From NCBI GenBank assembly GCA_002928965.1, contig PERU01000006.1, positions 62,001 to 126,000 on the forward strand: a stretch of 64,000 bases of DNA, written 5' to 3'. The stretch comes from Methylomonas sp. Its GTDB lineage: Bacteria > Pseudomonadota > Gammaproteobacteria > Methylococcales > Methylomonadaceae. The translations under genes were made by a program, and so were the position numbers. Positions 1 through 64,000 of the stretch are shown piece by piece. Below the pieces are notes generated by a model that did not search any database, was not told the DNA's origin, and saw only the letters and a list, made by a program, of their open reading frames with translations. The first letter of the stretch is position 1; the number at the start of each line of letters is the position of its first letter.

Positions 1-1
1 C

Positions 2-682
2 TTGGCGCTGCGTACCCCGCAGGTTCTCGTCGTGCATTTTGCAGAAAATAAGATAAAGAAATTGCCAAAACGCAGCGTCTTTGGGCATGCCTTCGTTGCC
101 ATGGATAAAGTTATGGCAACGACGGAATGTGATTTTCAGCATCTCGTTGTCAGCCACACGCGTATGGGCGTCAGAGATCACTTCCTTTGTGCCGATCGAT
201 TCTTCCGCCATAGGCCAATCACCGATGGGATTGCACTTGGTTTCGAAGCGTCTCTGTTCTTTTTCGATAAAGAAAAATTCCAGACCATTGGTCCAAAGAC
301 CGTATTGAATCGATTCAACGTCTCACATTATTGATTCAATTTCGTCAAGATCCTTTGCAGCTTGTTCGAAATCTCGAATGCGTACTGCATTTTTGCCTAC
401 ATTAGGTTCTTGTCGACAGAGCACAGCCCGACTGATGTTTTCAATCGCGTGCGGCTTACCACTATGAAAAATTGCAACATCCACCTTTTTACGACCGCCA
501 ATGGCAAAATCGAGCTGCATATCTTCAGGAGAAAAACCATATTCGTGTATCAATGCACGAACAATTCGTTGTCGCACGAGTTCTTTACTTGTTTCTTTTA
601 CTTGTTTACCCGAAATATAGTCGAGCGTATATCCAGCAGGTATAGTGCCCTCGTTATGCTCGCTATTGTTTTTTGAACTCAT
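2..682 (-). pseudogene. N-6 DNA methylase with HsdR-N-like N-terminus, interrupted by in-frame TGA
   Basis: Read leftward from an ATG at 682, the first 119 codons encode a type I restriction HsdR-N-like domain (GYTLDYISGK, DFAIGGRKKVDVAIF). A TGA at 323-325 then interrupts the frame. The same frame continues open to the window edge with clear family sequence (QYGLWTNGLEFFFIEKE, NFIHGNEGMPKDAAFWQ, LIFCK), the region that precedes the N6-adenine methylase domain in stand-alone methylases. The break is therefore a nonsense codon, not a frameshift. The catalytic domain would lie left of the window. It is probably inactive unless the stop is read through. It is divergent from the XRE gene at 841 and may be phage cargo or the chromosomal neighbour. 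Confidence 0.78.
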
Positions 683-840
683 GAAGCAATCCTTTTTGTT
701 ATTTGGTTCATTATTTCTCTATGACCTGAAGGTACTGGATGTAAAGCATCGTATTCGACATACAAAGGGTGCTACACCAATGTAGGCGAAATTTTATCAC
801 AGAGTGTTCTGTGTTGCACAACACTAAACATTCGAGTAAT

Positions 841-1218
841 ATGAATGCCATGAACAATTTCGGCGAAACCTTACGCGACTTAAGAGTAGCTCAAGACCTT
901 GGCTTGCGGGAAACAGCTACTAAAGTCGGCATTTCACCAGCTTATTTAAGCCGTATTGAGCGCGGCAAGGAAAAACCACCCCGCCCTGAGATAATTAAAG
1001 CTCTAGCGAAGGAGCTTGCCGCTGATCCGGACGTTTTATTTCGTTTGTCATCATCTACTGATCCTGACGTCGTCGACTTTCTCCACGAAAATCAAGATGC
1101 CATGCAACTACTCAGGTTGATTAAAGATGCATCATTCTCTGATATTGAAATGAAGCAATTGATCGATGTAGCTGAAAATTTAAAAAAATCTCAGCAAACC
1201 AATTCATTATCACCCTAA
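841..1218 (+). CDS. XRE-family HTH transcriptional regulator
   Basis: About 125 residues. An N-terminal HTH_3 domain (GLRETATKVGISPAYLSRIERGK) is followed by a helical tail with no recognised domain. The longer frame from 769 has no ribosome site. ATG 841 or ATG 850 fits the domain start, and 841 is chosen, weakly. It is divergent from the broken methylase, so it may control that gene or be a phage/cargo regulator. Its stop overlaps the convergent lysozyme stop by 9 bases, so it is tightly packed against the phage lysis genes. Confidence 0.8.
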   Translation: MNAMNNFGETLRDLRVAQDLGLRETATKVGISPAYLSRIERGKEKPPRPEIIKALAKELAADPDVLFRLSSSTDPDVVDFLHENQDAMQLLRLIKDASFSDIEMKQLIDVAENLKKSQQTNSLSP

Positions 1219-1668
1219 AAGCCCGGCCTCCATAACTCGCCTACGCACTAATCCAGGCTGCACCCGTCCCCCGCCGTATACCCACCGTCTTAATTCTTGC
1301 CCGGTAGTAACCCAATCACGCTGGTTGATGCGCAATCGTAGAGTCGAAGTCTGCAATCGCCCTGCGCCAAGATTAAACGTGAAATCGACGATAGCCGCGA
1401 GCCTATTGTCTGGCTCGGTAGCTAATATCGGACAGTAACGCAGTGTCGCCTTAAGCGCTGATTGTAGATCGGCAGACAGGTAGATTTCGGCCTCGGCTTC
1501 AGTGATCGGCGGATGATCGGGCTTGCATAAATGCCCAAACCCGATTGTCCAATAACCCGCCGGGCAAATGTACGGGTGTGCCCGCCGTTCCGGATCAAAC
1601 TTCGGCACTCGTTGAAATCCCTCGAACTGCTTGGCCAGGTCGACAGCCGCCTGTGGTACTTCAATCAC
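1210..1668 (-). CDS. phage lysozyme (endolysin, GH24 family)
   Basis: A 152-residue muramidase that cleaves peptidoglycan at the end of the lytic cycle. The catalytic Glu lies in KQFEGF near residue 16, followed by a GFGH motif near residue 45, as in T4/P22-type lysozymes. No signal peptide or SAR segment is evident, so it should need the adjacent holin for release. It starts at GTG 1668, overlapping the holin stop (GTGA), which implies translational coupling. It is the last gene of the leftward late operon. Confidence 0.9.
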   Translation of the reverse strand: MIEVPQAAVDLAKQFEGFQRVPKFDPERRAHPYICPAGYWTIGFGHLCKPDHPPITEAEAEIYLSADLQSALKATLRYCPILATEPDNRLAAIVDFTFNLGAGRLQTSTLRLRINQRDWVTTGQELRRWVYGGGRVQPGLVRRRVMEAGLLG

Positions 1669-2141
1669 GACCGCCCCCGATCAAACACCCTGCCCAAAAA
1701 CCAGAAATTGATCACACCGGCCCATAAGGCCTGATCGGCTTCCGTCCATGCGTGCACCACGGCGGCTTCCCAACCGGAACCGGCATTGATAGCTGCGACA
1801 AATGCTGCGGTTTTAGCCGAGCAGTACAAAGCCATGAACCAATAGGTAATTACCGGTCTGACGCTGGAGGACAAGGCATCGGCCCAGGCCACTCCGGTTT
1901 TCTCACCCTGGCTACGCACTGCGTCTTTCAAGGCTTCCAATGCACCGGTGTTCCAGGCGGCATCCGAGCTGGCACCAATTTCCGCCATCTTCTGGGCGCC
2001 GCGCAGTTTTTCAAACTCCAGCGCCTTGTCCTGCATCGACAGTTCGTGGCCGCGTTCGCCCTTGCGATCCAGCCATTTCAATAGTTCCGGCGCCAGCCGA
2101 AAGGCACCGCCCAATAATCCACCCAGTAATGTTTCAATCAT
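1665..2141 (-). CDS. 3TM-type phage holin
   Basis: 158 residues. It begins with a glycine-rich hydrophobic segment (METLLGG-like start, residues 1-15), then a charged amphipathic middle. Two hydrophobic segments follow: about residues 95-118 (PVITYWFMALYCSAKTAAFVA) and 138-150 (ALWAGVINFWFLG). Size, layout and position directly upstream of the lysozyme match the 3TM-holin family of proteobacterial phages, which form lesions in the inner membrane. Its start overlaps the stop of the preceding gene at 2138-2141. Confidence 0.75.
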   Translation of the reverse strand: MIETLLGGLLGGAFRLAPELLKWLDRKGERGHELSMQDKALEFEKLRGAQKMAEIGASSDAAWNTGALEALKDAVRSQGEKTGVAWADALSSSVRPVITYWFMALYCSAKTAAFVAAINAGSGWEAAVVHAWTEADQALWAGVINFWFLGRVFDRGRS

Positions 2142-2431
2142 TGTCCACCTCCAAACAGTTTCAACTTCAATACCGTGCCGGCCAGCAAGGCCATGACTAA
2201 ACCTGCAACGATCATTTTCACCAAGGTCATACCGGCTTCACGCTTGGCTTCGTTATAGGCATCCAGCAAATTACGCAACTCACGAATATCGTGGGCGGCG
2301 TCTTCGCCATCCAGGCCAACCTGATGCAACGCCAGGCGGGCGCCGCGTTCGGCAGCCCGATCCAGCATGTCCTGAATATCTTCTTGCGGTATCGTCACCA
2401 TCCGGCGACGCTCAATGGGTTCTGTTTCCAT
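2138..2431 (-). CDS. small lysis-module membrane protein (DUF6127-like)
   Basis: About 97 residues from ATG 2431, chosen because GAGGAAA lies just upstream; a longer start exists at 2449. The N-terminal part is soluble and charged (EDIQDMLDRAAERGARLAL). One transmembrane helix sits near the C-terminus (VKMIVAGLVMALLAGTV). The order of DUF6127-like protein, holin, lysozyme is common in proteobacterial prophages. The exact role is unknown; it may assist the holin or be a spanin-like factor. Confidence 0.65.
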   Translation of the reverse strand: METEPIERRRMVTIPQEDIQDMLDRAAERGARLALHQVGLDGEDAAHDIRELRNLLDAYNEAKREAGMTLVKMIVAGLVMALLAGTVLKLKLFGGGQ

Positions 2432-2448
2432 GCGGTTTCCTCGGGGCA

Positions 2449-2472
2449 TAAAAAACCCGCCGGGTGGCGGGT
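2449..2472 (-). terminator. leftward Rho-independent terminator between tail tip and lysis genes
   Basis: Inverted repeat ACCCGCC / GGCGGGT (2455-2461 and 2466-2472, 4-base loop). On the minus strand it is followed by a run of six Ts. It lies between the 67-residue gene ending at 2503 and the lysis genes, so lysis genes may need readthrough or antitermination. Confidence 0.7.
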
Positions 2473-2502
2473 AAGTTGAATGGGGTTTTATTTATCGATT
2501 TG

Positions 2503-2706
2503 TTATGTTGCCGCATACGTCGGTGGCACTTGGTTCGAGTGCTCAAGTAATGCCAGTCGCCGCAAAGCCTGAGCACGCTCTTTCGGATGAATATCCGGTT
2601 GCTCGACGGCATCCTGGGCATCGACCAAGGCCTGCAACTTGGCTTTGTCGTCACCGTCCGGCATGGCATCGATCACGGGTTGCATACGTTGCTTAAAATT
2701 GGTCAT
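2503..2706 (-). CDS. small phage protein, unknown
   Basis: 67 residues, acidic and helical (QPVIDAMPDGDDKAKLQALVDAQDA), with no recognised domain. It is preserved in the collinear leftward late operon, with GGAGAC just upstream of its ATG. It may be a tail-tip or lysis accessory protein, but nothing in the sequence settles this. Confidence 0.55.
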   Translation of the reverse strand: MTNFKQRMQPVIDAMPDGDDKAKLQALVDAQDAVEQPDIHPKERAQALRRLALLEHSNQVPPTYAAT

Positions 2707-2720
2707 GGTTGTTGGTCTCC

Positions 2721-2939
2721 TTAGACGGGGAAGGTTTGTTGTGCTACTGGCGCCTTGCGCGCGAGACCCTGGCTGATCAATACGCGGTCACCGACGTTTA
2801 ATGTTTCGAGCGTTTTGACGGTCATCGCGCCCGTGGCCGTTGCCACCTTGATCATGGATGTTTCAACGCTGACCACCACACCCAACACGGTCGAATCAGT
2901 GCTCAACAGCTTCGATAATTCACGAAGTGCAAAACTCAT
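2721..2939 (-). CDS. small beta-rich tail-tip protein, unknown
   Basis: 72 residues. The pattern VLGVVVSVETSMIKVATATG...GDRVLISQG suggests a small OB- or SH3-like beta barrel, as in phage spike or hub accessory proteins. This is inference from strand pattern only. The start overlaps the stop of the next gene upstream (2936-2939, ATGA), so it is translationally coupled in the tail operon. Confidence 0.55.
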   Translation of the reverse strand: MSFALRELSKLLSTDSTVLGVVVSVETSMIKVATATGAMTVKTLETLNVGDRVLISQGLARKAPVAQQTFPV

Positions 2940-3232
2940 CGCGGTTGCTCCAGTGTCAGATTGGTTTCTATCAAGGCTTCGGTGACGCTAATACTGATAC
3001 CGGTAATCTTTGCGCGATAAGGTGTGACCGATGACGGATCACTGGCTTCAATCATTTGCCCCAACTGTAGTCCAGGCCGAAATACCACGCCCATATCGAC
3101 CCGATTAAAGGCATGTGCATTGGCGTCCATTTCGGCGATGCCTCGCTGGATTAGTGCATCATCTGACAGCAAGGGCTCGATGATGGGCATGCCAGGGCGC
3201 GAACCAAAACCACGATAGACTTCAATGATCAT
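2936..3232 (-). CDS. phage tail-tip protein, unknown
   Basis: 98 residues with no recognised domain. The C-terminal half (KITGISISVTEALIETNLTLEQP) looks like beta strands of a tail structural protein. It overlaps both neighbours by four bases (3229-3232 and 2936-2939), which supports real translation as part of a coupled set of small tail-tip genes. Confidence 0.6.
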   Translation of the reverse strand: MIIEVYRGFGSRPGMPIIEPLLSDDALIQRGIAEMDANAHAFNRVDMGVVFRPGLQLGQMIEASDPSSVTPYRAKITGISISVTEALIETNLTLEQPR

Positions 3233-3735
3233 GTCGCCACCCCTTTGATCAATGCCAAGATGCTGAAATCGGTTTGACCGTTCAGGGTGGCTGGCGATGA
3301 CAAGGCATAGACCAACGCTTGGGTGTCATAGGTGACTTTAGCCACGCCGACACCTTTGCTGGTGGCTTTCACCGAGATTTTGTCCGATTGCAGTGTTAAC
3401 GCTCCCAGGTTACGGCCATACCAAAGCGTATTGGACAGCGCGGATTTGGCGGGCTTGCCGAGATTGGTACTGTCGCTGTCTTCAAACATCAGTTCTTCAT
3501 CGACCGTGACTGTGGTCGTACCCTGGGCTGTCAAAGACCCGGCCGAGCAGACCGTTTCGCTGATCGTGACGTTGTCGGTTTTGTAAACCAGGATATACGC
3601 CGTTTCGCCGGGACTGAACGAACTGCGACCGCCGTTGAGGCCGTTGCTGCGGGTATCGATTTCCGCCGACAAATGGCCATTGGCATTGCTGCCATCGGGA
3701 TTGCCGAACTGCACGCGGATCGTGGCGTTGGACAT
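3229..3735 (-). CDS. phage tail/virion protein, unknown
   Basis: 168 residues rich in Ser, Thr and Gly with alternating beta strands (TTVTVDEELMF, SDKISVKATSKGVGVAKVTYD), typical of virion surface or baseplate proteins. No family recognised. The ATG is preceded by AGGAG. It lies between the 525-residue tail protein and the small coupled tail-tip genes. Confidence 0.6.
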   Translation of the reverse strand: MSNATIRVQFGNPDGSNANGHLSAEIDTRSNGLNGGRSSFSPGETAYILVYKTDNVTISETVCSAGSLTAQGTTTVTVDEELMFEDSDSTNLGKPAKSALSNTLWYGRNLGALTLQSDKISVKATSKGVGVAKVTYDTQALVYALSSPATLNGQTDFSILALIKGVAT

Positions 3736-3744
3736 AAGGACTCC

Positions 3745-5322
3745 TTAAACATCGACCAGAACAAACTGGACTTCTTCATCAGTAATCAACGACACCTTCC
3801 AATTGAGCGAGGTGGTGGTATAGGTCAGTTTCAGCAAGCTATAGCCGGCATTGTCGACACTAAGCGATTGCTGGTTGGCGGCAACCATTCCCAAATCACT
3901 GTGTTGCCAAAGGGCACTGGTGATCGTGGTGACCGGGCACTTGCTGCTGGCGCGGCCATCAATGAACTCGACCGTTTCGGTTTCTGTTCGAACTGTTGGC
4001 CCCAGTTCCATGATCACCGTATCGGGATGCCCAGTATGAGTCAGGAGTACCGTCCGGATCGTTCCCAAATAAGCCCGCACTAAACCTTGATGACTATCCT
4101 CAGCGTTGACCACGAATTCGATCCGGTCGGAAGCACTGCTGCCACCTGATTCTTCGTTCGCAATCGTCACCCGATCAAAACCATTCGCCGGCGCGATTTG
4201 TGCCCGTGAACTGATCACTTCACTATCAAACAGACTGTGCGGCACAGTCGCGGTGTCATAATCCGGCACACTGACCGGATGCCGGCGGCGACACACAACC
4301 GAACCATCGGGACGACTTTCCACCAAACCACCAATGGCGGCAACAATGGTTCGAGCACCAGCCAATGGTGTGACACCGTCTAACAGCAACCGCCCAGCCG
4401 GAATAGTCCAGTCTGGCAACTGCCAATCGATCGGGCCGATCAGAATTTCAATCGCAACACTCGCCGAAATCGCTTCAGCATGATAAAAGCGGGTGGTACC
4501 GGAGAACGGTGCATCCAGTAACGCCAGCGGCGACACGGCTGTGATCTGGTAATGCTGCTCGGCATTTTCCTGCCGAGTCAGTGTCTTGCCATCGATGACC
4601 AAGGCAAAGGTTTCCAAACCCAAGGTCAGCGTCAACGAATCGGTAATGGCCATCGTCGCAAAATCAGGCAACTCGGCGATTTCGATCTGCACCATCCACA
4701 CCGGACTGTCTTCGTCGCACGATAAAGTGGCCTGCAGGATTCGAATCGTCCGGCCGTTCCACACCAGTTCCGGCGTATTGACCACCGCCTGAAATCTAAG
4801 ATCATCCAGCAACGACCAACCAACCGTCAATCGTGATTGGGCGGGATTGACATCGGTTATGGTGTAATCCAACTGATGCCTTGCCACAACGGCTTCCGTG
4901 ATCCAGTAAGGCAAACGAATCGATTTTCGGTGTTCGTTGAGCCCTGAGTACGATATTCGGTGACGAACTTTGTTAACCGGTTTTTCACCATAGGTCCAAT
5001 GCGCCTGGATTTTGTGTTGCCGAGCATCACCATAACCCCATCGAGCCTGCAACCGATGCTGGTGCATATCGCCATAGCTAAATTGCCTCGTTCCTTCCAG
5101 GCGCAGTCGATAGGGCCATTCGAAATTGCCGGCATATTGAATCGACCACCCCGTTTGCTGCTGCCAGGCTTTGACTCGGGTTAAGTCCCATTCGACCTGA
5201 TGGGCGACAAACACCTCGATTTTACCCCAGGCCAGTGCACAGCGTTGCTTGAGTATCGTTGGGCCGGAGTCAGCATGCAACCCTGCACCCAGCGTCAACG
5301 CCAGGGAAAAACCAATGGTCAT
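3745..5322 (-). CDS. large phage tail-tip/hub-like protein with internal beta repeats
   Basis: 525 residues. Residues about 65-130 contain four imperfect repeats of about 15-18 residues built on R/K-x-Q-A-x-W-x-Y-G (LQARWGYGDARQ, IQAHWTYGEKPVN, RHRISYSG). The C-terminal half is beta-rich and includes a hub-like section (GFDRVTIANE..., SDRIEFVVNAED). By position and size it could be the tail hub or receptor-binding component, but lambda gpJ motifs are not visible. Function is inferred from context only. Confidence 0.55.
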   Translation of the reverse strand: MTIGFSLALTLGAGLHADSGPTILKQRCALAWGKIEVFVAHQVEWDLTRVKAWQQQTGWSIQYAGNFEWPYRLRLEGTRQFSYGDMHQHRLQARWGYGDARQHKIQAHWTYGEKPVNKVRHRISYSGLNEHRKSIRLPYWITEAVVARHQLDYTITDVNPAQSRLTVGWSLLDDLRFQAVVNTPELVWNGRTIRILQATLSCDEDSPVWMVQIEIAELPDFATMAITDSLTLTLGLETFALVIDGKTLTRQENAEQHYQITAVSPLALLDAPFSGTTRFYHAEAISASVAIEILIGPIDWQLPDWTIPAGRLLLDGVTPLAGARTIVAAIGGLVESRPDGSVVCRRRHPVSVPDYDTATVPHSLFDSEVISSRAQIAPANGFDRVTIANEESGGSSASDRIEFVVNAEDSHQGLVRAYLGTIRTVLLTHTGHPDTVIMELGPTVRTETETVEFIDGRASSKCPVTTITSALWQHSDLGMVAANQQSLSVDNAGYSLLKLTYTTTSLNWKVSLITDEEVQFVLVDV

Positions 5323-5352
5323 TACTCGATTCTCAAGACTTGGTAATAAGGG

Positions 5353-6234
5353 TTACAGCACATCAAATTGTGCAGGCGCCGGCACGGCATACGGTGGATC
5401 CGATTCATTACCGGTAAAGGCGATCCAGCCTGGCACCGGCACTTCTTCCAACGCATAACCATCGGTCAGTGCCAAGACTTCGTTGAATTCCCCAAACAAA
5501 CTGACGCTCAGTGCACCATCTCGGCTTGGAAACAGTGGCACCGCCATTTTGGGTATTGGAGAGCCAGGATGCCGTTTGCCGTTGAAGGCCCAGCCCTGGC
5601 CCAACGGCGACCAAGTGGTCATCCAGGGACCATTGAGGATGGTGCCGGTGTTGTTGATGCCATAAGCCGGATACCAATCACCCCAGGCGTTCCAGACGCC
5701 ATATCGACTAGCCAGACCCTGGTGATAATCACTGGCAAAACGGCGACTAGTAACACCGGCACCAGCAAAACGCATTTCATGGCCGGACACACTGTTAGCA
5801 TTGATTTCAGTACCGTTCAGCCACCACCAGCCCTCCACACCGTCGCAGGCAAAATGGATAGTCAAGTCCTGGGGTGGATAACTCAGCCAACCGGAATTGA
5901 GGATGGTGCGGATTGAATATTTGGCCGTCGGATCTTCGAAATTTGGACCGTACACCGCATAGGCCTGCAGCAAGCCAACGGAACCGCCATCAACAAATCC
6001 GATCGCCCAATGCGGAATGTCATCATGCGCAGTCGCCGCATGACTGCCCATACGAATAAAATCCACAGCATCCGCGCGATCCACCAATAGATTGAAACCA
6101 GCACTGCTCAAGGTGGTTTTAATGAGCGCCAGCAAAGCCTGTACCGCTGCCGAGTCAAAGCTGCCCGCCGGATAAGTTTTCTTGAATCCCACCCGGCCGC
6201 CAGTCGGTGTCGTCCCAGATCCTGCTCCGGCCAT
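5353..6234 (-). CDS. phage tail-tip structural protein, unknown
   Basis: 293 residues from ATG 6234, which overlaps the upstream stop (TGATG); the longer frame to 6318 would run deep into that gene. The sequence is Gly/Trp rich (GVEGWWWLNGTE, WNAWGDWYPAYG), a composition seen in carbohydrate-binding or virion adhesin folds. It ends with SDPPYAVPAPAQFDVL. No family recognised. Position suggests a baseplate or tip component. Confidence 0.55.
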   Translation of the reverse strand: MAGAGSGTTPTGGRVGFKKTYPAGSFDSAAVQALLALIKTTLSSAGFNLLVDRADAVDFIRMGSHAATAHDDIPHWAIGFVDGGSVGLLQAYAVYGPNFEDPTAKYSIRTILNSGWLSYPPQDLTIHFACDGVEGWWWLNGTEINANSVSGHEMRFAGAGVTSRRFASDYHQGLASRYGVWNAWGDWYPAYGINNTGTILNGPWMTTWSPLGQGWAFNGKRHPGSPIPKMAVPLFPSRDGALSVSLFGEFNEVLALTDGYALEEVPVPGWIAFTGNESDPPYAVPAPAQFDVL

Positions 6235-7244
6235 CAGGCACTCTCCCCATGAATCGCCAGTGAAGCGAAGTTGTTGGCCAGACTGAATGTACCCGCAGGC
6301 ACCTGACGTCGATACCAAATACCAATGGCAGCCGGTACAGTATCAAAGCTGATCTGATCACCGGCCTGGAAAGCGCCACTCCATGCCGTGCTCTTGATGG
6401 TGAAATACGGTGTACCAGTGGCGGGATTGGTCGGTGTGTAATCGGCGCTGATAGAACCCGCTTGCGATAACCCTCCAACACTGACGCCAGCCACATTAAA
6501 GTTGGTGCTGCTGGTAAAGTTCAAGGTCCAGTGCTGGTCAATGGCGCCCTTATTATGTGCCACCAGATTTCCGACGGTAGACTGATCGAACAATCCGCTG
6601 GCGCTGGTCAGCACCATATTGGCAAAATGCCCACCGACACTGGCTTGCTCAAACACCGTCGAGACCAGCGTGTTGGCCAGGCCATAGTTATTCAGTAAGG
6701 GAGTGGCCAGATCCAATGTAGCAAAGTCGGCGCCATAGGCCACCCCACTCAAGGTCACCCATTCTTCATTACCGACTCCACCGGTACTGGCCCGATCCGC
6801 CACCCGCACCAGGTCGCCGATCCGGAACGGTTGCAAAATCGCATACTGCGCATTGTGCTCACAGACCACCTGAATCTGATTGGTGCCAGCTGTGACTGCC
6901 GCATGCAAAGTGCCTATCCCATAGGCGCGGCCTGTGATCAGATCTTCGGTGTCCGTTTGCGTACCAGGTACAAAGGTCACAAAATCGCCGGCCGGTGTCA
7001 GTGCATCGAGAAATAAGCGCGCATTTAGCAAAGCGACATCCTGGGCGCTGTTGATATGCACGAAGGCCTTTCGCCATTTCACGGCTCCGGCCAGTCGTTC
7101 GGCCTGGGAGACATCCGGAAACAGATTGTTCTTCACCCCGGAAATCAACTGTGAATAGGTCATCCGGCCACCGTTTTGCGCAGGTGTCGTATCGGACAAC
7201 AGTGCGGCGGGTCGCCAGATGATTTCATTATCAAGAATGGGCAT
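6234..7244 (-). CDS. phage tail protein, unknown (336 aa)
   Basis: 336 residues. The N-terminus (NEIIWRPAALLSDTTPAQNGGRMTY) and the middle (GDLVRVADRASTGGVGNEEWVTLSGV) have the look of siphovirus distal-tail or tip proteins, with repeated beta hairpins and a late Gly/Ser-rich section. It lies downstream of the 126-residue tail gene and is coupled to the next gene by a stop/start overlap at 6234. No confident family. Confidence 0.55.
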   Translation of the reverse strand: MPILDNEIIWRPAALLSDTTPAQNGGRMTYSQLISGVKNNLFPDVSQAERLAGAVKWRKAFVHINSAQDVALLNARLFLDALTPAGDFVTFVPGTQTDTEDLITGRAYGIGTLHAAVTAGTNQIQVVCEHNAQYAILQPFRIGDLVRVADRASTGGVGNEEWVTLSGVAYGADFATLDLATPLLNNYGLANTLVSTVFEQASVGGHFANMVLTSASGLFDQSTVGNLVAHNKGAIDQHWTLNFTSSTNFNVAGVSVGGLSQAGSISADYTPTNPATGTPYFTIKSTAWSGAFQAGDQISFDTVPAAIGIWYRRQVPAGTFSLANNFASLAIHGESA

Positions 7245-7254
7245 GGGTTTTCTC

Positions 7255-7635
7255 TCAAACAGTCATGAGTTTTAAAGTGGCCAGGTAGTAATCTCCGGCA
7301 TCCTGAGTAAGCCTGGCAATCAGTGGTTTGGCTTCGAAGGCTGGTGGTTCGTGGTGACGGAACATCACCTGATACGACTGATCACGAATCAGCAAGCTGT
7401 ACACACCACCCGGACTGGTGGCCCGAATGGCTAAGGCTTCCACTTGCGCGCGCGTCAGCCAGCCCGCATCGGTTTCCGATTGCAGGGTGATGGGCATGCC
7501 GGAACGTAGACCGGCATAAAACACCACCAAGCCACCATCCAGCGTGCGGCGCACGTTTTGTGCCACAGGCTCAATGGCAAATTCATCCAGCCATACCAAG
7601 CCCGTCGGCAATGGCAGTCCGTCCAGTGTGAGCAT
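7255..7635 (-). CDS. small phage tail-tip protein
   Basis: 126 residues. The start LTLDGLPLPTGLVWLDEF and a later LIRDQSYQVMFRH resemble small minor tail proteins that link tail end and tip. This is a pattern-level judgement; no family can be named. It sits between the 770-residue protein and the 336-residue protein in the leftward tail operon. Confidence 0.55.
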   Translation of the reverse strand: MLTLDGLPLPTGLVWLDEFAIEPVAQNVRRTLDGGLVVFYAGLRSGMPITLQSETDAGWLTRAQVEALAIRATSPGGVYSLLIRDQSYQVMFRHHEPPAFEAKPLIARLTQDAGDYYLATLKLMTV

Positions 7636-7658
7636 GGGATTGATTTCAGGAATAAGGG

Positions 7659-9947
7659 TTATTGATACTGGGGTTTGATCAGGTACTTGAACAGGGTGCT
7701 GATAGTGGCCAGTTCAGTGAAACTGCCGACCTCGACCATGTTGCCATCCGGCCCCAGTAAATAATCACCGACTTCAGAGGCGCCGTTATCCAGGAAGGTG
7801 CCGAAGCGGACATTGGGATGAATCACCAAGTTGCGGTAGTCGGGCCATTCACCGCCGTTGGCATTAATAACGGTTTGAAAGGCGGTACGCATACCTTGAC
7901 CGTCGATAAGATTGCCAAAGGCACCGTAAAACCGATCGATCCACAACAGGTTATGCCAGCTACCACCCGGACCCAATTCAAACCAGCGCAGGTCATCGCC
8001 GTCCATCACTACATACTCGGATACGCCGAGTGCCGAGGCGACTTGTTGTACAAAAGCCCTAGGTAAAGGCAATTGCCGTTCGCTGAACGGCACCCAGGTA
8101 TCCTGATTGCCAATACGGACTTTTTCCTCTCCATTGACCATGATCGGTGTCTGCAGAAAGCTGGCCAGATTACTGTGAATCGGCCACGGTGTTTTGTACC
8201 AGGGCGTGATGTAATCGTAAGCCGGTGTGCTGTAGCCGGGCTGGAAATAACCGATGGGATTCAACAAGGGTTGATAGCCCGGCTTGGTAATCGACGGTCT
8301 GAGTTCCTTCAGTGAAACGCTGCCGGGAAATGCCGAGGGATAATTTAATTGTCCCTGCGGCGAATACAGTTTGATCGCCCCCCAGCGAGTCAATACCTGT
8401 GGTATCAGTTGCCCAGGATCATTGATCCAACGCAGCACGGCTTTTTTCTGTGGCAAATTTGCCGGCACTGTATCTGGCTGATTGGGCGCGGTCAGGTACA
8501 TATTGAATGCCGTTTTGCAGTTACCAAAACCATCCATCTGCACCGAGGCATTGCCCCAGGCCCGATTCCAGCCGTACACCGGCGAATCCGGATGCAAGGG
8601 ATAGGCATTGGAGTTGTTCATCCCTGACACCGAAGTGGCACCGGCTAAGAAAAGGGTTTGGCCCGGCTGCAGCAACACCCAGGCTTGCCAGCCCGAAGCT
8701 TGCACGATCAGACCCACCGAAAAATCCAGATGGCTGACCAGTTTCACCACAAAGCGAAAGGTGGTGATGTACTTGAGGTCAAACACCGCATCGAACTCGA
8801 TGCCAGTTGCCAGCGACACTCCTAAGCTATATTGCAGTTCAAACGGCGGCATCAGTCCTTCACTGAGCCCCGGGTTGTAACTGATCACCGACGGCATGTG
8901 CGAGAAAAACAGTGGCTGCCAGGACATACGGTCATCGCCGTTTTGACCTACCGCAGAACTGCTCACCCATCGATCTTCAGTCCGATACCCGAACGCTAGT
9001 AAAATCACTCGCAACAGAAACTCGCCATCGGAAGGCAAGCCGACTGAGGCTGGGTCCGGTGCAATCAGTGATGAATTACTGGTAAAACCACCATGTTCAA
9101 TCAGGCCTTGTCCATTCGGCGACATCGCATCCCAGGCACTGGGCCACTGGCTCCAAGGCGGTAAATAACCAGGCGATTGATCGTGATGGATACTGCGATA
9201 AAACATCGCGCCTGAATCCAGATGCGTCAGTTCGAACACGGCAGCTATATTGAAATAGCCGGAGCCACTCGACACCTGATAATTTAGCGCCTGGTTCGTA
9301 TTGACTCGAGAAGCAACGGCAGCCGGTATCGGGTGACCGGCAAACTGCACCGACAAATCGACCAGTTTGTTGATCATCAGCGTTAACTGCCCCAGATACT
9401 GACTGCCGGCTGCGCCCAGAAAGCGCAAGGTTCTGCCATACAAATCAAAGTAAGGATCGGATTGCATCTGAACCGGGTCCTGGAGCATCCAGCTCATATT
9501 GCCGTTGGCGCCACCGTAGACCTGATAGTTGAAACTCACTGCTTCGGTGAACAACTCGCGTGGCAACATTGGGCATGGGCGATCAGGTGAGCCCGGACTA
9601 AACACGACCGATAGTTTGGCGGTGGGTGACGGATTGGCATTGGACGTCGAACGGCCAGCCGACGAGCCATCCAATTTTGAGCTGACACGAATCGACATCC
9701 CGATGGGTTGTGGTTCGGTAACCAATCGCTGTTGTTCACAGCTGGCGATCGCGTCGTTGATCTCACTTTCGATCTGAGCTTGGATCTGGTTATCGTAACT
9801 GAGCGCCAGCGGCGTCCGATTGGGATCCACCGTTGGCCAGGTGGCTAGCCACTGATCACAGCGCCGGTTGGCACGAACGGATTGCTCGGCTTTAGCGCGC
9901 GAGCACGCGTAAAACTTCACCGGTATTTTGCTGGCGGTATTGGTCAT
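7659..9947 (-). CDS. very large unknown tail protein directly after the tape measure
   Basis: 762 residues from ATG 9947, one base from the tape-measure stop; an upstream GTG at 9971 would add eight residues. It is aromatic- and proline-rich with long beta sections (PPFELQYSLGVSLATG, FRFVVKLVSHLDFSVGLIVQ) and no obvious catalytic motif or coiled coil. The composition suggests a tail-tip or adhesin structural protein. In lambda the next gene after the tape measure encodes a protein of about 110 residues (gpM), so a protein this size here is unusual. Confidence 0.6.
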   Translation of the reverse strand: MTNTASKIPVKFYACSRAKAEQSVRANRRCDQWLATWPTVDPNRTPLALSYDNQIQAQIESEINDAIASCEQQRLVTEPQPIGMSIRVSSKLDGSSAGRSTSNANPSPTAKLSVVFSPGSPDRPCPMLPRELFTEAVSFNYQVYGGANGNMSWMLQDPVQMQSDPYFDLYGRTLRFLGAAGSQYLGQLTLMINKLVDLSVQFAGHPIPAAVASRVNTNQALNYQVSSGSGYFNIAAVFELTHLDSGAMFYRSIHHDQSPGYLPPWSQWPSAWDAMSPNGQGLIEHGGFTSNSSLIAPDPASVGLPSDGEFLLRVILLAFGYRTEDRWVSSSAVGQNGDDRMSWQPLFFSHMPSVISYNPGLSEGLMPPFELQYSLGVSLATGIEFDAVFDLKYITTFRFVVKLVSHLDFSVGLIVQASGWQAWVLLQPGQTLFLAGATSVSGMNNSNAYPLHPDSPVYGWNRAWGNASVQMDGFGNCKTAFNMYLTAPNQPDTVPANLPQKKAVLRWINDPGQLIPQVLTRWGAIKLYSPQGQLNYPSAFPGSVSLKELRPSITKPGYQPLLNPIGYFQPGYSTPAYDYITPWYKTPWPIHSNLASFLQTPIMVNGEEKVRIGNQDTWVPFSERQLPLPRAFVQQVASALGVSEYVVMDGDDLRWFELGPGGSWHNLLWIDRFYGAFGNLIDGQGMRTAFQTVINANGGEWPDYRNLVIHPNVRFGTFLDNGASEVGDYLLGPDGNMVEVGSFTELATISTLFKYLIKPQYQ

Positions 9948-9948
9948 C

Positions 9949-12942
9949 TCAACTGGCCCTGGAAAGTTCACGTAAGGCTTGCGCCAGTTGCATCGCGGTA
10001 TCGCGTGAGGACTGGACCATGTGACTTTGCTTGCCGATGCTAAAGCGCAGATCGACTACATCGCGTGAATTCGATAACGAAACATTCGATCCGGCGTTCG
10101 ACATCAACACCGATTGGCTGACGGCCTGTGACACCGAGCCACCCAGGGCCAGTTTCGGCATCGGTGGCAGGAAGCCGGCATTAAGCGCGGCGAAAAAGCG
10201 TTCGCCAAATTGCCGAACCGATGCGGCACGAATCACAAACTCACCGCGCGACAACAAAGCCCGAACCGAATCCGAGGTTTCCGTACCCGGGCCGAACACC
10301 TTGCCCGATACCGGGCGAAAGCCATCACCAAAGCCACTGAACCCAGCACTGATCGCTTGCCCACCTTCCGCCAGTTGCTGGATCAATCCACCCTGGGCAT
10401 TGGTATAGACTTTCTGCACATAGATGGTGTGATTGCTGGTCGTCGAGCGCAGTAACTCTGACAGTGCCGATCGATACAAACTCATATCCGGTTGCGGGGT
10501 ATGGGTTGCTGACGTAGGTTCCGATAGTGCCAGTTTGGCGTCCTGCACAAACGACGTCAGTTGAGTGCGCGGTTGTTCGAACGAAATTAGCGCCGGAATT
10601 TCCACGCCGCTGCCGGACAGGGTCGATTTCAAGGACTCAATGTCGGCCAGCACTTTGCTGGTATCCGTCTGCACCTGAGCGACCAGCGTCAGATTGCCGG
10701 CGTCGTCTTTGAGCTTGGCGAGACTGTCTTCAGCGGCTTGGGCATCCGCCTGGATTTTCGCCAGCAACGGTTCGGCTTCAGTGAGTGCTTTTAGGGCATT
10801 TAAACTGGCTTTAGCCGACTCGATGTCGACATTGAGCTGTAGTTTGTCCTGACCCAGCAGTTGCCCGCGCAGTTTGCCGAGTTCCTCTGACACACCTTCC
10901 AGTGCACGTTTGGCTTCATCGGCGCCGGAGCCTGCAGCCGATGCCGCCTGTTTATGCGCATCACCTAGGGCTTTTAGCGCTTGATCGGCAATGCCGGCCG
11001 ATTCCTTGATTTGACCGATGGCGGTAGCCGCTGCCTGTGCATCGGATACCACGGTTTGAGTAATCGCCTTACCACCTTGCTCGACCTGACGGGTCACCGC
11101 CGTGGCTGATCGTTCTGACAACGCTATGGCTTCCTCAGCCAGTTTACGCGCCTGCTCGAAATTACCGGCAGCCAGTGCGGCTTGCGCCTGAGCCTGCTTT
11201 TCATCGATTTGGCGTTGCCGGTCCTGATAGGCTGCCAGGTCATCCATGCCTTTGCGGGCCAGTTCGCGTATGCGATCTTCCACCGACAATTTCAGATCGA
11301 GTCGGGCCTCGTCAGCGGCTTTGGCCGCCGCCAGATGACGTTGTTCTTCGGCAATCAGCCGATCAACGGTGGAACGGTAGGCTGATTCCAGCTGACTGAA
11401 AATGCTGATCCGCGCTTCGGTGGCCTGACGTTCAATCGCTTGCACATCTTGCCCTGCGGCTTTCGCCAAAGCAGTCGCCTGACTAAAGCTCCGTTGCCAG
11501 GCCGATTCCATTTGCCGGCCACCGGCTTCCACGGCCGATAATTTGTCTCGCTCTGCAGACACCACCGATTGTGCCGACTCACGAATTGCCGCCTGTTCCG
11601 AACGCGCCGCATTTTGTGCAGCCAGTTCCTGACGCTTATAGTTGGCCTCGATATCGGCGACGCGCGCATCCCAGACGGCTTTGATGTCAGACGCAACCAG
11701 TTTGTAACCAGCAGACAGTTGTTTGACGGTTTCACTAGCCTTCTTGGTTTCGGTATCCAGGGATTGCTTGATGGCTTCACCCACCTGGGTTGCAGCCCCC
11801 TGAATCGATTTTAAAGCTTCGGCGGTGCCAGGCAATGCTGCACGCAAGCGTTCTGCGGCCTGGGCCGCGAGCCATAGCTGGGTTTTGACCGACAAAGTGC
11901 CGGTGTTGGCCAGTTCGTCCATCGCGGCTGACAACTGCTGCAATTGCTCGCGCTGCAGGTTCAACGCCTCGATGGCCTGATTGGACTCGCGAATATCCTG
12001 GACCATCTGCACGATGCCACGACCCATTTCCCAGACACCGATCGCCAACAACACCGGCAGAAATCGGGTGACGGTCAGTTTGAGCAGGTTGAACGACTCC
12101 AGCAACTTTGCCACCGCAGCCACGCCTTTGCCGGCCAGAATCACCACCAGGCCTTCGCCGATGATGCGCAAAGCGGCCATCAGTTCGTCGCCATGACTCG
12201 ACACCGTGACCAAACCATCGGCCAACGCCTGCAGGGTGGGCAATGCGGCGGCGGTGATTTGCATGACAATGCCATGCAGTGCCTGATTCACGGTATCCAG
12301 GGTATCGTTGAAATTGTCTGCAGCGCTGGCGGTATCGCCGCTGATCTCGATGCCGAGTTCGCGAAACTTACTTTTAAGTTCCTCAATGCCGCTGCGTCCC
12401 TGGTTCAAAAACGGAATCAATTCCAGGCCGCTTTTGCCGAACAGTTTGACTGCCAGCGCCGATTTCTCAGCACCATCCGGCATACTGGCAAAGGCATCGG
12501 CCAGATCCAGCAACACTTGTTCAGTAGGTCGCAATTGACCCGCCGCATCCGTGACCGACACACCCAGTTGGGCGAACAGTGCGACCTGTTCCTTGGAACC
12601 ACCCGCTGCTTCGACCATCGCCACCGACAGCTTCTTGATACCGGTGGCCAGACCTTCCAGTGAAGTACCGGATTCCTCAGCGATGGGTTTTAGTAACGAC
12701 AGCGACTCGACCGATAAACCGGTTTTCTGCCGCATGTCATTGAGGTCATCGGCCAGATCGATCGCGTGCTTGCCGGCGGTAACCAAACCACCCACGGTTA
12801 AAGCCGCACCCAATCCTGCCAGCACGCCATTGACCGACTTGGCAGCGGTCATCAAGCCTTCCAGATTACCTTTCACCGAAGCAAACGCCTGCTTAGTCTG
12901 ATCAATGGCGGTGATCAGAATCTGGGCGCGATCAGAGGGCAT
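9949..12942 (-). CDS. phage tail tape measure protein
   Basis: 997 residues, the longest tail gene. It sets tail length and contributes to DNA ejection. The N-terminal portion has the typical start (QILITAIDQTKQAFASVKGNL), then a hydrophobic stretch near residues 260-310 (VILAGKGVAAVAKLL, RFLPVLLAIGVW). Several hundred residues of Ala/Gln/Glu-rich coiled coil follow (EEQRHLAAAKAADEARLDL). Gene order after the frameshifted chaperone fits siphoviruses. It overlaps the upstream gene by 11 bases. Confidence 0.9.
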   Translation of the reverse strand: MPSDRAQILITAIDQTKQAFASVKGNLEGLMTAAKSVNGVLAGLGAALTVGGLVTAGKHAIDLADDLNDMRQKTGLSVESLSLLKPIAEESGTSLEGLATGIKKLSVAMVEAAGGSKEQVALFAQLGVSVTDAAGQLRPTEQVLLDLADAFASMPDGAEKSALAVKLFGKSGLELIPFLNQGRSGIEELKSKFRELGIEISGDTASAADNFNDTLDTVNQALHGIVMQITAAALPTLQALADGLVTVSSHGDELMAALRIIGEGLVVILAGKGVAAVAKLLESFNLLKLTVTRFLPVLLAIGVWEMGRGIVQMVQDIRESNQAIEALNLQREQLQQLSAAMDELANTGTLSVKTQLWLAAQAAERLRAALPGTAEALKSIQGAATQVGEAIKQSLDTETKKASETVKQLSAGYKLVASDIKAVWDARVADIEANYKRQELAAQNAARSEQAAIRESAQSVVSAERDKLSAVEAGGRQMESAWQRSFSQATALAKAAGQDVQAIERQATEARISIFSQLESAYRSTVDRLIAEEQRHLAAAKAADEARLDLKLSVEDRIRELARKGMDDLAAYQDRQRQIDEKQAQAQAALAAGNFEQARKLAEEAIALSERSATAVTRQVEQGGKAITQTVVSDAQAAATAIGQIKESAGIADQALKALGDAHKQAASAAGSGADEAKRALEGVSEELGKLRGQLLGQDKLQLNVDIESAKASLNALKALTEAEPLLAKIQADAQAAEDSLAKLKDDAGNLTLVAQVQTDTSKVLADIESLKSTLSGSGVEIPALISFEQPRTQLTSFVQDAKLALSEPTSATHTPQPDMSLYRSALSELLRSTTSNHTIYVQKVYTNAQGGLIQQLAEGGQAISAGFSGFGDGFRPVSGKVFGPGTETSDSVRALLSRGEFVIRAASVRQFGERFFAALNAGFLPPMPKLALGGSVSQAVSQSVLMSNAGSNVSLSNSRDVVDLRFSIGKQSHMVQSSRDTAMQLAQALRELSRAS

Positions 12943-13594
12943 CGTGGTTGAGTTGTTCTAAAATTCGGGTAGTAAGTTTGGGTAATTGCGAGCGGACGAT
13001 GCCAGGCAGATCAAAGCGTTTTCTTAACGTCACACTGGGCAGCAATACCGCAATCGGTATGGCTTGACCTTGTTTGATCGACTTGGCTCCGGTGCGTTGG
13101 CGCTCGGCCGACTTGAACCGACGCAAGGCGCTGTTATTGCTCTGGTGGGTTTTGGCCATCAGAATGACCTTGCCATTGCGCTCAATAAAAAAGCCCTGGC
13201 CGCTATCCAGCAGGTTGGCGATGAGCCTGCCGAACTCTTTACGTTTCATGCGCTGATGTTCGGCCAGCAAGGGAATCAACAGTTTCTTGCCGTTGCCGGT
13301 CATTGTGCCGCCCCGCGCATGTATGCCTAACCAGGGAATTTTCGAGCCGATCAACAACGCAGGAAACCGCTCAAGACTTCCGGCATACAACTTCGGCCGC
13401 ATCGATTTGATGAACCCGGCTTTCCGGACTTTGAACACCGACTGCATTTGATTTCGAACCGCTTCGGCGATGTCCTTGCCGGCCGCCTTCATGGCCGTTT
13501 CGACTGACTTACGAATGGCACGGCGTTTTTCCGGTACCCAGCTTTCCAGGCGGCCGGGATCCAATAAACCCGAAGTAGTCAGTGAAAGTTTCAT
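12932..13594 (-). CDS. phage tail protein between chaperone and tape measure (DUF6441-like)
   Basis: About 220 residues from ATG 13594; a TTG six codons earlier is possible and neither has a clear ribosome site. It is basic, with RLESWVPEKRRAIRKSVETAMKAAGKDIAEAVRNQ cut here to its features: a helical N-terminus followed by a compact beta region with KKLLIPLLAEH and GKVILMAK. It resembles minor tail proteins that sit before the tape measure. The DUF6441 assignment is tentative. Confidence 0.55.
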   Translation of the reverse strand: MKLSLTTSGLLDPGRLESWVPEKRRAIRKSVETAMKAAGKDIAEAVRNQMQSVFKVRKAGFIKSMRPKLYAGSLERFPALLIGSKIPWLGIHARGGTMTGNGKKLLIPLLAEHQRMKRKEFGRLIANLLDSGQGFFIERNGKVILMAKTHQSNNSALRRFKSAERQRTGAKSIKQGQAIPIAVLLPSVTLRKRFDLPGIVRSQLPKLTTRILEQLNHDAL

Positions 13595-13627
13595 GCTTAT
13601 ATATAGATACAAGAATCGATAGCATGC

Positions 13628-14226
13628 TTAGTCGAGCAACTTCAGTAATTGCTTGATGTCATCGCGCTCACCACGGAAACTCGTGAGCAACACACTGAAC
13701 TGTGCCGACCAACGCAACCGTTCCTGCCGCTCGATAGCCTCGCTAAACGCCCGAACCTGGCAAAGCGTATAGCTTAGGATGTCGCTATAGCGGTGACCGG
13801 CGCCGATGAGTCGCTGGAGACTATCGGCCCAAGCTTCAGACTGCCGAGTCGTTGACTGACCCGTTGCAACTGCGGCACCACCCGTTGGATAAAAAAATCG
13901 GCATTCACCTCGAAAACCGCTTCGGCAACCTGAATCGCTTCATCCAGCGACAAAGCCGCCAACCATTCCGGCGGACGTCGGCAAGCGATGGCCAAGGCTT
14001 GGATCAAGGCCTCCCCATCTTCTGCCAATATCAACATCCAGTCGGGTTGCGTGGACAAATGCGCGGCGATCGGTTTGACCGCTCGAGCAAAGCCTGGCAG
14101 TTCGCCAATACGCAGCGGCGTGATTTCCAGGGTTTCGCCGCCCAAGGATAAAATTAATGGCTCGGGCGGTAATACCGCAAAGGCTTGACCATCCGTGGCC
14201 ATGGCTTTTTCAATCGTTGTCGTCAT
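13628..14226 (-). CDS. tail assembly chaperone, gpG/gpGT-like with -1 frameshift
   Basis: The zero frame (14226 to 13774) encodes 150 residues, matching small tail chaperones in length and place between tail tube and tape measure. It contains a run of seven Ts on the coding strand (13891-13897) in the phase T-TTT-TTT. A -1 slip there opens a frame with no stop down to 13628. That frame encodes a charged extension (EAWADSLQRLIGAGHRYSD, AIERQERLRWSAQFSVLL, DDIKQLLKLL). In lambda and relatives a -1 slip produces gpGT, which recruits the tape measure to the tube. The slip itself is inferred. Confidence 0.75.
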
Positions 14227-14231
14227 GCGCC

Positions 14232-14987
14232 TTACCCGATTTGGACGATACGGCCAAACTGACCCAGCACCGCATCGAACGGTTTGCTGGCATCCGCCAG
14301 CAGCGAGCCTTCCAGTTCAAACTTGTTGTACTCGGTGGAAATCAGCGCCAATTCCTTCAAGGGATCAAACGCCACCCGATACAATTCAACCAGCACCTTG
14401 GCATTGCCCTGGGCGGTGTTCAAACCCTCCAGTCGCAGATAGCGCTCCGGTAAAGGCTGCGTAAAAATCCCGACTTCCGAGACATCGCCAAAGGCATAGC
14501 TGGCTTTGAAGGGTCCAGTGAATCCTGTGACATCCAGAAATTGCAGCGCACCAAAATCAACATCGGCGGTGTAATGCGTGCCCAGCGTCAATGTGGCCGG
14601 CGTGGCTGCGGAGTCCTTGACCACCAGAGTCGATACTTTGGGATGCGCCAGGAAAAAGCGATCAGCAATAATCGGTGTAGCACCACCCACGGGTTCGTCG
14701 GTCACCGTGCCGCTGGCAGTGGCCACATGGGTACCGTACAAAGCCAGGGCCAGGTTTTCCTGGGTGAACTCTTCGATGGTCAGATTGATGGTCGCCGACT
14801 TGCTTTTGATCATCCGATGATCCAAAGATCGCTGGCCAGATTGCGACTCAAAGTGTTCCAGCACTTCAGTTTTCAGCGCCAATTTCAGATCGGCGACGTT
14901 GCCCGGGCTTCTGACTTCGATCGGCAGGCCATTGGTGTCGCGTTTGCCGAGGTACACCCGGCCTTGGAATGATGCGTAGGTACTCAC
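14232..14987 (-). CDS. major tail (tube) protein
   Basis: 251 residues from GTG 14987, with AGGAGA upstream and the GTG overlapping the previous stop (GTGA). The beta-rich sequence (VYLGKRDTNGLPIEVRSPGNVADLKLAL, cut here to its start) and the section NAKVLVELYRVAF near the C-terminus fit siphovirus tail tube subunits. Gene order (terminator, small gene, tube, G/GT, tape measure) supports the call. Confidence 0.75.
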   Translation of the reverse strand: MSTYASFQGRVYLGKRDTNGLPIEVRSPGNVADLKLALKTEVLEHFESQSGQRSLDHRMIKSKSATINLTIEEFTQENLALALYGTHVATASGTVTDEPVGGATPIIADRFFLAHPKVSTLVVKDSAATPATLTLGTHYTADVDFGALQFLDVTGFTGPFKASYAFGDVSEVGIFTQPLPERYLRLEGLNTAQGNAKVLVELYRVAFDPLKELALISTEYNKFELEGSLLADASKPFDAVLGQFGRIVQIG

Positions 14988-15172
14988 TGATGATTCTCCT
15001 GACGAATAGAGACAACGGTGTTGTCGGGTTTTGATTCGGATTTAGTTGAGGTGCGTTTGGCAACGCCAATACTGATCAGCCAGTTGGCCAGATCGTCATC
15101 TAGTGACAGTACGTCACCAGATTGATAATCTCGGCCGGCATGGCTGTGGTTTTTGATGAGTTCGATTTGCAT
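14984..15172 (-). CDS. small phage protein, unknown
   Basis: 62 residues. MQIELIKNHSHAGRDYQSGD followed by LANWLISIGVAK resembles short proteins encoded near connector genes in many siphoviruses (often listed under DUF7210). The fold is likely a small beta/helix unit. It is coupled to the tail tube gene by a GTGA overlap. Confidence 0.6.
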   Translation of the reverse strand: MQIELIKNHSHAGRDYQSGDVLSLDDDLANWLISIGVAKRTSTKSESKPDNTVVSIRQENHQ

Positions 15173-15175
15173 GGG

Positions 15176-15610
15176 TTATCCTGCTTGAGAAAGATCGGCC
15201 GCCAGGGTGCGGTAGGTGATTTGGTAACGAGCCGGAATGGCAACTACACCGTCGTCGGCATCCTCGCTATCCCATTCGCAGTCCAGTTCCTTGAGTCCCA
15301 GGGCTAGGCCTGTGAAATTGGCATCGCTGAACAAAGCCAGGTGGGCCGATACCAATAACGCATCGGCTACTTGGACGGCGATATCACCACGCGCCAAAGC
15401 CGTCAGGCGAATCACCAGTTCCCGTTCCACCCGATCATTGGGTCGATCGCGAATCGAGTCGGATTCCGGAAACAGCAATAGCGCCGGTGACTGCTCACGC
15501 GTAACCGGCAAAGTTGGCGAACGGATGCAGACACCACCTTTGGCCTGAACGACAGGCATCAGCCGGCTCGTGAGCGACTGCAACAGTTGTTCACGAATCG
15601 ATTGAGTCAC
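15176..15610 (-). CDS. tail terminator / head-tail completion protein
   Basis: 144 residues from GTG 15610. Small alpha/beta protein: IREQLLQSLTSRLMPVV at the start, then alternating strands (ERELVIRLTALA) and an acidic C-terminal section (LDCEWDSEDADDGVV). The layout matches tail-terminator or gpU/gpZ-like proteins that cap the tail tube, and the position after the connector supports this. No specific motif proves it. Confidence 0.6.
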   Translation of the reverse strand: MTQSIREQLLQSLTSRLMPVVQAKGGVCIRSPTLPVTREQSPALLLFPESDSIRDRPNDRVERELVIRLTALARGDIAVQVADALLVSAHLALFSDANFTGLALGLKELDCEWDSEDADDGVVAIPARYQITYRTLAADLSQAG

Positions 15611-15651
15611 TGGGATTTACTAAGTCTTGTTGAATGGAATAGCGGTTCGAT

Positions 15652-15954
15652 TTACAAACGGGTCAGCGTGGCACGCTTCTCCGAGCCATCGCCGAGGGTA
15701 CGAATCTCGCGCACACGGTAGGTCTGACTATTGATGGTCAAGATTTCCCCGGCCACCAGATCAGGTAACCGTTTAACTGGACAGCGGATGGCATAATCGG
15801 CAGACAATGCCAAACCATCCAATACCGCTTCGTCCGGTGACTGGAAATCCACTTTTACGGTGATCGGCGGATCGCCATTACCGGGTGACCAAATAGCATC
15901 AAGCAATATTCCTGCATGCTCGGCCGCTGCATACAAAGATTCGATCCGGTCCAT
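15652..15954 (-). CDS. head-tail connector, lambda gpFII-like
   Basis: 100 residues from ATG 15954, which overlaps the capsid stop (TAATG); the longer frame to 16158 would run inside the capsid gene. Sequence includes PDEAVLDGLALSADYAIRCP and a C-terminal beta hairpin (INSQTYRVREIRTLGDGSE), as in small gpFII-type joining proteins that form the tail attachment ring. Position directly after the capsid matches lambda order. Confidence 0.7.
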   Translation of the reverse strand: MDRIESLYAAAEHAGILLDAIWSPGNGDPPITVKVDFQSPDEAVLDGLALSADYAIRCPVKRLPDLVAGEILTINSQTYRVREIRTLGDGSEKRATLTRL

Positions 15955-16958
15955 TACGCCATGCTCAGTTTGACCAACACACCGGGGCGATGACACATCG
16001 GTAGCGGATTGGACTGGGTATGCAGGTCGGTACCACGATCGAACTTGCGCGGTTCCTGTTTGGCATAGAGCGGTTGGCCCAGAGTATTGGCGGTTTCGTT
16101 GAAGTCGGCCGGCGCAAAGTAGGTGCTGAAAGTCGCTACTGTACCCAGCGGGAAGCAATGCGCTTCGCCCGCAGCAATAAAGCGACGACTGGCACCGTTC
16201 ATATCGGTGGCCTGGCCCCGGTATTCCTCGAAGGTAATGCCGCCGTAAGTAAAACCAGCACGCATGTCATTGATCAACACCGCGCCTTGTTGCCAATAGG
16301 TGTAGGCATCCTTGACCTTGGCGTGATCGGTCAGCGCATCGAAGAACTCCGGCGAACATAGGCAGTGAATCCCAGTCATGAACTCGCCTTTGAGGTTGTC
16401 CTCAATATGACGCAACACATCGGCGCACTTCTTTTTGACGTTGGTATTGGCCACAGCCAGTTCGAAATTTACCGTTTCGGGGGTAATATCGAACTCGTCG
16501 TACAGGTCGTAAATCACGGTGCCATCGGCATCGAGAATCACGCCTTTCAAAGCCCCCATCCGTAAATGTTCCAGTGTGATGGAATGCTTGTTGCGCATGG
16601 TATCCAGGTGACCGGCCATGACATTGGCGATGCTTTCCATCTCGGTTTCCGAGCCGAAGGTGCGAATGCCCTGGACTTCTTCCGGTAACACCACATCGTC
16701 ATGCGGAATGTGCGGAATCACAAACGAGCGCACTTTGCGTTTGCCTCGGGTGCCGACGGTGCCGGGAGAACCGGGCGGCAAAGCCGGCAATAAATTCAGC
16801 ACGCCGTTTTGCTCCTCGACAATGATCTGCCGGGTACGCACCGGCTTTTCTGGAAACAAGTTCAGCGACGCGGTGCGGCCATAACGGTTCGGAATGATGT
16901 TGATGGCCGCCGTCAGGGCCGCCATGGTAAATGCGGGATTGTGAAACGGATTGTTCAT
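15954..16958 (-). CDS. major capsid protein (lambda gpE / HK97 fold family)
   Basis: 334 residues, close to lambda gpE in size. Recognisable features are NIIPNRYGRTASLNLF near the N-terminus, the conserved FVIPHIPHDDVVLPEEVQG section, and GTVIYDLYDEF with GITFEEYRGQATDMNG later. It assembles the icosahedral head. It follows the decoration protein and precedes the connector, exactly as in lambdoid head cassettes. Confidence 0.93.
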   Translation of the reverse strand: MNNPFHNPAFTMAALTAAINIIPNRYGRTASLNLFPEKPVRTRQIIVEEQNGVLNLLPALPPGSPGTVGTRGKRKVRSFVIPHIPHDDVVLPEEVQGIRTFGSETEMESIANVMAGHLDTMRNKHSITLEHLRMGALKGVILDADGTVIYDLYDEFDITPETVNFELAVANTNVKKKCADVLRHIEDNLKGEFMTGIHCLCSPEFFDALTDHAKVKDAYTYWQQGAVLINDMRAGFTYGGITFEEYRGQATDMNGASRRFIAAGEAHCFPLGTVATFSTYFAPADFNETANTLGQPLYAKQEPRKFDRGTDLHTQSNPLPMCHRPGVLVKLSMA

Positions 16959-16967
16959 GGAGATTCC

Positions 16968-17348
16968 TTACGCAGATTGGCGAATGAGGATGCCGCGACC
17001 TTCGAGTGTGGCGATGGCGGCGAGTTTTTCTGGGGCGGTGATGCCGGCAGGCCACACCACGGCGTGACTGGCGACAATGCCGTGCCGCGCCAACATCAAG
17101 GCAGTTTCGATATCAATCAACGCTGCATCGACCGGCTGTAGCAAAATCCCGGCAGGTGTTTCCGTGCCATCGGTTGCAGCCGGATCAAAGCGTTTGATTT
17201 TTCCGGTCGCGGTGACTCTTCCGACGACGGCACCGAGTTCCAGTACCTGGCCAGCAGCGACCGTGACTTGTTCACGAGAGAAAAACAGGCAATCTTCTTC
17301 GTATTTCAGAAGATCGCCGAGATTGAGCGGTTCTTGAATGGCGGCCAT
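16968..17348 (-). CDS. head decoration protein (lambda gpD-like)
   Basis: 126 residues with the gpD-family pattern: VTVAAGQVLELGAVVGRVT, then PAGILLQPVDA and ALMLARHGIVASHAVVW. It stabilises the expanded capsid. It lies between the protease/scaffold and the capsid gene, as in lambda. Confidence 0.88.
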   Translation of the reverse strand: MAAIQEPLNLGDLLKYEEDCLFFSREQVTVAAGQVLELGAVVGRVTATGKIKRFDPAATDGTETPAGILLQPVDAALIDIETALMLARHGIVASHAVVWPAGITAPEKLAAIATLEGRGILIRQSA

Positions 17349-17351
17349 GAT

Positions 17352-17759
17352 TTACTCCTTACCGGTGAGTTTTTTAACCGCTTTCATCAGCGGGTTGTGA
17401 TCGGTGGATGCGGCTTGAGAAACAGCATCCGGATGAAGGTGCGACTGGATCTCCTGACCTTCGGCACGACTGGCCAACAAGGCTTTACGCACCTCGGTTT
17501 CCGATGTGCCGTTGGCCAGAAAGCTTGCGATGCGCTGCGGCTGACCGGCCAGTTGGCACAGTTCAGCGATGGCCACCGCATCGGCACGGGTTGCGGCAAT
17601 CGCCGATTTCACGGCCGCATCGGTATCGGGCGTCGATTCAGGAATCAGTTTTGCCGATTCATTGGCACCATCAGCACCATCCGGATGGGTTTGGATTTGC
17701 TCGGACTCCGGCTTAGGATCTGCCGAAGGTTGTTCTGTAGTGATGACTTCGTCAGCCAT
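17352..17759 (-). CDS. nested capsid scaffold (Nu3-like), internal start in the protease gene
   Basis: In-frame ATG at 17759 inside the S49 gene, preceded by AGGAG nine bases upstream. It marks the switch from protease domain to scaffold region and would give a 135-residue acidic scaffold. Lambda makes Nu3 from the 3' part of gene C in the same way. The ribosome site is seen; the product is inferred. Confidence 0.68.
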   Translation of the reverse strand: MADEVITTEQPSADPKPESEQIQTHPDGADGANESAKLIPESTPDTDAAVKSAIAATRADAVAIAELCQLAGQPQRIASFLANGTSETEVRKALLASRAEGQEIQSHLHPDAVSQAASTDHNPLMKAVKKLTGKE

Positions 17760-18656
17760 AGCTTTGATCTCCTGTGTTGAAGAATGAGAAAGTGCAAAAG
17801 GTCGTTGGTTAAGTTGAAGGGGTGTTTCTGCCGTGCCCAGAAAGGCTGCAAAATCCTGAATGGCCTGAGTGAAGCTGCCTTCGGCATCCGCCAGACCCGC
17901 ATTCACCGCATCGGCGCCGAAATACAAACCAGCCTGGGTGGAGCGGATAAAGCGCGGCTCAAGCCCTTGCATCGTGGCGACATGGTCGACGAACATGCCA
18001 TAAAGCCGATCGACTTCGGCTTTCAGCCGGGAAGCCGCTTCGGCATCCAATGGTTCATGCGGTGAGAAGTCGTTTTTCTGATCGCCAGCTGTAATCGCGG
18101 TGTAGCGATAGCCAGCCTGGGCATCGCGAACCGATTGGTCGACATGCATGGCAATCACACCAATCGAGCCGACCCCAGCGGTTTCGGTGACATAAAGCCG
18201 TGATGCCGAACAGGCCAAGGCATAGGCCGCCGAGAAGGCTGAGTCCGAAGCAATCGCCCAGATCGGTTTGACGGCATCCGCTGCGCGAATTTGCCTGGCC
18301 AGTTCGAACATGCCGCCGGCTTCACCACCGGGCGAATCCACCTCGAGCAAAATGCCGTTAATCGATGGATCGTTGACAGCGGTTTCGATCATGGCGGCGA
18401 TTTCGCCATAAGACGTCAAACCCGAAGCCGCTTCCAACCCAATCGCTCGACGCACCAGGGTGCCGTAGATTGGAATCACGGCAATGCCCATCGGCGCATC
18501 CAAGGGTGCTGATTTGACTAACGGCATCGGCAAGGCGCTCTGCGGTTCAGGCCAACCCACACGATCACCCAGCACTGCCAGGATCACGTCCAGTTTCGAG
18601 CGCGCAAGCAACAGCGGCGTCCCGTAAAGACGGGCCGCAATATGAGGTAACAACAT
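17352..18656 (-). CDS. S49-family prohead protease with C-terminal scaffold (lambda gpC-like)
   Basis: 434 residues. The N-terminal 280 or so form a SppA/S49 (ClpP-fold) serine protease: IPIYGTLVRR, LLEVDSPGGEAGG, the active-site helix SDSAFSAAYALA, then VGSIGVIAMHVD. The remainder is a low-complexity, Glu/Ala-rich scaffold ending MKAVKKLTGKE. It matures the prohead and is coupled to the portal gene with no gap. An internal start at 17759 yields the scaffold alone. Confidence 0.9.
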   Translation of the reverse strand: MLLPHIAARLYGTPLLLARSKLDVILAVLGDRVGWPEPQSALPMPLVKSAPLDAPMGIAVIPIYGTLVRRAIGLEAASGLTSYGEIAAMIETAVNDPSINGILLEVDSPGGEAGGMFELARQIRAADAVKPIWAIASDSAFSAAYALACSASRLYVTETAGVGSIGVIAMHVDQSVRDAQAGYRYTAITAGDQKNDFSPHEPLDAEAASRLKAEVDRLYGMFVDHVATMQGLEPRFIRSTQAGLYFGADAVNAGLADAEGSFTQAIQDFAAFLGTAETPLQLNQRPFALSHSSTQEIKAMADEVITTEQPSADPKPESEQIQTHPDGADGANESAKLIPESTPDTDAAVKSAIAATRADAVAIAELCQLAGQPQRIASFLANGTSETEVRKALLASRAEGQEIQSHLHPDAVSQAASTDHNPLMKAVKKLTGKE

Positions 18657-20174
18657 TTAGAGATTCTCCGCAGAGGTTGCCGAGTTGGCGGTTGAGGCTG
18701 CGCTGTTAGTCGGAGTGAAGGTCACGCCCGGTTTGTCATGCCGTGGATCGGATTCGAACACCAGACCCAAGCTATCGGCCCGGGCATTGTCAGCCGCGAT
18801 CTCACGATCGATGTCTTCGGCGTCATACCCAAACGAGGAAATGGCTTCCGAGCGCGACAACAGTCCCGCCCGAATCGCGGTGACCATGGCGCCAAATTCT
18901 TTCTGCGGATCGACCCATTGCCAGCCTTGTGGAATCCACTTGCAGGCGAGATACGTTCTGCGTTGACTGACATTGCCGAGCGTATAGCCCGGTAGCTTCA
19001 AGGCGCCTTCGATGACCGCCTGATCCATCCACGCCTGCCAGATCGGTCGACACATCTGATGCACCAGCACGCCATGCTGAATGGCTTCCACACGGCGCCT
19101 AAATTCCAAAAGGCCTGCCCGAATTGAGGAATAATTCACCTGGGTCAGGTCGCCGGTCAGTTGTTCATAGGTCACACCCATCGCAGCCGCCACCGCCCGA
19201 AACTGCATCCTGAGGAAATCAGAATACGAAGCGCCGACATCAGCGGGTTGGCTGAACTTGATGTCTTCGCCTGGTTCCAGGATTTGCAAGGTGCCGGGTT
19301 CCAAGCCAGCCAAAGCCACACCATTGGCATCGGTCAGACCTTCGCCGACCAAATTGTCTTCAGGTGACAGTCGGGTGATGAAGCCCGCGAACATTGCCGC
19401 CGTTTTCTTGCGGACTAACTCGGCATCGTCGTATTGATCCAGTTCATGGAGTTTGACCAAAGCACGGGCCAGCCAAGGTTCACCACGAATCTGACCAGGA
19501 CGCAAAGGCCGGAACAGATGGATAATTTCAGTTGCATCCACTCGTACAGTCGATAAACCTGTACTGCTCGACATCGGCGCCAGAAAACCATCTTCGGGAT
19601 GGTTGCGGTACAAGTGATAGGCAACGCGTCGCCCTAAAGCATCGAATTCGATCCCGGCCCGAATCACGTTGCCGCTATCGGCGGTGGTGTTCAATGTCAC
19701 CGGCAGATGCTCAGGCTCTAACACTTGCAACTGCATCGCCACGGGCAAACCATCCTCCGGCCGACGAAAACGAATTCGGATCAATGCTTCACCGCCTTCC
19801 AGCATCGCCCGGCAGGCCAAAGCTTGCTGGCCATAAAAGTCGGTCAGGCCAGAAGCATCGGCCACTTCGGTCCAGTCACGCCAGAGTGACTGGATTTGTT
19901 CTCTGATGACAGGATCGGCAATCATCGCCTGTGGCTTGATGCCGGTGCCGACCGCATTGGAGACATAGGCTTCCAACGCGGCACTGGCCCAGGCATTGCG
20001 CCGCACCAGATCACGGCTTTTGGCGCGCAACTCGTTTTGGCTAAACAGTAGCGCAGCCACCGCACCCGGATTCCCAACGACCCAGGCCAAAGACCGTCGG
20101 CCACCACCGACACCGTCATAAGTGGGCGTGCTGCCGAACAGCTTTCTCTGAATGGTTTTGAACAGGCGCATCAA
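18657..20174 (-). CDS. phage portal protein, lambda family
   Basis: 505 residues, typical length for lambda gpB-type portals. Conserved features include AWVVGNPGAVAALLFSQN, LVRRNAWASAALEAYVSN, IIHLFRPLRPGQIRGEPWL and AAMGVTYEQLTGDL. It forms the dodecameric portal at one vertex and is the docking site for terminase. It overlaps gpW by four bases and abuts the protease gene. Confidence 0.94.
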   Translation of the reverse strand: MMRLFKTIQRKLFGSTPTYDGVGGGRRSLAWVVGNPGAVAALLFSQNELRAKSRDLVRRNAWASAALEAYVSNAVGTGIKPQAMIADPVIREQIQSLWRDWTEVADASGLTDFYGQQALACRAMLEGGEALIRIRFRRPEDGLPVAMQLQVLEPEHLPVTLNTTADSGNVIRAGIEFDALGRRVAYHLYRNHPEDGFLAPMSSSTGLSTVRVDATEIIHLFRPLRPGQIRGEPWLARALVKLHELDQYDDAELVRKKTAAMFAGFITRLSPEDNLVGEGLTDANGVALAGLEPGTLQILEPGEDIKFSQPADVGASYSDFLRMQFRAVAAAMGVTYEQLTGDLTQVNYSSIRAGLLEFRRRVEAIQHGVLVHQMCRPIWQAWMDQAVIEGALKLPGYTLGNVSQRRTYLACKWIPQGWQWVDPQKEFGAMVTAIRAGLLSRSEAISSFGYDAEDIDREIAADNARADSLGLVFESDPRHDKPGVTFTPTNSAASTANSATSAENL

Positions 20175-20392
20175 AATCCCTTGGTGGTGGTCACGCGAAT
20201 TTGTCGGGTCGGTGGCGAGATCAAACCGGTGGAAACCGCCTGTTCGGACAAGCCACGTTCCACCAGACGAATGGCTTCCTTGAGTTCATCGATCGAGCGA
20301 TACTCGACGGTCTTGTCGCCAAAACTGACCCGACGCTCGCCAGTGGCCAGTGCGTTTTCCAAAACTGTAAGTTGTTCCTGGGTGTAGGCCAT
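20171..20392 (-). CDS. head-tail joining protein gpW
   Basis: 73 residues from ATG 20392; the longer frame lies inside the upstream gene. MAYTQEQLTVLENALATGER followed by EYRSIDELKEAIRLVERG is the classic gpW fold sequence. It seals the filled head and provides the surface for tail attachment. It sits directly before the portal gene, as in lambda. Confidence 0.9.
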   Translation of the reverse strand: MAYTQEQLTVLENALATGERRVSFGDKTVEYRSIDELKEAIRLVERGLSEQAVSTGLISPPTRQIRVTTTKGF

Positions 20393-20394
20393 GG

Positions 20395-20991
20395 TTATAA
20401 AATCTTGTGCGCGATCAGGTGGCTGCCGGCCTTGATCACGGCATTGGAAGCCGCAACTTCGGAGGCGAAGCGGATTTGACAATTGCCAGCGGTCGCACCG
20501 GTGATGATCAACAGTTCTGCGCAAGCCAGCGTATTGGCATTGGCGGTATCAATGGCGGTCGTCGCCGCACCGGTATCGATCGCCCGTTGGTTGGCCTGAG
20601 TGCTCGCCGTCAATGACGTCGGCGTATTCCACTGAGCCACCACCGTGGCGCCGGTGGGTACGGTCTGGGTCAGACGGATACCGGTGGTGGTCGCTGCGGT
20701 CTGGAACATCACCCGGGCGTCCACCGCATAGGTACTGTTGGCAGCCAGTGCAATCGCAAGGCCCGTGGCATTGGCCAGCGTCACCGTGTTATTGGTGACA
20801 TCGGCTGTCAGCCTGGCGGTGCTTAGTCGCGCATCGGAATTGAGCAGCAAGGTCAGATCGACCCAGGCCGAGCCATCACACCAGTACGGTTTGTTGTCTG
20901 TGGACAGACGGACGATGACGCCGGCCAAAGTGGCTGAGGCTGCGGGTAACGCCGCTACTACCGGTACGGTTCGATAGGAAAGATCTTTCAT
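20395..20991 (-). CDS. virion decoration/fibre-like protein
   Basis: 198 residues. A short N-terminal section (KPYWCDGSAWVDLTLLLNS) resembles the anchoring part of virion fibres. It is followed by an Ala/Thr-rich beta region (TGIRLTQTVPTGATVVAQW) and a C-terminal domain. In other phages this arrangement is found in surface fibre or capsid-decoration proteins. Its place between terminase and gpW is unusual, because lambda has nothing there. Confidence 0.6.
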   Translation of the reverse strand: MKDLSYRTVPVVAALPAASATLAGVIVRLSTDNKPYWCDGSAWVDLTLLLNSDARLSTARLTADVTNNTVTLANATGLAIALAANSTYAVDARVMFQTAATTTGIRLTQTVPTGATVVAQWNTPTSLTASTQANQRAIDTGAATTAIDTANANTLACAELLIITGATAGNCQIRFASEVAASNAVIKAGSHLIAHKIL

Positions 20992-21005
20992 TGATCAGTG
21001 ACCGA

Positions 21006-21797
21006 TTAACCCATCACCACGACACGGTAAGCATTGGCTGCCGGTGCGGCAGCAAAGTTCAGCCTGGCGCTATTGGTACTGGGCAGTGACACATCGCAGG
21101 TCACCTGTTCATAGTTGCCTGAGGCCTGATAGACCTGGACGACCACATCACGTGTGGCAAAGTTATGATTGACATCGAACTGGGTACTGGTGCCATCGCC
21201 GATAGTGGCTTGCGCCCGGCGGGTTTTGTTGGCCCAGGCATTGAGTTTTAATGGAGTGACAAAGCGCGCATCGTCAGTGCCGGTATCGGTTTCAGCCTGC
21301 GTAGCAATCTCGGCAATGCCGGAACTGGTTTCCGAAGCCGCACCCACCGCCGAACCAAACTGGATCCAGGTCACGGTGCCGGTATCCAATACAAAATTGA
21401 CGACCGATTGCCGCCAACTGGTGCCGGCTGAGGTGCCTTCCTCGACGGTGGTTACGGCTTGTTCCAGTTCGGCAGCGATATTGGCATCCAATGCACGGGT
21501 CATCGACACGGCCGCGCCGTTCCAGATGTAGATACCGTTTTCAAAGCCATTGGTCTGCGCCTTGACCAGGACTCGGTCGCCCACTGATACCGTCACGCCG
21601 TCAATCGAGGCACCGGGAGAGGATAAGTTGAGGTTGGTTTGTGCAGCCACCCGGCAGGAATCCTTCCAGGCCAAACCTTCGACTGCCGAGTTGAGGTCGG
21701 ACAATCGAGCCGGTTCGTCGGCATTGACCGGTGAGGGTAAATTACGAATACGGGCGACGCCGCCAAAATCCAGATCAGACAATTGCTTGCGGGACAT
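21006..21797 (-). CDS. tail-fibre-like protein with C-terminal NHN-type beta domain
   Basis: 263 residues. The N-terminal and middle part (LVKAQTNGFENGIYIWNGAA, SWRQSVVNFVLDTGTVTW) matches a repeat common in phage tail fibres and surface proteins. The C-terminal 60 residues (FDVNHNFATRDVVVQVYQ) align with the end of the next gene (21810-22169), suggesting a shared fibre-tip fold. It probably decorates the virion, but which structure it joins is not known. Confidence 0.65.
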   Translation of the reverse strand: MSRKQLSDLDFGGVARIRNLPSPVNADEPARLSDLNSAVEGLAWKDSCRVAAQTNLNLSSPGASIDGVTVSVGDRVLVKAQTNGFENGIYIWNGAAVSMTRALDANIAAELEQAVTTVEEGTSAGTSWRQSVVNFVLDTGTVTWIQFGSAVGAASETSSGIAEIATQAETDTGTDDARFVTPLKLNAWANKTRRAQATIGDGTSTQFDVNHNFATRDVVVQVYQASGNYEQVTCDVSLPSTNSARLNFAAAPAANAYRVVVMG

Positions 21798-21809
21798 TCA
21801 GGTCTCCTA

Positions 21810-22169
21810 TCAAATTAATCGGGCCAGCCCGGCAAGCGGGATGGCAAAACGAATGACGAGCTGATTGGCGCTCGTGTGACTGACTTCGGCTTCGACTTCA
21901 TTGCCGCCGGTGTCGATGATCGATACGGCGGGACGAAGCCCGAGGTTATGGTTAATGGTCCAGCTCGTAGCGGGCACGTTTTGGGTGTGCAGGTAGGCGA
22001 CACCCGAACTGCTGCCGCTGTCGCGAGCCGCCAGTTCATTGATGGCCGCCACCAGATCGTGTTTGGCCGAGGTGGCCAGGCTATCCAGTGGTCCGGTTCG
22101 GGCATCGACCCGATCGAACAATTCCGATACCCGCAGGACAAAGCTGTTTAGTTGCGATTGCAGGCTCAT
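21810..22169 (-). CDS. small fibre-like protein sharing the NHN beta domain
   Basis: 119 residues. A helical N-terminus (SQLNSFVLRVSELFDRVDAR) is followed by a beta domain (TSWTINHNLGLRPAVSIID, then ANQLVIRFAIPLAG). That domain is paralogous to the C-terminus of the 263-residue neighbour. The NHNLG motif is common in fibre and capsid-fibre proteins. It lies directly downstream of the terminase large subunit. Confidence 0.6.
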   Translation of the reverse strand: MSLQSQLNSFVLRVSELFDRVDARTGPLDSLATSAKHDLVAAINELAARDSGSSSGVAYLHTQNVPATSWTINHNLGLRPAVSIIDTGGNEVEAEVSHTSANQLVIRFAIPLAGLARLI

Positions 22170-22182
22170 GAGTGGCAGTGGG

Positions 22183-24207
22183 TTAGTTAATCCAGCGACT
22201 ACGAATCACACGTCGACCCGTTGGGTTAGTGCCAGAAACAGAAAGGCCACCGCGATGGGTGGCCTCTGTCTGGGGTTCGGCTGGTAACACAGCCGTATTT
22301 GCGTTCGCTGTTGGTATGGGTGGCGGCTTGCCATCTGGCACACCGAGTTGTCGCTCCAGTTCCTGCCAATGCCTCTCCTCAAAACGGTCCAGGCCAGCGG
22401 CACAGGCAGCGGCCCTGGCGTAGACGTAACAGTCCAAAGCCTCGTTACGCTCGCGCATCTTGTGCCATTCCCGCACCGCAAAGCCATGACGGTTGCGACG
22501 GGTCATCAATTGTTCGGCACATAGTTGCTGCACAAACTCGCCATCCACCTTGGGCAAATGCACAAAACCGATGGGATACTGCAAGGTTACGCCATCATCC
22601 AGAACATCGGCGGCTTTGCGCAGGTTGTTGTAAAACTCCAGCTTGGCAATGCTGACCACCACCGAGAACACCTTGATACCGCGTCGCAGTTTTTTGCCAC
22701 CCTGGCTGACATCGACTGCTGTGGGTGTACCGATCAGGGCAGCACCTTTGGCCACACCTTTGACCGCCATGACTCGCGAATCGCGAAGCCGGCGAATAAA
22801 GGCATAGGCCTCCTGGGTAGCAAAGCCGGTATCGATGGCAAACCGAGCTAACGGCAATTGCGCGCCACTCTCATGAGTCCAGGTTTCAGCTACCAGACTG
22901 GCCAGGGATTTCCAGACCTCATCGCGAGCGCTGTCGCCCATCAAAACCCGATGTTCAATCAGCCAGGATTCCTTACCCCGGCCAAAAGCCCAGATCGAAG
23001 CTTCGATCCGATCCTTTTGAATATCGGCGCCTCCGACCAGTAACAAACCACCGCCCGGTACGCTGCCGATTTTGTAATCTTCCCGGCGTTCGATTAAACG
23101 CTGCCAGTCCGGCGCTTCGCCTTCCTCGACCCAGGTTTCACCCAATTCGGTGTTCTTGAAAGTCTTGATGGCAGATGCTGAACCAGACTCCTTGTTGATA
23201 GCGCTTTCCCAGGCAGCGGCGATGTTGCGCCAACTGCGCCAACCGACCGGACTGTATAGCGACGACAGATGAAAGCCGGCAGTTTTAGGCTCTGCTTTAA
23301 TGCCAGAGACTTCAGGTAACTGATCGTCCCCATCCATCATCGAACGCCACTTACCGTGTTCCAACATCCAGGTTTTGTGTTGCTCCGAAATAGATAGTTC
23401 ACAGGCTTCACACTGATAAGCTGCAGTTTCCGGCCGACCCTTTTCCCAGCGTAGTTGCTCAAAACGCAACCACTGCCGGTGTGCGCAATGTGGACAGGGC
23501 AGAAAGTATCGGCGTTGATCGGAAGCTTCGTATTCGCGTTCGATGGCACTGGCACCGGCAATGGTCGGTGTCGAGACAATGAAAATCTTGCGCCGGGCAA
23601 AAGTCCGGGTACGGGCTTCGGCTAGTGAGATGGCATCACCTTCACCATCGACGTCATTCGGGTAACCGTCGACCTCATCCAGAAACAAATACCGCACCGG
23701 CATCGAGCGCAAACCCACCGCGCTGTTGGCGCCGGTCATCACCAGCACACCACCGCGAAACTCTTTCGCCAGAATGGTATTGCCGGCATCGCGACTACGC
23801 GATGGTGCAATCAACTCGGCCAGTACCGGCGACTCCTCGATCAAGGGATCGATCCTTTGTTTGGAGTTACGCTTGGCCATTTCCACGGTGGGCGACACGG
23901 CCATCATCGGACCGGGCGCATGGTGGATCACATAGCCGATCCAGTTATTGCCCATCTCGGTCGCCCCGAGCTGCGCGGCCTTCATGAATACCACGCGTTC
24001 GACCGGTGAGGTCGGCGACAGGCAATCCATAATCGCTTTCAAATACGGTGTGCGACTGGTGCGCCAACGACCGGGCTCGGCCGAGGCCTTGCTCGATAAC
24101 ATGCGATGCCGGTCTGACCATTCGGACACCGATAACAGGGGATCCGGTGTCAGACCTTCTCGCCAGGCCTGTTCAATATCGAAACAGCCTTCGTATTCGG
24201 TATCCAT
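22183..24207 (-). CDS. terminase large subunit, GpA family
   Basis: 674 residues, similar to lambda gpA (641). The N-terminal ATPase has a variant Walker A (KAAQLGATEMGNN) and Walker B VRYLFLDEVDGYP. A zinc-ribbon follows (CPHCAHRQW, CEACE). The nuclease domain has GGADIQKDRIEASIW and RFAIDTGFATQEAY with conserved Asp residues. It packages DNA into the portal and cuts it at cos. Together with TerS upstream, this places the phage in the lambda-like cos packaging group by family. Confidence 0.94.
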   Translation of the reverse strand: MDTEYEGCFDIEQAWREGLTPDPLLSVSEWSDRHRMLSSKASAEPGRWRTSRTPYLKAIMDCLSPTSPVERVVFMKAAQLGATEMGNNWIGYVIHHAPGPMMAVSPTVEMAKRNSKQRIDPLIEESPVLAELIAPSRSRDAGNTILAKEFRGGVLVMTGANSAVGLRSMPVRYLFLDEVDGYPNDVDGEGDAISLAEARTRTFARRKIFIVSTPTIAGASAIEREYEASDQRRYFLPCPHCAHRQWLRFEQLRWEKGRPETAAYQCEACELSISEQHKTWMLEHGKWRSMMDGDDQLPEVSGIKAEPKTAGFHLSSLYSPVGWRSWRNIAAAWESAINKESGSASAIKTFKNTELGETWVEEGEAPDWQRLIERREDYKIGSVPGGGLLLVGGADIQKDRIEASIWAFGRGKESWLIEHRVLMGDSARDEVWKSLASLVAETWTHESGAQLPLARFAIDTGFATQEAYAFIRRLRDSRVMAVKGVAKGAALIGTPTAVDVSQGGKKLRRGIKVFSVVVSIAKLEFYNNLRKAADVLDDGVTLQYPIGFVHLPKVDGEFVQQLCAEQLMTRRNRHGFAVREWHKMRERNEALDCYVYARAAACAAGLDRFEERHWQELERQLGVPDGKPPPIPTANANTAVLPAEPQTEATHRGGLSVSGTNPTGRRVIRSRWIN

Positions 24208-24231
24208 TATTACCTGGTCAGGATGATGCTA

Positions 24232-24771
24232 TTAATCAACGCGTGGGCGAACATCGCCCAATTCCTGCAAGTGCTCGCGCACAGCGGTTTCCAGCAAGAC
24301 ATGCAAAGTATGGGCATCCACTTCCAGTTTGGCCGCCAATTGTGCCGATACGCGGGCCGGCCAGTTCTGCCAGGCATCGCGTTCGGCACGCGCCAGTTTG
24401 AACACATGGGCATTGGCTTGTGGCCGATCGACCAACTCGCCTTTTAAGCGAGCCAGCCGAACCTTGTTCGTTTGCGCTTTGACGACTTCATTGACGGTGC
24501 GGGCCTGCAAAAGCGAGGTGCCGCCGGTAGCCAGTGTTGCTGGTAATACTGACGCAGAATCGTTATTCGATTCCTTGATCGTGACCTTCTCGGCCCGTTT
24601 GGTTGTGCCGACTTTTGGATTGTCCGAATTGCTCGCCCATTCCTGATCAGCCCGGTCGGCATCGATACTGCCATCGGGCTCTGGTGTTATCCGCCCGGCA
24701 CGAATGGCCTTATGGACGGCGGTATCCGAAACGCCCCTATGGCGGGCATAAGCGCGTATTGAGATGCCCAT
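24232..24771 (-). CDS. terminase small subunit (Nu1-like)
   Basis: 179 residues. The N-terminal winged HTH-like segment (SIRAYARHRGVSDTAVHKAIRAG, shown for pattern) recognises DNA in Nu1-type proteins. The C-terminal half (RLARLKGELVDRPQANAHV) matches the dimer/TerL contact region. It lies 24 bases upstream of TerL and is the first gene of the late operon. A cos site would be expected near or upstream of this start, but none was recognised. Confidence 0.8.
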   Translation of the reverse strand: MGISIRAYARHRGVSDTAVHKAIRAGRITPEPDGSIDADRADQEWASNSDNPKVGTTKRAEKVTIKESNNDSASVLPATLATGGTSLLQARTVNEVVKAQTNKVRLARLKGELVDRPQANAHVFKLARAERDAWQNWPARVSAQLAAKLEVDAHTLHVLLETAVREHLQELGDVRPRVD

Positions 24772-24810
24772 AGAAATTCTTCAAACATTCCTTCGAAGTT
24801 AATCAGATAA

Positions 24811-24845
24811 AACTTGGCTTCCTCGCGGAATGAAGCGTTCATACA
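24811..24845 (+). promoter_or_regulatory. promoter-like repeat, copy 1
   Basis: Pattern AACTTG-N15-GAAGCGTTCATACA, 34 bases before the DUF6900 gene start at 24879. It includes an inner inverted repeat GCTTC/GAAGC. Copies occur at 26303, 26741, 27079 and, in degenerate form, 43966. Confidence 0.7.
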
Positions 24846-24878
24846 GTCGTCCACACCACGAAATACAAGGAAATCGCC

Positions 24879-25088
24879 ATGAGCTCAATCAACAACATCC
24901 TGACCCTGATTGCCCAAAAACACCTGTCGGTAGAAACGCTAAAAACGGAAGGCCGCGACGATTTAGATTTCCACGCCCTGGCGGTTTGGGATATCCGTAA
25001 AGCACTGGAGGCTGCCTTTATTGCTGGTGTTGAGTTGGGGCATCAAACACCCAAAGCCACCGAGCAAGACATTGCTGGCAACCATTAA
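24879..25088 (+). CDS. DUF6900-family small protein
   Basis: 69 residues. LIAQKHLSVETLKTEGRDDLDF and VWDIRKALEAAFIAG are the family pattern. Such proteins are frequent in proteobacterial prophages, plasmids and ICEs next to DUF3489 genes; function unknown. It opens the rightward cargo block, which runs opposite to the structural genes, and has promoter-like repeat copy 1 upstream. Confidence 0.7.
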   Translation: MSSINNILTLIAQKHLSVETLKTEGRDDLDFHALAVWDIRKALEAAFIAGVELGHQTPKATEQDIAGNH

Positions 25089-25109
25089 TAAACAAACCAG
25101 GAGCATCCC

Positions 25110-25352
25110 ATGCCAACCATCAACGCCCAGATCACCGACACCAACCATAAACCCAGAGGCCTGATGCACATCGAAGTTGAATTCGATCACCAAGGCCATC
25201 CCTGGCAAGTGTTTCACAACCAACAGCACTTCACCTACACCGGTAAAGACGGTACCAATATCAAAACCGGACTGGCCGTGGTCGAGATGGCCACCGAAGC
25301 AGACGCCAGGCTTTGGATCACTTTGGACGGCACCCAGGTTTGGGAAGACTGA
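25110..25352 (+). CDS. small conserved cargo protein, unknown
   Basis: 80 residues, beta-rich (LMHIEVEFDHQGHPWQVFHN, then GLAVVEMATEADARLWITLDG). Starts after AGGAGCATCCC. No recognised domain. It lies between the DUF6900 and DUF3489 genes and probably shares their transcript. Confidence 0.6.
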   Translation: MPTINAQITDTNHKPRGLMHIEVEFDHQGHPWQVFHNQQHFTYTGKDGTNIKTGLAVVEMATEADARLWITLDGTQVWED

Positions 25353-25376
25353 TTACCTCATCAACCGGAGCACACC

Positions 25377-25856
25377 ATGAACTTAGAACTGAAACTCACT
25401 GATACCCAACTCCAAGTGCTGACCCATGCTATCCAGCATACGCAAGGTCGCATCGACTGGTTCCCCGAACACATCAAAGGCGGCGCACGGCAGAAAGTGA
25501 TCGAAGCGCTTTATAACAAAGCCCTGATCGATAAAAGCGGTGACGACTGTTACTGCGTGATTGCCGATGTCCGGTTGGCACTGGGTGGTCAACCCGACAC
25601 CAGCGAACCGGAATCAATGACTGACGTTACACCGCCATCCAGCAAAAGCTCCAAACAAGCCCAGGTTCTTGCAATGCTAAGCCGCCCGGAAGGGGCAACA
25701 GTGCCACAGATTTGCGCGACCACCGGTTGGCAGGCCCATACGGTGCGCGGCACCTTTGCCGGCGCCTTCAAGAAAAAGCTCGGCCTGGAAATCACCTCGG
25801 AAAAAACCAAGGGCAGTGACCGGGTTTATCGCCTGCCTGCGGTATCGGCGTCCTAA
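25377..25856 (+). CDS. DUF3489-domain protein
   Basis: 159 residues. The C-terminal 80 or so form the DUF3489 domain (QAQVLAMLSRPEGATVPQI, GWQAHTVRGTFAGAFKKKL, GSDRVYRL), a winged-helix-like fold seen in mobile-element proteins. The N-terminus (LKLTDTQLQVLTHAIQHTQG) is a separate helical region. It is probably DNA-binding; target unknown. Confidence 0.8.
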   Translation: MNLELKLTDTQLQVLTHAIQHTQGRIDWFPEHIKGGARQKVIEALYNKALIDKSGDDCYCVIADVRLALGGQPDTSEPESMTDVTPPSSKSSKQAQVLAMLSRPEGATVPQICATTGWQAHTVRGTFAGAFKKKLGLEITSEKTKGSDRVYRLPAVSAS

Positions 25857-26024
25857 GCCTCAACACCGCTGGAGGCAAGGCTATCCGCCTCCGGCGATTT
25901 GGTTTCCGTCTTATTGTTTACCAAATAGAAACAAATCATGCCATTCACCGGGTATTGTAAATAAAGTCAGAAGGTTTATGATGAAATCAACTTCACTTAC
26001 TAGCGGACTCATCAGGAGGCCATC

Positions 26025-26186
26025 ATGAAAAAACCTATCAATCTTTATAGAGACATTGTCACCGGCTTGTTATTCGTGGTCGGTGTATTCGGATTCATGT
26101 CCGGCGAATTTGTACTGTCCACTTTACTGTTCGGGTCAGCGTCATTGACCAGCAATCTGGATTTAAAAGACGCCGTCCGGGTTTAA
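26025..26186 (+). CDS. small membrane protein, unknown
   Basis: 53 residues from ATG 26025 with AGGAGG directly upstream. It carries one or two hydrophobic segments (IVTGLLFVVGVFGFM, FVLSTLLFGSASL). No family recognised. It is followed by a strong terminator at 26232, closing the DUF6900-DUF3489 unit. Confidence 0.6.
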   Translation: MKKPINLYRDIVTGLLFVVGVFGFMSGEFVLSTLLFGSASLTSNLDLKDAVRV

Positions 26187-26231
26187 CGCTTTATGTAGTA
26201 CCTCCTCGTTGTAAAGAAATACCTACTCGAT

Positions 26232-26267
26232 AGCCCCCATCGTTGCTCACGTTGGGGGCTTTTTTTG
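26232..26267 (+). terminator. rightward Rho-independent terminator
   Basis: AGCCCCCA / TGGGGGCT hairpin followed by seven Ts. Ends the transcription unit that starts at 24879. Confidence 0.88.
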
Positions 26268-26302
26268 TTCTAGCGATCAGCGTCACGGATTCAATCAAAT
26301 TG

Positions 26303-26337
26303 AACTTGGCTTCCTGTCTGAATGAAGCGTTACTACG
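26303..26337 (+). promoter_or_regulatory. promoter-like repeat, copy 2
   Basis: AACTTG-N15-GAAGCGTTACTAC, 33 bases before the gene at 26370. Same inner GCTTC/GAAGC arms and spacing as copy 1. Confidence 0.7.
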
Positions 26338-26369
26338 GCCATCTCCACATGAGCCTCGGGAGGCTAACG

Positions 26370-26687
26370 ATGACCATCAATACAAATACACAACTAAAAG
26401 TCTGTTTTATCAGGAAGCCTGCAGATCTCAAGGATGTAATGTCCAATAACGATCCGGACAAAACTCCAAGCAACGTCAGTATTGAACTTCATCAAACACT
26501 CAGCACTGCTGAATATGATCGTTTTGCCGCCAATTTTTATCAAGACTACGATTGGTTAAAAGGTCGAGGCGGTTATATCAACAACGAGTTACGAAGTGCC
26601 GTTGAGGTTTCCGCGCCTGATCGGATAACCCTTTATGTCGATCCATCAGGCAGTGCTTACGGCCGCTACGTGGGGATTGCAGTTTAG
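26370..26687 (+). CDS. cargo protein, unknown
   Basis: 105 residues from ATG 26370, chosen over the upstream frame start at 26322 because the repeat element occupies that region and GGGAGG lies before 26370. Contains SIELHQTLSTAEYDRFAANF and DRITLYVDPSGSAYGRYVG. No known domain. Confidence 0.6.
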   Translation: MTINTNTQLKVCFIRKPADLKDVMSNNDPDKTPSNVSIELHQTLSTAEYDRFAANFYQDYDWLKGRGGYINNELRSAVEVSAPDRITLYVDPSGSAYGRYVGIAV

Positions 26688-26740
26688 CCAACAAGGGGTG
26701 TTGGCATTGTCTGACGCCCCTCTAAAAATGATTCAGAATT

Positions 26741-26775
26741 AACTTGGCTTCCTGGCTGAATGAAGCGTAAATGCA
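26741..26775 (+). promoter_or_regulatory. promoter-like repeat, copy 3
   Basis: AACTTG-N15-GAAGCGTAAATG, 31 bases before the gene at 26806. It keeps the GCTTC/GAAGC arms. Confidence 0.7.
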
Positions 26776-26805
26776 ACCATCAAAACCAGCCCACCGGAGA
26801 ACGCC

Positions 26806-27075
26806 ATGAGCACCATCAAAGACCTGATCGCCGCCCAACAAGACACCGCTACCTTTGACGCGATTTTACGCGGCGAAGACTGGTCCCAATACATCGAGGA
26901 GGAACGCTCGCGTCGCCGCAACCCAGCGATGTTTGAACGCATCGCCCTGCAAAAAGCCTTCATCCAAAGCCTGCCCAACGAGATTTTGGAAAATCTGCAT
27001 CACATCAATCCGCGTCTGGACTGGATTGCCCGCAGCATTGTGAAAGAGCAGCAAGACAGTGAATCAATCGCATAA
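26806..27075 (+). CDS. cargo protein, unknown
   Basis: 89 residues, helical and charged (DLIAAQQDTATFDAILRGED, SQYIEEERSRRRNPAMFERI). No recognised domain. Starts after CCGGAG and has its own copy of the promoter-like repeat. Confidence 0.58.
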   Translation: MSTIKDLIAAQQDTATFDAILRGEDWSQYIEEERSRRRNPAMFERIALQKAFIQSLPNEILENLHHINPRLDWIARSIVKEQQDSESIA

Positions 27076-27078
27076 ATC

Positions 27079-27113
27079 AACTTGGCTTCTGGTTTGAAAG
27101 AAGCGTTACTACA
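27079..27113 (+). promoter_or_regulatory. promoter-like repeat, copy 4
   Basis: AACTTG-N15-GAAGCGTTACTACA, 32 bases before the gene at 27145. The spacer is more divergent than in copies 1-3. Confidence 0.68.
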
Positions 27114-27144
27114 GCCATCGAAACCATCAAACCAGGAGCCGACC

Positions 27145-27519
27145 ATGACCAGCCAAAACCCACACAACATCCCTAAAACCCAAAACACCGAATGGGGCTT
27201 TTGGGGTACCCTGAACGAGCACGCCGAAGCGGGCTGGCCCATCGCCATGGCAACAATCAGCGAAGCCACCGGCTGCGACTTTGATGCCACCCGCGCTTTT
27301 TTGGACAGCCGCTACGGCCGACATTTTGCCGACAGCGTGTTGAACTATCTGAGCAAAGGCCATCCCTTAGAAACCGCCATCAAAGGCGCCACGCAAGAGT
27401 GGATGGGCTGGAAAATTGGCCGGGTCACCGCCAAAGAATACGGCATCCCACGCGGCCTGCCTTACCTGACCGGGTTTGTGACCCACTGCGGTATCATCGA
27501 CGAACAGCAAGCCGCGTAA
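27145..27519 (+). CDS. cargo protein, unknown
   Basis: 124 residues from ATG 27145, with AGGAG upstream. Contains TEWGFWGTLNEHAEAGWPIA, TGCDFDATRAFLDSRYGRHF and IGRVTAKEYGIPRGLPYLTG. The pattern recalls small conserved proteins of ICEs and plasmids, but I cannot name a family. It is followed by the 72-residue gene 18 bases later. Confidence 0.6.
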   Translation: MTSQNPHNIPKTQNTEWGFWGTLNEHAEAGWPIAMATISEATGCDFDATRAFLDSRYGRHFADSVLNYLSKGHPLETAIKGATQEWMGWKIGRVTAKEYGIPRGLPYLTGFVTHCGIIDEQQAA

Positions 27520-27536
27520 ACTGACAGGAGGCCAAC

Positions 27537-27755
27537 ATGACCACCGCCACCAACTTGACCGACCAACAAGTCGCCGCTAACTACCAACAATTCGTTAAAG
27601 CCTTAACTGAGCTCACCCGACAATACGGCATCGCACTGCAGTGTGTCGGTGGTGTTTACATCACTGACCGGGCTGGCGAGTTCAAGGACCTCAGCTACAT
27701 CGCCGACATCAGTAGCGGCGACCTCATGCCCGATTGGCCCAGAGAATGGTATTGA
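27537..27755 (+). CDS. small conserved cargo protein, overlapping the convergent methyltransferase
   Basis: 72 residues after AGGAGG. YGIALQCVGGVYITDRAGEF and YIADISSGDLMPDWP are typical of a small conserved family found with DUF3489-type genes. Its last 153 bases are also read, on the other strand, as the C-terminal extension of the DNA methyltransferase. Codon pattern and the ribosome site favour it as real. Confidence 0.65.
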   Translation: MTTATNLTDQQVAANYQQFVKALTELTRQYGIALQCVGGVYITDRAGEFKDLSYIADISSGDLMPDWPREWY

Positions 27756-28988
27756 GTCAAAGGCTACGCCATCCGTCTCGCGGGTGGCTTGTTGCCCCGT
27801 CCAGTCCTGCCAACGGCGGACAATCACATCCACGTATTTAGGATCCAGCTCAATCAGCCTGGCCACCCGGCCAGCCTTTTCAGCCGCAATCAATGTCGTG
27901 CCCGAACCACCAAACGGATCGAGTACCACTTGCCCCGGCTTACTGGAATTACGAATTGCCCGTTCCACCAATTCAACCGGCTTCATGGTCGGATGCAAAT
28001 CGTTCTTGGCTGGCTTGTTGATCTGCCAGACATCACCCTGATCCCGGTCGCCGCACCAATGGCGCTGAACCCCTTCGGGCCAGCCGTACAATATGGGTTC
28101 GTACTGGCGTTGGTAATCGGAACGGCCCAAGGTGAAAGTATTCTTCGCCCAAATGATGAAGGTCGACCAGTGACCACCGGCGGCACGAAAGGCATCCTGC
28201 AATACATCCAGTTCGCTGGATGACATGGCGATGTAAATCGCACCACGGCAATGAGCCAGGGTCGGTGTCAATGCCGCCAACAGAAAATCATAAAAGCCGT
28301 CGCCCAGATTGTCATTGAGGATGGCCCGGTTTTTACCACGCAGTTTGTCTTTGGCTGAGTTGGCGTAATTCACATTGTAAGGAGGATCGGTGAACACCAG
28401 GTCCACCGTTTCACCCAGTAGTAATTGCACGTAGCTATCGGCCAACGTGGAATCGCCACACAACAGGCGGTGCTTGCCCAGCAACCAGACATCGCCCGGT
28501 TGGGAAATAACGGTTTCTGAAACCTCGGGCACAGCATCGTCTTGATCGGAACCACTACCGTCACCGTCTTCGTCACCTTGCAAATCCGCGAGGTCGTCGA
28601 GATCAAAACCGGTAATCGACAAATCGAATTCATCATCCTGCAAGGCCTCGAGTTCCACCCGCAGCATGGCATCATCCCAGCCAGCATTTTCCGCGATACG
28701 ATTGTCGGCAATCACCAAGGCTCGGCGCTGTGTCGCCGACAGATGATCAAGAACCACCACCGGCACCATGCTCAAACCGAGCTTATTGGCGGCGGCCAAC
28801 CGTCCATGCCCGGCTACAATAACGCCATCAGCGCCCGCCAGGATTGGATTGGTAAAACCAAACTCGGCAATCGATGCCGCGATCTGCATTACCTGGTCGT
28901 CGGAGTGGGTGCGCGCGTTACGGGCATAAGGCAGCAACTTAGTGGTCGGCCATTGCTCAATCTTGTCGGCCAGCCAGGATGCGGTCAT
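27603..28988 (-). CDS. DNA methyltransferase with N-terminal ParB/Srx domain
   Basis: 461 residues from ATG 28988. The N-terminal ParB-like nuclease/Srx fold (LLPYARNARTHSDDQV, GVIVAGHGRLAAANKLG) is joined by an acidic linker to a beta-class methylase: catalytic DPPYNVNY near residue 210, and AdoMet site LDPFGGSGTTLIAAEKAGR near residue 345. It modifies adenine N6 or cytosine N4; specificity is unknown. No paired restriction gene, so it likely protects phage DNA or regulates it. The last 40-50 residues extend unusually into the convergent 72-residue gene. Confidence 0.9.
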   Translation of the reverse strand: MTASWLADKIEQWPTTKLLPYARNARTHSDDQVMQIAASIAEFGFTNPILAGADGVIVAGHGRLAAANKLGLSMVPVVVLDHLSATQRRALVIADNRIAENAGWDDAMLRVELEALQDDEFDLSITGFDLDDLADLQGDEDGDGSGSDQDDAVPEVSETVISQPGDVWLLGKHRLLCGDSTLADSYVQLLLGETVDLVFTDPPYNVNYANSAKDKLRGKNRAILNDNLGDGFYDFLLAALTPTLAHCRGAIYIAMSSSELDVLQDAFRAAGGHWSTFIIWAKNTFTLGRSDYQRQYEPILYGWPEGVQRHWCGDRDQGDVWQINKPAKNDLHPTMKPVELVERAIRNSSKPGQVVLDPFGGSGTTLIAAEKAGRVARLIELDPKYVDVIVRRWQDWTGQQATRETDGVAFDSIPFSGPIGHEVAATDVGDVAEVLELASPVSDVNTTDTLQCDAVLSGELS

Positions 28989-29088
28989 GCGAATGTCCTT
29001 TAGCAAAAAGCCAGGCCGCAAAAAGAAACGGCCCGAGTCGGAGAGAGTTAATCCCCGATCAGGCCGTCGATAGCGCTGGCTGCGTAAA

Positions 29089-29113
29089 CAAAAAAGCCCG
29101 CACGGGGCGGGCT
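29089..29113 (-). terminator. leftward terminator/attenuator upstream of the methyltransferase
   Basis: AGCCCGC / GCGGGCT hairpin (29095-29101 and 29107-29113) with six Ts on the minus-strand side. It lies about 100 bases before the methyltransferase start, so it may end upstream transcription or attenuate methyltransferase expression. Confidence 0.65.
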
Positions 29114-29145
29114 AAAAACTGTGAGATTCTGAGAGTGGTGTTCTG

Positions 29146-29180
29146 TGCAAACCTGCAAACTATGCAAACCTCGGTTTGCA
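29146..29180 (+). repeat. TGCAAAC repeat cluster
   Basis: Three direct copies of TGCAAAC (29146, 29154, 29163) and one inverted copy GTTTGCA (29174), in the 370-base gap between the methyltransferase start and the small gene ending at 29360. Likely a protein-binding array. A GC-rich inverted repeat (CCCCGC...GCGGGG) follows near 29212-29240. No gene was recognised in the rest of this gap. Confidence 0.6.
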
Positions 29181-29359
29181 GTCTAACGCTAGCGAGGTTG
29201 CGCGCTGTCGGCCCCCGCTAGGGATTCTTGCGGGGAAGGACCCATCGATTCGGACTGGTGCGGATTTACGCTCACCACTGTCCAGAAATTAGCTGACAGT
29301 GTATAGCAAATTCGGTGTTTTTGTAGCACCCCAAAAGTGCCTGAAACCCGCGTCAACCC

Positions 29360-29539
29360 TCAGCTTTCCGCATCTTTCTGCAATTGCAGTTGATTACACG
29401 CAATTTCATTGAAAAAAATACTCTTTGCCTGTTGTTCGTACTTTGCCTCCAGCCGCGCAAATACAATCTCGGCTGAAATGCCAGAACCACTGTTCTTGCC
29501 TGCGGCGATTTCCATTTTTAGCGCTTCGCTGGTGGGCAT
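29360..29539 (-). CDS. small protein after parE remnant, unknown
   Basis: 59 residues from ATG 29539 with GGAGA upstream. Helical: MPTSEALKMEIAAGKNSGSG then VFARLEAKYEQQAKSIFF. No family recognised. Reads leftward from just beyond the toxin remnant and may belong to the same small operon. Confidence 0.42.
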   Translation of the reverse strand: MPTSEALKMEIAAGKNSGSGISAEIVFARLEAKYEQQAKSIFFNEIACNQLQLQKDAES

Positions 29540-29585
29540 GAGTATCTCCTATCGGTTAGTTGATTCGTCTTCAACTTTGCTGTCG

Positions 29586-29923
29586 TTAGTTGGTGCTGCC
29601 ATGATCGTCAGAATTCATCCATTCCGGAATATCGCGTTGAACATGCAAGACACGCCAGACGTCGATATGATTTTCATGCTCAATGTAGAACACTAAGTGA
29701 GGATAGCGCGAGAATGGCCAAAACCTTAGTCCTGGAAGATTGAGTTCATGTGCGTAACGAGATGAACCGGTCGCAGGGTGGCGACTGATATGGGTGTAGG
29801 CTTTTTCCAGAGCATCAATGAAACAAATCCCGCTTGTTCGGCATTTTCACTCAGGTAATACTCGATAGCATTTTCGACATCCCGGTTCGCCAGTTCACGC
29901 GGGACGACAGGTTTGGAACTCAC
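29586..29923 (-). pseudogene. parE: ParE/RelE-family toxin, frameshifted
   Basis: Starts at ATG 29923 overlapping the ParD stop (ATGA). It reads RELANRDVENAIEYYLSENA in one frame and then changes frame at a GGG run (29829-29831, plus-strand CCC). The other frame carries the rest of a typical ParE: FIDALEKAYTHISRHPATGS, LRFWPFSRYPHLVFYIE, then DVWRVLHVQRDIP, ending at 29586. Adding one G restores a full-length toxin of about 112 residues, so a single-base deletion best explains the break. As sequenced, the toxin is probably inactive. Confidence 0.85.
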
Positions 29924-30159
29924 TTCTGAGTTCGTTGTTGAACCCGCTCGCGCATCGCAGCAAAATAACCCGCATCAACAGGTGTGGCTGGCGAGGAAGC
30001 GGCGCCATCAAGCAGCAGGCCCCGCAGTCGCTGCCGATCCGCATCCTTGCGAATCAGCTCACGCACATACTCACTGCTGGTGCCATAGCCCCTTTGGGTG
30101 ACTTGCTCATCCACGAAGGATTTAAGCGAATCAGGTAAAGAAATGTTCATTGTGCTCAT
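29920..30159 (-). CDS. parD: ParD-family antitoxin
   Basis: 79 residues from ATG 30159. Ribbon-helix-helix N-terminus (MNISLPDSLKSFVDEQVTQRG) with the ParD pattern GYGTSSEYVRELIRKDADR, then a disordered toxin-binding tail. It would bind ParE and its own promoter. The antitoxin is intact while the partner toxin is frameshifted. Confidence 0.9.
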   Translation of the reverse strand: MSTMNISLPDSLKSFVDEQVTQRGYGTSSEYVRELIRKDADRQRLRGLLLDGAASSPATPVDAGYFAAMRERVQQRTQK

Positions 30160-30198
30160 GGACTGAATTCTGGAACTTTTGGCAAAATTTGGCAAGAA

Positions 30199-30579
30199 TC
30201 AGTTCTCTAAAGTCTGGTTTAACTGATCAGTCACAAACTTCAACGCCCTCTCCCAACGCCGCCGAGCCGTGCTCCGCTCACAGCCAAACCGCGCACAGAT
30301 TTCTTTCCACTTGCACCGCTGCGCTCGCATCCAGATCAGATGTCGCTGGTCCTCTTCCAACCACAACGCCCAGCGATTGGTTTCCACCATCCGATCGACT
30401 GCCTCGGGCGACGGTGGAAAACGAACATCCAGTTCATCAACCCAACGCTCCCGGTGCTCACGCAAGATGATGGGCCAGATATTGAAATAGCTCAGCGACC
30501 GCATTGCTGGCAATCGTTCTGCCGTATCCGCTGCCTCTTCAAATCGTGCCGCCACTTGTTCCTGGTTCCACTCAGCCAT
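30199..30579 (-). CDS. DUF6362-like phage protein (HTH-like C-terminus)
   Basis: 126 residues from ATG 30579. Contains EEAADTAERLPAMRS and a C-terminal helix-turn-helix-like section (KWKEICARFGCERSTARRRW). Proteins of this kind sit in early or late-regulatory regions of phages, and a transcription-control role is plausible but not shown. Overlaps the preceding gene by eight bases. Confidence 0.7.
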   Translation of the reverse strand: MAEWNQEQVAARFEEAADTAERLPAMRSLSYFNIWPIILREHRERWVDELDVRFPPSPEAVDRMVETNRWALWLEEDQRHLIWMRAQRCKWKEICARFGCERSTARRRWERALKFVTDQLNQTLEN

Positions 30580-30775
30580 GTTTGCTCTCCCGACGTCCGT
30601 ACAAACGTTGTCCAATCTGTTTCAATAATTCCTGCTCGGTCCAATCCAGACGGTCATCACTAATCGAGATCACCAGGATGCCTTCGTGACGCCAGCCGTT
30701 GCGCTTGATGTCTTCAGGATCCGGACGTTGCATGTTGGGCCGTCCGAGTGGGCAGCGGTAATGTGTCGGTGTCAT
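30572..30775 (-). CDS. small phage protein, unknown
   Basis: 67 residues from ATG 30775, which overlaps the resolvase stop (ATGA). Contains MQRPDPEDIKRNGWRHEGIL and WTEQELLKQIGQRLYG. No family recognised; the coupled position suggests a role alongside the resolvase and the DUF6362-like gene. Confidence 0.6.
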   Translation of the reverse strand: MTPTHYRCPLGRPNMQRPDPEDIKRNGWRHEGILVISISDDRLDWTEQELLKQIGQRLYGRRESKHG

Positions 30776-31242
30776 GGGATCACCTCCTGCGTTTCCAGAG
30801 CCCAATGCAGCAAAGCCAGAGCGTCGGCTTCATTGTCGTCAGCCGGATTGAAGCCGCGCTTGATGGTTGAATCAATCATCTCGGCCTTGGAAGCGTTACC
30901 TTTGCCGGTGGCGTGTTTCTTGATCGTACCGACCGGCACGCCTTGATACGGAATCTGATGGTGTTCGCACCAGGCTGTCAACGTGGCAAGGAAACCACCG
31001 TAAGCATGGGCCGCATCGACACCGACATGGCGGCGCACCTCCTCGAAATACACCACATCGATTGATTCGACTGACTGTTTAATTTCCGTCAGCCACCTTT
31101 TGAAACGCAGGTAACGCATACCGCCGCCTTCAAACCGCTGGGGCTTGAAGCCTTCGCTACCACTGGTAATGTGTTTATCATTTGCTGACAGTGCCCAGCC
31201 GGTTTGTATGCCGAGATCGATAGCCAAGATTACTGAGCCCAT
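30772..31242 (-). CDS. RuvC-like Holliday junction resolvase
   Basis: 156 residues from ATG 31242. RNase H-fold motifs are present: LAIDLGIQTGWAL (first Asp), YFEEVRRH (Glu), and DDNEADALALLHWA (final Asp pair). It resolves branched DNA during phage replication or recombination. It lies next to the iteron-like cluster and the primase-helicase, as in many phage replication modules. Confidence 0.85.
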   Translation of the reverse strand: MGSVILAIDLGIQTGWALSANDKHITSGSEGFKPQRFEGGGMRYLRFKRWLTEIKQSVESIDVVYFEEVRRHVGVDAAHAYGGFLATLTAWCEHHQIPYQGVPVGTIKKHATGKGNASKAEMIDSTIKRGFNPADDNEADALALLHWALETQEVIP

Positions 31243-31295
31243 TGCATGACTCCTTCTTTCCGCATACCAACCGACCATGGCCTCCCTTTACGTTT

Positions 31296-31320
31296 AACAG
31301 TAGGCTGATTGCCTACTGTT
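31296..31320. repeat. perfect 10-bp inverted repeat
   Basis: AACAGTAGGC and GCCTACTGTT separated by TGATT, followed by a second small inverted repeat (GTTAC-GTAA-GTAAC). It is about 55 bases upstream of the resolvase gene. No T-run on either side, so an operator or origin element is more likely than a terminator. Confidence 0.7.
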
Positions 31321-31390
31321 ACGTAAGTAACAAGGAGAGCAGACACAATCTGGAATTGACTGTAAGTAACTGATTTTTTATGGTGTTTTT

Positions 31391-31512
31391 CAGATTGCAG
31401 ACCTGCTCTGCAATCTGAACCCCTGCAATCTGGATTTCCATGCAAGTCATTGTTATGACTGAATATTTGTGTGCAGCCAGATTGCAGATTGCAGCAATCT
31501 GGTCCAGATTGC
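31391..31512. other. iteron-like cluster, candidate phage replication origin
   Basis: Seven copies of CAGATTGC in both directions: 31391, 31408 (inverted), 31423 (inverted), 31478, 31485 (overlapping), 31494 (inverted) and 31505. All lie in the 290-base non-coding gap between the primase-helicase stop and the resolvase start. Iterons next to replication genes commonly mark an origin. That function is inferred. Confidence 0.62.
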
Positions 31513-31534
31513 GGGTTGCCGTCGGGTAGTGAAA

Positions 31535-33721
31535 TCATGCTTCTAACTCCTCATGATAAATCCAGGTATGGGGATCCTCGACCGGTAATAACGCACCGGT
31601 TTGTGGGCATTTGAAGTGGGTGGGTAAAATACTTAAAGGTGGAGGACCGACTTCGCCAGTATCAGCATCCAACGATTCCGGGCTGGCTTGGAAGCGCATG
31701 TCCTCAACGCACAGATAGCCGTACTTGCTGCGGTTAAGACGTGGCAACCCATAGTCCTCGGGATTGCGGAAGAACTTGATGTAACCCTTGGTGGAGAGCA
31801 CTGACAGTCGTTCGTTGATGGTGCGATTGGCGCCGAGACCGGCTTTGCTTTCGAAGGATTCGGCGAATTGGTTGGCGGTGTAACACCTACCCAATTTCGC
31901 TTCATCAAACAGGATCTGCAAAATCACATCGCGCTTGCGTCGCCGTTCGGCGTCCAGGCGCTCGCTGTAGTCCTGCAATACCAGTCGCTGGTTGCTATCG
32001 ACCTCGCGCCATTCGCCCTTGATTTTGTCGATGTGCTTTTGTGGAATGCCTGGACCGTTTCTAAGCTCAAAGATCAGATCGCGGGGCGTCAGGGTTTCAT
32101 CCGGACGAAACAGCAACATGCCGGTCGAGTAGTAACCTCGCAAACTGCCCGCACCAGCCAGAGCCTGAAACGGATCTTCCTCGAACTGCTTTTTGCCGAG
32201 CTTCTTGGTGTGATGGGCAAGGATGACACCGGCATCCGGATTGACAACGGCCCGGATACGTTCGACCCGCTGCGACAGGAAAAGCAGCATCGCGCCGTTG
32301 TCGTTCTCACCGCCAGTATCGCCACCGTCGAACACATTGCGGATCGGGTCAATGGCAATAATGTCCAGTGGCTCGCCGTTGAAGGCTTGAGCAATGGTCG
32401 GAATGACCTGCGCCAGACCGGCATCGTTGAGCACCAGACGTAACTGTGAGGTAGCGACAAAGTTGCGCCGGGCGTCCATCAGCCGATGTGACGGCAGTCT
32501 GACGTCCTTCACGCGTTCGCGCAGGTAGTGATATTGCACCTCGGCCTGCAGATAAAATACCCGTAAGGGCCGTGGTGGACTCATACCCAGAAACGTCGCG
32601 CCGGCTGCCATATGGGCTAGCCACGATAGCAGGAAGTCACTTTTGCCGACTTTCGGCGCGCCGCCAAATACCAGCATGCCGCCCGGTGTCAGTACCCGTG
32701 GCGCGATAATATCGGGTGGAATCGGCGATTCATCGTCTAACAGATCGCCCAAGCTGAAGGTCGGCAGCAGCGGCTCTGCCGCTTTCAATTCTCTGCGCGG
32801 GCCATCGTTTACGAAAGACTGGCAATCAAAGCCTTCTGCGACCGCATCGGCGGCATCCCATTTATCCGGTTTGTCGGTCGGTGGTACCAGAATGGCGACC
32901 GAGACACTGCCTGCAGCGATACAGGCCTTGGCAGCATGCTCGGCATAATCCCAGCCTGGCGCATCCCGGTCCGGCCAGATCACTACCTGCTTACCCGCCA
33001 AGGGTGACCAGTCGGTTTTGTCGATCGGCGCCTTGGCACCGTTCATGGCGGTAGTCGCCACGATGCCTAAATTGATCAATGCCTCGGCGCATTTCTCGCC
33101 TTCGACCAGAACGACCTGTTTGGCTATAGCCACTGCCGGTAAATTGAACAACGGACGCGGATCCGGTGCACGCGATAACCGGGCGCGGACATCCCAGGGT
33201 CGGTATTCCTTACCAGACTCAGGTTCATAGCGATACACGCAGGCAATCAGTTCGCCTTCGGCCGTGAAGTAATCCCATTTGCCGGTGTAGGGGCCAAGTT
33301 CATCAATGGCGACTGCAGAAGATGACTGTTTCTTGGTGGCGGCAGGCGCCGTCGATATCGGCACCAGACCGAGCCATTGCCGGTTGTCCTGAGCCAACTT
33401 CGGAAAATCATGCCGAGCCGATAGACCTTGCGACAAGGCCCAAAGATCGATCACATCGCCGCCATCGTCGGTGGCGAAATCCTTCCACAAACCACGACGC
33501 GGTCCTTCGAGTTCAACGACCAGGCTCTTGCCTCGCGCACCATCTACGTCACCCACGTAAAACTTGCCACTGCGAATCCGGCCTTGTGGAAACAGGTAAT
33601 GCAGGACCGACTCCAGACGGTCCAGCAATCCCTGACGCAGCGCATCGATGTCATCAAACATCACCGTGTGCTGTTCCGGGGCGTCGTTGAAATCTAGCCA
33701 GATCACGTTATCAGTCATCAT
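31535..33721 (-). CDS. phage primase-helicase (Toprim-like plus RepA/DnaB-type AAA domain)
   Basis: 728 residues. The N-terminal half has a primase/Toprim-like region (VVLVEGEKCAEALINLG, then VIWPDRDAPGWDYAEHA). The C-terminal half is a RepA-like hexameric helicase: Walker A GGAPKVGKSDFLLSW, Walker B-like LDIIAIDPIRNVF, and ILAHHTKK. A C-terminal winged-helix-like tail follows. It should prime and unwind DNA for phage replication. It reads toward the iteron cluster just beyond its stop. Confidence 0.88.
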   Translation of the reverse strand: MMTDNVIWLDFNDAPEQHTVMFDDIDALRQGLLDRLESVLHYLFPQGRIRSGKFYVGDVDGARGKSLVVELEGPRRGLWKDFATDDGGDVIDLWALSQGLSARHDFPKLAQDNRQWLGLVPISTAPAATKKQSSSAVAIDELGPYTGKWDYFTAEGELIACVYRYEPESGKEYRPWDVRARLSRAPDPRPLFNLPAVAIAKQVVLVEGEKCAEALINLGIVATTAMNGAKAPIDKTDWSPLAGKQVVIWPDRDAPGWDYAEHAAKACIAAGSVSVAILVPPTDKPDKWDAADAVAEGFDCQSFVNDGPRRELKAAEPLLPTFSLGDLLDDESPIPPDIIAPRVLTPGGMLVFGGAPKVGKSDFLLSWLAHMAAGATFLGMSPPRPLRVFYLQAEVQYHYLRERVKDVRLPSHRLMDARRNFVATSQLRLVLNDAGLAQVIPTIAQAFNGEPLDIIAIDPIRNVFDGGDTGGENDNGAMLLFLSQRVERIRAVVNPDAGVILAHHTKKLGKKQFEEDPFQALAGAGSLRGYYSTGMLLFRPDETLTPRDLIFELRNGPGIPQKHIDKIKGEWREVDSNQRLVLQDYSERLDAERRRKRDVILQILFDEAKLGRCYTANQFAESFESKAGLGANRTINERLSVLSTKGYIKFFRNPEDYGLPRLNRSKYGYLCVEDMRFQASPESLDADTGEVGPPPLSILPTHFKCPQTGALLPVEDPHTWIYHEELEA

Positions 33722-33801
33722 GCGGCCCTCCAGCGTTGCTCATGGCCGAATACAAAACCTGATCTTGATAACGTGCAACCATTGCACTATGATGCTGGTC
33801 T

Positions 33802-34032
33802 ATGCCAGTCATCCAGCGCTTTACCCATTGCCGGGTCCGGATCAATGCCAAAGACCATCTGCCACCCCATTTCCATGTACTGATGAACGATGGGCGTGAG
33901 GCGTGGGTCAGGATTGACACCCAGGAAATCATCCACGGCAAAATTGCGTCGCGTGAAATCGCCGAAGTGCTGGCCTGGGCAAAAGTCAACCGTGAAAAGT
34001 TGGCCGAGATATTTGAGGAACTGCAGTTATGA
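33802..34032 (+). CDS. DUF4160-family protein
   Basis: 76 residues. RINAKDHLPPHFHVLMNDGRE is the DUF4160 hallmark, followed by a helical tail. DUF4160 and DUF2442 genes commonly occur as pairs resembling toxin-antitoxin modules. It reads opposite to the surrounding replication genes and overlaps the next gene by four bases. Confidence 0.85.
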   Translation: MPVIQRFTHCRVRINAKDHLPPHFHVLMNDGREAWVRIDTQEIIHGKIASREIAEVLAWAKVNREKLAEIFEELQL

Positions 34033-34526
34033 GCAAAGACCATTTTCAACTCACCGCCGTTGAGGCATTGCCCGAATTCAGGCTGCGATTGACCTATGCC
34101 GACAATCAAAGCTATGAAGTCGATTTGAGCGAATGGATCGACAGCAGCAAAGCGCTGAATGCCCTGAAGGATTTGACGTTGTTTGCGCAGGCCAAAGTCG
34201 GATTCGCTGGCCGCACGGTCGACTGGATCGAAGATGAACTCGATCTTGCAACCGATAACCTGCGCAACCTTGCCGTTGAACAGGCTGGTGGCATCGGTCA
34301 TGAACGTATCTGGACCTGGCTGCACGAAACTGGTCTCACGCTGGAGCAGGCTGCCGAGGCCTTGGGAATTTCCCGTCGTATGCTGATCTACTACCGGGAC
34401 GGCGAAAAATCCATTCCGCGCTCGATTTGGTTGGCCTGCCTGGGTTGGGAAGCCGTGCGACCCACGGGACGCAGTTTGCCTCAGCACATTCCTTCGGCCC
34501 GAGAATACGCTGCTCTGCACGCTTGA
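34029..34526 (+). CDS. DUF2442-domain protein with C-terminal HTH
   Basis: 165 residues. The N-terminal 75 or so form DUF2442 (VEALPEFRLRLTYADNQSYEV, then DLSEWID). A C-terminal HTH (LTLEQAAEALGISRRMLIYY) suggests autoregulation, as for antitoxins. Translationally coupled to DUF4160 by ATGA. Role as antitoxin is inferred. Confidence 0.82.
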   Translation: MSKDHFQLTAVEALPEFRLRLTYADNQSYEVDLSEWIDSSKALNALKDLTLFAQAKVGFAGRTVDWIEDELDLATDNLRNLAVEQAGGIGHERIWTWLHETGLTLEQAAEALGISRRMLIYYRDGEKSIPRSIWLACLGWEAVRPTGRSLPQHIPSAREYAALHA

Positions 34527-34563
34527 ATGCTGTGCAATACCAGTCAATGGGCGATTTAATACG

Positions 34564-34734
34564 ATGAGTACAGTACGCATAACGATTGATGCCGATTCTG
34601 AAGTTGGGCGAATTGATCCTGCGCGTGTGGATGCCACTTCAGAAGCCGACATTGCATTGCAAATTGCCAAAGATGAAGCCGATAGCTTTGAGGTAAAGGC
34701 ATCTCTCGCAACGCCGGATAATGGTCCAGATTGA
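34564..34734 (+). CDS. short antitoxin-like N-terminal fragment, unknown
   Basis: 56 residues. VRITIDADSEVGRIDPARVD followed by EADIALQIAKDEAD resembles the N-terminus of HigA-like XRE antitoxins, but the frame stops before any HTH. It may be a truncated remnant or a short independent protein. It follows the DUF2442 gene by 37 bases on the same strand. Confidence 0.45.
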   Translation: MSTVRITIDADSEVGRIDPARVDATSEADIALQIAKDEADSFEVKASLATPDNGPD

Positions 34735-34765
34735 AAGCCATTAAGTTTTTCTGAAGAGATCATCA

Positions 34766-35521
34766 TCAGCCACCGCCCCAGCAACGGTTTTGCCAACTGC
34801 AGTATTTGCATTCGTAGTGGGAAGGATCACTGAAACTGCGTGGCAGCAACTCGCCGGCTTCGGTTGCCAGAATGACTTTCACTGCACGGTCTGACATGCG
34901 TTGGGCCAGTCCCGCATCAAAAGGCACCAGTTCGAACCATAATTCCTGGGTATCCTTGTTGATGACCGTGAACAGTGCCGGATTGTCTGCCAGGCCGGGT
35001 ATTGTGCTGTCCATATAGGCCTGGTAGGTTGCCATTTGTGCGGCATACACGGGTTTGGTGACGGCGACACCGGATTTGACGCAGGCTTTCCAGTGTTTGT
35101 CGGCCATGGTTTTACATTCCCACAGCATCGGAAATGTTAGATTGAGTGAGGCCGGTGCCGCCGTGATGATGCCGTCGACATGACCCTTGATCTTGCCGCC
35201 GGCCACGGAAAAGCCGAACTGGCCACCATCAGCTTTCTGGTTATGCAGTTCGAAACCTGCCAGGCGTAGCCAGCGGACCGCCAGTTCCTCGAGAGAATGG
35301 CCGACCTCGAACACCCGTAAGATGCGTCCGGTGAAATCACGCCCGTCATCGACTGGCGCGCTAGCGTATTCGTATTGCAAAGCCCGCTCGCAGGCTACAC
35401 CTAAACGCGAAGCCCCCAGATAATTGCGAGGAACTTGTTGCTGACGTTCGATGGCCAACGACTGGTCCAGCACTGCCGTGACTTGTTCGTAAAATTTGGG
35501 TTGATGATTAAAATCCAGCAT
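34766..35521 (-). CDS. PD-(D/E)XK exonuclease, Cas4/RecB-like
   Basis: 251 residues. Nuclease core KGHVDGI...LWECKT (Asp near residue 115, ECK near residue 137). Cys residues in GVACERALQ and at the C-terminus (CKYCSWQNRCWG) could bind an iron-sulfur cluster as in Cas4-type enzymes. It likely provides the 5'-3' exonuclease of a phage recombination pathway with the Sak4-like ATPase at 38231. The start overlaps the stop of the next gene (ATGA). Confidence 0.83.
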   Translation of the reverse strand: MLDFNHQPKFYEQVTAVLDQSLAIERQQQVPRNYLGASRLGVACERALQYEYASAPVDDGRDFTGRILRVFEVGHSLEELAVRWLRLAGFELHNQKADGGQFGFSVAGGKIKGHVDGIITAAPASLNLTFPMLWECKTMADKHWKACVKSGVAVTKPVYAAQMATYQAYMDSTIPGLADNPALFTVINKDTQELWFELVPFDAGLAQRMSDRAVKVILATEAGELLPRSFSDPSHYECKYCSWQNRCWGGG

Positions 35522-35943
35522 CAGAACATGGCTCCCTTGGTGTTTGAGGATTGCTGACGTGACAGCCGTTCTTCTAAAAATTTCCGATCCTGCTCAGCCA
35601 GACGCTCATGCTCTTCGATCATGTAGTCCTGATAAGCACAGACCACGATGTCGATCAGCATCAAGACTTCTTCCTGGCTGTAATCGGCCAGAGCTCTTTC
35701 CATGCCGATCGAGCCGACATAGCCTCCAAGTGGCAACAAGCAGGCGCGCATCGCGGCCTTTTCCATTTCACTGGCATCGATCATGCGACCTCCGGTTTTG
35801 GTCATCAGCGTTGAGAATGCCGACTGGCAACGCATCGAGCAGAATTGTCGGGACTGGCTGATTCGATGCGGATCGCCGCGCTTGTATTGCGTGGGGCAAT
35901 ATCCAAAGCCCCGCGCTTGTCGGTTGCAAACAGTGCATGTCAC
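35521..35943 (-). CDS. phage protein with N-terminal zinc-binding Cys motif (DUF6511-like)
   Basis: 140 residues from GTG 35943. Cys residues in TCTVCNRQARGFGYCP and RQFCSMRCQSAF form a likely zinc ribbon, followed by a helical acidic domain (YSQEEVLMLIDIVVCAYQ). Coupled to both neighbours by overlaps. Possibly a single-strand DNA or nuclease accessory protein; this is inference. Confidence 0.68.
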   Translation of the reverse strand: MTCTVCNRQARGFGYCPTQYKRGDPHRISQSRQFCSMRCQSAFSTLMTKTGGRMIDASEMEKAAMRACLLPLGGYVGSIGMERALADYSQEEVLMLIDIVVCAYQDYMIEEHERLAEQDRKFLEERLSRQQSSNTKGAMF

Positions 35944-37625
35944 GCGGCCTCCCGATAGCTGCTGTTAGCAGCCATCACCAGTTGTTGAATACTGGCTTTG
36001 TTGAATCGAAAGGACAGCAGCGCCGAGGCCTGATAACGGGTCAAACCAAAATCGGTTCGGACTTGAGGTGGCAGGTGGCGAAGCTGTTTTTCGGTAGGCG
36101 GTTGGTTAAGCCAGTGCCGGGATTTGTGCGCCGAATCTTGAGATTCGTGTTCATTGAGCCAGTCATCGGCTTGGGCCATACACACAGTACGTTCGCCGAC
36201 CGCCAACAGACGCGGCTGCATCTCCTTTCTGCCGCCGATCGCATACCAGCGGCCATTGAGGAAAAAAATGCCGCCCCAGGCATTGAAGCCGGTCGCCATC
36301 AACGCATCGTCGCAGCCAAACAAATCGCACCAGCGAAAGTTGGAGCGTTTCAGCAGGTCGATTTCGCTCATCACAAAATCGGTCAAAGGTTCGCGCTCGC
36401 TGGACGGAGGCAGTTCTTCACCTTCCTCGCGTTCCCAGATGTAGCCGCACAACGGACATTCCATGATCGAGTGGGGTACTTCGGCTTTGCATACCGGGCA
36501 AAGCTTGGGCTCCTGATGGCTACTGCCATCCAGATTGACCTCCTGTTCCAGCGAACCGTGGGTCAGTGTGGCCGTGCCAAAATCCAGAACGATGCAGTCG
36601 GTTTTCACGACCCCCGGAAATTCTTCGGGGTCGACCGTGCGCAGTCCTCGGCCGATCATCTGGATCAAGGTTGATTTGTAGGAACTGGGCCGCAGCAGGA
36701 TGACGCAGGCAGTGGGCGTGTAGTCGTAGCCCTCCGTCAATACGGCGACATTGACCACGACCTGCGCCACACCGGATTCGAAGTCAGCCAGGCGTTGCTG
36801 GCGATCGGCATCTGACAGTTCGCCATGGATCAATACCGAAGAAATCCCGGCTTGATTGAAGGCTTCGCAAACCGAATCGGCATGGGCGACCGTGGAACAG
36901 AACACGATGGTTTTGCGGTCATGAGCCTTGTCGCACCAATGTTCGATCACGGCCTTGGTAATGGGTGCCTTATTCATGATCGACGCCACTTCGTTCATGT
37001 CAAAATCCATTGATGTGCGACTCACCTTGGACAGTTCGCCCTGAGTACCGACATCGATGACAAAGGTACGAGGTGGTACCAGATAGCCAGTGCGAACCAA
37101 TTCACTCAGGGTGATCTGGTCGGCGACATTGGAAAATACCTCGCGCAGGCCTTTGCCATCACCGCGATTAGGCGTGGCCGTGACACCGAATATCTGCGCA
37201 TCGGCATTGGTGTCCAGCACCTGGTCGATGACTTTGCGGTAAGTCGGCGATGCCGCATGATGAGCTTCGTCGATCACCAGCAGGTCAAGGGCTGGCATGG
37301 CCTTAAGATGGGTATTGCGCGATAGCGTTTGCACCATGGCGAAGGTCGCTTGACCCGACCAGGACTTTTCATCGGCATCGAACACTGAAGTGCTGATGCC
37401 CGGATTCACCCGCTTAAACTTGCTGTGGTTCTGCCAGGTGAGTTCGTCACGGTGGGCCAGGATGCAGGCTTTGAGATCCGGGTTGGCCAGCACGTTGCCG
37501 GCCACCGCCGACAACATGATGGTTTTGCCCGATCCTGTCGGCCCGATCGCCAGCGTATTGCCGTGCTGATTGAGCGCTGCAATCGAGCGATCGACCAGTT
37601 GCGATTGTCTGGGACGCAGTATCAT
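35940..37625 (-). CDS. DEAD/DEAH-box superfamily 2 helicase
   Basis: 561 residues after AAGGAGGG. Motif I AIGPTGSGKTIMLSA, motif II VIDEAHHA, and motif VI MIGRGLRTV are clear. A C-terminal Cys pair (CPVCKAEV, CPLCGYIW) makes a zinc finger. It probably aids replication initiation or recombination of phage DNA. It is the largest enzyme of the leftward early operon. Confidence 0.9.
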   Translation of the reverse strand: MILRPRQSQLVDRSIAALNQHGNTLAIGPTGSGKTIMLSAVAGNVLANPDLKACILAHRDELTWQNHSKFKRVNPGISTSVFDADEKSWSGQATFAMVQTLSRNTHLKAMPALDLLVIDEAHHAASPTYRKVIDQVLDTNADAQIFGVTATPNRGDGKGLREVFSNVADQITLSELVRTGYLVPPRTFVIDVGTQGELSKVSRTSMDFDMNEVASIMNKAPITKAVIEHWCDKAHDRKTIVFCSTVAHADSVCEAFNQAGISSVLIHGELSDADRQQRLADFESGVAQVVVNVAVLTEGYDYTPTACVILLRPSSYKSTLIQMIGRGLRTVDPEEFPGVVKTDCIVLDFGTATLTHGSLEQEVNLDGSSHQEPKLCPVCKAEVPHSIMECPLCGYIWEREEGEELPPSSEREPLTDFVMSEIDLLKRSNFRWCDLFGCDDALMATGFNAWGGIFFLNGRWYAIGGRKEMQPRLLAVGERTVCMAQADDWLNEHESQDSAHKSRHWLNQPPTEKQLRHLPPQVRTDFGLTRYQASALLSFRFNKASIQQLVMAANSSYREAA

Positions 37626-37634
37626 CAGCCCTCC

Positions 37635-38228
37635 TTACTGTGCCCAACTGGGGCGGTTGGGCGCCGATGACTGACCGGCGGGAGTCAACGTAGTGTTAGG
37701 TGCGGCAGGTGTTGCCAAAGGCATAGCGCCTCTCATCAGCGCGGCGTAATCTTTATGCTCGGGCGTAATGGCCGAACGAATGACGCTGCGGTCTTCACCG
37801 TTCTGGTCTTTTTCCCAGTCGACTTTTCCGAGAAATTCGATCGCTTCGAGATCGGCAAAACTGGCAATACGTCGGGCGTTTTGTGCCGCCGGACTGTTAT
37901 CGCCCGGATGTATGCCGCGCGCCGAGTTGAGAATGGCCTTGATAAAAGTCCGCCCCATATTGGTCCACTCGGGGCCTTTGGGACTGTGCAGACCAATCAA
38001 CGACCACATCTTGCGACGCGCGTACTCGCCTTCCAGTACCACGAACTCGCAGTTGAGATAGACCGAGCCGGTATTGGCGTTGCGTGTGGCAAACCCACCC
38101 GTCCAGCCTTGCGATGGATCGTCATAGCCACCGGGTTTGATGGTCATGCAGACTTTGACCAAGGTGCCTTTCGGAATCAGATCGAAAGAGGATTGTTCAG
38201 CGGCATTGTTGAAATCGAAAAAACTCAT
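37635..38228 (-). CDS. phage ssDNA-binding-like protein (DUF669-like)
   Basis: 197 residues. FDLIPKGTLVKVCMTIKPGG at the N-terminus, then CEFVVLEGEYARRKMWSLIG and a low-complexity Pro/Ala-rich C-terminal tail. The fold pattern and the place between Sak4-like ATPase and helicase match phage single-strand binding or DUF669 proteins. Assignment is by context and pattern. Confidence 0.7.
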   Translation of the reverse strand: MSFFDFNNAAEQSSFDLIPKGTLVKVCMTIKPGGYDDPSQGWTGGFATRNANTGSVYLNCEFVVLEGEYARRKMWSLIGLHSPKGPEWTNMGRTFIKAILNSARGIHPGDNSPAAQNARRIASFADLEAIEFLGKVDWEKDQNGEDRSVIRSAITPEHKDYAALMRGAMPLATPAAPNTTLTPAGQSSAPNRPSWAQ

Positions 38229-38230
38229 GA

Positions 38231-39106
38231 TCAGGACTCCTGAGTGGAAGAGGTGGTGTTAAGGTCGAGGTTGGCGGGACGGGTAAAGTCCAGACGTTCA
38301 CTGGCCGGTTTGCCGGGGCCGGCCATCTTGGTCATGAGGCGTCCGAGGTGAGGCTCTTCGATCATGTCCAGTCGGCCGGAACGATCTTTGGCCGGATAGT
38401 TCCAGGGATTCAGGGTGTGACAGACAAAGGCGCGATAGCTGGTGCCGTCATCACTTTTGATGTCGGCCAGAGTCAGCACGACGTCGACGATGCCAGGCAA
38501 TTCCAGACCGGTTTTGGAACCGTCGATTTGCAGGGAAAACGTGCGGCGATTGAAGTCGTCGAGTTTTTCATCAAGAATCCCGACGAACCAGACGTTCTTG
38601 CCTCGGGTATGCTGCAGATGTGTCAGCCAGGCGATCATTTCCTGACCCATCAAACCATAGGCGCCACGGGTATCGGGTTTGCCGGTTTTTTCGGAATACG
38701 CCTGCGGCTGGCCTTTGCACCATTGCAGGCACAAGCGACCGGCAACGGTGATCGAGTCGACGAACACGGTTTCGTATTTGTCTAACACCGAAGGTTCGCC
38801 GAAGCGGGCGCAGACCGCATCGAAATGCGCTTGGCTATAGGGTTGGTCATCGCGCAGTGCTGGATTCGGTCCGCCGATGAACACCGCAAAATCGCGGCAA
38901 TCTTGCCAGGTACGGGGTCGAATGGTGTCGCCGGTCCAGCCTTCGACCGCCAGATCACCGGCTTCCAGATCGAAAAACAAGGCTGACACGGAATTCAATG
39001 TCCAAAGCTGTGAGGTTTTGCCGAGGCCGCTTTTGCCCACCAGTACGCCTTTGACGCCGCGAGGTTCAGCAAGCCGTTGCTCGGCAGTGATAATTTGAAA
39101 AGCCAT
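38231..39106 (-). CDS. Sak4-like RecA-family ATPase, single-strand annealing
   Basis: 291 residues. Walker A GVLVGKSGLGKTSQL (residues 20-34), FFDLEAGD, and Walker B-like TVFVDSITVAG. Phage Sak4-type proteins anneal single strands with an SSB and an exonuclease. Genes for these partners flank it (37635, 34766), making a full recombination set. Confidence 0.82.
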   Translation of the reverse strand: MAFQIITAEQRLAEPRGVKGVLVGKSGLGKTSQLWTLNSVSALFFDLEAGDLAVEGWTGDTIRPRTWQDCRDFAVFIGGPNPALRDDQPYSQAHFDAVCARFGEPSVLDKYETVFVDSITVAGRLCLQWCKGQPQAYSEKTGKPDTRGAYGLMGQEMIAWLTHLQHTRGKNVWFVGILDEKLDDFNRRTFSLQIDGSKTGLELPGIVDVVLTLADIKSDDGTSYRAFVCHTLNPWNYPAKDRSGRLDMIEEPHLGRLMTKMAGPGKPASERLDFTRPANLDLNTTSSTQES

Positions 39107-39108
39107 GA

Positions 39109-39579
39109 TTAGTCCTCCAGAAGTGCCAGACGAAAGCTGGGCTTGCCGGTTTTAAGGGTGCGTGCCGGTACGAATACCGAGCGAATGGATTCCGGCCAGG
39201 CGTTAAACTTGGATTCGGAAACCCGATAGCTGACCTCGATGTAATCGGTAGGGTTGTCGCCGTTGGCGGTAATGCGCTGAACGATGTCGGCGAGTTGTTG
39301 TTGATCCCACTCGACCTTCTTGGATAACTCGGCAGATACGCGTACTCGATCGTCGGTGAAATGCACGACGCCAGTATCCTTGTTGGCCGACAACCGCAGT
39401 GCCTGAGCACGGTCGGCGTATTTCAGGGTCAAGGCGCGATCGATGTGTTCCGAGATCGCTTTAGCCGCCGCCAACAAATCGGCGGCATTGTTTTTCAGCT
39501 GGAACAGGGATTCACCAGAATGTTGAGCCAACTCGCTGGCAGGAATGGTTAACAGTTGATCAGGTGTCAGCGTATTCAT
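39109..39579 (-). CDS. early phage protein, unknown
   Basis: 156 residues from ATG 39579, which overlaps the HTH gene stop (ATGA). The N-terminal half is helical (LFQLKNNAADLLAAAKAISE). The C-terminal half is alpha/beta (DYIEVSYRVSESKFNAWPE, then TLKTGKPSFRLALLED). Proteins like this often precede Sak4 genes. It may be a regulatory or recombination accessory protein. Confidence 0.6.
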   Translation of the reverse strand: MNTLTPDQLLTIPASELAQHSGESLFQLKNNAADLLAAAKAISEHIDRALTLKYADRAQALRLSANKDTGVVHFTDDRVRVSAELSKKVEWDQQQLADIVQRITANGDNPTDYIEVSYRVSESKFNAWPESIRSVFVPARTLKTGKPSFRLALLED

Positions 39580-39788
39580 GCCGCACCGCCCATGACTGCA
39601 CGGTTCGCGGTGCTGGTGCGCAAGCTTTCGGTTTCGTAGGCTTCGATATCTTCGAGCCGGTACATCACACGACCTTGTAACTTCAAAAATACCGGACCAA
39701 TGCCTTCGCATCGCCAGCGTTCGAGACTGTCTGTACTGATGCCCCAGCGATCAGCCAATTCGCGTTGATTAAGGTGTTTTACGTTCAC
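39576..39788 (-). CDS. AlpA/excisionase-like HTH protein
   Basis: 70 residues from GTG 39788, chosen because AGGAGGGAAAA lies just upstream and the longer frame covers the repeat array. LNQRELADRWGISTDSLERW and VMYRLEDIEAYE are MerR/AlpA-type winged HTH features. Such proteins act as excisionases or early activators. It heads the leftward early operon and lies directly downstream of the TGTACTGGC repeats, which are likely binding sites. Confidence 0.78.
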   Translation of the reverse strand: MNVKHLNQRELADRWGISTDSLERWRCEGIGPVFLKLQGRVMYRLEDIEAYETESLRTSTANRAVMGGAA

Positions 39789-39841
39789 TTTTCCCTCCTT
39801 CGGGTTGTTGCCAGAACATGGGTAAAGTTTGGGATTAGGCT

Positions 39842-40002
39842 TGTACTGGCATCTAGTACCGACATGTACTGGCCCATGTACTGGCGCAATTTTCGATAGG
39901 CGCTTTTGAGGAATTAACTGATAAGAATCCGCCAAAGTGTTTGAAGTACCGTTGCCGATCAAACGGCTGTGCCCGAGCGGATGTACTGGGAGGTGTACTG
40001 GC
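39842..40002. repeat. TGTACTGGC operator-like repeat array
   Basis: Five direct copies of TGTACTGG(C) at 39842, 39865, 39877, 39982 and 39994, in the gap upstream of the AlpA-like gene. Their spacing suggests a multi-site operator or early-promoter control region. No gene is seen in this gap. Confidence 0.7.
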
Positions 40003-40030
40003 CTTTCTGCTGATTCAGCCAAACAGCAGG

Positions 40031-40058
40031 CGAAAAAAAACCGCCCGAAGGCGGTTTT
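40031..40058 (-). terminator. Rho-independent terminator, leftward
   Basis: AAAACCGCC-CGAA-GGCGGTTTT hairpin with a run of eight Ts on the minus strand. It lies just beyond the stop of the 332-residue gene at 40078 and separates that unit from the AlpA-headed operon. Confidence 0.88.
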
Positions 40059-40077
40059 GATAGGGGTTATATGATGT

Positions 40078-41076
40078 TCAAGCTAGCTTGAAACCGTAAT
40101 GACCCTTGCCATTGGTCGTGATGTATTGGGTCCAATCCACCGTGCCACTGAACAAACTTTGCATGCGTGAAGCGCGAGCTGTTTTGGCATTGGGATTAAT
40201 GGCATTTAATATTTCATGAGCTGGCAACCAGTCCCGGCCATTCATCGCTTGTTTGAACAGGTAATCGACCGCAGCCGCTTGTTTCTTGCCTTTGATAACC
40301 CAAGGTTTCAACGTGCGAATATTAATGGTCAATGTCTGATTGATGGCATCCCATTGCACAGGTAATGTCTTTTGCAGTGGGCTGCCTGGTGTCTGGATCA
40401 GACACTGATACAACACGATTTTATCGATAGCAGGCTCTGCCATTGAATGAATTAATACATCAGACAAAGGCACGATGCGGTAATCCCTTGGCGGTCGAAT
40501 TAGCTTCGATATCGGTTTACCCGTCGTTAACACCAAGCCTCGATCTGGTAGGGAGGCTGAGTTCAACTGCTCAAACACATCATCCGCTGATCCTGCCAAT
40601 CCACGCGCCAGCCAAATATCGACATGTGCTGATCCAAGCGACACTTTGCCAAAATGCCATAACACACCATCGATTGCGGGTGTTTCTATGCCTTTGCGCA
40701 GCGCCATTGGAATAGCCAATAACTCAGCAATGCTGTGCAAAAACCTTCCCGGATTGACCGCATGAACAGCGATCTCGCTCGCAGCAATAGGTTTCATACG
40801 GAATGTTTCCGGGCAACGATACTGATAGGTATCGGATTCATCAGTTTCCTGTAAATCAACCTCAACCCGATCGTCGCCACGGTCCACCAGGATTTGGCCG
40901 GCGTAGCCAATGCAGTCCAGCCAAGGCTGGATTTCGTTGGCAATGACTGACGGTATCCGCTGCATTTCCCAGCGAGGAATGCCACGCAGGCATTCACCCT
41001 CAGTGCTGGAGATGCCAAAGCCCGAGCGTTCAAATAGGTTGGATAATTCAAGCAGCGATGGCGTCGTGAGCGTCAT
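40078..41076 (-). CDS. unknown protein of the lysogeny-region pair, second gene
   Basis: 332 residues, soluble. Contains RVEVDLQETDESDTYQYRCP, then FGKVSLGSAHVDIWLARGL and a C-terminal KGKKQAAAVDYLFKQAMNG with MQSLFSGTVDWTQYI. No recognised domain, though the C-terminal part looks like a winged helix. It overlaps the 5' gene by 29 bases. With that gene it reads leftward, divergent from ImmR/ImmA. It could be a DNA-binding or superinfection-exclusion factor. Confidence 0.62.
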   Translation of the reverse strand: MTLTTPSLLELSNLFERSGFGISSTEGECLRGIPRWEMQRIPSVIANEIQPWLDCIGYAGQILVDRGDDRVEVDLQETDESDTYQYRCPETFRMKPIAASEIAVHAVNPGRFLHSIAELLAIPMALRKGIETPAIDGVLWHFGKVSLGSAHVDIWLARGLAGSADDVFEQLNSASLPDRGLVLTTGKPISKLIRPPRDYRIVPLSDVLIHSMAEPAIDKIVLYQCLIQTPGSPLQKTLPVQWDAINQTLTINIRTLKPWVIKGKKQAAAVDYLFKQAMNGRDWLPAHEILNAINPNAKTARASRMQSLFSGTVDWTQYITTNGKGHYGFKLA

Positions 41077-42268
41077 GGCCGACCTCCTTGATTAAACCCC
41101 ATTTGACCAGTAGCCTATCGCACAATGCGCGATCCTTTTCGCGCTTGGTTTTGACATTGCACTTATTGTCCTGGCGCAGCACGATGCTCAAACTCCGAGC
41201 CTTCTCGGTCGCAGTCCTTTTGAGCCTGATACTAATCCGGGCATATGTCAGTGTGTGCTGGCGGAAATCGAATTCAGAGTGAATCATCGCCCGCGCGGCG
41301 ACATAAATGGTTTCATTGTCGTTGCTGGGGATTTTGAACATCAGCTCGCGATTGTTCACCTCGTAGCCCAACTGCACGACTTTAACTGACGTAATGTTTT
41401 CACCGCTGAGATCAAATATCCTGGTGGCAGCCAGGCTTTGATAGTTGTATTGTTTTAACGGAATTTTCTCGCCCGTTATGGGAGACTGCAGGAAGGCATC
41501 AGCGACTAAACGCGCTAACGCTTCCCGTCCGCCGGAATTCTTGGAGAGCACTTCCAAATGACCGTTACTGGGTTCGTAGGTAATGAACGAGGATTCCGCC
41601 CGAATGACATCTCGCGTCACCAACTCGCTGGCTTCAACACAATCGATACTTTCTGGCAGGCGATTGTTGTGGATGCTGATCTGATACAGCGTAACGTCCT
41701 CGCCGCTATCGGTATCGGGTCGCAGTCGAGTGAATATCTGTATCGCAACGGCGTCCAATTTGCAGTTCAGCTGTACGGCAACCTGTTCATGAAACGCCAC
41801 CATAGCAGCATTGTCATCCAGTAACACCTTCAAATCACTGGGCACCTTGTAGCCTGAGTAGCAGGCCTGAGATTGCCGAAACACATCAGCCTGCCGGGCG
41901 TCCAGCGCTTCCTTGAATGCATCCGGGGCATTTTCATAGAACCAGATCGCCCGCTGATATTGGTTTGACAATGCTTCCACTTCCGCGCGCTCTTCCTCGG
42001 TAAACAGACATTGCCGAAATCCATCCAGAACATCCTGGCCCGGACCATCGGACAGCAATACAATTTTCTCGGCAACGTCTTCCATCAGTTGACGTTGGTC
42101 GATGGGTAATGCCGCCAATGCAGTTCGTATTTTCTGTCGCTGTGCGCGTTTGGATTTTTCTTCCTCTAAGTTCTCCAGGCTTAGGTCAAAGGTTTGATGG
42201 ATAAATGCCCTGAATTGGTTGTAGGGCAAATGGCTGAGCAATTTATTCAGGTTTTCTAAATCGTTCAT
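41048..42268 (-). CDS. unknown protein of the lysogeny-region pair, first gene
   Basis: 406 residues from ATG 42268 (AGAGGA upstream); longer starts lack a ribosome site. N-terminal helical part: NKLLSHLPYNQFRAFIHQTF and AALPIDQRQLMEDVAEKIVL. The middle and end are alpha/beta with SIRLKRTATEKARSLSIVLR. No family recognised. It is the first gene read leftward from the divergent regulatory gap at 42269-42467, so it is likely expressed in the lytic direction or repressed by ImmR. Confidence 0.62.
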   Translation of the reverse strand: MNDLENLNKLLSHLPYNQFRAFIHQTFDLSLENLEEEKSKRAQRQKIRTALAALPIDQRQLMEDVAEKIVLLSDGPGQDVLDGFRQCLFTEEERAEVEALSNQYQRAIWFYENAPDAFKEALDARQADVFRQSQACYSGYKVPSDLKVLLDDNAAMVAFHEQVAVQLNCKLDAVAIQIFTRLRPDTDSGEDVTLYQISIHNNRLPESIDCVEASELVTRDVIRAESSFITYEPSNGHLEVLSKNSGGREALARLVADAFLQSPITGEKIPLKQYNYQSLAATRIFDLSGENITSVKVVQLGYEVNNRELMFKIPSNDNETIYVAARAMIHSEFDFRQHTLTYARISIRLKRTATEKARSLSIVLRQDNKCNVKTKREKDRALCDRLLVKWGLIKEVGHDAHDAIAA

Positions 42269-42432
42269 TAAGGTCCTCTTTTGAAGGTTGAATGGAGTGA
42301 ATTGGAGGAAGGCAGCCGGATCAGGCGAGGATGACAAAGACCAATAAAGTTCGCTGTACCGAACGATGCGAATTATTGCGAATCCATGATAAGTTTGTCA
42401 AGCAGGTACGAATTCGTTTGCTATATTGGTAT

Positions 42433-42455
42433 ATTAGGTTTCCACCAAACCTAAT
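42433..42455. promoter_or_regulatory. 9-bp inverted repeat, candidate ImmR operator
   Basis: ATTAGGTTT-CCACC-AAACCTAAT, 13 bases before the GTG start of the XRE gene and beside TATATT/TATTAGG promoter-like sequence. It lies in the divergent gap between the lytic-direction gene and immR. Confidence 0.72.
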
Positions 42456-42467
42456 AGGAGAACGACC

Positions 42468-42788
42468 GTGCCTTCGATCATGGGTGACAAAATTCGCACC
42501 CTGCGAAAACAAAAAAAGCTGAGTCTGGAAAAACTGGCCGAATTGACCGATTCCAGCAAGAGCTATATGTGGGAACTGGAAAACAAAGACGACCCCAAAC
42601 CCTCAGCAGACAAAGTGGCCAAAATTGCCAGTGTTCTCGAGGTCACCAGCGAATTTTTGATGAGTGAATCAGATGCCTCACCGAGTGACGCCGTCATCGA
42701 TGAAGCGTTTTTCCGTAAATATAAAAGCATGCCGGATGAGACCAAGAAAAAGCTCCGGCAAATACTAGATGTCTGGGATGACGAGTGA
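42468..42788 (+). CDS. ImmR-like XRE repressor
   Basis: 106 residues from GTG 42468, chosen because TAGGAG is seven bases upstream; ATG 42480 is too far from it. The N-terminal XRE HTH (LSLEKLAELTDSSKSYMWEL) is followed by a helical C-terminus (FRKYKSMPDETKKKLRQILD). In ICEBs1-type elements ImmR is cleaved by the ImmA protease to start excision. The next gene is ImmA-like and overlaps it by four bases. Confidence 0.85.
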   Translation: MPSIMGDKIRTLRKQKKLSLEKLAELTDSSKSYMWELENKDDPKPSADKVAKIASVLEVTSEFLMSESDASPSDAVIDEAFFRKYKSMPDETKKKLRQILDVWDDE

Positions 42789-43687
42789 ACGAACCTAAAA
42801 AACCCATGGCGGAAGCCAACCGCATTTCCAAAATACTCAAGCTGACGATGGGCGAAGACCGCTTTCCGGTGAATATCGAGGAAGTGGCAAAAGAAATATC
42901 AAAAAAATATTATCCGGATTCACCCATTACAAAAATTGATGGTAAGGATATGGAGGGCTTCGATGGTTTATTAAAACCCAATAAAGACCGTTCGAAATGG
43001 ATTATTGTTTATAACACTGCGGTTTCGCCTGGGCGCCAACGTTTCACCTTGGCCCACGAGTTTGGGCATTACATCTTGCATCAGGATATTCAAACTGAAT
43101 TTGCCTGTCATCAGGCTTCAAGTGACGATTGGGATGCGACTGAGCGCAGAATTGAACCTGAAGCCGATCTTTTTGCCTCGACTTTGTTGATGCCGCTGGA
43201 TGATTTTCGTACTCAGGTTGCCGGCCAGGAAATCTCGTTTGATCTGTTTGGTCATTGCGCAGACCGTTATGGTGTTTCGCTGACAGCCGCCATTCTCCGA
43301 TGGCTGGAAATCACCGACAAACGCGCCATCCTGGTTGCTTCTCGTGATGATTATCTGCTCTGGGCCAGTTCAAATCGGCATGCCTTTAGATCAAGAGCGT
43401 ATTTTGCCACGCGAAAAAACACCATCCCAGTACCTGAAGGTTCAAACATCCATAGCCTGAACCGCTTTTCCGTCAATCAGTACGAGGTGGTAAAAGCCAA
43501 TATCTGGTTCCCGGAGGAACCTGACAGCGTGCGGTTGACCGAAATGAGCCTAATGTCCGATCAGTACGACTTCACATTGACGCTCCTTTTGATGCCCACG
43601 GCCGACTGGCAATTGCTCAATCACGACGACGAGCCAGATGAAGAGGAGTTGACCGGCTTTATCGGTTATCGCCAGTTCCCAGGGTAA
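42785..43687 (+). CDS. ImmA/IrrE-family metallopeptidase
   Basis: 300 residues from GTG 42785 (GTGA overlap with immR; ATG 42806 is an alternative). Zinc-protease motif HEFGHYILH at residues 91-99 with EPEADLFASTLLMP downstream. It likely cleaves the ImmR-like repressor to release lytic or excision genes. The C-terminal 100 residues are beta-rich, possibly a sensor domain. Confidence 0.9.
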   Translation: MNEPKKPMAEANRISKILKLTMGEDRFPVNIEEVAKEISKKYYPDSPITKIDGKDMEGFDGLLKPNKDRSKWIIVYNTAVSPGRQRFTLAHEFGHYILHQDIQTEFACHQASSDDWDATERRIEPEADLFASTLLMPLDDFRTQVAGQEISFDLFGHCADRYGVSLTAAILRWLEITDKRAILVASRDDYLLWASSNRHAFRSRAYFATRKNTIPVPEGSNIHSLNRFSVNQYEVVKANIWFPEEPDSVRLTEMSLMSDQYDFTLTLLLMPTADWQLLNHDDEPDEEELTGFIGYRQFPG

Positions 43688-43764
43688 TCCTGCGGATTGG
43701 ATTTCGCATCAACCCGCAACGCTCCGCAAATACCCCAAGCTACCTCGTAGTAATAACATAGCTG

Positions 43765-43807
43765 CCTCGGGATAATTTCAAACCTTTCTTGCGTTTGAAA
43801 CCCGAGG
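43765..43807 (+). promoter_or_regulatory. hairpin covering the ribosome site of the recombinase operon
   Basis: CCTCGGG-ATAA-TTTCAAAC pairs with GTTTGAAA-CCCGAGG around a nine-base loop: 15 bp of stem with a four-base bulge. The 3' arm includes the GAGG ribosome site of the gene starting at 43818, so the RNA form could block translation of the whole coupled operon. Confidence 0.68.
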
Positions 43808-43817
43808 ATTGCTACCC

Positions 43818-44033
43818 ATGTACACCATCAAACACACCCCGCCCGAACAACTATCCGCCGCACAACGTCGCGCCGAAATCGCTTTCATCCTGGCAACCGG
43901 CCTGGCACGGCTGCGAAGTGCTCCCTTTGCCAAGTTCGCAAACCAGTCAACAGATAGCGAGTTTCAACTTGCTAATGTGCCCAACCGAAGCGTTCATACA
44001 AACCCCGTTAACTCACGCCAAACGGAGGCGTAA
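43818..44033 (+). CDS. small protein heading the serine-recombinase operon
   Basis: 71 residues from ATG 43818; an upstream TTG at 43809 is less likely. LSAAQRRAEIAFILATGLARL is the conserved helix found in leader proteins of DUF2924/recombinase modules. The stop overlaps the DUF2924 start (TAATG), so the genes are coupled. Function unknown. Confidence 0.72.
   Translation: MYTIKHTPPEQLSAAQRRAEIAFILATGLARLRSAPFAKFANQSTDSEFQLANVPNRSVHTNPVNSRQTEA
43966..44000 (+). repeat. degenerate fifth copy of the AACTTG-N15-GAAGCGTT element
   Basis: AACTTG, 15 bases, then GAAGCGTTCATACA, the same spacing and ends as the cargo-block copies but without the inner GCTTC arm. It lies inside the small leader gene and 33 bases before the DUF2924 start. 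Confidence 0.6.
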
Positions 44034-44536
44034 TGAAGCCATCAACCATATCCCAAATAGTCATGCCAAAGTCCGTCATTGCACAAGTTCTGCAACTACC
44101 GGCGTTGCCGATGCCGGAAATCAGGGCGCTGTGGCAAAAACTGTTCAACACCGAAACCCCAACTCACAACCGCCAGTTTCTGGAAAAACGCCTGGCGTAT
44201 CGATTGCAGGAAAATGAATATCGGAAGCTCAATCCACAATTGTTGGAGCGCAATCAGAAACAGATCGACGCGCTGATCGAAACCGGGAAATTGCGCAAAC
44301 GCGACCGCGATACCCGGCCAGATCCGGGTACGATACTTTGCAGGGAATACCACGGGGTGGAATACCAAGTCACCGTCACGTTAGATGGCCAATACGAATT
44401 CCAGGGTCGTCCATACCCCAGTCTATCGATGATCGCCCGGGAAATTACCGGGACCCGTTGGTCCGGACCTGTCTTTTTTGGGCTCAAAACGTATGAACCC
44501 AAAACACCTGGTAAGAAAACGGGAGGCCGCAAATGA
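44033..44536 (+). CDS. DUF2924-family protein of the recombinase module
   Basis: 167 residues after GGAGG. Typical DUF2924 sequence: MPEIRALWQKLFNTETPTHN, FLEKRLAYRLQENEYRKLNP and GRPYPSLSMIAREITGTRWS (shown as separate short motifs). Nearly always found immediately before a large serine recombinase. Function unknown, maybe a directionality or accessory factor. Coupled to the recombinase by ATGA. Confidence 0.9.
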   Translation: MKPSTISQIVMPKSVIAQVLQLPALPMPEIRALWQKLFNTETPTHNRQFLEKRLAYRLQENEYRKLNPQLLERNQKQIDALIETGKLRKRDRDTRPDPGTILCREYHGVEYQVTVTLDGQYEFQGRPYPSLSMIAREITGTRWSGPVFFGLKTYEPKTPGKKTGGRK

Positions 44537-45888
44537 GCGATGCCATCAAACGCCGAATTCGCTGCGCTGTTTACACCCGAAAATCCACCGAAGAAGGTCT
44601 CGACCAGGACTACAATTCCATTGATGCCCAACGCGATGCTGGTCATGCCTATATTGCCAGCCAGCGCGCCGAGGGCTGGATTGCTGTGGTCGATGACTAC
44701 GATGATCCGGCGTTTTCCGGCGGCAACATGGAGCGCCCGGCACTAAAACGGCTAATGGCCGATATCGAAACCGGCCTGATCGATGTGGTGGTGATTTATA
44801 AAATCGACCGACTGACCCGCAGCCTGGCGGACTTTTCCAAAATGGTCGAAGTATTCGAACGTCAGGGGGTTTCGTTTGTCTCGGTAACCCAGCAATTCAA
44901 TACCACCACCTCCATGGGGCGGTTGATGCTGAACGTCCTGCTATCGTTTGCGCAATTCGAACGGGAAGTCACCGGTGAACGGATCCGCGACAAAATTGCC
45001 GCCAGTAAACGCAAAGGCATGTGGATGGGCGGCATTCCGCCGTTGGGCTACGATGTGGAAAATCGCCGGCTGGTGCCAAATCCAAAAGAGGCCAAACTGA
45101 TCAAACAAATCTTCCAGCGCTTTGTTGAACTCGGTTCCGGCACGATGCTGGTCAAGGAGTTAAAACTCGAGGGCGTCACCTCCAAGGCCTGGACTACCCA
45201 GGACGGCAAAGTCCGCGACGGCAAACCGATCGACAAAAGCCTGATCTACAAACTGCTGAACAATCGGACTTACCTGGGCGAGTTGCGTCATCGTGAACAA
45301 TGGTATCCCGCCGAACATCTGCCGCTTATCGACCGGGAGCTTTGGGAAAACGTTCAGGTCATTTTGGCCAGCAATTCCCGGATAAGGGGCAACAATACCC
45401 GAGCAACGGTAACGTACTTATTGAAAGGCATCGTCTTTGGGCATGATGGCCGCGCCTTGTCGCCCTGGCATACCACCAAGAAAAATGGGCGGCGTTACCG
45501 CTATTATGTGCCGCAACGTGACGTCAAAGAACATGCTGGTGCATCCGGTTTGCCTCGTTTGCCGGCCGGTGAATTGGAATCGGCCGTCATGGATCAATTG
45601 CGCGGCATTCTGCGCTCGCCCGCATTGCTGCCGGATATTGTGCCCAAGGCTGTGAAACTGGATGCAACGCTCGATGAAGCCAAGGTGACGGTCGCCATGA
45701 CCAAACTGGATGCCATTTGGGAGCAGCTATTTCCGGCCGAACAAACCCGAATTGTCCGGTTGCTGGTTGAGAAAGTCATCGTTTCCCCCTGCGATTTGGA
45801 GGTTCGTCTGCGCTCGAACGGTATTGAACAAATGGTGCGTGAACTGCTGCCCATCACCCGAGAAGCACCGCAGGAGGTCGTCGCATGA
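44533..45888 (+). CDS. large serine recombinase (probable phage integrase)
   Basis: 451 residues. The resolvase domain has YTRKSTEEG (catalytic Ser18), YKIDRLTRSLADF, and FEREVTGERIRDKIA. The recombinase domain follows (IPPLGYDVENRRLVPNPKEA, LLNNRTYLGELRH), then a C-terminal region that lacks an obvious full zinc ribbon. It probably integrates and excises the prophage. No tyrosine integrase is present in the window. Attachment sites could not be identified by eye. Confidence 0.9.
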   Translation: MSDAIKRRIRCAVYTRKSTEEGLDQDYNSIDAQRDAGHAYIASQRAEGWIAVVDDYDDPAFSGGNMERPALKRLMADIETGLIDVVVIYKIDRLTRSLADFSKMVEVFERQGVSFVSVTQQFNTTTSMGRLMLNVLLSFAQFEREVTGERIRDKIAASKRKGMWMGGIPPLGYDVENRRLVPNPKEAKLIKQIFQRFVELGSGTMLVKELKLEGVTSKAWTTQDGKVRDGKPIDKSLIYKLLNNRTYLGELRHREQWYPAEHLPLIDRELWENVQVILASNSRIRGNNTRATVTYLLKGIVFGHDGRALSPWHTTKKNGRRYRYYVPQRDVKEHAGASGLPRLPAGELESAVMDQLRGILRSPALLPDIVPKAVKLDATLDEAKVTVAMTKLDAIWEQLFPAEQTRIVRLLVEKVIVSPCDLEVRLRSNGIEQMVRELLPITREAPQEVVA

Positions 45889-46337
45889 ACGAAATCCAAA
45901 TCCAACTAACGGGTGCCACCGATGTTATGGCCACGAGCGATGGCCGGCTCACGTTATCGATACCCATTCAGATTAAACGGCGAAGTGGATGTAAAAAGGT
46001 CGTGTTGCCCAACGGTGAAACGGCAAAACCCAAAGCCTGGAATATCAAGGCTACGCCGCTGCAGTTGGCGTTGGCCCGTGGCCACCGATGGCTGGCCATG
46101 CTGGAGTCGGGCAAGGTCAAATCGCTCAAGGAAATTGCTGAACGCGAAAACATCGATAACAGCTATGTCAGCAGGATGGTCAATCTGACCTGCCTAGCGC
46201 CCGAGATTGTGGCAGCCATTCTTGAAGACGAGTTACCGGACCACATCACGTTGTTTGAATTGGCGGTTGATCCTCCGCCATTGTGGGAGGAGCAATATGC
46301 TAAATGCGCGGGAACTTGCGTTGACTTGATAAGATAA
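45885..46337 (+). CDS. HTH protein of the recombinase operon
   Basis: 150 residues, coupled to the recombinase by ATGA. SIPIQIKRRSGCKKVVLPNG at the start, then a ParB/KorB-like HTH (KSLKEIAERENIDNSYVSRM) and a helical tail (ILEDELPDHITLFELAVD). Standard fourth member of the DUF2924/recombinase module. Probably DNA-binding and possibly a recombination directionality factor. Confidence 0.8.
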   Translation: MNEIQIQLTGATDVMATSDGRLTLSIPIQIKRRSGCKKVVLPNGETAKPKAWNIKATPLQLALARGHRWLAMLESGKVKSLKEIAERENIDNSYVSRMVNLTCLAPEIVAAILEDELPDHITLFELAVDPPPLWEEQYAKCAGTCVDLIR

Positions 46338-46738
46338 AAAAATACTGGTGTCAGCAATTATGCAGATCGTGGAGTAGAAGTTTGTCGGCGCTTTTTCTGG
46401 AGGACCGGATCGGTAAGGATTGCACATGCGCAACATATGCGGTTGGCGAGAGTTGGTTACGGTGATCTGCAGTTAAACAGTTGACAAGCAATTCAGCGAA
46501 AATTATTCTAAGGGCTCATCACATCGCCAGTCAGCTTTCGCTGCGAGTAGTCTTTATACAATGATAGGGGTTATCCTGAATTGTAAGGTTTGGCAACCTT
46601 GGTTACTCATTTATTGCCATGAGGCAGTTACTTGATGTTTACCGGGAGGATAGGCTTTTGGCCACCTCGGACCGTATACATAAGGCCCCGCTTAGAACGG
46701 ATGTCATACGGCATTAACCCTTAACAAGGTGAATGCTC
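46338..46738. other. non-coding gap after recombinase operon; expected attachment-site region
   Basis: 400 bases with no credible gene. Attachment sites of serine-recombinase prophages usually lie next to the integrase gene, so the right-hand att site may be here. No tRNA, strong terminator or clear repeat was recognised. Confidence 0.4.
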
Positions 46739-47134
46739 ATGCCTATTAAAAACTCAAACATCAAACAAGAATCGTTGGCTGTTCATAAACAGCTATCTTA
46801 CGAACAACTCGTCGCCGCTTGGTTGTTAAGCGACGGTTGGGAAGTATTGGTTCCGGCAATAGATCACGGCAAAAAAACTGACTTGGTCATAGCGGACGAC
46901 AATAATTATTACCGTATCCAGGTTAAAACAGTCGAGTCTAACCATGATTCGATCAACGTCGAAAACAAATGGGGAAACGCTAAAATCGACTATGTGATCT
47001 ACTTTTCTAGAACTGCCGAATGGGGATATATCACGCCGGCTTTTTCAGATAACAAAAAGCGATTGAACTCGCCTGATCATATAAAGTTTCATCAACACCC
47101 CGTCAACTTTTTGAAAGCATTCAAGAAAATCTAA
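46739..47134 (+). CDS. PD-(D/E)XK nuclease-like protein, intron-endonuclease family
   Basis: 131 residues from ATG 46739; ATG 46733 lies directly on the AAGGTGA ribosome site. The fold has AAWLLSDGWEVLVP, then KTDLVIADDNNYYRIQVKT, which gives the D...QxK active-site pattern, and IDYVIYFSRTAEWGYITP. It resembles nucleases associated with group I introns (PF11645-like). No intron was seen next to it, so a free-standing nuclease or relic is likely. Confidence 0.68.
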   Translation: MPIKNSNIKQESLAVHKQLSYEQLVAAWLLSDGWEVLVPAIDHGKKTDLVIADDNNYYRIQVKTVESNHDSINVENKWGNAKIDYVIYFSRTAEWGYITPAFSDNKKRLNSPDHIKFHQHPVNFLKAFKKI

Positions 47135-47227
47135 AGAGGCTCGATGGAGCGACGGCGTAAACCCTGCGTGAAGGCTCTCAAGTTGGGTTTGCGCTAAGCT
47201 GACAATGCAACATTTGGTGTAATTTCA

Positions 47228-47565
47228 TTAACGAACGATAACCAACTCCTTCCAGTCAGTGGTATAGCGCTGTGAAATCCGCTCCGCCTTGGGTTTCCAG
47301 CTTTTGTCAAAGCCTGACGAGGCGATAGATACCGCTTTCGGAATCGTCGATTGATCTTATCGACAGCCTGCATTAGCGGCGCATTTTCAGAGGGCAGTTC
47401 GCCAGAGGTCAATTCAAACAGATCGAACTGTGCCGGTGAGGCGGCGGGACGGATGGCGCTCAGTTGCACGCCACATTTCTGATAGCCAAAGCCGGGTTTA
47501 TAGATCGCTTTGAGACTATTCAATGCCACACGGATGGTTTTGCAAGGGAAAGCCACTGCTTTGAT
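47228..47565 (-). pseudogene. umuC: 3' fragment of umuC (DNA polymerase V subunit), frameshifted
   Basis: Reads the UmuC C-terminus: PCKTIRVALNSLKAIYKPGF, GYQKCGVQLSAIRPA, then ENAPLMQAVDKINRRF. A one-base loss in a C run near 47340 then shifts the frame. The rest resumes in another frame as FDKSWKPKAERISQRYTTDW and ends KELVIVR at 47228. The N-terminal catalytic two-thirds is absent. This is a decayed remnant of a SOS mutagenesis gene. Confidence 0.85.
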
Positions 47566-47971
47566 AATAAAACAGTCGAATATTGAAACTTTTGACTCAC
47601 TTTGACAGTGACTGCCGCTCAAAATGGTTATTTTTCAGAGGTTCCTTAAGTACTCATGCACTGAAAAACCGGCAAAACCAACTGAACGATCTTCCATAAG
47701 AGCCGTGCAACACGAGGCAGTCTGCGGCTTGTGGGCAGGACATTGTTGGAATCTCGGTAAAAAATGCCGTTTTATTTATGAATGAGTACTTATTTTCTAA
47801 CTAATTGATAATATTTAACTTGTCTGTATATGACATAACAAACAGAACAGTGATTTCAATCAAAGTCAGATGCGGATCGTTTTCTCATTCGACAAAAGCA
47901 CGTCCCAACGCTTTAAGCGTTCACGAATTGAAAGAAAATGAATGCCGGGTTTGCTTGTCTGAATATGCAAG
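47566..47971. other. intergenic AT-rich gap between umuC remnant and hypermodification-like operon
   Basis: About 400 bases with no gene supported on either strand. No strong terminator was recognised for the leftward operon that ends at 47972. Confidence 0.4.
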
Positions 47972-48949
47972 TTAATCAATTGTAGCGAAATATTTTTCAG
48001 GTATTGATTGGTTTAAACCCCACTTTGGAGGGTAGAAAACGTTGATGCGGGTTTTGTTAATAGAAAATTTTTGTTTGATTTTTGATCTCCCTCCGATAGC
48101 TATCTCTGGGCTATATGCACGAGCATATTTATCAATTTCGCAAAAGAGATTCTGGCAGTCAATCAATTGCAATGGTCTGCCAAACAAATCTTGAAACTCT
48201 ATATCTCTACAAGAAAACTCTTCGTGTTGACGCTCAGCAACGTATTGAATAACTTCGCTGGGTGTTAACTTTCCCGTACTACTGAAGCATTTTTGTATGC
48301 CTCGTAATGCACCTGGTCCTGGGACAATAAATTCACTTTCCAATCCACAATCAAGATTGCTGTATGCAAGATCAATAGTATATTGGTACGCAAGAAAATC
48401 GCCAAGAGTAGGATAGCTTTTTAAAATATTAAAAACTGTTTTTAGACTATTAGAGCCTGCAATTTTATCTGGAACATTATCCTTCATCATGCTTTCTAGT
48501 AGTACCAGATTATTTTGATGTTTACGCGAAAAACCGAATTCTCTGACACCTGACGGCATTATATAAGCAGCAGAATATATTTTTTTTTTGCTTTCAATTT
48601 GCTTTGTTAAAATTGCATCATATAATTGAAAGTCATAATCTTCGTAACTAACGTTAAAATTTAGAGCGATAGATAGATTTTCCCATGTAGATATCCGATT
48701 AAAAAAACGAAAAAGCAATGTTCGGAAAAAAACCTCATGCGGAGATTGATCGCCCGTATGAATAACATTCTTTATGAGGAATTGACTAACTCTATCAGAA
48801 GCACGATAAGCGTTAGTAAAACGATAAGTCTGTAGAATAGGATCGTCAGTTAAATCAATGCTTCTACCTTCAAGGCGGTTATAGAAAATATTTTGACGTT
48901 CTGCTGCAAATTTCCAATACAACTCGTAAATTTTAGTTGTTTGGATCAT
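47972..48949 (-). CDS. 5-hmdU-kinase-helical / alpha-glutamyl-thymine pyrophosphorylase-like protein
   Basis: 325 residues. The N-terminal portion has the family hallmark DDPILQTYRFTNAYRASDRV and FRTLLFRFFNRISTWENL. Later it has LGDFLAYQYTIDLAYS and FIVPGPGALRGIQKCF, a helical glycosylase-like fold. Related proteins modify 5-hydroxymethyl-uracil in phage DNA or belong to bacterial clade-3 relatives of unknown role. No P-loop kinase motif is visible here. Third gene of a coupled operon; its ATG overlaps the upstream stop (ATGA). Family call is from recognition, moderately sure. Confidence 0.7.
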   Translation of the reverse strand: MIQTTKIYELYWKFAAERQNIFYNRLEGRSIDLTDDPILQTYRFTNAYRASDRVSQFLIKNVIHTGDQSPHEVFFRTLLFRFFNRISTWENLSIALNFNVSYEDYDFQLYDAILTKQIESKKKIYSAAYIMPSGVREFGFSRKHQNNLVLLESMMKDNVPDKIAGSNSLKTVFNILKSYPTLGDFLAYQYTIDLAYSNLDCGLESEFIVPGPGALRGIQKCFSSTGKLTPSEVIQYVAERQHEEFSCRDIEFQDLFGRPLQLIDCQNLFCEIDKYARAYSPEIAIGGRSKIKQKFSINKTRINVFYPPKWGLNQSIPEKYFATID

Positions 48950-49740
48950 TTGCTCTTTTTTGTTTCAACGCGATTTTTATTGTTGTTGGCTTGGGTGCTA
49001 GAGCTTTGTTTTTCCCATTGTTGTTTATGTTCGTCAACGAGACGATTTAAAAATACGTAATGCTGACTAATTGTATCCCAATGGGAATATGCAAGTGAAA
49101 CTCCGCTTATTACAGCAGCAAATAAGAGTCCTCCGACGGTCTTTATGCCTAGAATCCACCAGCTAACAGATTTGTACTTTTCTTCAACTTCAGATATTTT
49201 AGTAGTAAGCGCGTGAATTGAGTAAACCTCATCCGTAGAAATTTGATTTAATACGCTTATAGGTATTTCGGAAAACCCTTCCTTAGTCCTAGGTAGGGTA
49301 TCAATTTTATCAAGATTCGCATACCAAATTAAAAAGCATTCTTCATTTCTTTTAAGATGGATAGGACTAGGGCCTGCGTTGTAAACGGAAAAAAGTAAGT
49401 TTCCTTCAAAACCAGGATCAACATGAAAACCAGAAATATTTATTAAACCCTTATACTTAAAACCTGCTTTCATTGATATGAAAGCAATTGCATTTTTTGG
49501 AACTTTAACTTTTTCTTCAGTTAAGAGAAAAGAGAATTGTCCAGGTGGGATTACGAATGCTTGATTTTCTTCTAATGAGCGTTTTGTATGCTGGCTATTA
49601 CGATTATGCCGATCTTTCGTAACAAATATTTCTTTACCGACTCTAAGAGTATAGGAGGATTGTGCAACTCTTTCTAAATCACAAGGAGTAATAAGATTAG
49701 GTAAGTGTTGTTTAAGAGTGCTGCTACTCCAGAAGGTCAT
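48946..49740 (-). CDS. membrane-anchored dCTP-deaminase/dUTPase-like protein with altered active site
   Basis: 264 residues. Residues about 30-145 have the Dcd/dUTPase trimer fold: FVIPPGQFSFLLTEE, then GFHVDPGFEGNLLFSVYNAG. The conserved Asp (about 108) is kept, but the Glu that catalyses deamination in Dcd (LEFYN position) is Ser, and the SSLAR motif is SMKAG. A short coiled region leads to one transmembrane helix (about 194-218, WWILGIKTVGGLLFAAVISG) and a charged tail. It likely binds rather than deaminates nucleotides; deaminase activity is doubtful. Second gene of the operon. Confidence 0.75.
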   Translation of the reverse strand: MTFWSSSTLKQHLPNLITPCDLERVAQSSYTLRVGKEIFVTKDRHNRNSQHTKRSLEENQAFVIPPGQFSFLLTEEKVKVPKNAIAFISMKAGFKYKGLINISGFHVDPGFEGNLLFSVYNAGPSPIHLKRNEECFLIWYANLDKIDTLPRTKEGFSEIPISVLNQISTDEVYSIHALTTKISEVEEKYKSVSWWILGIKTVGGLLFAAVISGVSLAYSHWDTISQHYVFLNRLVDEHKQQWEKQSSSTQANNNKNRVETKKSK

Positions 49741-49757
49741 ATGAAATCTTTTCGTTT

Positions 49758-50348
49758 CTACCTAGAGACATAGTGATCAAAAAAAATAGACTTTTTCTTG
49801 ACGCCCAACAATCTAGACGGAACTTCGGTTATCAAATCAATCTTATAAAATGAAGCGGCAGCTAACATCAAAGAGCAAATCGCAACAACGTTTTCAGTTA
49901 TTGATTCCCTGTAGGCATAGGGCTCCAAGTGATCAACTGATTCACAAGCTTTTGCCAGGTTACCAACAATTACAGGAAAAGATCTTACTAGCCACAAGGG
50001 GTCTTCAGTGTTGGTTTTATTAGTTGAAGAAATAGCTCGCCCCAAATCATCAATACTAGAAATATTGGGTATATTCTCAAACGCCAATTTATCAGATATA
50101 CGGATGTTTAGCGTATTGAAACAGGTGATAGAGATAATAAACGAATCAATGATGTTTTTTCTCAAAACCGTTTCATCATTGCTATTCAAAATGCAATTGC
50201 AGATATTGCCTGAGTACTTAGCAAAATGAAGCGCCATGTGGTTGAGACGCTGATGGATATTGAGGCGAGTAATTTCTTTATGAAACAACTCATCATGATC
50301 TAGCTGACCTGTTTGTAAAGCAAACAGTTGTTCTTCAATGCTACTCAT
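49758..50348 (-). CDS. helical protein, MazG-like all-alpha NTP pyrophosphatase resemblance
   Basis: 196 residues, mostly alpha-helical. Two similar halves: HQRLNHMALHFAKYSGNI with IDSFIISITCFNTLNIRI, and NLAKACESVDHLEPYAYRES with ENVVAICSLMLAAASFYKID. The last resembles the C-terminal helices of MazG-like pyrophosphohydrolases, but the acidic ExxE metal motif is not clear. It may bind or hydrolyse nucleotides. First gene of the operon, 17 bases before the Dcd-like gene. Confidence 0.55.
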   Translation of the reverse strand: MSSIEEQLFALQTGQLDHDELFHKEITRLNIHQRLNHMALHFAKYSGNICNCILNSNDETVLRKNIIDSFIISITCFNTLNIRISDKLAFENIPNISSIDDLGRAISSTNKTNTEDPLWLVRSFPVIVGNLAKACESVDHLEPYAYRESITENVVAICSLMLAAASFYKIDLITEVPSRLLGVKKKSIFFDHYVSR

Positions 50349-51126
50349 GATTTTGCCCTGACTCCCTCTTTAATATTTAAATCTTGTAATCTTTGACCAA
50401 TTTTAGTTTAGCTACATTCGGTATTAACCACTATGTTAGATGTCAGAACAAGTTGCTTAGAGAGCGATGGATAAATTTAATCCATCATTACTAGCACTTT
50501 AAAAAAGTATGACAGTATAAATACCTATTTTGTGCTGTTCCGCTTCAAGCTTGAACAAAGAAACCGTAGTTATACTCTGTTAAAAGCTACTCTACTTGAA
50601 GGTTAAGCGCGAAAGAAGCCAGTAAGCTGACAAAAAATCGCCTTATTACAACATATTATAATTAAAAAATTTATGATGTATAGGTATTGTTGACGGGGCT
50701 GCATGCTTAAACGCAATGAGCTGAATTGTAAATCAGTAGATTTTCACAATATATAGTGCAAATATTCATACTAATACACTACATATGCCTTTTCAGTACA
50801 AAGCCCGAGACTCCAGCAAACGGTTTCACCTACACTCTTATAAGACTGAGTTACACCATAATACTTTCTAAGGTTTGTGTTAGTGATGTTGTTTCCATCG
50901 CCACCCAATGCCAAAATAAAACCGCTTGAAAAGTCCGAGCGTAACCGATTGAAATATAAGTCGTTAAATTTCTATCCTTGCGGACTTCGACTTTTTGAGG
51001 CTGGCAGAGTTGGAGAGAAAATGGTCCAAGAGAGAGTGGAATTGGGCCAAAACACTGTCGAAATGGCGTATGGTGAAGTCCGCAGGAACCTGCACGAAAC
51101 CCCGCGTACCCGCAGCAACAGGCAAT
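50349..51126. other. AT-rich gap upstream of the operon, next to ssrA
   Basis: About 780 bases. The promoter of the leftward operon should lie just right of 50348. Several short open frames near 50850-51215 on both strands lack ribosome sites and run into the ssrA gene and terminator, so none is accepted. The region probably marks the join between island and core. Confidence 0.4.
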
Positions 51127-51157
51127 AAAAAAGCCCAACTGAGACCAGTTGGGCTTT
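51127..51157 (-). terminator. ssrA Rho-independent terminator
   Basis: AAAGCCCAACT / AGTTGGGCTTT hairpin followed by Ts on the minus strand, seven bases beyond the tmRNA CCA end. Confidence 0.92.
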
Positions 51158-51163
51158 GATAAT

Positions 51164-51543
51164 TGGTGGAGGTGGGGGGAATTGAACCCCCGTCCGCAAG
51201 CACTCCGCCACAAGCTCTACATGCTTATCCCGCGCTTTTAATTTAACTGTTGACTACCCGTCGGGCCAAGAGGATCAACAGCGATTTCGATTGGATTTAG
51301 CGATTCAGGCTCCGAACAAAGCCCTGGCGCGATCTTATGTAATATGATCCCTGAACGCCCCCGAAGAGACTCCAGACGCATAAGTACATCTGGTCAGAGA
51401 AGTGGTGCAGGTTTTAAGCTGCTAAGGCCACTGAGTAGTTTTCGTCGTTTGCGAATACTTTAAGTTCAGTAGGTTTTACGAGCGGTACTGTGCTCGGCAT
51501 GCACCTGAGGTTTTGCTACCCACGTCGAAGCCATGTCACCCCC
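51164..51543 (-). ncRNA. ssrA: transfer-messenger RNA (tmRNA)
   Basis: About 380 bases. The 5' end GGGGGTG pairs with CACCTCC ahead of the encoded ACCA 3' end (7 bp with one G-U pair), forming the tRNA-like acceptor stem. The T-arm GGTTCAATTCC type sequence is near the 3' end. The internal reading frame encodes the tag ANDENYSVALAA followed by TAA (near 51411-51449). It rescues stalled ribosomes and tags products for proteolysis. The gene appears intact. Confidence 0.95.
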
Positions 51544-51596
51544 AAGAGCCTTCATTCTATCGAATTCAGCTAAAAATTGTCATAACTAATTTTGGT

Positions 51597-52028
51597 TCAG
51601 GCGGATTGGTGCAGTTTTAACAACGCCTTGATGTCGAGAGAAAACTTCTGTCGGGCAATGTCGCCGATTTGACCGGTATAGCTTTTTTGCAGATACAGGT
51701 CCACGCCGCAGACACGGGCTATCATGGAACAGCGGCCGGTGATGGCAAACAGGCCGCCCTGCAAACGATAGGTCAACGGCACGCAATCGTTGCGCAATAT
51801 CGGTCCAGCCACCGTGAAATCGATGCGTTGATCGAACATTTCATACAGGACTGTTTCTGGCAAAAGACTTAAGGTACTGAGCAGGATTTGCTCATCGTCT
51901 CCGATACAACCATAGATATAGCACTGGCAATCCCGCAGATCGTCCATCAGCAGCGCGGCCAAATCCTTGGGCTTTAACAGCCCCGGATGATCAGCACACA
52001 GCGTATCCAGGCCCAAAAAGCGTTTCAC
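51597..52028 (-). CDS. unknown protein downstream of hemE
   Basis: 143 residues from GTG 52028, two bases after the hemE stop, so likely co-transcribed. Contains DDLRDCQCYIYGCIGDDEQI and CVPLTYRLQGGLFAITGRCS. Cys-rich middle. No domain recognised. It could be a host-specific accessory of heme synthesis or an unrelated passenger. Confidence 0.65.
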   Translation of the reverse strand: MKRFLGLDTLCADHPGLLKPKDLAALLMDDLRDCQCYIYGCIGDDEQILLSTLSLLPETVLYEMFDQRIDFTVAGPILRNDCVPLTYRLQGGLFAITGRCSMIARVCGVDLYLQKSYTGQIGDIARQKFSLDIKALLKLHQSA

Positions 52029-52030
52029 GG

Positions 52031-53095
52031 TTACTGATGATATTGTGGGCTGAGTTCGTGAACCGCATCGACCATCGCGCCGACATGCTCCGGATTGATG
52101 TCCGGCAAAATGCCGTGGCCCAGATTGAACACATGCCCGGAACCCTGGCCGTAACTGTGCAAGATTTTGCCGACTTTTTCGCGAATCACATTCGGATTTG
52201 CATACAGCGTGATCGGGTCCATATTGCCTTGTAAAGCCACTTTGTCACCGACACGTGCCCTGGCATTGGCAATATCGGTTTGCCAATCCAGCCCCAAGGC
52301 ATCATAACCCGCTCCTGCCATCGCCTCCAGCCACAAGCCACCGCCTTTGGTGAATAAAATAGTGGGGATTTGCTGACCATCACGATTGGTGTTCAGCAAT
52401 TGCCGTACTTGCTGAGCGTAGCGCAAGGAAAATTCCAGATAATCGTCATGGCTGAGCATGCCGCCCCAGGTATCAAATACCATCACCGCATCGGCACCGG
52501 CAGCGATTTGAGCGTTTAAATATGAGGCTACCGATTGCGCCAGTTTATCCAGCATTTGATGCATTAGCTGTGGCTGCTCAAACAGCATGGATTTCACTTT
52601 TTGAAAGCTTTTACTGCTGCGGCCTTCGACCATATACGTCGCCAAGGTCCAGGGGCTGCCGGAAAAACCGATCAATGGCACACGTCCATGCAGATTGGAT
52701 TTAATCACCCGCACCGCATCAATCACATAACGTAATTCTACTTCCGGATCGGGAATCGGCAATCTGGCCACGTCGGCGGCGTTGCGCACCGGATGCTCGA
52801 ATTGCGGCCCTTCGCCTTCGGCAAACGACAGTCCCAACCCCATGGCATCTGGAATCGTCAAAATATCCGAAAATAAAATCGCCGCATCAAATTTATATCT
52901 ATCCAAGGGCTGCAGCGTCACTTCACAAGCCAATTCCGGATTGGTACACAGTTGCATAAAGCTGCCGGCTTTACTGCGTGTCGCCCGGTATTCCGGCAAA
53001 TAACGCCCAGCTTGGCGCATCATCCAGACAGGAGTGCGCTCAACCGGTTGTCTTAACAGGGCGCGGAGGAATACATCGTTTTGTAATGGTGTCAT
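52031..53095 (-). CDS. hemE: uroporphyrinogen decarboxylase
   Basis: 354 residues, normal length. Signature [19 protein letters not shown] at residues about 20-38, catalytic Asp in [13 protein letters not shown], and [16 protein letters not shown]. Converts uroporphyrinogen III to coproporphyrinogen III in heme synthesis, cytoplasmic. Separated from the damX-like gene by a gap carrying two palindromic repeats. Confidence 0.97.
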
Positions 53096-53202
53096 TCGTT
53101 TGGTTTTTGGGTTGGGTCGCGGGTCAGTGGTAGATAAAACGCCCTCTCCATACCGTATCCCTTGAAAATAAGAGGACCGTACAGTTAAGTCTGCCCATCG
53201 AC

Positions 53203-53233
53203 AAGCTCAGGGCGAACGGTTCGGCCTGAGCTT
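53203..53233. repeat. REP-like inverted repeat
   Basis: AAGCTCAGG and CCTGAGCTT arms around GCGAACGGTTCGG-like centre. Typical extragenic palindrome between hemE and the damX-like gene. Confidence 0.7.
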
Positions 53234-53282
53234 AACGGTATAGGGGAGGAATTATTTCATGTTAGGAATATGTGAGAAACAA

Positions 53283-53345
53283 GTTCGGCACCGGTAGGTG
53301 CGAATTCATTCGCATTGTGCGGATAAATCCGCACCTACGCCGAAC
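53283..53345. repeat. long extragenic palindrome
   Basis: Outer arms GTTCGGC / GCCGAAC and inner arms GGTAGGTGCG / CGCACCTAC, with smaller internal pairs. Composition is unlike coding DNA. A possible MITE or REP unit. Confidence 0.68.
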
Positions 53346-53374
53346 ACTTATAAAGGTTAATTCATGATCATTCA

Positions 53375-54988
53375 TTAATTTTTGCGATTTTCTCGTTGTA
53401 CTTGCTTCATGCGCTTGACCAAACCGTTGCTAAATTCGGCGGGCATGTCGGATTTTTGGTTCAAAGCCTCGATTGGGGTTGCAAATGAGCCATAAATAAT
53501 GGCGTATTTTTCCTGGCCGTCTTTGCCAATCGGGTAAAACTTCAGCTCAGATCTCAATTCGGCATGTTTACGCAAATAGCGGTTAACCGAATCTTTGCTG
53601 GATAACACCATCACCTGCACCGTGTAATTGTTACCGGGCTGCGCCATGATCCATTCATGATCGCCGACTTCCGTTCCTGTGGCATGGTCGTGTTTAGAAT
53701 TGACGGGCTTAACCGGCACTGGCTTTTCAATCACAGCTGTTTCGGTAACCGGAGTTACATCGCTATGTTGTCGGTCCACCGGCTTATTCTCGGCAGATTT
53801 GAGCAGCGCGGCTGGAGCGGCTTCAGACAAGGGCGCAACTACCGTTTGCGGCACAAATTGGATTTTTGAGCCTGAAATGACCTCCGTCGGGCCAGCGTTT
53901 TGCCCGGGTTCAACTGCCTTTTCAACAGGTGCCGATAATAGGGTTGTGGCTGGCAAATTATTTAATGCCGGTTTTACGTCCTTAGGCGTTTCCAAGATGT
54001 CGGGTTGGGCAGCCAGCGTGTGCGGTACGTCCGGCACAGGCAATAATTCATTGGCTGGAATCAAGTTTTCATCCGCAGGCAATGTTTGTTCTGCAGTAAC
54101 GGCTGGTGGCGAAGTAATCGGCATTTGATTAACAACCGGCAAAACATTCGGCGTTTTTTCAGGGCTTTGCCCGTCGAAAACGTCCGACGGCAGCAAGGCG
54201 TGTACGGCAAACCCTAATGCAGCAACAATACCGGCAACGCCAAGCCACAATCCCAATTTACGGGTTTGCTCACCTTGAGACGGCTTCAATTTGGGGAATT
54301 CCGCCACTATGTTGCCTGGCACACCCATGGTTTTTCGGTACATGGCCTCAACCAGCGAGTCCGTCACCGCATTGAAGGAAATCGGCGAACCGGGTTGTGC
54401 CGATAAGTTTTGCAGATACTCAAGGCATTGCCGCTGATTGAGTGGCGGTATTTCAATAAAATGACAGTTGTTAAGTGCCGTTTCGGCTGCTGTTTTGGCT
54501 TGCAGTACGTCGTTATTCATCGCAAAAACCAAACGCAGACCGGATAAAGCATCAGCAAAATCCATCAACTCGCCCAGCAAACCCGGCATCAACACATCGG
54601 CATCATCAATGACCAACACCGCTTTTTGCTTGCTGCAAAAGGCCCGCAAGGCCGTCAGATCAAAACTGATACTGGCGTTGCTCAGATTTAAAAACCGGCT
54701 CAACTGCGACACAACCGACTCAAAACTCAGCGCCGAAGAACCTTGCACAAAACAAATCGGCCAGATGTCTTTGTGCCCATTTTCAAAGGTTTTTAACAGC
54801 GTAGTTTTACCTATACCTTCCGGACCGCAGACAATCAAAGACTGTTGCAAATTAGTCAGCAAATGAATCAGCAAATCCAGCTTTTGCGAACGGTCCACGG
54901 TAATCAAGGCCCGCTCAGCCTGCCGGTTATCCCTGACAGGGCCCGGACGCTTTTGGTAACTGTAAGTCAATTCATCGTTATCCAGCAT
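53375..54988 (-). CDS. DamX-like AAA ATPase with SPOR domain
   Basis: 537 residues. N-terminal AAA module of the ExeA type: Walker [13 protein letters not shown] (residues 54-65) and Walker [12 protein letters not shown] transmembrane helix near residues 247-268 ([18 protein letters not shown]). A long Pro/Thr-rich periplasmic linker leads to a C-terminal SPOR domain ([35 protein letters not shown]). SPOR domains bind denuded glycan at the septum, so it acts in cell division. Overlaps aroB by 11 bases. Confidence 0.9.
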
Positions 54989-56060
54989 AGTCGTTCAAGG
55001 TTGCTTGCAACTGAACCAAATCTACATTTACCGGCAGCGAAGCTTTGCCGACCGCTTCCAGTAAAATCACCCGGATTTTGCCATCGACATTTTTTTTGTC
55101 CACCGCCATTAAATCCACATACTGTTCGGTGGCCATTTCTGCGGGCGGTGTGATCGGCAAATTGGCTGCTTTGAAAATGGCTTGAATCCGCGCCACATCA
55201 ATATCATTCAGCCAGCCCAAACGCCGCGACAAATCCGCCGCAAAACAGGTGCCGATAGCCACCGCTTCACCATGCAGATAATGACCATAGCCACTGCCGG
55301 TTTCGATGGCATGACCAAAAGTGTGGCCTAAGTTTAAGGTGGCGCGCACACCGGATTCAAACTCATCCTCACCGACCACTTCGGCCTTGTTGGCACAGGA
55401 ACGTTCGATGGCATACGCCAGCGCGACTTTATCACGAGCAATCAAACTGGGCATATTGGCTTCCAGCCATTCCAAAAACGCCAGATCACGAATCAGACCA
55501 TATTTGATCACTTCCGCCAAACCTGCTGACAATTGTCTATCGTCCAGCGTATCCAACACATCGGCATCGGCGATGACGCATTGCGGCTGATAAAAAGCCC
55601 CAATCATGTTTTTGCCCAGCGGATGGTTAACACCGGTTTTGCCACCGACCGAGGAATCGACTTGCGCCAGCAAGGTGGTAGGAATTTGAATAAAGGCAAT
55701 GCCACGTTGATAACAGGCCGCAGCAAAGCCGCCCATATCGCCAATCACGCCGCCGCCCAATGCAATCAGCGTCGCGTTGCGGCTGAATTTTTTAGCCAAG
55801 AGTTCGTCGAAAATTTTTTCCAGATACTGCAGGGTTTTGTACTGTTCGCCATCCGGCAAAATCACCGAAGCCAGTTGATAATCGGTTAAAACGGTTTCCA
55901 GTTGGGCCAAATACAAAGGAGCGATGGTTTCATTGCTGACGATCACCACTTGTTTGGAGCGGATATGTTGTGTCAATAATTCCGCTTGCGACAGCAAGCC
56001 GGAACCAATGTAAATGGGATAACTGCGGTTATTATCTAATTCAACTTGCAATACGTTCAT
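54978..56060 (-). CDS. aroB: 3-dehydroquinate synthase
   Basis: 360 residues from ATG 56060 ([11 protein letters not shown]); the longer frame runs into aroK. NAD-binding [11 protein letters not shown], metal and substrate motifs [17 protein letters not shown] and [12 protein letters not shown]. Second step of the shikimate pathway. Overlaps aroK by 20 bases and the damX-like gene by 11, a coupled aroK-aroB-damX order known from many gammaproteobacteria. Confidence 0.97.
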
Positions 56061-56586
56061 GTTCTTCCAGTGCAGCCTGATATTGCTGCAAAATGGTTTT
56101 GACCACGGTTCTGCCGGGCAGCGAACCGGAGTCGATCTTGAAATTGGCACAGTCCGAATACAGCGGTTCGCGCTCGATCAGCAAACCCTGCAGGCGTTTA
56201 CGCGGATTTTCGGTGCGCAATAATGGCCGCTGTGTATCGTGTCGGGTTCTGTATAAAATTTTGTCGATGGAGCAATGCAGATACACCACAAAACCGCTGG
56301 CTTTCAACGCCTGGCGATTTTCCGGGCGGATCACCGCGCCACCGCCGGTAGCCATCACAATACCCGACAAACCGGTCAATTGGGCAATCACAGCTTGTTC
56401 ACGCTCACGAAACCCCGCTTCGCCTTCATAGGAAAAAATGGTCGGAATATCCACACCCATGCTGTCCTCGATGACTTTATCGCTATCGTAAAACGGCCGC
56501 TGCAAGGCTTTCGCCAATTGCTTGCCGATGGTGGTTTTACCCACCCCCATCAGGCCGATCAGATAAATATTCTCGAGACTGTTCAT
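56041..56586 (-). CDS. aroK: shikimate kinase
   Basis: 181 residues from ATG 56586; the longer frame to 56628 is less likely. Walker [19 protein letters not shown], and MATGGGAV motif, with lid arginine region RTENPRKR. Phosphorylates shikimate in aromatic amino acid synthesis. First gene of the aroK-aroB-damX operon. The 310-base gap up to pyrF (56587-56896) holds its promoter but shows no other feature. Confidence 0.96.
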
Positions 56587-56896
56587 CGAAAGTAAGGCTA
56601 TGCTCATAAAGGCAGGCATTATGCCCACTTTTTTTCCGGATTAAAAATCAGGATTGGTTGCGGCAAATACTTGTTTAATCCTAAATTCGGCTGTTAAGCC
56701 TCATAATGCATCAAAGCCACAAACCGGTTAAGCTAACTGAGAGGGAACAATCATCTTAGTGATTAGCCAGGAACCTATCCAAGACTCTGATTTACGCATC
56801 GGATGCGATGCAATCTCAGGATATAGAGATTAAAGCACTTGATGTTTCTTCGTGTTCTCCGCATTGGTCCTGGGACAATGCCCTTAACGTCAAGCG

Positions 56897-57622
56897 TTAA
56901 ACAAACAACGCCGCGATTTGACCTTGAATTTTTTCCGCCATGGCTCTTCGGTCTGCAGCATCACGAATCGGCCGCCCCACTACCAAATAATCTGCGCCAT
57001 TTTGAATGGCCTGTTCGACGCTGACTGCGCGTTTTTGATCATCGTCTTCGCGGTTATCGACCGGGCGAATACCGGGGGTAATCACCAATAGCTTTTGCCC
57101 CAGTTCCTCGCGAATCATAGACACTTCCAAACCCGAGGAAACAATGCCGTCGCAACCGATCTGCAAAGCACGCTTGGCGCGCGACAACACCAGTTGTTTA
57201 ACATCACATTGAAAGCCCAGATCATCAAGATCACCGCGATCCAGACTGGTCAACGCTGTAACAGCCAACACTTTTAAATCGCCCTTGGCTTGCGCTGCAG
57301 CTTCCATGATGGAATCGTTGCCATGAATGGTCGCCAGATCGACGCCTTTGCTGCTCAACGCCTTGATGGCTCGACCTACGGTAGCTGGAATATCAAAAAA
57401 CTTGAGATCGACAAACACCTTTTTGTTGCGGGCTTTCAGCCATTCGATAAAGCCAAAATAATCGCCGGACATGAACAGCTCCATGCCCACTTTATAAAAA
57501 ATCACCGCATCGCCCAGTTCCTCCACCAAGGCCTGCGCTTCGTCAATACTGGATACGTCCAACGCCATGATCAGGCGCTCACGGACAGGAATGGGCTTGC
57601 TGGAGATAAATGAATCGCTCAT
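56897..57622 (-). CDS. pyrF: orotidine 5'-phosphate decarboxylase
   Basis: 241 residues. Catalytic DLKFFDIPATV near residue 75, substrate-binding VVGRPIRDAADRRAMAE near the C-terminus. Last step of UMP synthesis. Stands alone on the minus strand. Confidence 0.97.
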   Translation of the reverse strand: MSDSFISSKPIPVRERLIMALDVSSIDEAQALVEELGDAVIFYKVGMELFMSGDYFGFIEWLKARNKKVFVDLKFFDIPATVGRAIKALSSKGVDLATIHGNDSIMEAAAQAKGDLKVLAVTALTSLDRGDLDDLGFQCDVKQLVLSRAKRALQIGCDGIVSSGLEVSMIREELGQKLLVITPGIRPVDNREDDDQKRAVSVEQAIQNGADYLVVGRPIRDAADRRAMAEKIQGQIAALFV

Positions 57623-58068
57623 GTAACAGTTACCAAATTAAAAGTAGGATACAGCCACGATTTTAACGAGGAATGCCGGGGCTTGCTCGTCATTTATAAA
57701 TTCGGCCATGATGTCATCATCCCCGATGCAACTAAGTCAGGCCGTCTTAACGATTAAATCTGCAGAAGGGTTAAACAACTTTCAACCCAATACTGTTGGA
57801 TTTGGATGGGCAACAGGTCGCCAGCTTGCTCTTTCACCAAGCCAAGCACCTGCTGTGCATTCATCCTGCAAAGCCGTATTCCGTGGCTTGGAGCAGCGAA
57901 CCTGTTACTTTGACTTAACCCATCACGGATACACTATATGGCTTAATCATTCAAAAACTAGCCATATGTTATAGATATTAGCTATATGCAACATCCATAT
58001 ATTCTATTTTTCTATTTCCAGAAATTCATGTAATTTCTATTCAATTTTCTAACTGTTTAGGATGGCTC
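57623..58068. other. divergent intergenic gap between pyrF and ppc
   Basis: 446 bases. It must hold the promoters of both genes. An open frame at 57708-57974 (+) has no ribosome site or recognised similarity and is not accepted. Nothing else was recognised. Confidence 0.4.
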
Positions 58069-60870
58069 ATGTCACGCACACCCGAATTCGACGACAAAAC
58101 ACTACGCAGCAATATCCGGCTGCTGAAAGATATGCTGGACGAGGTATTGCAGCAACAGGCCGACCCGCAAGCAGCAGCAATCGTTGAGCAACTGCAACGG
58201 CAGTTCACCGGCATGCAGCGCGACGGCAACCCAACCCGTCGCCTGCAATTACTCAAGTTGTTGCAGGACCTTTCTCCAGACACCCTCAGTGAAGTGATTC
58301 GGGCCTTCAGTTTATACTTCAGCTTGCTGAACATTGCAGAAGAATCCACCCAGTTGCAGCAACGCCGCCGACAAGTTGAAAAGCATAAACATTATTGGCG
58401 CGGCTCGTTTCACGACACCTTGTTGAGTTTCAAAACAGCCGGCGTTAGCGCTGAGCAATTGCAACCCTTGCTTGATGACCTGCATTATTTACCCGTGATG
58501 ACAGCCCATCCCACCGAAGCCAAACGTCGTTCGGTACGCGGCGCCCTGCGTAACGTTTTCGTGAGCAACGAAAAATTGCAAAACACCGGCATCAAGGGCT
58601 ATTTTCGCGACGAAGCCCTGGAGCGCCTACAAACCCAGATTCAAATGCTCTGGAAAACCGATGAAGTGCGTTCGCGCAGCATGGGCGTCATCGATGAGAT
58701 CGACTCCGGACTATTTTATTTTCCGCTGTCGCTGTTTGAAGCTACAGCCCAAGTGTATCGGAATTTCCAGCGTGCATTGATTGATGTCTACGGTAGCGAA
58801 GCAGCCGACACAGTGAGAATACCCGGCTTTTTGAATTTCGGCTCCTGGATCGGCGGTGATCGCGATGGCAACCCGAATGTAAAACCCCACACTACCGCAC
58901 TGGCGTTGCGACTGCAGGCACGCACCATCGCCCAGGAATATCTGCGGCGGATAGATATACTAAAAGATCAATTGTCGTTTTCGCTCGGTATGTGCCAGCC
59001 AAACGAAACCTTTTTACAGAGCTTGCAATACGACCGAGACCTGTTGGGCGACAGCGCGACCATTGCCGAGCGCGGCTGCCTGCAAGAACCTTACCGACAC
59101 AAGCTGGCGTTGATGAAATTTCGCATGCATCGACGCCTGGAATTGATAGAACAACGCATTTTGGGCGACAACAGCCAGACCGATGCTGCCGCTTACAACA
59201 ACATCCAAAGCTTTCAGGCTGATTTACAGTTAATCCGCGATTCATTGCTCAGCCACGGAGACCGTGTAATTGCTGATCGCGATTTACAGGATTTAATCAG
59301 ACTGGTGGATATTTTTGGTTTTCATCTGATGCAATTGGATGTTCGGCAGGAATCCACCCGACATAGTCAGGCGGTGGCGGAAATCCTGTCCTCTGCGGTA
59401 GGCATCGATTACCTGAGCCTGGATGAACAGCAACGCATGCAGGTGCTAAGTGAAACCATCGCCATCCCGGGCGGTTTGGGTTATGACGCCAGCGCGCTAT
59501 CCGATAGTACAGTAGAAACCCTGGAAGTATTTCAAGTGATGGCGCAAATGCGCCGGGAAATTGGTAATGATTGCTTTAGTCGTTATGTGATTTCCATGAC
59601 CCATTCTGCCAGCCACATTATGGAGGTACTCCTGCTCGCCGCACAAAATGGACTGGCCGGCCGCGTCAGTGGTCAATGGTATTGCCATATTGGCGTCAGT
59701 CCGCTATTTGAAACCATTGAGGACTTGAATCATATTGATAGCGTACTACGCGGACTGCTGGCACAACCGGTTTATCGCGCTTTGCTGGAAGCATCCGGCT
59801 TGCGTCAGGAAGTGATGCTGGGCTATTCCGATTCCTGTAAAGACGGCGGCATCTTGGCTTCGGCCTGGGGACTGTATCGGGCGCAACAACAGGTGACGGC
59901 AATTTCCGATGATCAAGGCATACCCTGCCGCTTATTCCATGGCCGGGGCGGCACCGTCGGTCGCGGCGGCGGTCCGACTCACGAAGCCATTCTGGCGCAA
60001 CCGCCCGCAACCGTCCGCGGCCAGATCAAATTTACCGAGCAGGGCGAAGTGCTGTTCTACCGATATAACAACATGGAAACCGCTATTTATGAGCTAACCA
60101 TGGGTATCACCGGTTTGATGAAAGCCAGCATCAGCTTGATTCAACCGGTTGAAGCAGATCGTCCGGAAAATCTGGCATTAATGAGTGAGCTGGCACAACT
60201 GGGTGAACGCGGCTATCGACAACTGACCGAACACACCCCCGGCTTTCTGGATTATTTTTACGAAGCCACGCCGGTACAGGAGATCGGCCAGCTCAATATC
60301 GGTTCACGGCCTTCGCATCGTAAAAAACAGGACCGTTCCAAATATTCAGTTAGAGCCATCGCCTGGGTGTTTGCCTGGGCGCAATCCCGGCAAACCTTTC
60401 CGGCTTGGTATGGCATTGGCTCAAGCCTTGAAAGTTATTGCGCCGGCAACCCAGATCGACTGAATGCCTTGCGGGAACTCTATAAAAACTGGCCGTTCTT
60501 TCGCAACCTGCTCAGTAATGCGCAAATGGCGCTTAGCAAATCCGACATGAGCATTGCCGAAGAATACAGTGCTTTGTGCAGCGATCCTGAAGTTGGTAAA
60601 CGCATTCATGGCCTGATTGCCAGTGAACATAGCCGTTGTGTGGACTGGATTCTGGAGATTGCCGAATGCGACCAACTTCTGGCAGAAAACCCCGAACTGG
60701 CAACGTCATTGCGCCGCCGTAACGATTATCTGGGACCGCTGAACTATATGCAGGCCGGCCTACTCCGAGCATTGAATGAAGATGCCAGCGATAATGATCA
60801 AAGCCGCTGGATGAAACCGCTGCTGCGTACCATTAATGCCATTGCCGCTGGTATGCGCAATACCGGTTAA
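58069..60870 (+). CDS. ppc: phosphoenolpyruvate carboxylase
   Basis: 933 residues, normal for the bacterial type. Active-site motifs: VMTAHPTEAKRRSVRG (His near residue 147), GYSDSCKDGG near residue 585, and FHGRGGTVGRGGGPTHEA near residue 625. The C-terminus ends in IAAGMRNTG. It makes oxaloacetate from PEP and bicarbonate, anaplerotic; in methanotrophs it also feeds the serine/TCA routes. Leftover start alternatives are not needed. Confidence 0.97.
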   Translation: MSRTPEFDDKTLRSNIRLLKDMLDEVLQQQADPQAAAIVEQLQRQFTGMQRDGNPTRRLQLLKLLQDLSPDTLSEVIRAFSLYFSLLNIAEESTQLQQRRRQVEKHKHYWRGSFHDTLLSFKTAGVSAEQLQPLLDDLHYLPVMTAHPTEAKRRSVRGALRNVFVSNEKLQNTGIKGYFRDEALERLQTQIQMLWKTDEVRSRSMGVIDEIDSGLFYFPLSLFEATAQVYRNFQRALIDVYGSEAADTVRIPGFLNFGSWIGGDRDGNPNVKPHTTALALRLQARTIAQEYLRRIDILKDQLSFSLGMCQPNETFLQSLQYDRDLLGDSATIAERGCLQEPYRHKLALMKFRMHRRLELIEQRILGDNSQTDAAAYNNIQSFQADLQLIRDSLLSHGDRVIADRDLQDLIRLVDIFGFHLMQLDVRQESTRHSQAVAEILSSAVGIDYLSLDEQQRMQVLSETIAIPGGLGYDASALSDSTVETLEVFQVMAQMRREIGNDCFSRYVISMTHSASHIMEVLLLAAQNGLAGRVSGQWYCHIGVSPLFETIEDLNHIDSVLRGLLAQPVYRALLEASGLRQEVMLGYSDSCKDGGILASAWGLYRAQQQVTAISDDQGIPCRLFHGRGGTVGRGGGPTHEAILAQPPATVRGQIKFTEQGEVLFYRYNNMETAIYELTMGITGLMKASISLIQPVEADRPENLALMSELAQLGERGYRQLTEHTPGFLDYFYEATPVQEIGQLNIGSRPSHRKKQDRSKYSVRAIAWVFAWAQSRQTFPAWYGIGSSLESYCAGNPDRLNALRELYKNWPFFRNLLSNAQMALSKSDMSIAEEYSALCSDPEVGKRIHGLIASEHSRCVDWILEIAECDQLLAENPELATSLRRRNDYLGPLNYMQAGLLRALNEDASDNDQSRWMKPLLRTINAIAAGMRNTG

Positions 60871-61293
60871 GTAAAGGAGCAACACTTGAAATTTGTTAAA
60901 CTCAAATAGGCGACATACCACGAAAAACCAATACCACTATGTAAATCAGTCATTTGCATCTGCATAACGACTTAATCATGCTCGCTGGGGCACGCAGTAA
61001 AAGGTAGTCTGGATTGCCTTGCGTGCCGCGGAGAAAATGCAATTAATCACAAGGCTTTGATTTTTTTCGCGGCCCCTCCTGACGAGGATTGATGCCGTTA
61101 AATGAAGAAATATGGGTTATTCCCGCCTGATTTAATAAAATTGTATTGAGTCGATATTAGAAGAATGCTTTAAAATGCTGGCGATGTTTCGTGCTCTTCG
61201 TGGTTTAGCTGCCTACTTTAAGTTGCCATGAGACTTCGCAATTAGACAATCTGGTAGACCTAAAGGGTTATAAAGATCAAGGAGAAATGATTG
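60871..61293. other. intergenic gap between ppc and the ABC exporter gene
   Basis: About 420 bases. A GC-poor section near 61130-61190 may contain the ABC operon promoter. No gene or repeat recognised. Confidence 0.4.
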
Positions 61294-62961
61294 ATGTCTA
61301 GCCACACACCGCCAATACAGCGATTGCTGCAATTGGTCAAACTAGAGAATGACGACATCACCACGCTGCTGATATACGGCATGGGTATCGGCATAATGTC
61401 TCTGGCCACGCCCATTGCGGTTCAAGCCTTGGTTAACACCATCGCTTTTGGGGCTTTGCTTCAGCCTTTGCTGGTGTTGACTCTGGTTTTATTGGTACTG
61501 ATCTCGTTCAGCAACACCCTGGCGGCTTTTCAGTTTTATGTAGTGGAAATGCTGCAAAGACGTTTGTTCGTGCGACTGTATGGCACCGCCGCCAAGCGAC
61601 TGCAAAACGCTGACTTTGCGATCCGTGACAGAGAACATCTGCCGGAATTAAGTAACCGCTTTTTTGATGTGGTGACCCTGCAAAAAACCGCCTCAGTGCT
61701 GTTACTGGAAACGCTGGGTTATGTATTGCAGACCCTGATTGGCATGTTGCTATTGGCGTTTTACCACCCTATTCTGCTGGCTTTTGATCTATTTTTAATC
61801 AGCATGCTGGCGGTGATTCTGTTTTTGATGGGCCGGTACGGCGTGGATACCGCTATCGAACAATCCAAAGCCAAATATACTGCTGCCGCCTGGCTGGAAA
61901 ATATCGCTGAAAATGCTTTGCTGGGTAAATCGACCCACGCCGATGGTTTTTTTCGGCAGCACACCCAACGAATTGCAGAGGATTACCTGCACGCCTGCGT
62001 GCAACATTTTCGCATCCTGGCTCGGCAAAATATTGCTGCCCTCGCCTTACACGCCATTGCCAACACCTTGTTACTCGGGTTGGGTGGCTGGATGGTGATT
62101 GATCGCCAACTCAGTCTGGGACAATTGATCGCCGCTGAACTGGTGGTTAATGCCATGATTTACGGCCTGACCCGCTTGGGCAAAACCCTGGAAAATTTTT
62201 ATGATTTACTCACCAGTGTGGATAAAATCGGTCATTTGCTGGATTTACCGCAGGAAAGCACTGTGGGCTTAGCTTCAATGGCTGACAGCTCGGCTTACCG
62301 TATAGAAGTTAACAATCTCAGCCTGCCTTACAGCCCACAACTGGATATGTTGACTCAATTCGATCTACACATTTCGGCTGGCGAACGATTGGTCATTAGC
62401 AAAGGCGCTGAACGCGGCAGCTTGCTTGAACTGTTATTTGGTCTGCGCACACCTGCCAGCGGCGTGATTCAACTGAATGACCAAGACCTGCGCGACCTGA
62501 ATCTGCAACAATTGCGCGATACCATTTCGTTGGTCAAAGAGCCGGAAATCATGGCCACCAGCATCGCCGACAATGTGAGTATGGGCCGTAAACTGGATGT
62601 ACGGGAGCTGCGCAACACGCTTAGTCAGGTGGGCTTGCTGGATTTTGTCTCGGCACTGCCCGATGGCCTGCAGACAGAATTAGGTCTGCACGGTGCGCCG
62701 CTGAATCAGGAACAATGTTTACGGCTGACGCTAGCAAGGGCCATCGCGTTGAAACCCAAATTACTGATGCTGGATCATGTTCTGGATCGGATTGATCAGG
62801 CCAATCAAGCCCTATTGCTCGATAGCCTGATAAACCCTGGCACCGAATGGACTTTGATTATTCTCAGCCAGCAATCGCAAGTCATAACAGCCTGTTCAAG
62901 ACATTGTCAGATTGAACAAGGCCGGCTTGTGGAGGTTAACCCGATGTCGGAGATTTTATGA
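61294..62961 (+). CDS. HlyB-type ABC exporter subunit with degenerate ATPase
   Basis: 555 residues from ATG 61294 (AAGGAG upstream). N-terminal membrane domain with about six helices (ITTLLIYGMGIGIMSLATP, PLLVLTLVLLVLISFSNTL). The C-terminal nucleotide-binding domain is degenerate. Walker A is KGAERGSLLE near residue 370 (no Lys), the signature is LNQEQ near 470 (not LSGGQ), and Walker B is LLMLDHVLD (His for catalytic Glu near 495). No N-terminal C39 peptidase. Fold fits type I secretion. ATP hydrolysis is unlikely, so it may need another ABC partner. Overlaps the HlyD gene by four bases. Confidence 0.85.
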   Translation: MSSHTPPIQRLLQLVKLENDDITTLLIYGMGIGIMSLATPIAVQALVNTIAFGALLQPLLVLTLVLLVLISFSNTLAAFQFYVVEMLQRRLFVRLYGTAAKRLQNADFAIRDREHLPELSNRFFDVVTLQKTASVLLLETLGYVLQTLIGMLLLAFYHPILLAFDLFLISMLAVILFLMGRYGVDTAIEQSKAKYTAAAWLENIAENALLGKSTHADGFFRQHTQRIAEDYLHACVQHFRILARQNIAALALHAIANTLLLGLGGWMVIDRQLSLGQLIAAELVVNAMIYGLTRLGKTLENFYDLLTSVDKIGHLLDLPQESTVGLASMADSSAYRIEVNNLSLPYSPQLDMLTQFDLHISAGERLVISKGAERGSLLELLFGLRTPASGVIQLNDQDLRDLNLQQLRDTISLVKEPEIMATSIADNVSMGRKLDVRELRNTLSQVGLLDFVSALPDGLQTELGLHGAPLNQEQCLRLTLARAIALKPKLLMLDHVLDRIDQANQALLLDSLINPGTEWTLIILSQQSQVITACSRHCQIEQGRLVEVNPMSEIL

Positions 62962-64000
62962 TGCACAACCATGAACAGGCTTCATTGAACAGCGCCTTGA
63001 CCGACACGCTGACAAATGCCCAAACCAAACCAATTGCCAGACGAATCGCCCGTTCGTTGCTGACTTTATTACTGATTTTGATGATCTTTCTGGCGTTGAC
63101 CCCTTGGCAACAAAACGTGCGCGGTGCCGGTCGGGTGGTGGCTTACAGTCCCGCCGAACGGCAGCAGTTGATCAGCGCGCCGGTTGAAGGACGGGTCAGC
63201 CGTTGGCTGGTCAGAGAAGGCAGCCAAGTGAAACAAGGTCAGATCATTGCTGAATTACTGGATAACGATCCGTTGTTATTAACCCGTTTGAACAGCGAAC
63301 AGGAAGCCTTGCTGGCTCGTCAGGCCGCCGTGGAAAGTCGAGTAGAAACCTTTCGCACCCAATTACTCATGGCCGAGCAAGCCCGTCCTCAAGCCCTCAG
63401 CGCCGCAGAATCCCGCATCGAGATGGCCAAACAACGCCGGAGTGCCGCCGCACAAAACCAGGATGCTGCCAAAGCAGCGAAAAAAACCGCCGACTTGAAT
63501 TTGTATCGGCAGGAACAATTACGTGGCAAAGGTCTGGCTTCACAACGCACACTGGAACTGGCTCAACTGGAGAATGCCCAACGTGATGCCGAGCTTCAAC
63601 GCGCGGAGGCAGGCCTGTCAGCATCAGAAAGCGAAATAGCCGCCTTACAAGCCGACTTTCAAAAACTGGGAGCGGACACTACCTCATCAATTGAGAAAGC
63701 CCGTGCCGAGTTAAACAAGGCCATGGAGGATCAAAACTACGTGCAGGCTGATCTTTTAAAACTACAAACACGTTTGGCGCGTCAGGAAACCCAAACCATT
63801 ACCGCGCCGCAAGATGGCACGGTATTACGTTTGTTGGCGAATCCCAGGGCCGAATTGGTAAAAGCCGGTCAGGATGTCGCAATTTTCGTGCCGGATACCC
63901 ATTTTCGCGCGGTGGAATTATGGGTGGATGGTAACGACCTACCGCTGATTGTCACCGGCAGTCATACCCGTCTGCAATTCGAAGGTTATCCGGCCATTCA
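62958..64000 (+). CDS. HlyD-family membrane fusion protein, partial (runs off the window)
   Basis: Starts at ATG 62958, overlapping the ABC stop (ATGA), and stays open to the window end (347 residues visible). One transmembrane helix near residues 30-50 (SLLTLLLILMIFLALTPW), then a biotinyl-lipoyl-like domain (APVEGRVSRWLVREGSQVKQ). A long Ala/Gln-rich coiled coil follows, then the returning lipoyl section (ITAPQDGTVLRLLA). It should bridge the inner-membrane exporter to an outer-membrane channel. The 3' end is outside the window. Confidence 0.9.
   Translation, partial: MMHNHEQASLNSALTDTLTNAQTKPIARRIARSLLTLLLILMIFLALTPWQQNVRGAGRVVAYSPAERQQLISAPVEGRVSRWLVREGSQVKQGQIIAELLDNDPLLLTRLNSEQEALLARQAAVESRVETFRTQLLMAEQARPQALSAAESRIEMAKQRRSAAAQNQDAAKAAKKTADLNLYRQEQLRGKGLASQRTLELAQLENAQRDAELQRAEAGLSASESEIAALQADFQKLGADTTSSIEKARAELNKAMEDQNYVQADLLKLQTRLARQETQTITAPQDGTVLRLLANPRAELVKAGQDVAIFVPDTHFRAVELWVDGNDLPLIVTGSHTRLQFEGYPAI

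Follow-up and report, generated by a model that had tools for sequence, protein, structure and literature searches.

Enzymes with which phages disguise their DNA have close kin in bacterial operons that resemble immune systems, and to our knowledge nobody has shown the function of these bacterial relatives. A locus of three genes in a Methylomonas sp. raises a specific form of this question: does a relative of the thymine-rebuilding enzymes make a signal that a dead dCTP deaminase then receives? The locus lies at positions 47972-50348, on the minus strand, of the window (the whole 64,000-nucleotide stretch of DNA that was analysed), and a sequence-only reading had described it as three coupled leftward genes in a mobile, AT-rich setting next to ssrA. 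This description was borne out. All three open reading frames are intact and lie on the minus strand; a 17-nt gap separates g1 (49758..50348; 196 aa) from g2 (48946..49740; 264 aa; also termed DcdTM), and g2 overlaps g3 (47972..48949; 325 aa) by 4 nt. The G+C content is 35.6% in the trio versus 52.1% in the window, ssrA is found at 51164-51543 on the minus strand, with its 3′ end 0.8 kb from the trio, and the trio occurs patchily among genomes (see below). The trio forms a small operon that is probably mobile.

A prophage-like block with a terminase, a serine recombinase and a tail gene (the last matched below its cut-off) adjoins the trio, and type I restriction-modification genes adjoin ssrA in at least 3 of the 7 congeners whose ssrA regions were read. 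The ssrA neighbourhood may accordingly be a variable site at which defence genes arrive, but this proves nothing about the trio itself. Insertion into the 3′ end of ssrA was not supported: this end is not repeated within the window (the best other match was 14 nt), so that no att duplication was seen.

Residues 15-139 of g2 (49324..49698, minus strand, as for all parts of g2) match the DCD family of Pfam (PF22769; E 2.3e-15; 57.5 bits against a cut-off of 27), the protein matches a dCTP deaminase family of PHROGs, and the best of the solved dCTP deaminases is 9ln0 (E 5.9e-13; profile E 4.7e-26). On the dCTP deaminase equivalog TIGR02274, g2 scored 75.7 bits, under the cut-off of 92.8. It had been proposed that the catalytic Glu is replaced by Ser, that the SSLAR motif is altered with the key Asp kept, and that the protein is anchored in the membrane, and these proposals are supported. 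Ser118 (49387-49389) aligns with the catalytic Glu of solved E. coli-type dCTP deaminases (the E of LEFYN in E. coli Dcd), and all 22 rows of alignment A1 have Ser or Ala in this column. Six further members, not part of A1 and inspected on their own (L015, L022, L028, L039, L061 and L092), have three Ser, one Gly and two Arg at this place. SSLAR is replaced by MKAGFKYKG in g2. All 22 rows keep Asp108 and a GFHVDP stretch; the GFHVDP motif is lacking in L022 and L061, remote g2-type members outside A1. Towards the C terminus g2 has a hydrophobic segment, predicted by a Kyte-Doolittle window to span the membrane at residues 196-214 (49099..49155), and a charged tail. The 19-residue mean of this segment is at least 1.45 in 22 of 22 A1 rows (at least 1.6 in 21 of them) and at least 2.1 in 6 of 6 members outside A1. 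The Glu was absent and the hydrophobic tail present in 28/28 g2-type proteins examined, the window's g2 included (32 ORFs, with L001 and L082, copies of the window's own, counted once and the plain dUTPases L042, L044 and L059 excluded).

A catalytic Glu supplied from another position was not found either: there is no new invariant Glu in the family besides E76 and the E37-type positions, and E76 is common to ordinary Dcd. By the established chemistry of Dcd, ordinary deamination needs this Glu, so that its absence excludes that reaction while leaving hydrolysis possible, and the equivalent of Asp108 is also kept by nucleotide hydrolases of the Dcd/dUTPase superfamily. As judged from the alignments, g2 is a protein that has lost deamination (Glu absent in 28/28) and conserved its pocket (GFHVDP and Asp108 in 22/22), in which hydrolysis is possible, given that nucleotide hydrolases keep this Asp. 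The loss is not unique to sensors, because the solved 'dCTP deaminases' 8y1w and 9ln0 also lack Glu at the aligned place. g2 shares its domain with the dCTP deaminase and trimeric dUTPase superfamily but differs from it in the missing deaminase Glu, the altered SSLAR, an added membrane segment and the terminal phosphate-closing arm, which was not seen.

These features suggest that g2 may be a deaminase-dead, probably trimeric, membrane-tethered nucleotide sensor and effector in one. A particular pyrimidine nucleotide, our guess being a modified thymidine or uridine derivative, would fill the sites between the subunits, the membrane helices would rearrange, and the resulting membrane damage would stop the infected cell. 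In an alternative reading, g2 or g1 would hydrolyse nucleotides and so run down the dNTP pool of the infected cell, as in dCTP-deaminase and dGTPase defence, with g3 as the trigger. The Dcd fold with its invariant Asp108, and the plausible MazG/dimeric-dUTPase-like fold of g1 (see below), would suit such depletion. However, the deaminase Glu is missing throughout, the TIGR02274 score stays under its cut-off, and PADLOC, which includes the known dCTP-deaminase phage defence, gave no match at E≤1 for g1, g2 or g3; depletion would also leave the conserved membrane tail unexplained, and we consider it distinctly improbable.

The product of g3 belongs clearly to a known family. It had been read as related to the helical domain of 5-hydroxymethyluracil kinases and to thymine pyrophosphorylases, and its sequence family and phage homologues support this reading, with the best fold match (E 0.031) pointing the same way. 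g3 is an HMUDK_hel protein (PF18723; E 1.5e-98; 330 bits against a cut-off of 25) with a single Pfam stretch, residues 5-283 of 325, and no kinase domain; HMUDK_hel relatives such as L012 do carry one. g3 is thus a standalone HMUDK_hel protein, for which the word 'kinase' in the family name would be misleading. In PHROGs it matches phrog_2396, a family without assigned function. The best solved fold match of its structure model (pLDDT 92.6) is 8z2n (prob 0.97, E 0.031, TM 0.37-0.41), the 5-phosphomethyl-2′-deoxyuridine (5-PmdU) glycinyltransferase of a Pseudomonas phage (PUGT gp46), followed by at least five 8-oxoguanine DNA glycosylase entries at E 3 to 9. Sequence searches found no solved relatives of g3 and, when started from its phage homologues, no glycosylase or transferase.

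Relatives of g3 were found by sequence in 177 of 50,697 phage records. The one in phage Montesquieu, annotated as alpha-glutamyl/putrescinyl thymine pyrophosphorylase (aGPT-Pplase) clade 1, adjoins a thymidylate synthase / pyrimidine hydroxymethylase, and the one in phage LuckyBarnes lies beside a thymidylate synthase and two glycosyltransferases. Identity to the phage proteins is 26-37%; an alignment of four bacterial with four phage proteins has 16 invariant residues, and g3 keeps every one. Taken with alignments A4 (the window and the 33 of 80 loci whose HMUDK_hel ORF stood alone, up to 361 aa) and A6, this points to g3 being a PUGT/aGPT-Pplase-like protein, tied to the phage thymine hypermodification proteins by PF18723 and the 16 invariant residues and, less securely, by the best fold match. 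In contrast to the phage genes, the window's gene has no kinase, hydroxymethylase or polymerase context.

The gene content of 80 HMUDK_hel loci was tallied; the fetched stretches end at contig ends, and the counts are therefore lower bounds. Genes of thymine metabolism are common: at least 55 loci have a thymidylate-synthase-like gene, 32 a thymidylate synthase and 42 a thymidylate-kinase-type domain. A small carrier-protein-like gene occurs in at least 41, and may encode an ACP, a reading of its DSL motif (no Pfam match); ACP/AcpS-like genes are found in many of the relatives. At least 54 loci have XRE, 53 ImmA/IrrE, 26 TIR and 24 Nmad2 genes; locus L029 has a SLOG partner; MazG_C relatives also occur. 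The count of MazG-type genes, 34 of 80, is rough, as the training rows of the model used included one HMUDK_hel protein.

This company bears on a second alternative, that g3 puts a modification on thymines in DNA or alters one already there, that g2 and g1 manage the precursor pool, and that the modified DNA is itself the purpose, as restriction protection or as a mark. The closest functional relatives of g3 are phage thymine-hypermodification proteins, and thymidylate synthase, thymidylate-kinase-type and ACP/AcpS-like genes accompany many relatives, as such a pathway would have it. The window's operon, however, lacks a thymidylate synthase, a kinase and a hydroxymethylase: the ORFs of 46337-51164 include no thymidylate synthase, kinase, TIR or Nmad2 gene beside g3, a kinase domain is likewise absent from g3 itself, and its HMUDK_hel gene is the only one in the source genome. 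A membrane tail on a deaminase-dead Dcd would moreover have no obvious use in hypermodification, which we regard as unlikely.

The product of g1 is all-helical and had been called MazG-like. The helical part of this label stands, and named NTP-PPase-like proteins are among its viral fold matches; identity as an established MazG protein does not stand. Neither Pfam nor NCBIfam gave a family for g1 at E≤1, Pfam searches with 13 of 13 members returned no family apart from single chance matches, and in PHROGs g1 matches phrog_19333, without assigned function. The structure model (pLDDT 80.8, from an alignment of five rows only) had no fold match among solved chains at E≤0.001; the best E was 0.09, with designed helix bundles leading by E-value. 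The highest TM-score among the 50 matches listed was that of 5myi (TM 0.47, prob 0.72, E 1.7), an entry belonging to work on dimeric and trimeric dUTPases; the dUTPase of T. brucei (4dkb) gave TM 0.42. Among viral models, unnamed proteins head the matches (best E 0.0015), which also include several annotated as MazG or NTP-PPase-like. The g1 profile found only 5ie9 (E 0.24) and 1vmg (E 0.77) among solved chains, and hhalign against 12 MazG_C-type proteins gave Prob 2.6. In viral contigs, 177 pattern matches to g1 were obtained and 0 were confirmed.

The metal ligands of MazG and dimeric dUTPases form an ExxE...ExxD motif. In A2 (13 g1 homologues) E136xxD139 is invariant and the ExxE half is not; instead, H37, H41, K44 and D68 are invariant, as are N78, H140 and E142. 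g1 thus resembles the all-alpha NTP pyrophosphatases of the MazG and dimeric dUTPase type in size, helical fold and NTP-PPase-like viral fold matches, but differs from them in having no sequence-family match and in the unconserved ExxE half of the metal site. A MazG-like fold is plausible for g1. Located directly before g2, g1 would most likely keep the ligand low or restrain g2 until a threshold is passed.

To our question it matters whether the three genes belong together. A contiguous, same-strand g1-g2-g3 is present in nine genomes or plasmids: the window, three methanotroph MAGs (L002, L003 and L004; L095 and L120 are the same contig as L003, counted once), Nitrosomonas (L005), an Acinetobacter plasmid (L085, with g3 broken into two pieces), a Rhizobium plasmid (L086), a genome of the same genus (G334) and one of the same class (G562). 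L005 and G562 are probably one insertion, since they share downstream neighbours. In G334, 31 kb separate the trio from ssrA and their relative orientation is opposite to that in the window; the trio's identities to the window's g1, g2 and g3 (70, 49 and 75%) are hardly above those of Nitrosomonas (62, 49 and 69%); the two trios were thus likely acquired separately. Of 12 pairwise gene comparisons, six were saturated; the six that allowed dS to be estimated gave dN of 0.20-0.48 versus dS of 1.9-4.4. The arrangement is more than chance: order and strand recur in eight other genomes or plasmids, and dN is far below dS.

The trio is, however, not one obligate unit. Within the order, 4 of 201 genomes have HMUDK_hel; within the phylum, 5 of 398 do, and of 14 control genomes none does. 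For g1 the counts are 1 of 274 genomes within the class and 3 of 398 within the phylum, the source genome included each time. Among the 80 HMUDK_hel loci, g1 occurs in at least 4 and g2 in at least 21. In the near-complete genome G614, g1-g2 stands with no HMUDK_hel genome-wide, and the plasmids L083, L089 and L092 carry g1-g2 without HMUDK_hel (in these, as in the next, the plasmid itself was covered). Plasmids L088 and L091, found with g1, have no HMUDK_hel either, nor do L101-L103, where g2 sits in ImmA-type operons. A g1-only search gave ten plasmid records: g2 was directly next to g1, following it, in six, which supports a defence reading, HMUDK_hel was in the fetched stretch in five, and the contiguous trio in two. 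Both other genomes found with A2 have g1 directly before g2, an arrangement seen in 11 distinct loci with g3 directly following or not. A strong match to g2 (E≤2e-35) picked out nine plasmid records; on reading them all, an annotated ImmA gene was found in five and g1 in six. On the question of whether the genes mostly occur separately, the outcome was therefore divided between the nine contiguous trios and the loci that hold only part of the set. Since g1-g2 is found without g3, and few HMUDK_hel loci have g1, g1-g2 is the tighter module, with g3 as one of several partners.

The pairing of g1 and g2 invites another explanation, a toxin-antitoxin-like pair in which g2 is the membrane toxin, g1 its inhibitor and g3 an unrelated neighbour; the 11 loci with g1 directly before g2, and those missing g3, are what such a pair would show. 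Yet at least 17 of the 21 HMUDK_hel loci that bear g2 have no g1, which is incompatible with an obligate antitoxin, and the order of the full trio recurs across Methylococcales, Nitrosomonas, Acinetobacter and Rhizobium; we find this explanation very unlikely. Returning to g2 as a sensor, its occurrence without HMUDK_hel (G614, L083, L089, L092 and L101-L103) means that g3 is not the sole source of a signal. DUF1643 adjoins g2 in L083 and L122, and UDG proteins are present at L089, L092 and L101-L103; a kinship of DUF1643 with uracil-DNA glycosylases, which would have made it a candidate glycosylase in place of g3, was not supported by hhalign against the UDG proteins of those loci (Prob 0.3), and this reading was dropped.

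A substitution in an archaeon is informative about g2. On plasmid L084 of the haloarchaeon Natronomonas, the genes after g1 encode a DUF4231 membrane protein (E 6e-28) and TIR, in place of g2. The SLATT/DUF4231 two-helix membrane effectors differ from g2 in fold, and the SLATT matches fall below their curated cut-offs, but DUF4231 occupies the place of g2 after g1, as expected if g2 is a membrane effector. The company of TIR, SLOG and ImmA, this exchange and the conserved tail argue for conflict rather than metabolism. They also bear on a house-cleaning of unusual nucleotides with no defence role, for which all three folds, being those of nucleotide or base enzymes, would be suited; the patchy, mobile distribution and the TIR, SLOG, ImmA and DUF4231/SLATT-like partners of relatives speak against it, and we hold it to be highly improbable.

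Related domains are already in print. In the DefensePredictor study, 94 units were tested and 42 gave E. coli MG1655 protection; the ten defined domains with newly validated roles in defence include 5-hydroxymethyluracil kinase and thymidylate synthase, while aGPT-Pplase, MazG, MazG-C, dUTPase and NMAD (nucleotide-modification) domains are given as predicted, unvalidated defence (PMC13092281). The trio and its relatives share this domain vocabulary, with thymidylate synthase, Nmad2 and MazG_C near HMUDK_hel. The available part of that report mentions no membrane-anchored, deaminase-dead Dcd with g1, and does not establish HMUDK_hel in its 5-hydroxymethyluracil kinase protein or one system with thymidylate synthase (PMC13092281). 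The trio had been called one that was not recognised; this stands for the exact trio, of which no description was found in the literature searched (specialist comparative-genomics work on these domains lay outside that search and may hold an earlier one), but not for the class of domains. As far as the literature searched and the available part of that report go, the related defence domains are known and the exact trio appears new.

The conflict operons in which HMUDK_hel is joined by thymidylate synthase, Nmad2 and TIR differ from the window's trio, which has no TIR, thymidylate synthase or kinase gene and, with its three genes, is the smallest version found in this analysis. We favour, with the chances for and against it about equal, a compact nucleotide-sensing, membrane-acting anti-phage operon in which g2 would be receptor and effector, g3 the source or the detector, and g1 the threshold setter. 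g3 would make or release the ligand, or detect phage DNA or nucleotides with unusual thymines. The ligand and the role of g1 are the weakest steps. Against a defence reading count g1-g2 without g3, a g1 fold below significance, a g3 fold match at E 0.03 and the lack of a PADLOC match. A more daring version, which we think possible though rather unlikely, is that a thymidine-derived, modified pyrimidine nucleotide is a second messenger made or released by a phage-type thymine-rebuilding enzyme, that the trimeric, deaminase-dead Dcd is the receptor that opens the membrane, and that g1, which sets the threshold, is an exchangeable adaptor for a DUF4231/SLATT-type effector as well. The question is testable, because the trio has only three genes. 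If the answer is yes, a signal molecule of a new type would be added to bacterial immunity, together with a new membrane effector.

A block of genes resembling a prophage adjoins the trio (window 9949-45888). It includes a gpA-type terminase (22183-24207), an ImmA/IrrE gene (42785-43687) and a serine recombinase (44533-45888), as well as a tail gene (9949-12942) whose score falls slightly under the Pfam cut-off. Between this block and the trio lie an ORF of the PD-(D/E)XK family (46733-47134; PF11645, over cut-off) and an ORF (47194-47622) similar to DUF4113 and IMS_C, both under cut-off; this second ORF may be what is left of a UmuC-type polymerase. As to ssrA, type I restriction-modification genes flank it directly in three congeners (L126, L127 and L129).

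Relatives of all three genes occur outside the trio. The HMUDK_hel family, to which g3 belongs, is represented in G422, a genome of the same family as the window's, by a large operon (L123 3-16066) with the order carrier-protein-like (ACP) gene, XRE, ImmA, thymidylate-synthase-like gene, HMUDK and thymidylate synthase, adjoined by genes that, by eye, resemble Tn7-type transposition genes. Two further copies, each interrupted, are found on Acinetobacter plasmid NZ_CP113934 (L138-L141).

Relatives of the dCTP-deaminase-like g2 are present on two IMG/VR contigs (L096 and L097), with Nmad2 near one and ImmA near the other. On plasmids L089, L092 and L101-L103, a gene of the uracil-DNA-glycosylase family (so labelled by annotation in all five loci, with a Pfam check covering L089 and L092) lies near g2 or g1-g2, and L101-L103 additionally carry a MazG-type gene near g2.

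For the all-helical g1, a Natronomonas plasmid (L084 4983-6527) encodes g1, DUF4231 and TIR consecutively, with a divergent HMUDK_hel gene upstream. The best fold matches of the g1 model to viral models include a protein of phage Acj9, and the T4-like Acinetobacter phage Ac42 encodes a g1 homologue with 25% identity (L133 2480-3070). Such a phage-borne copy of g1 could be a counter-measure.
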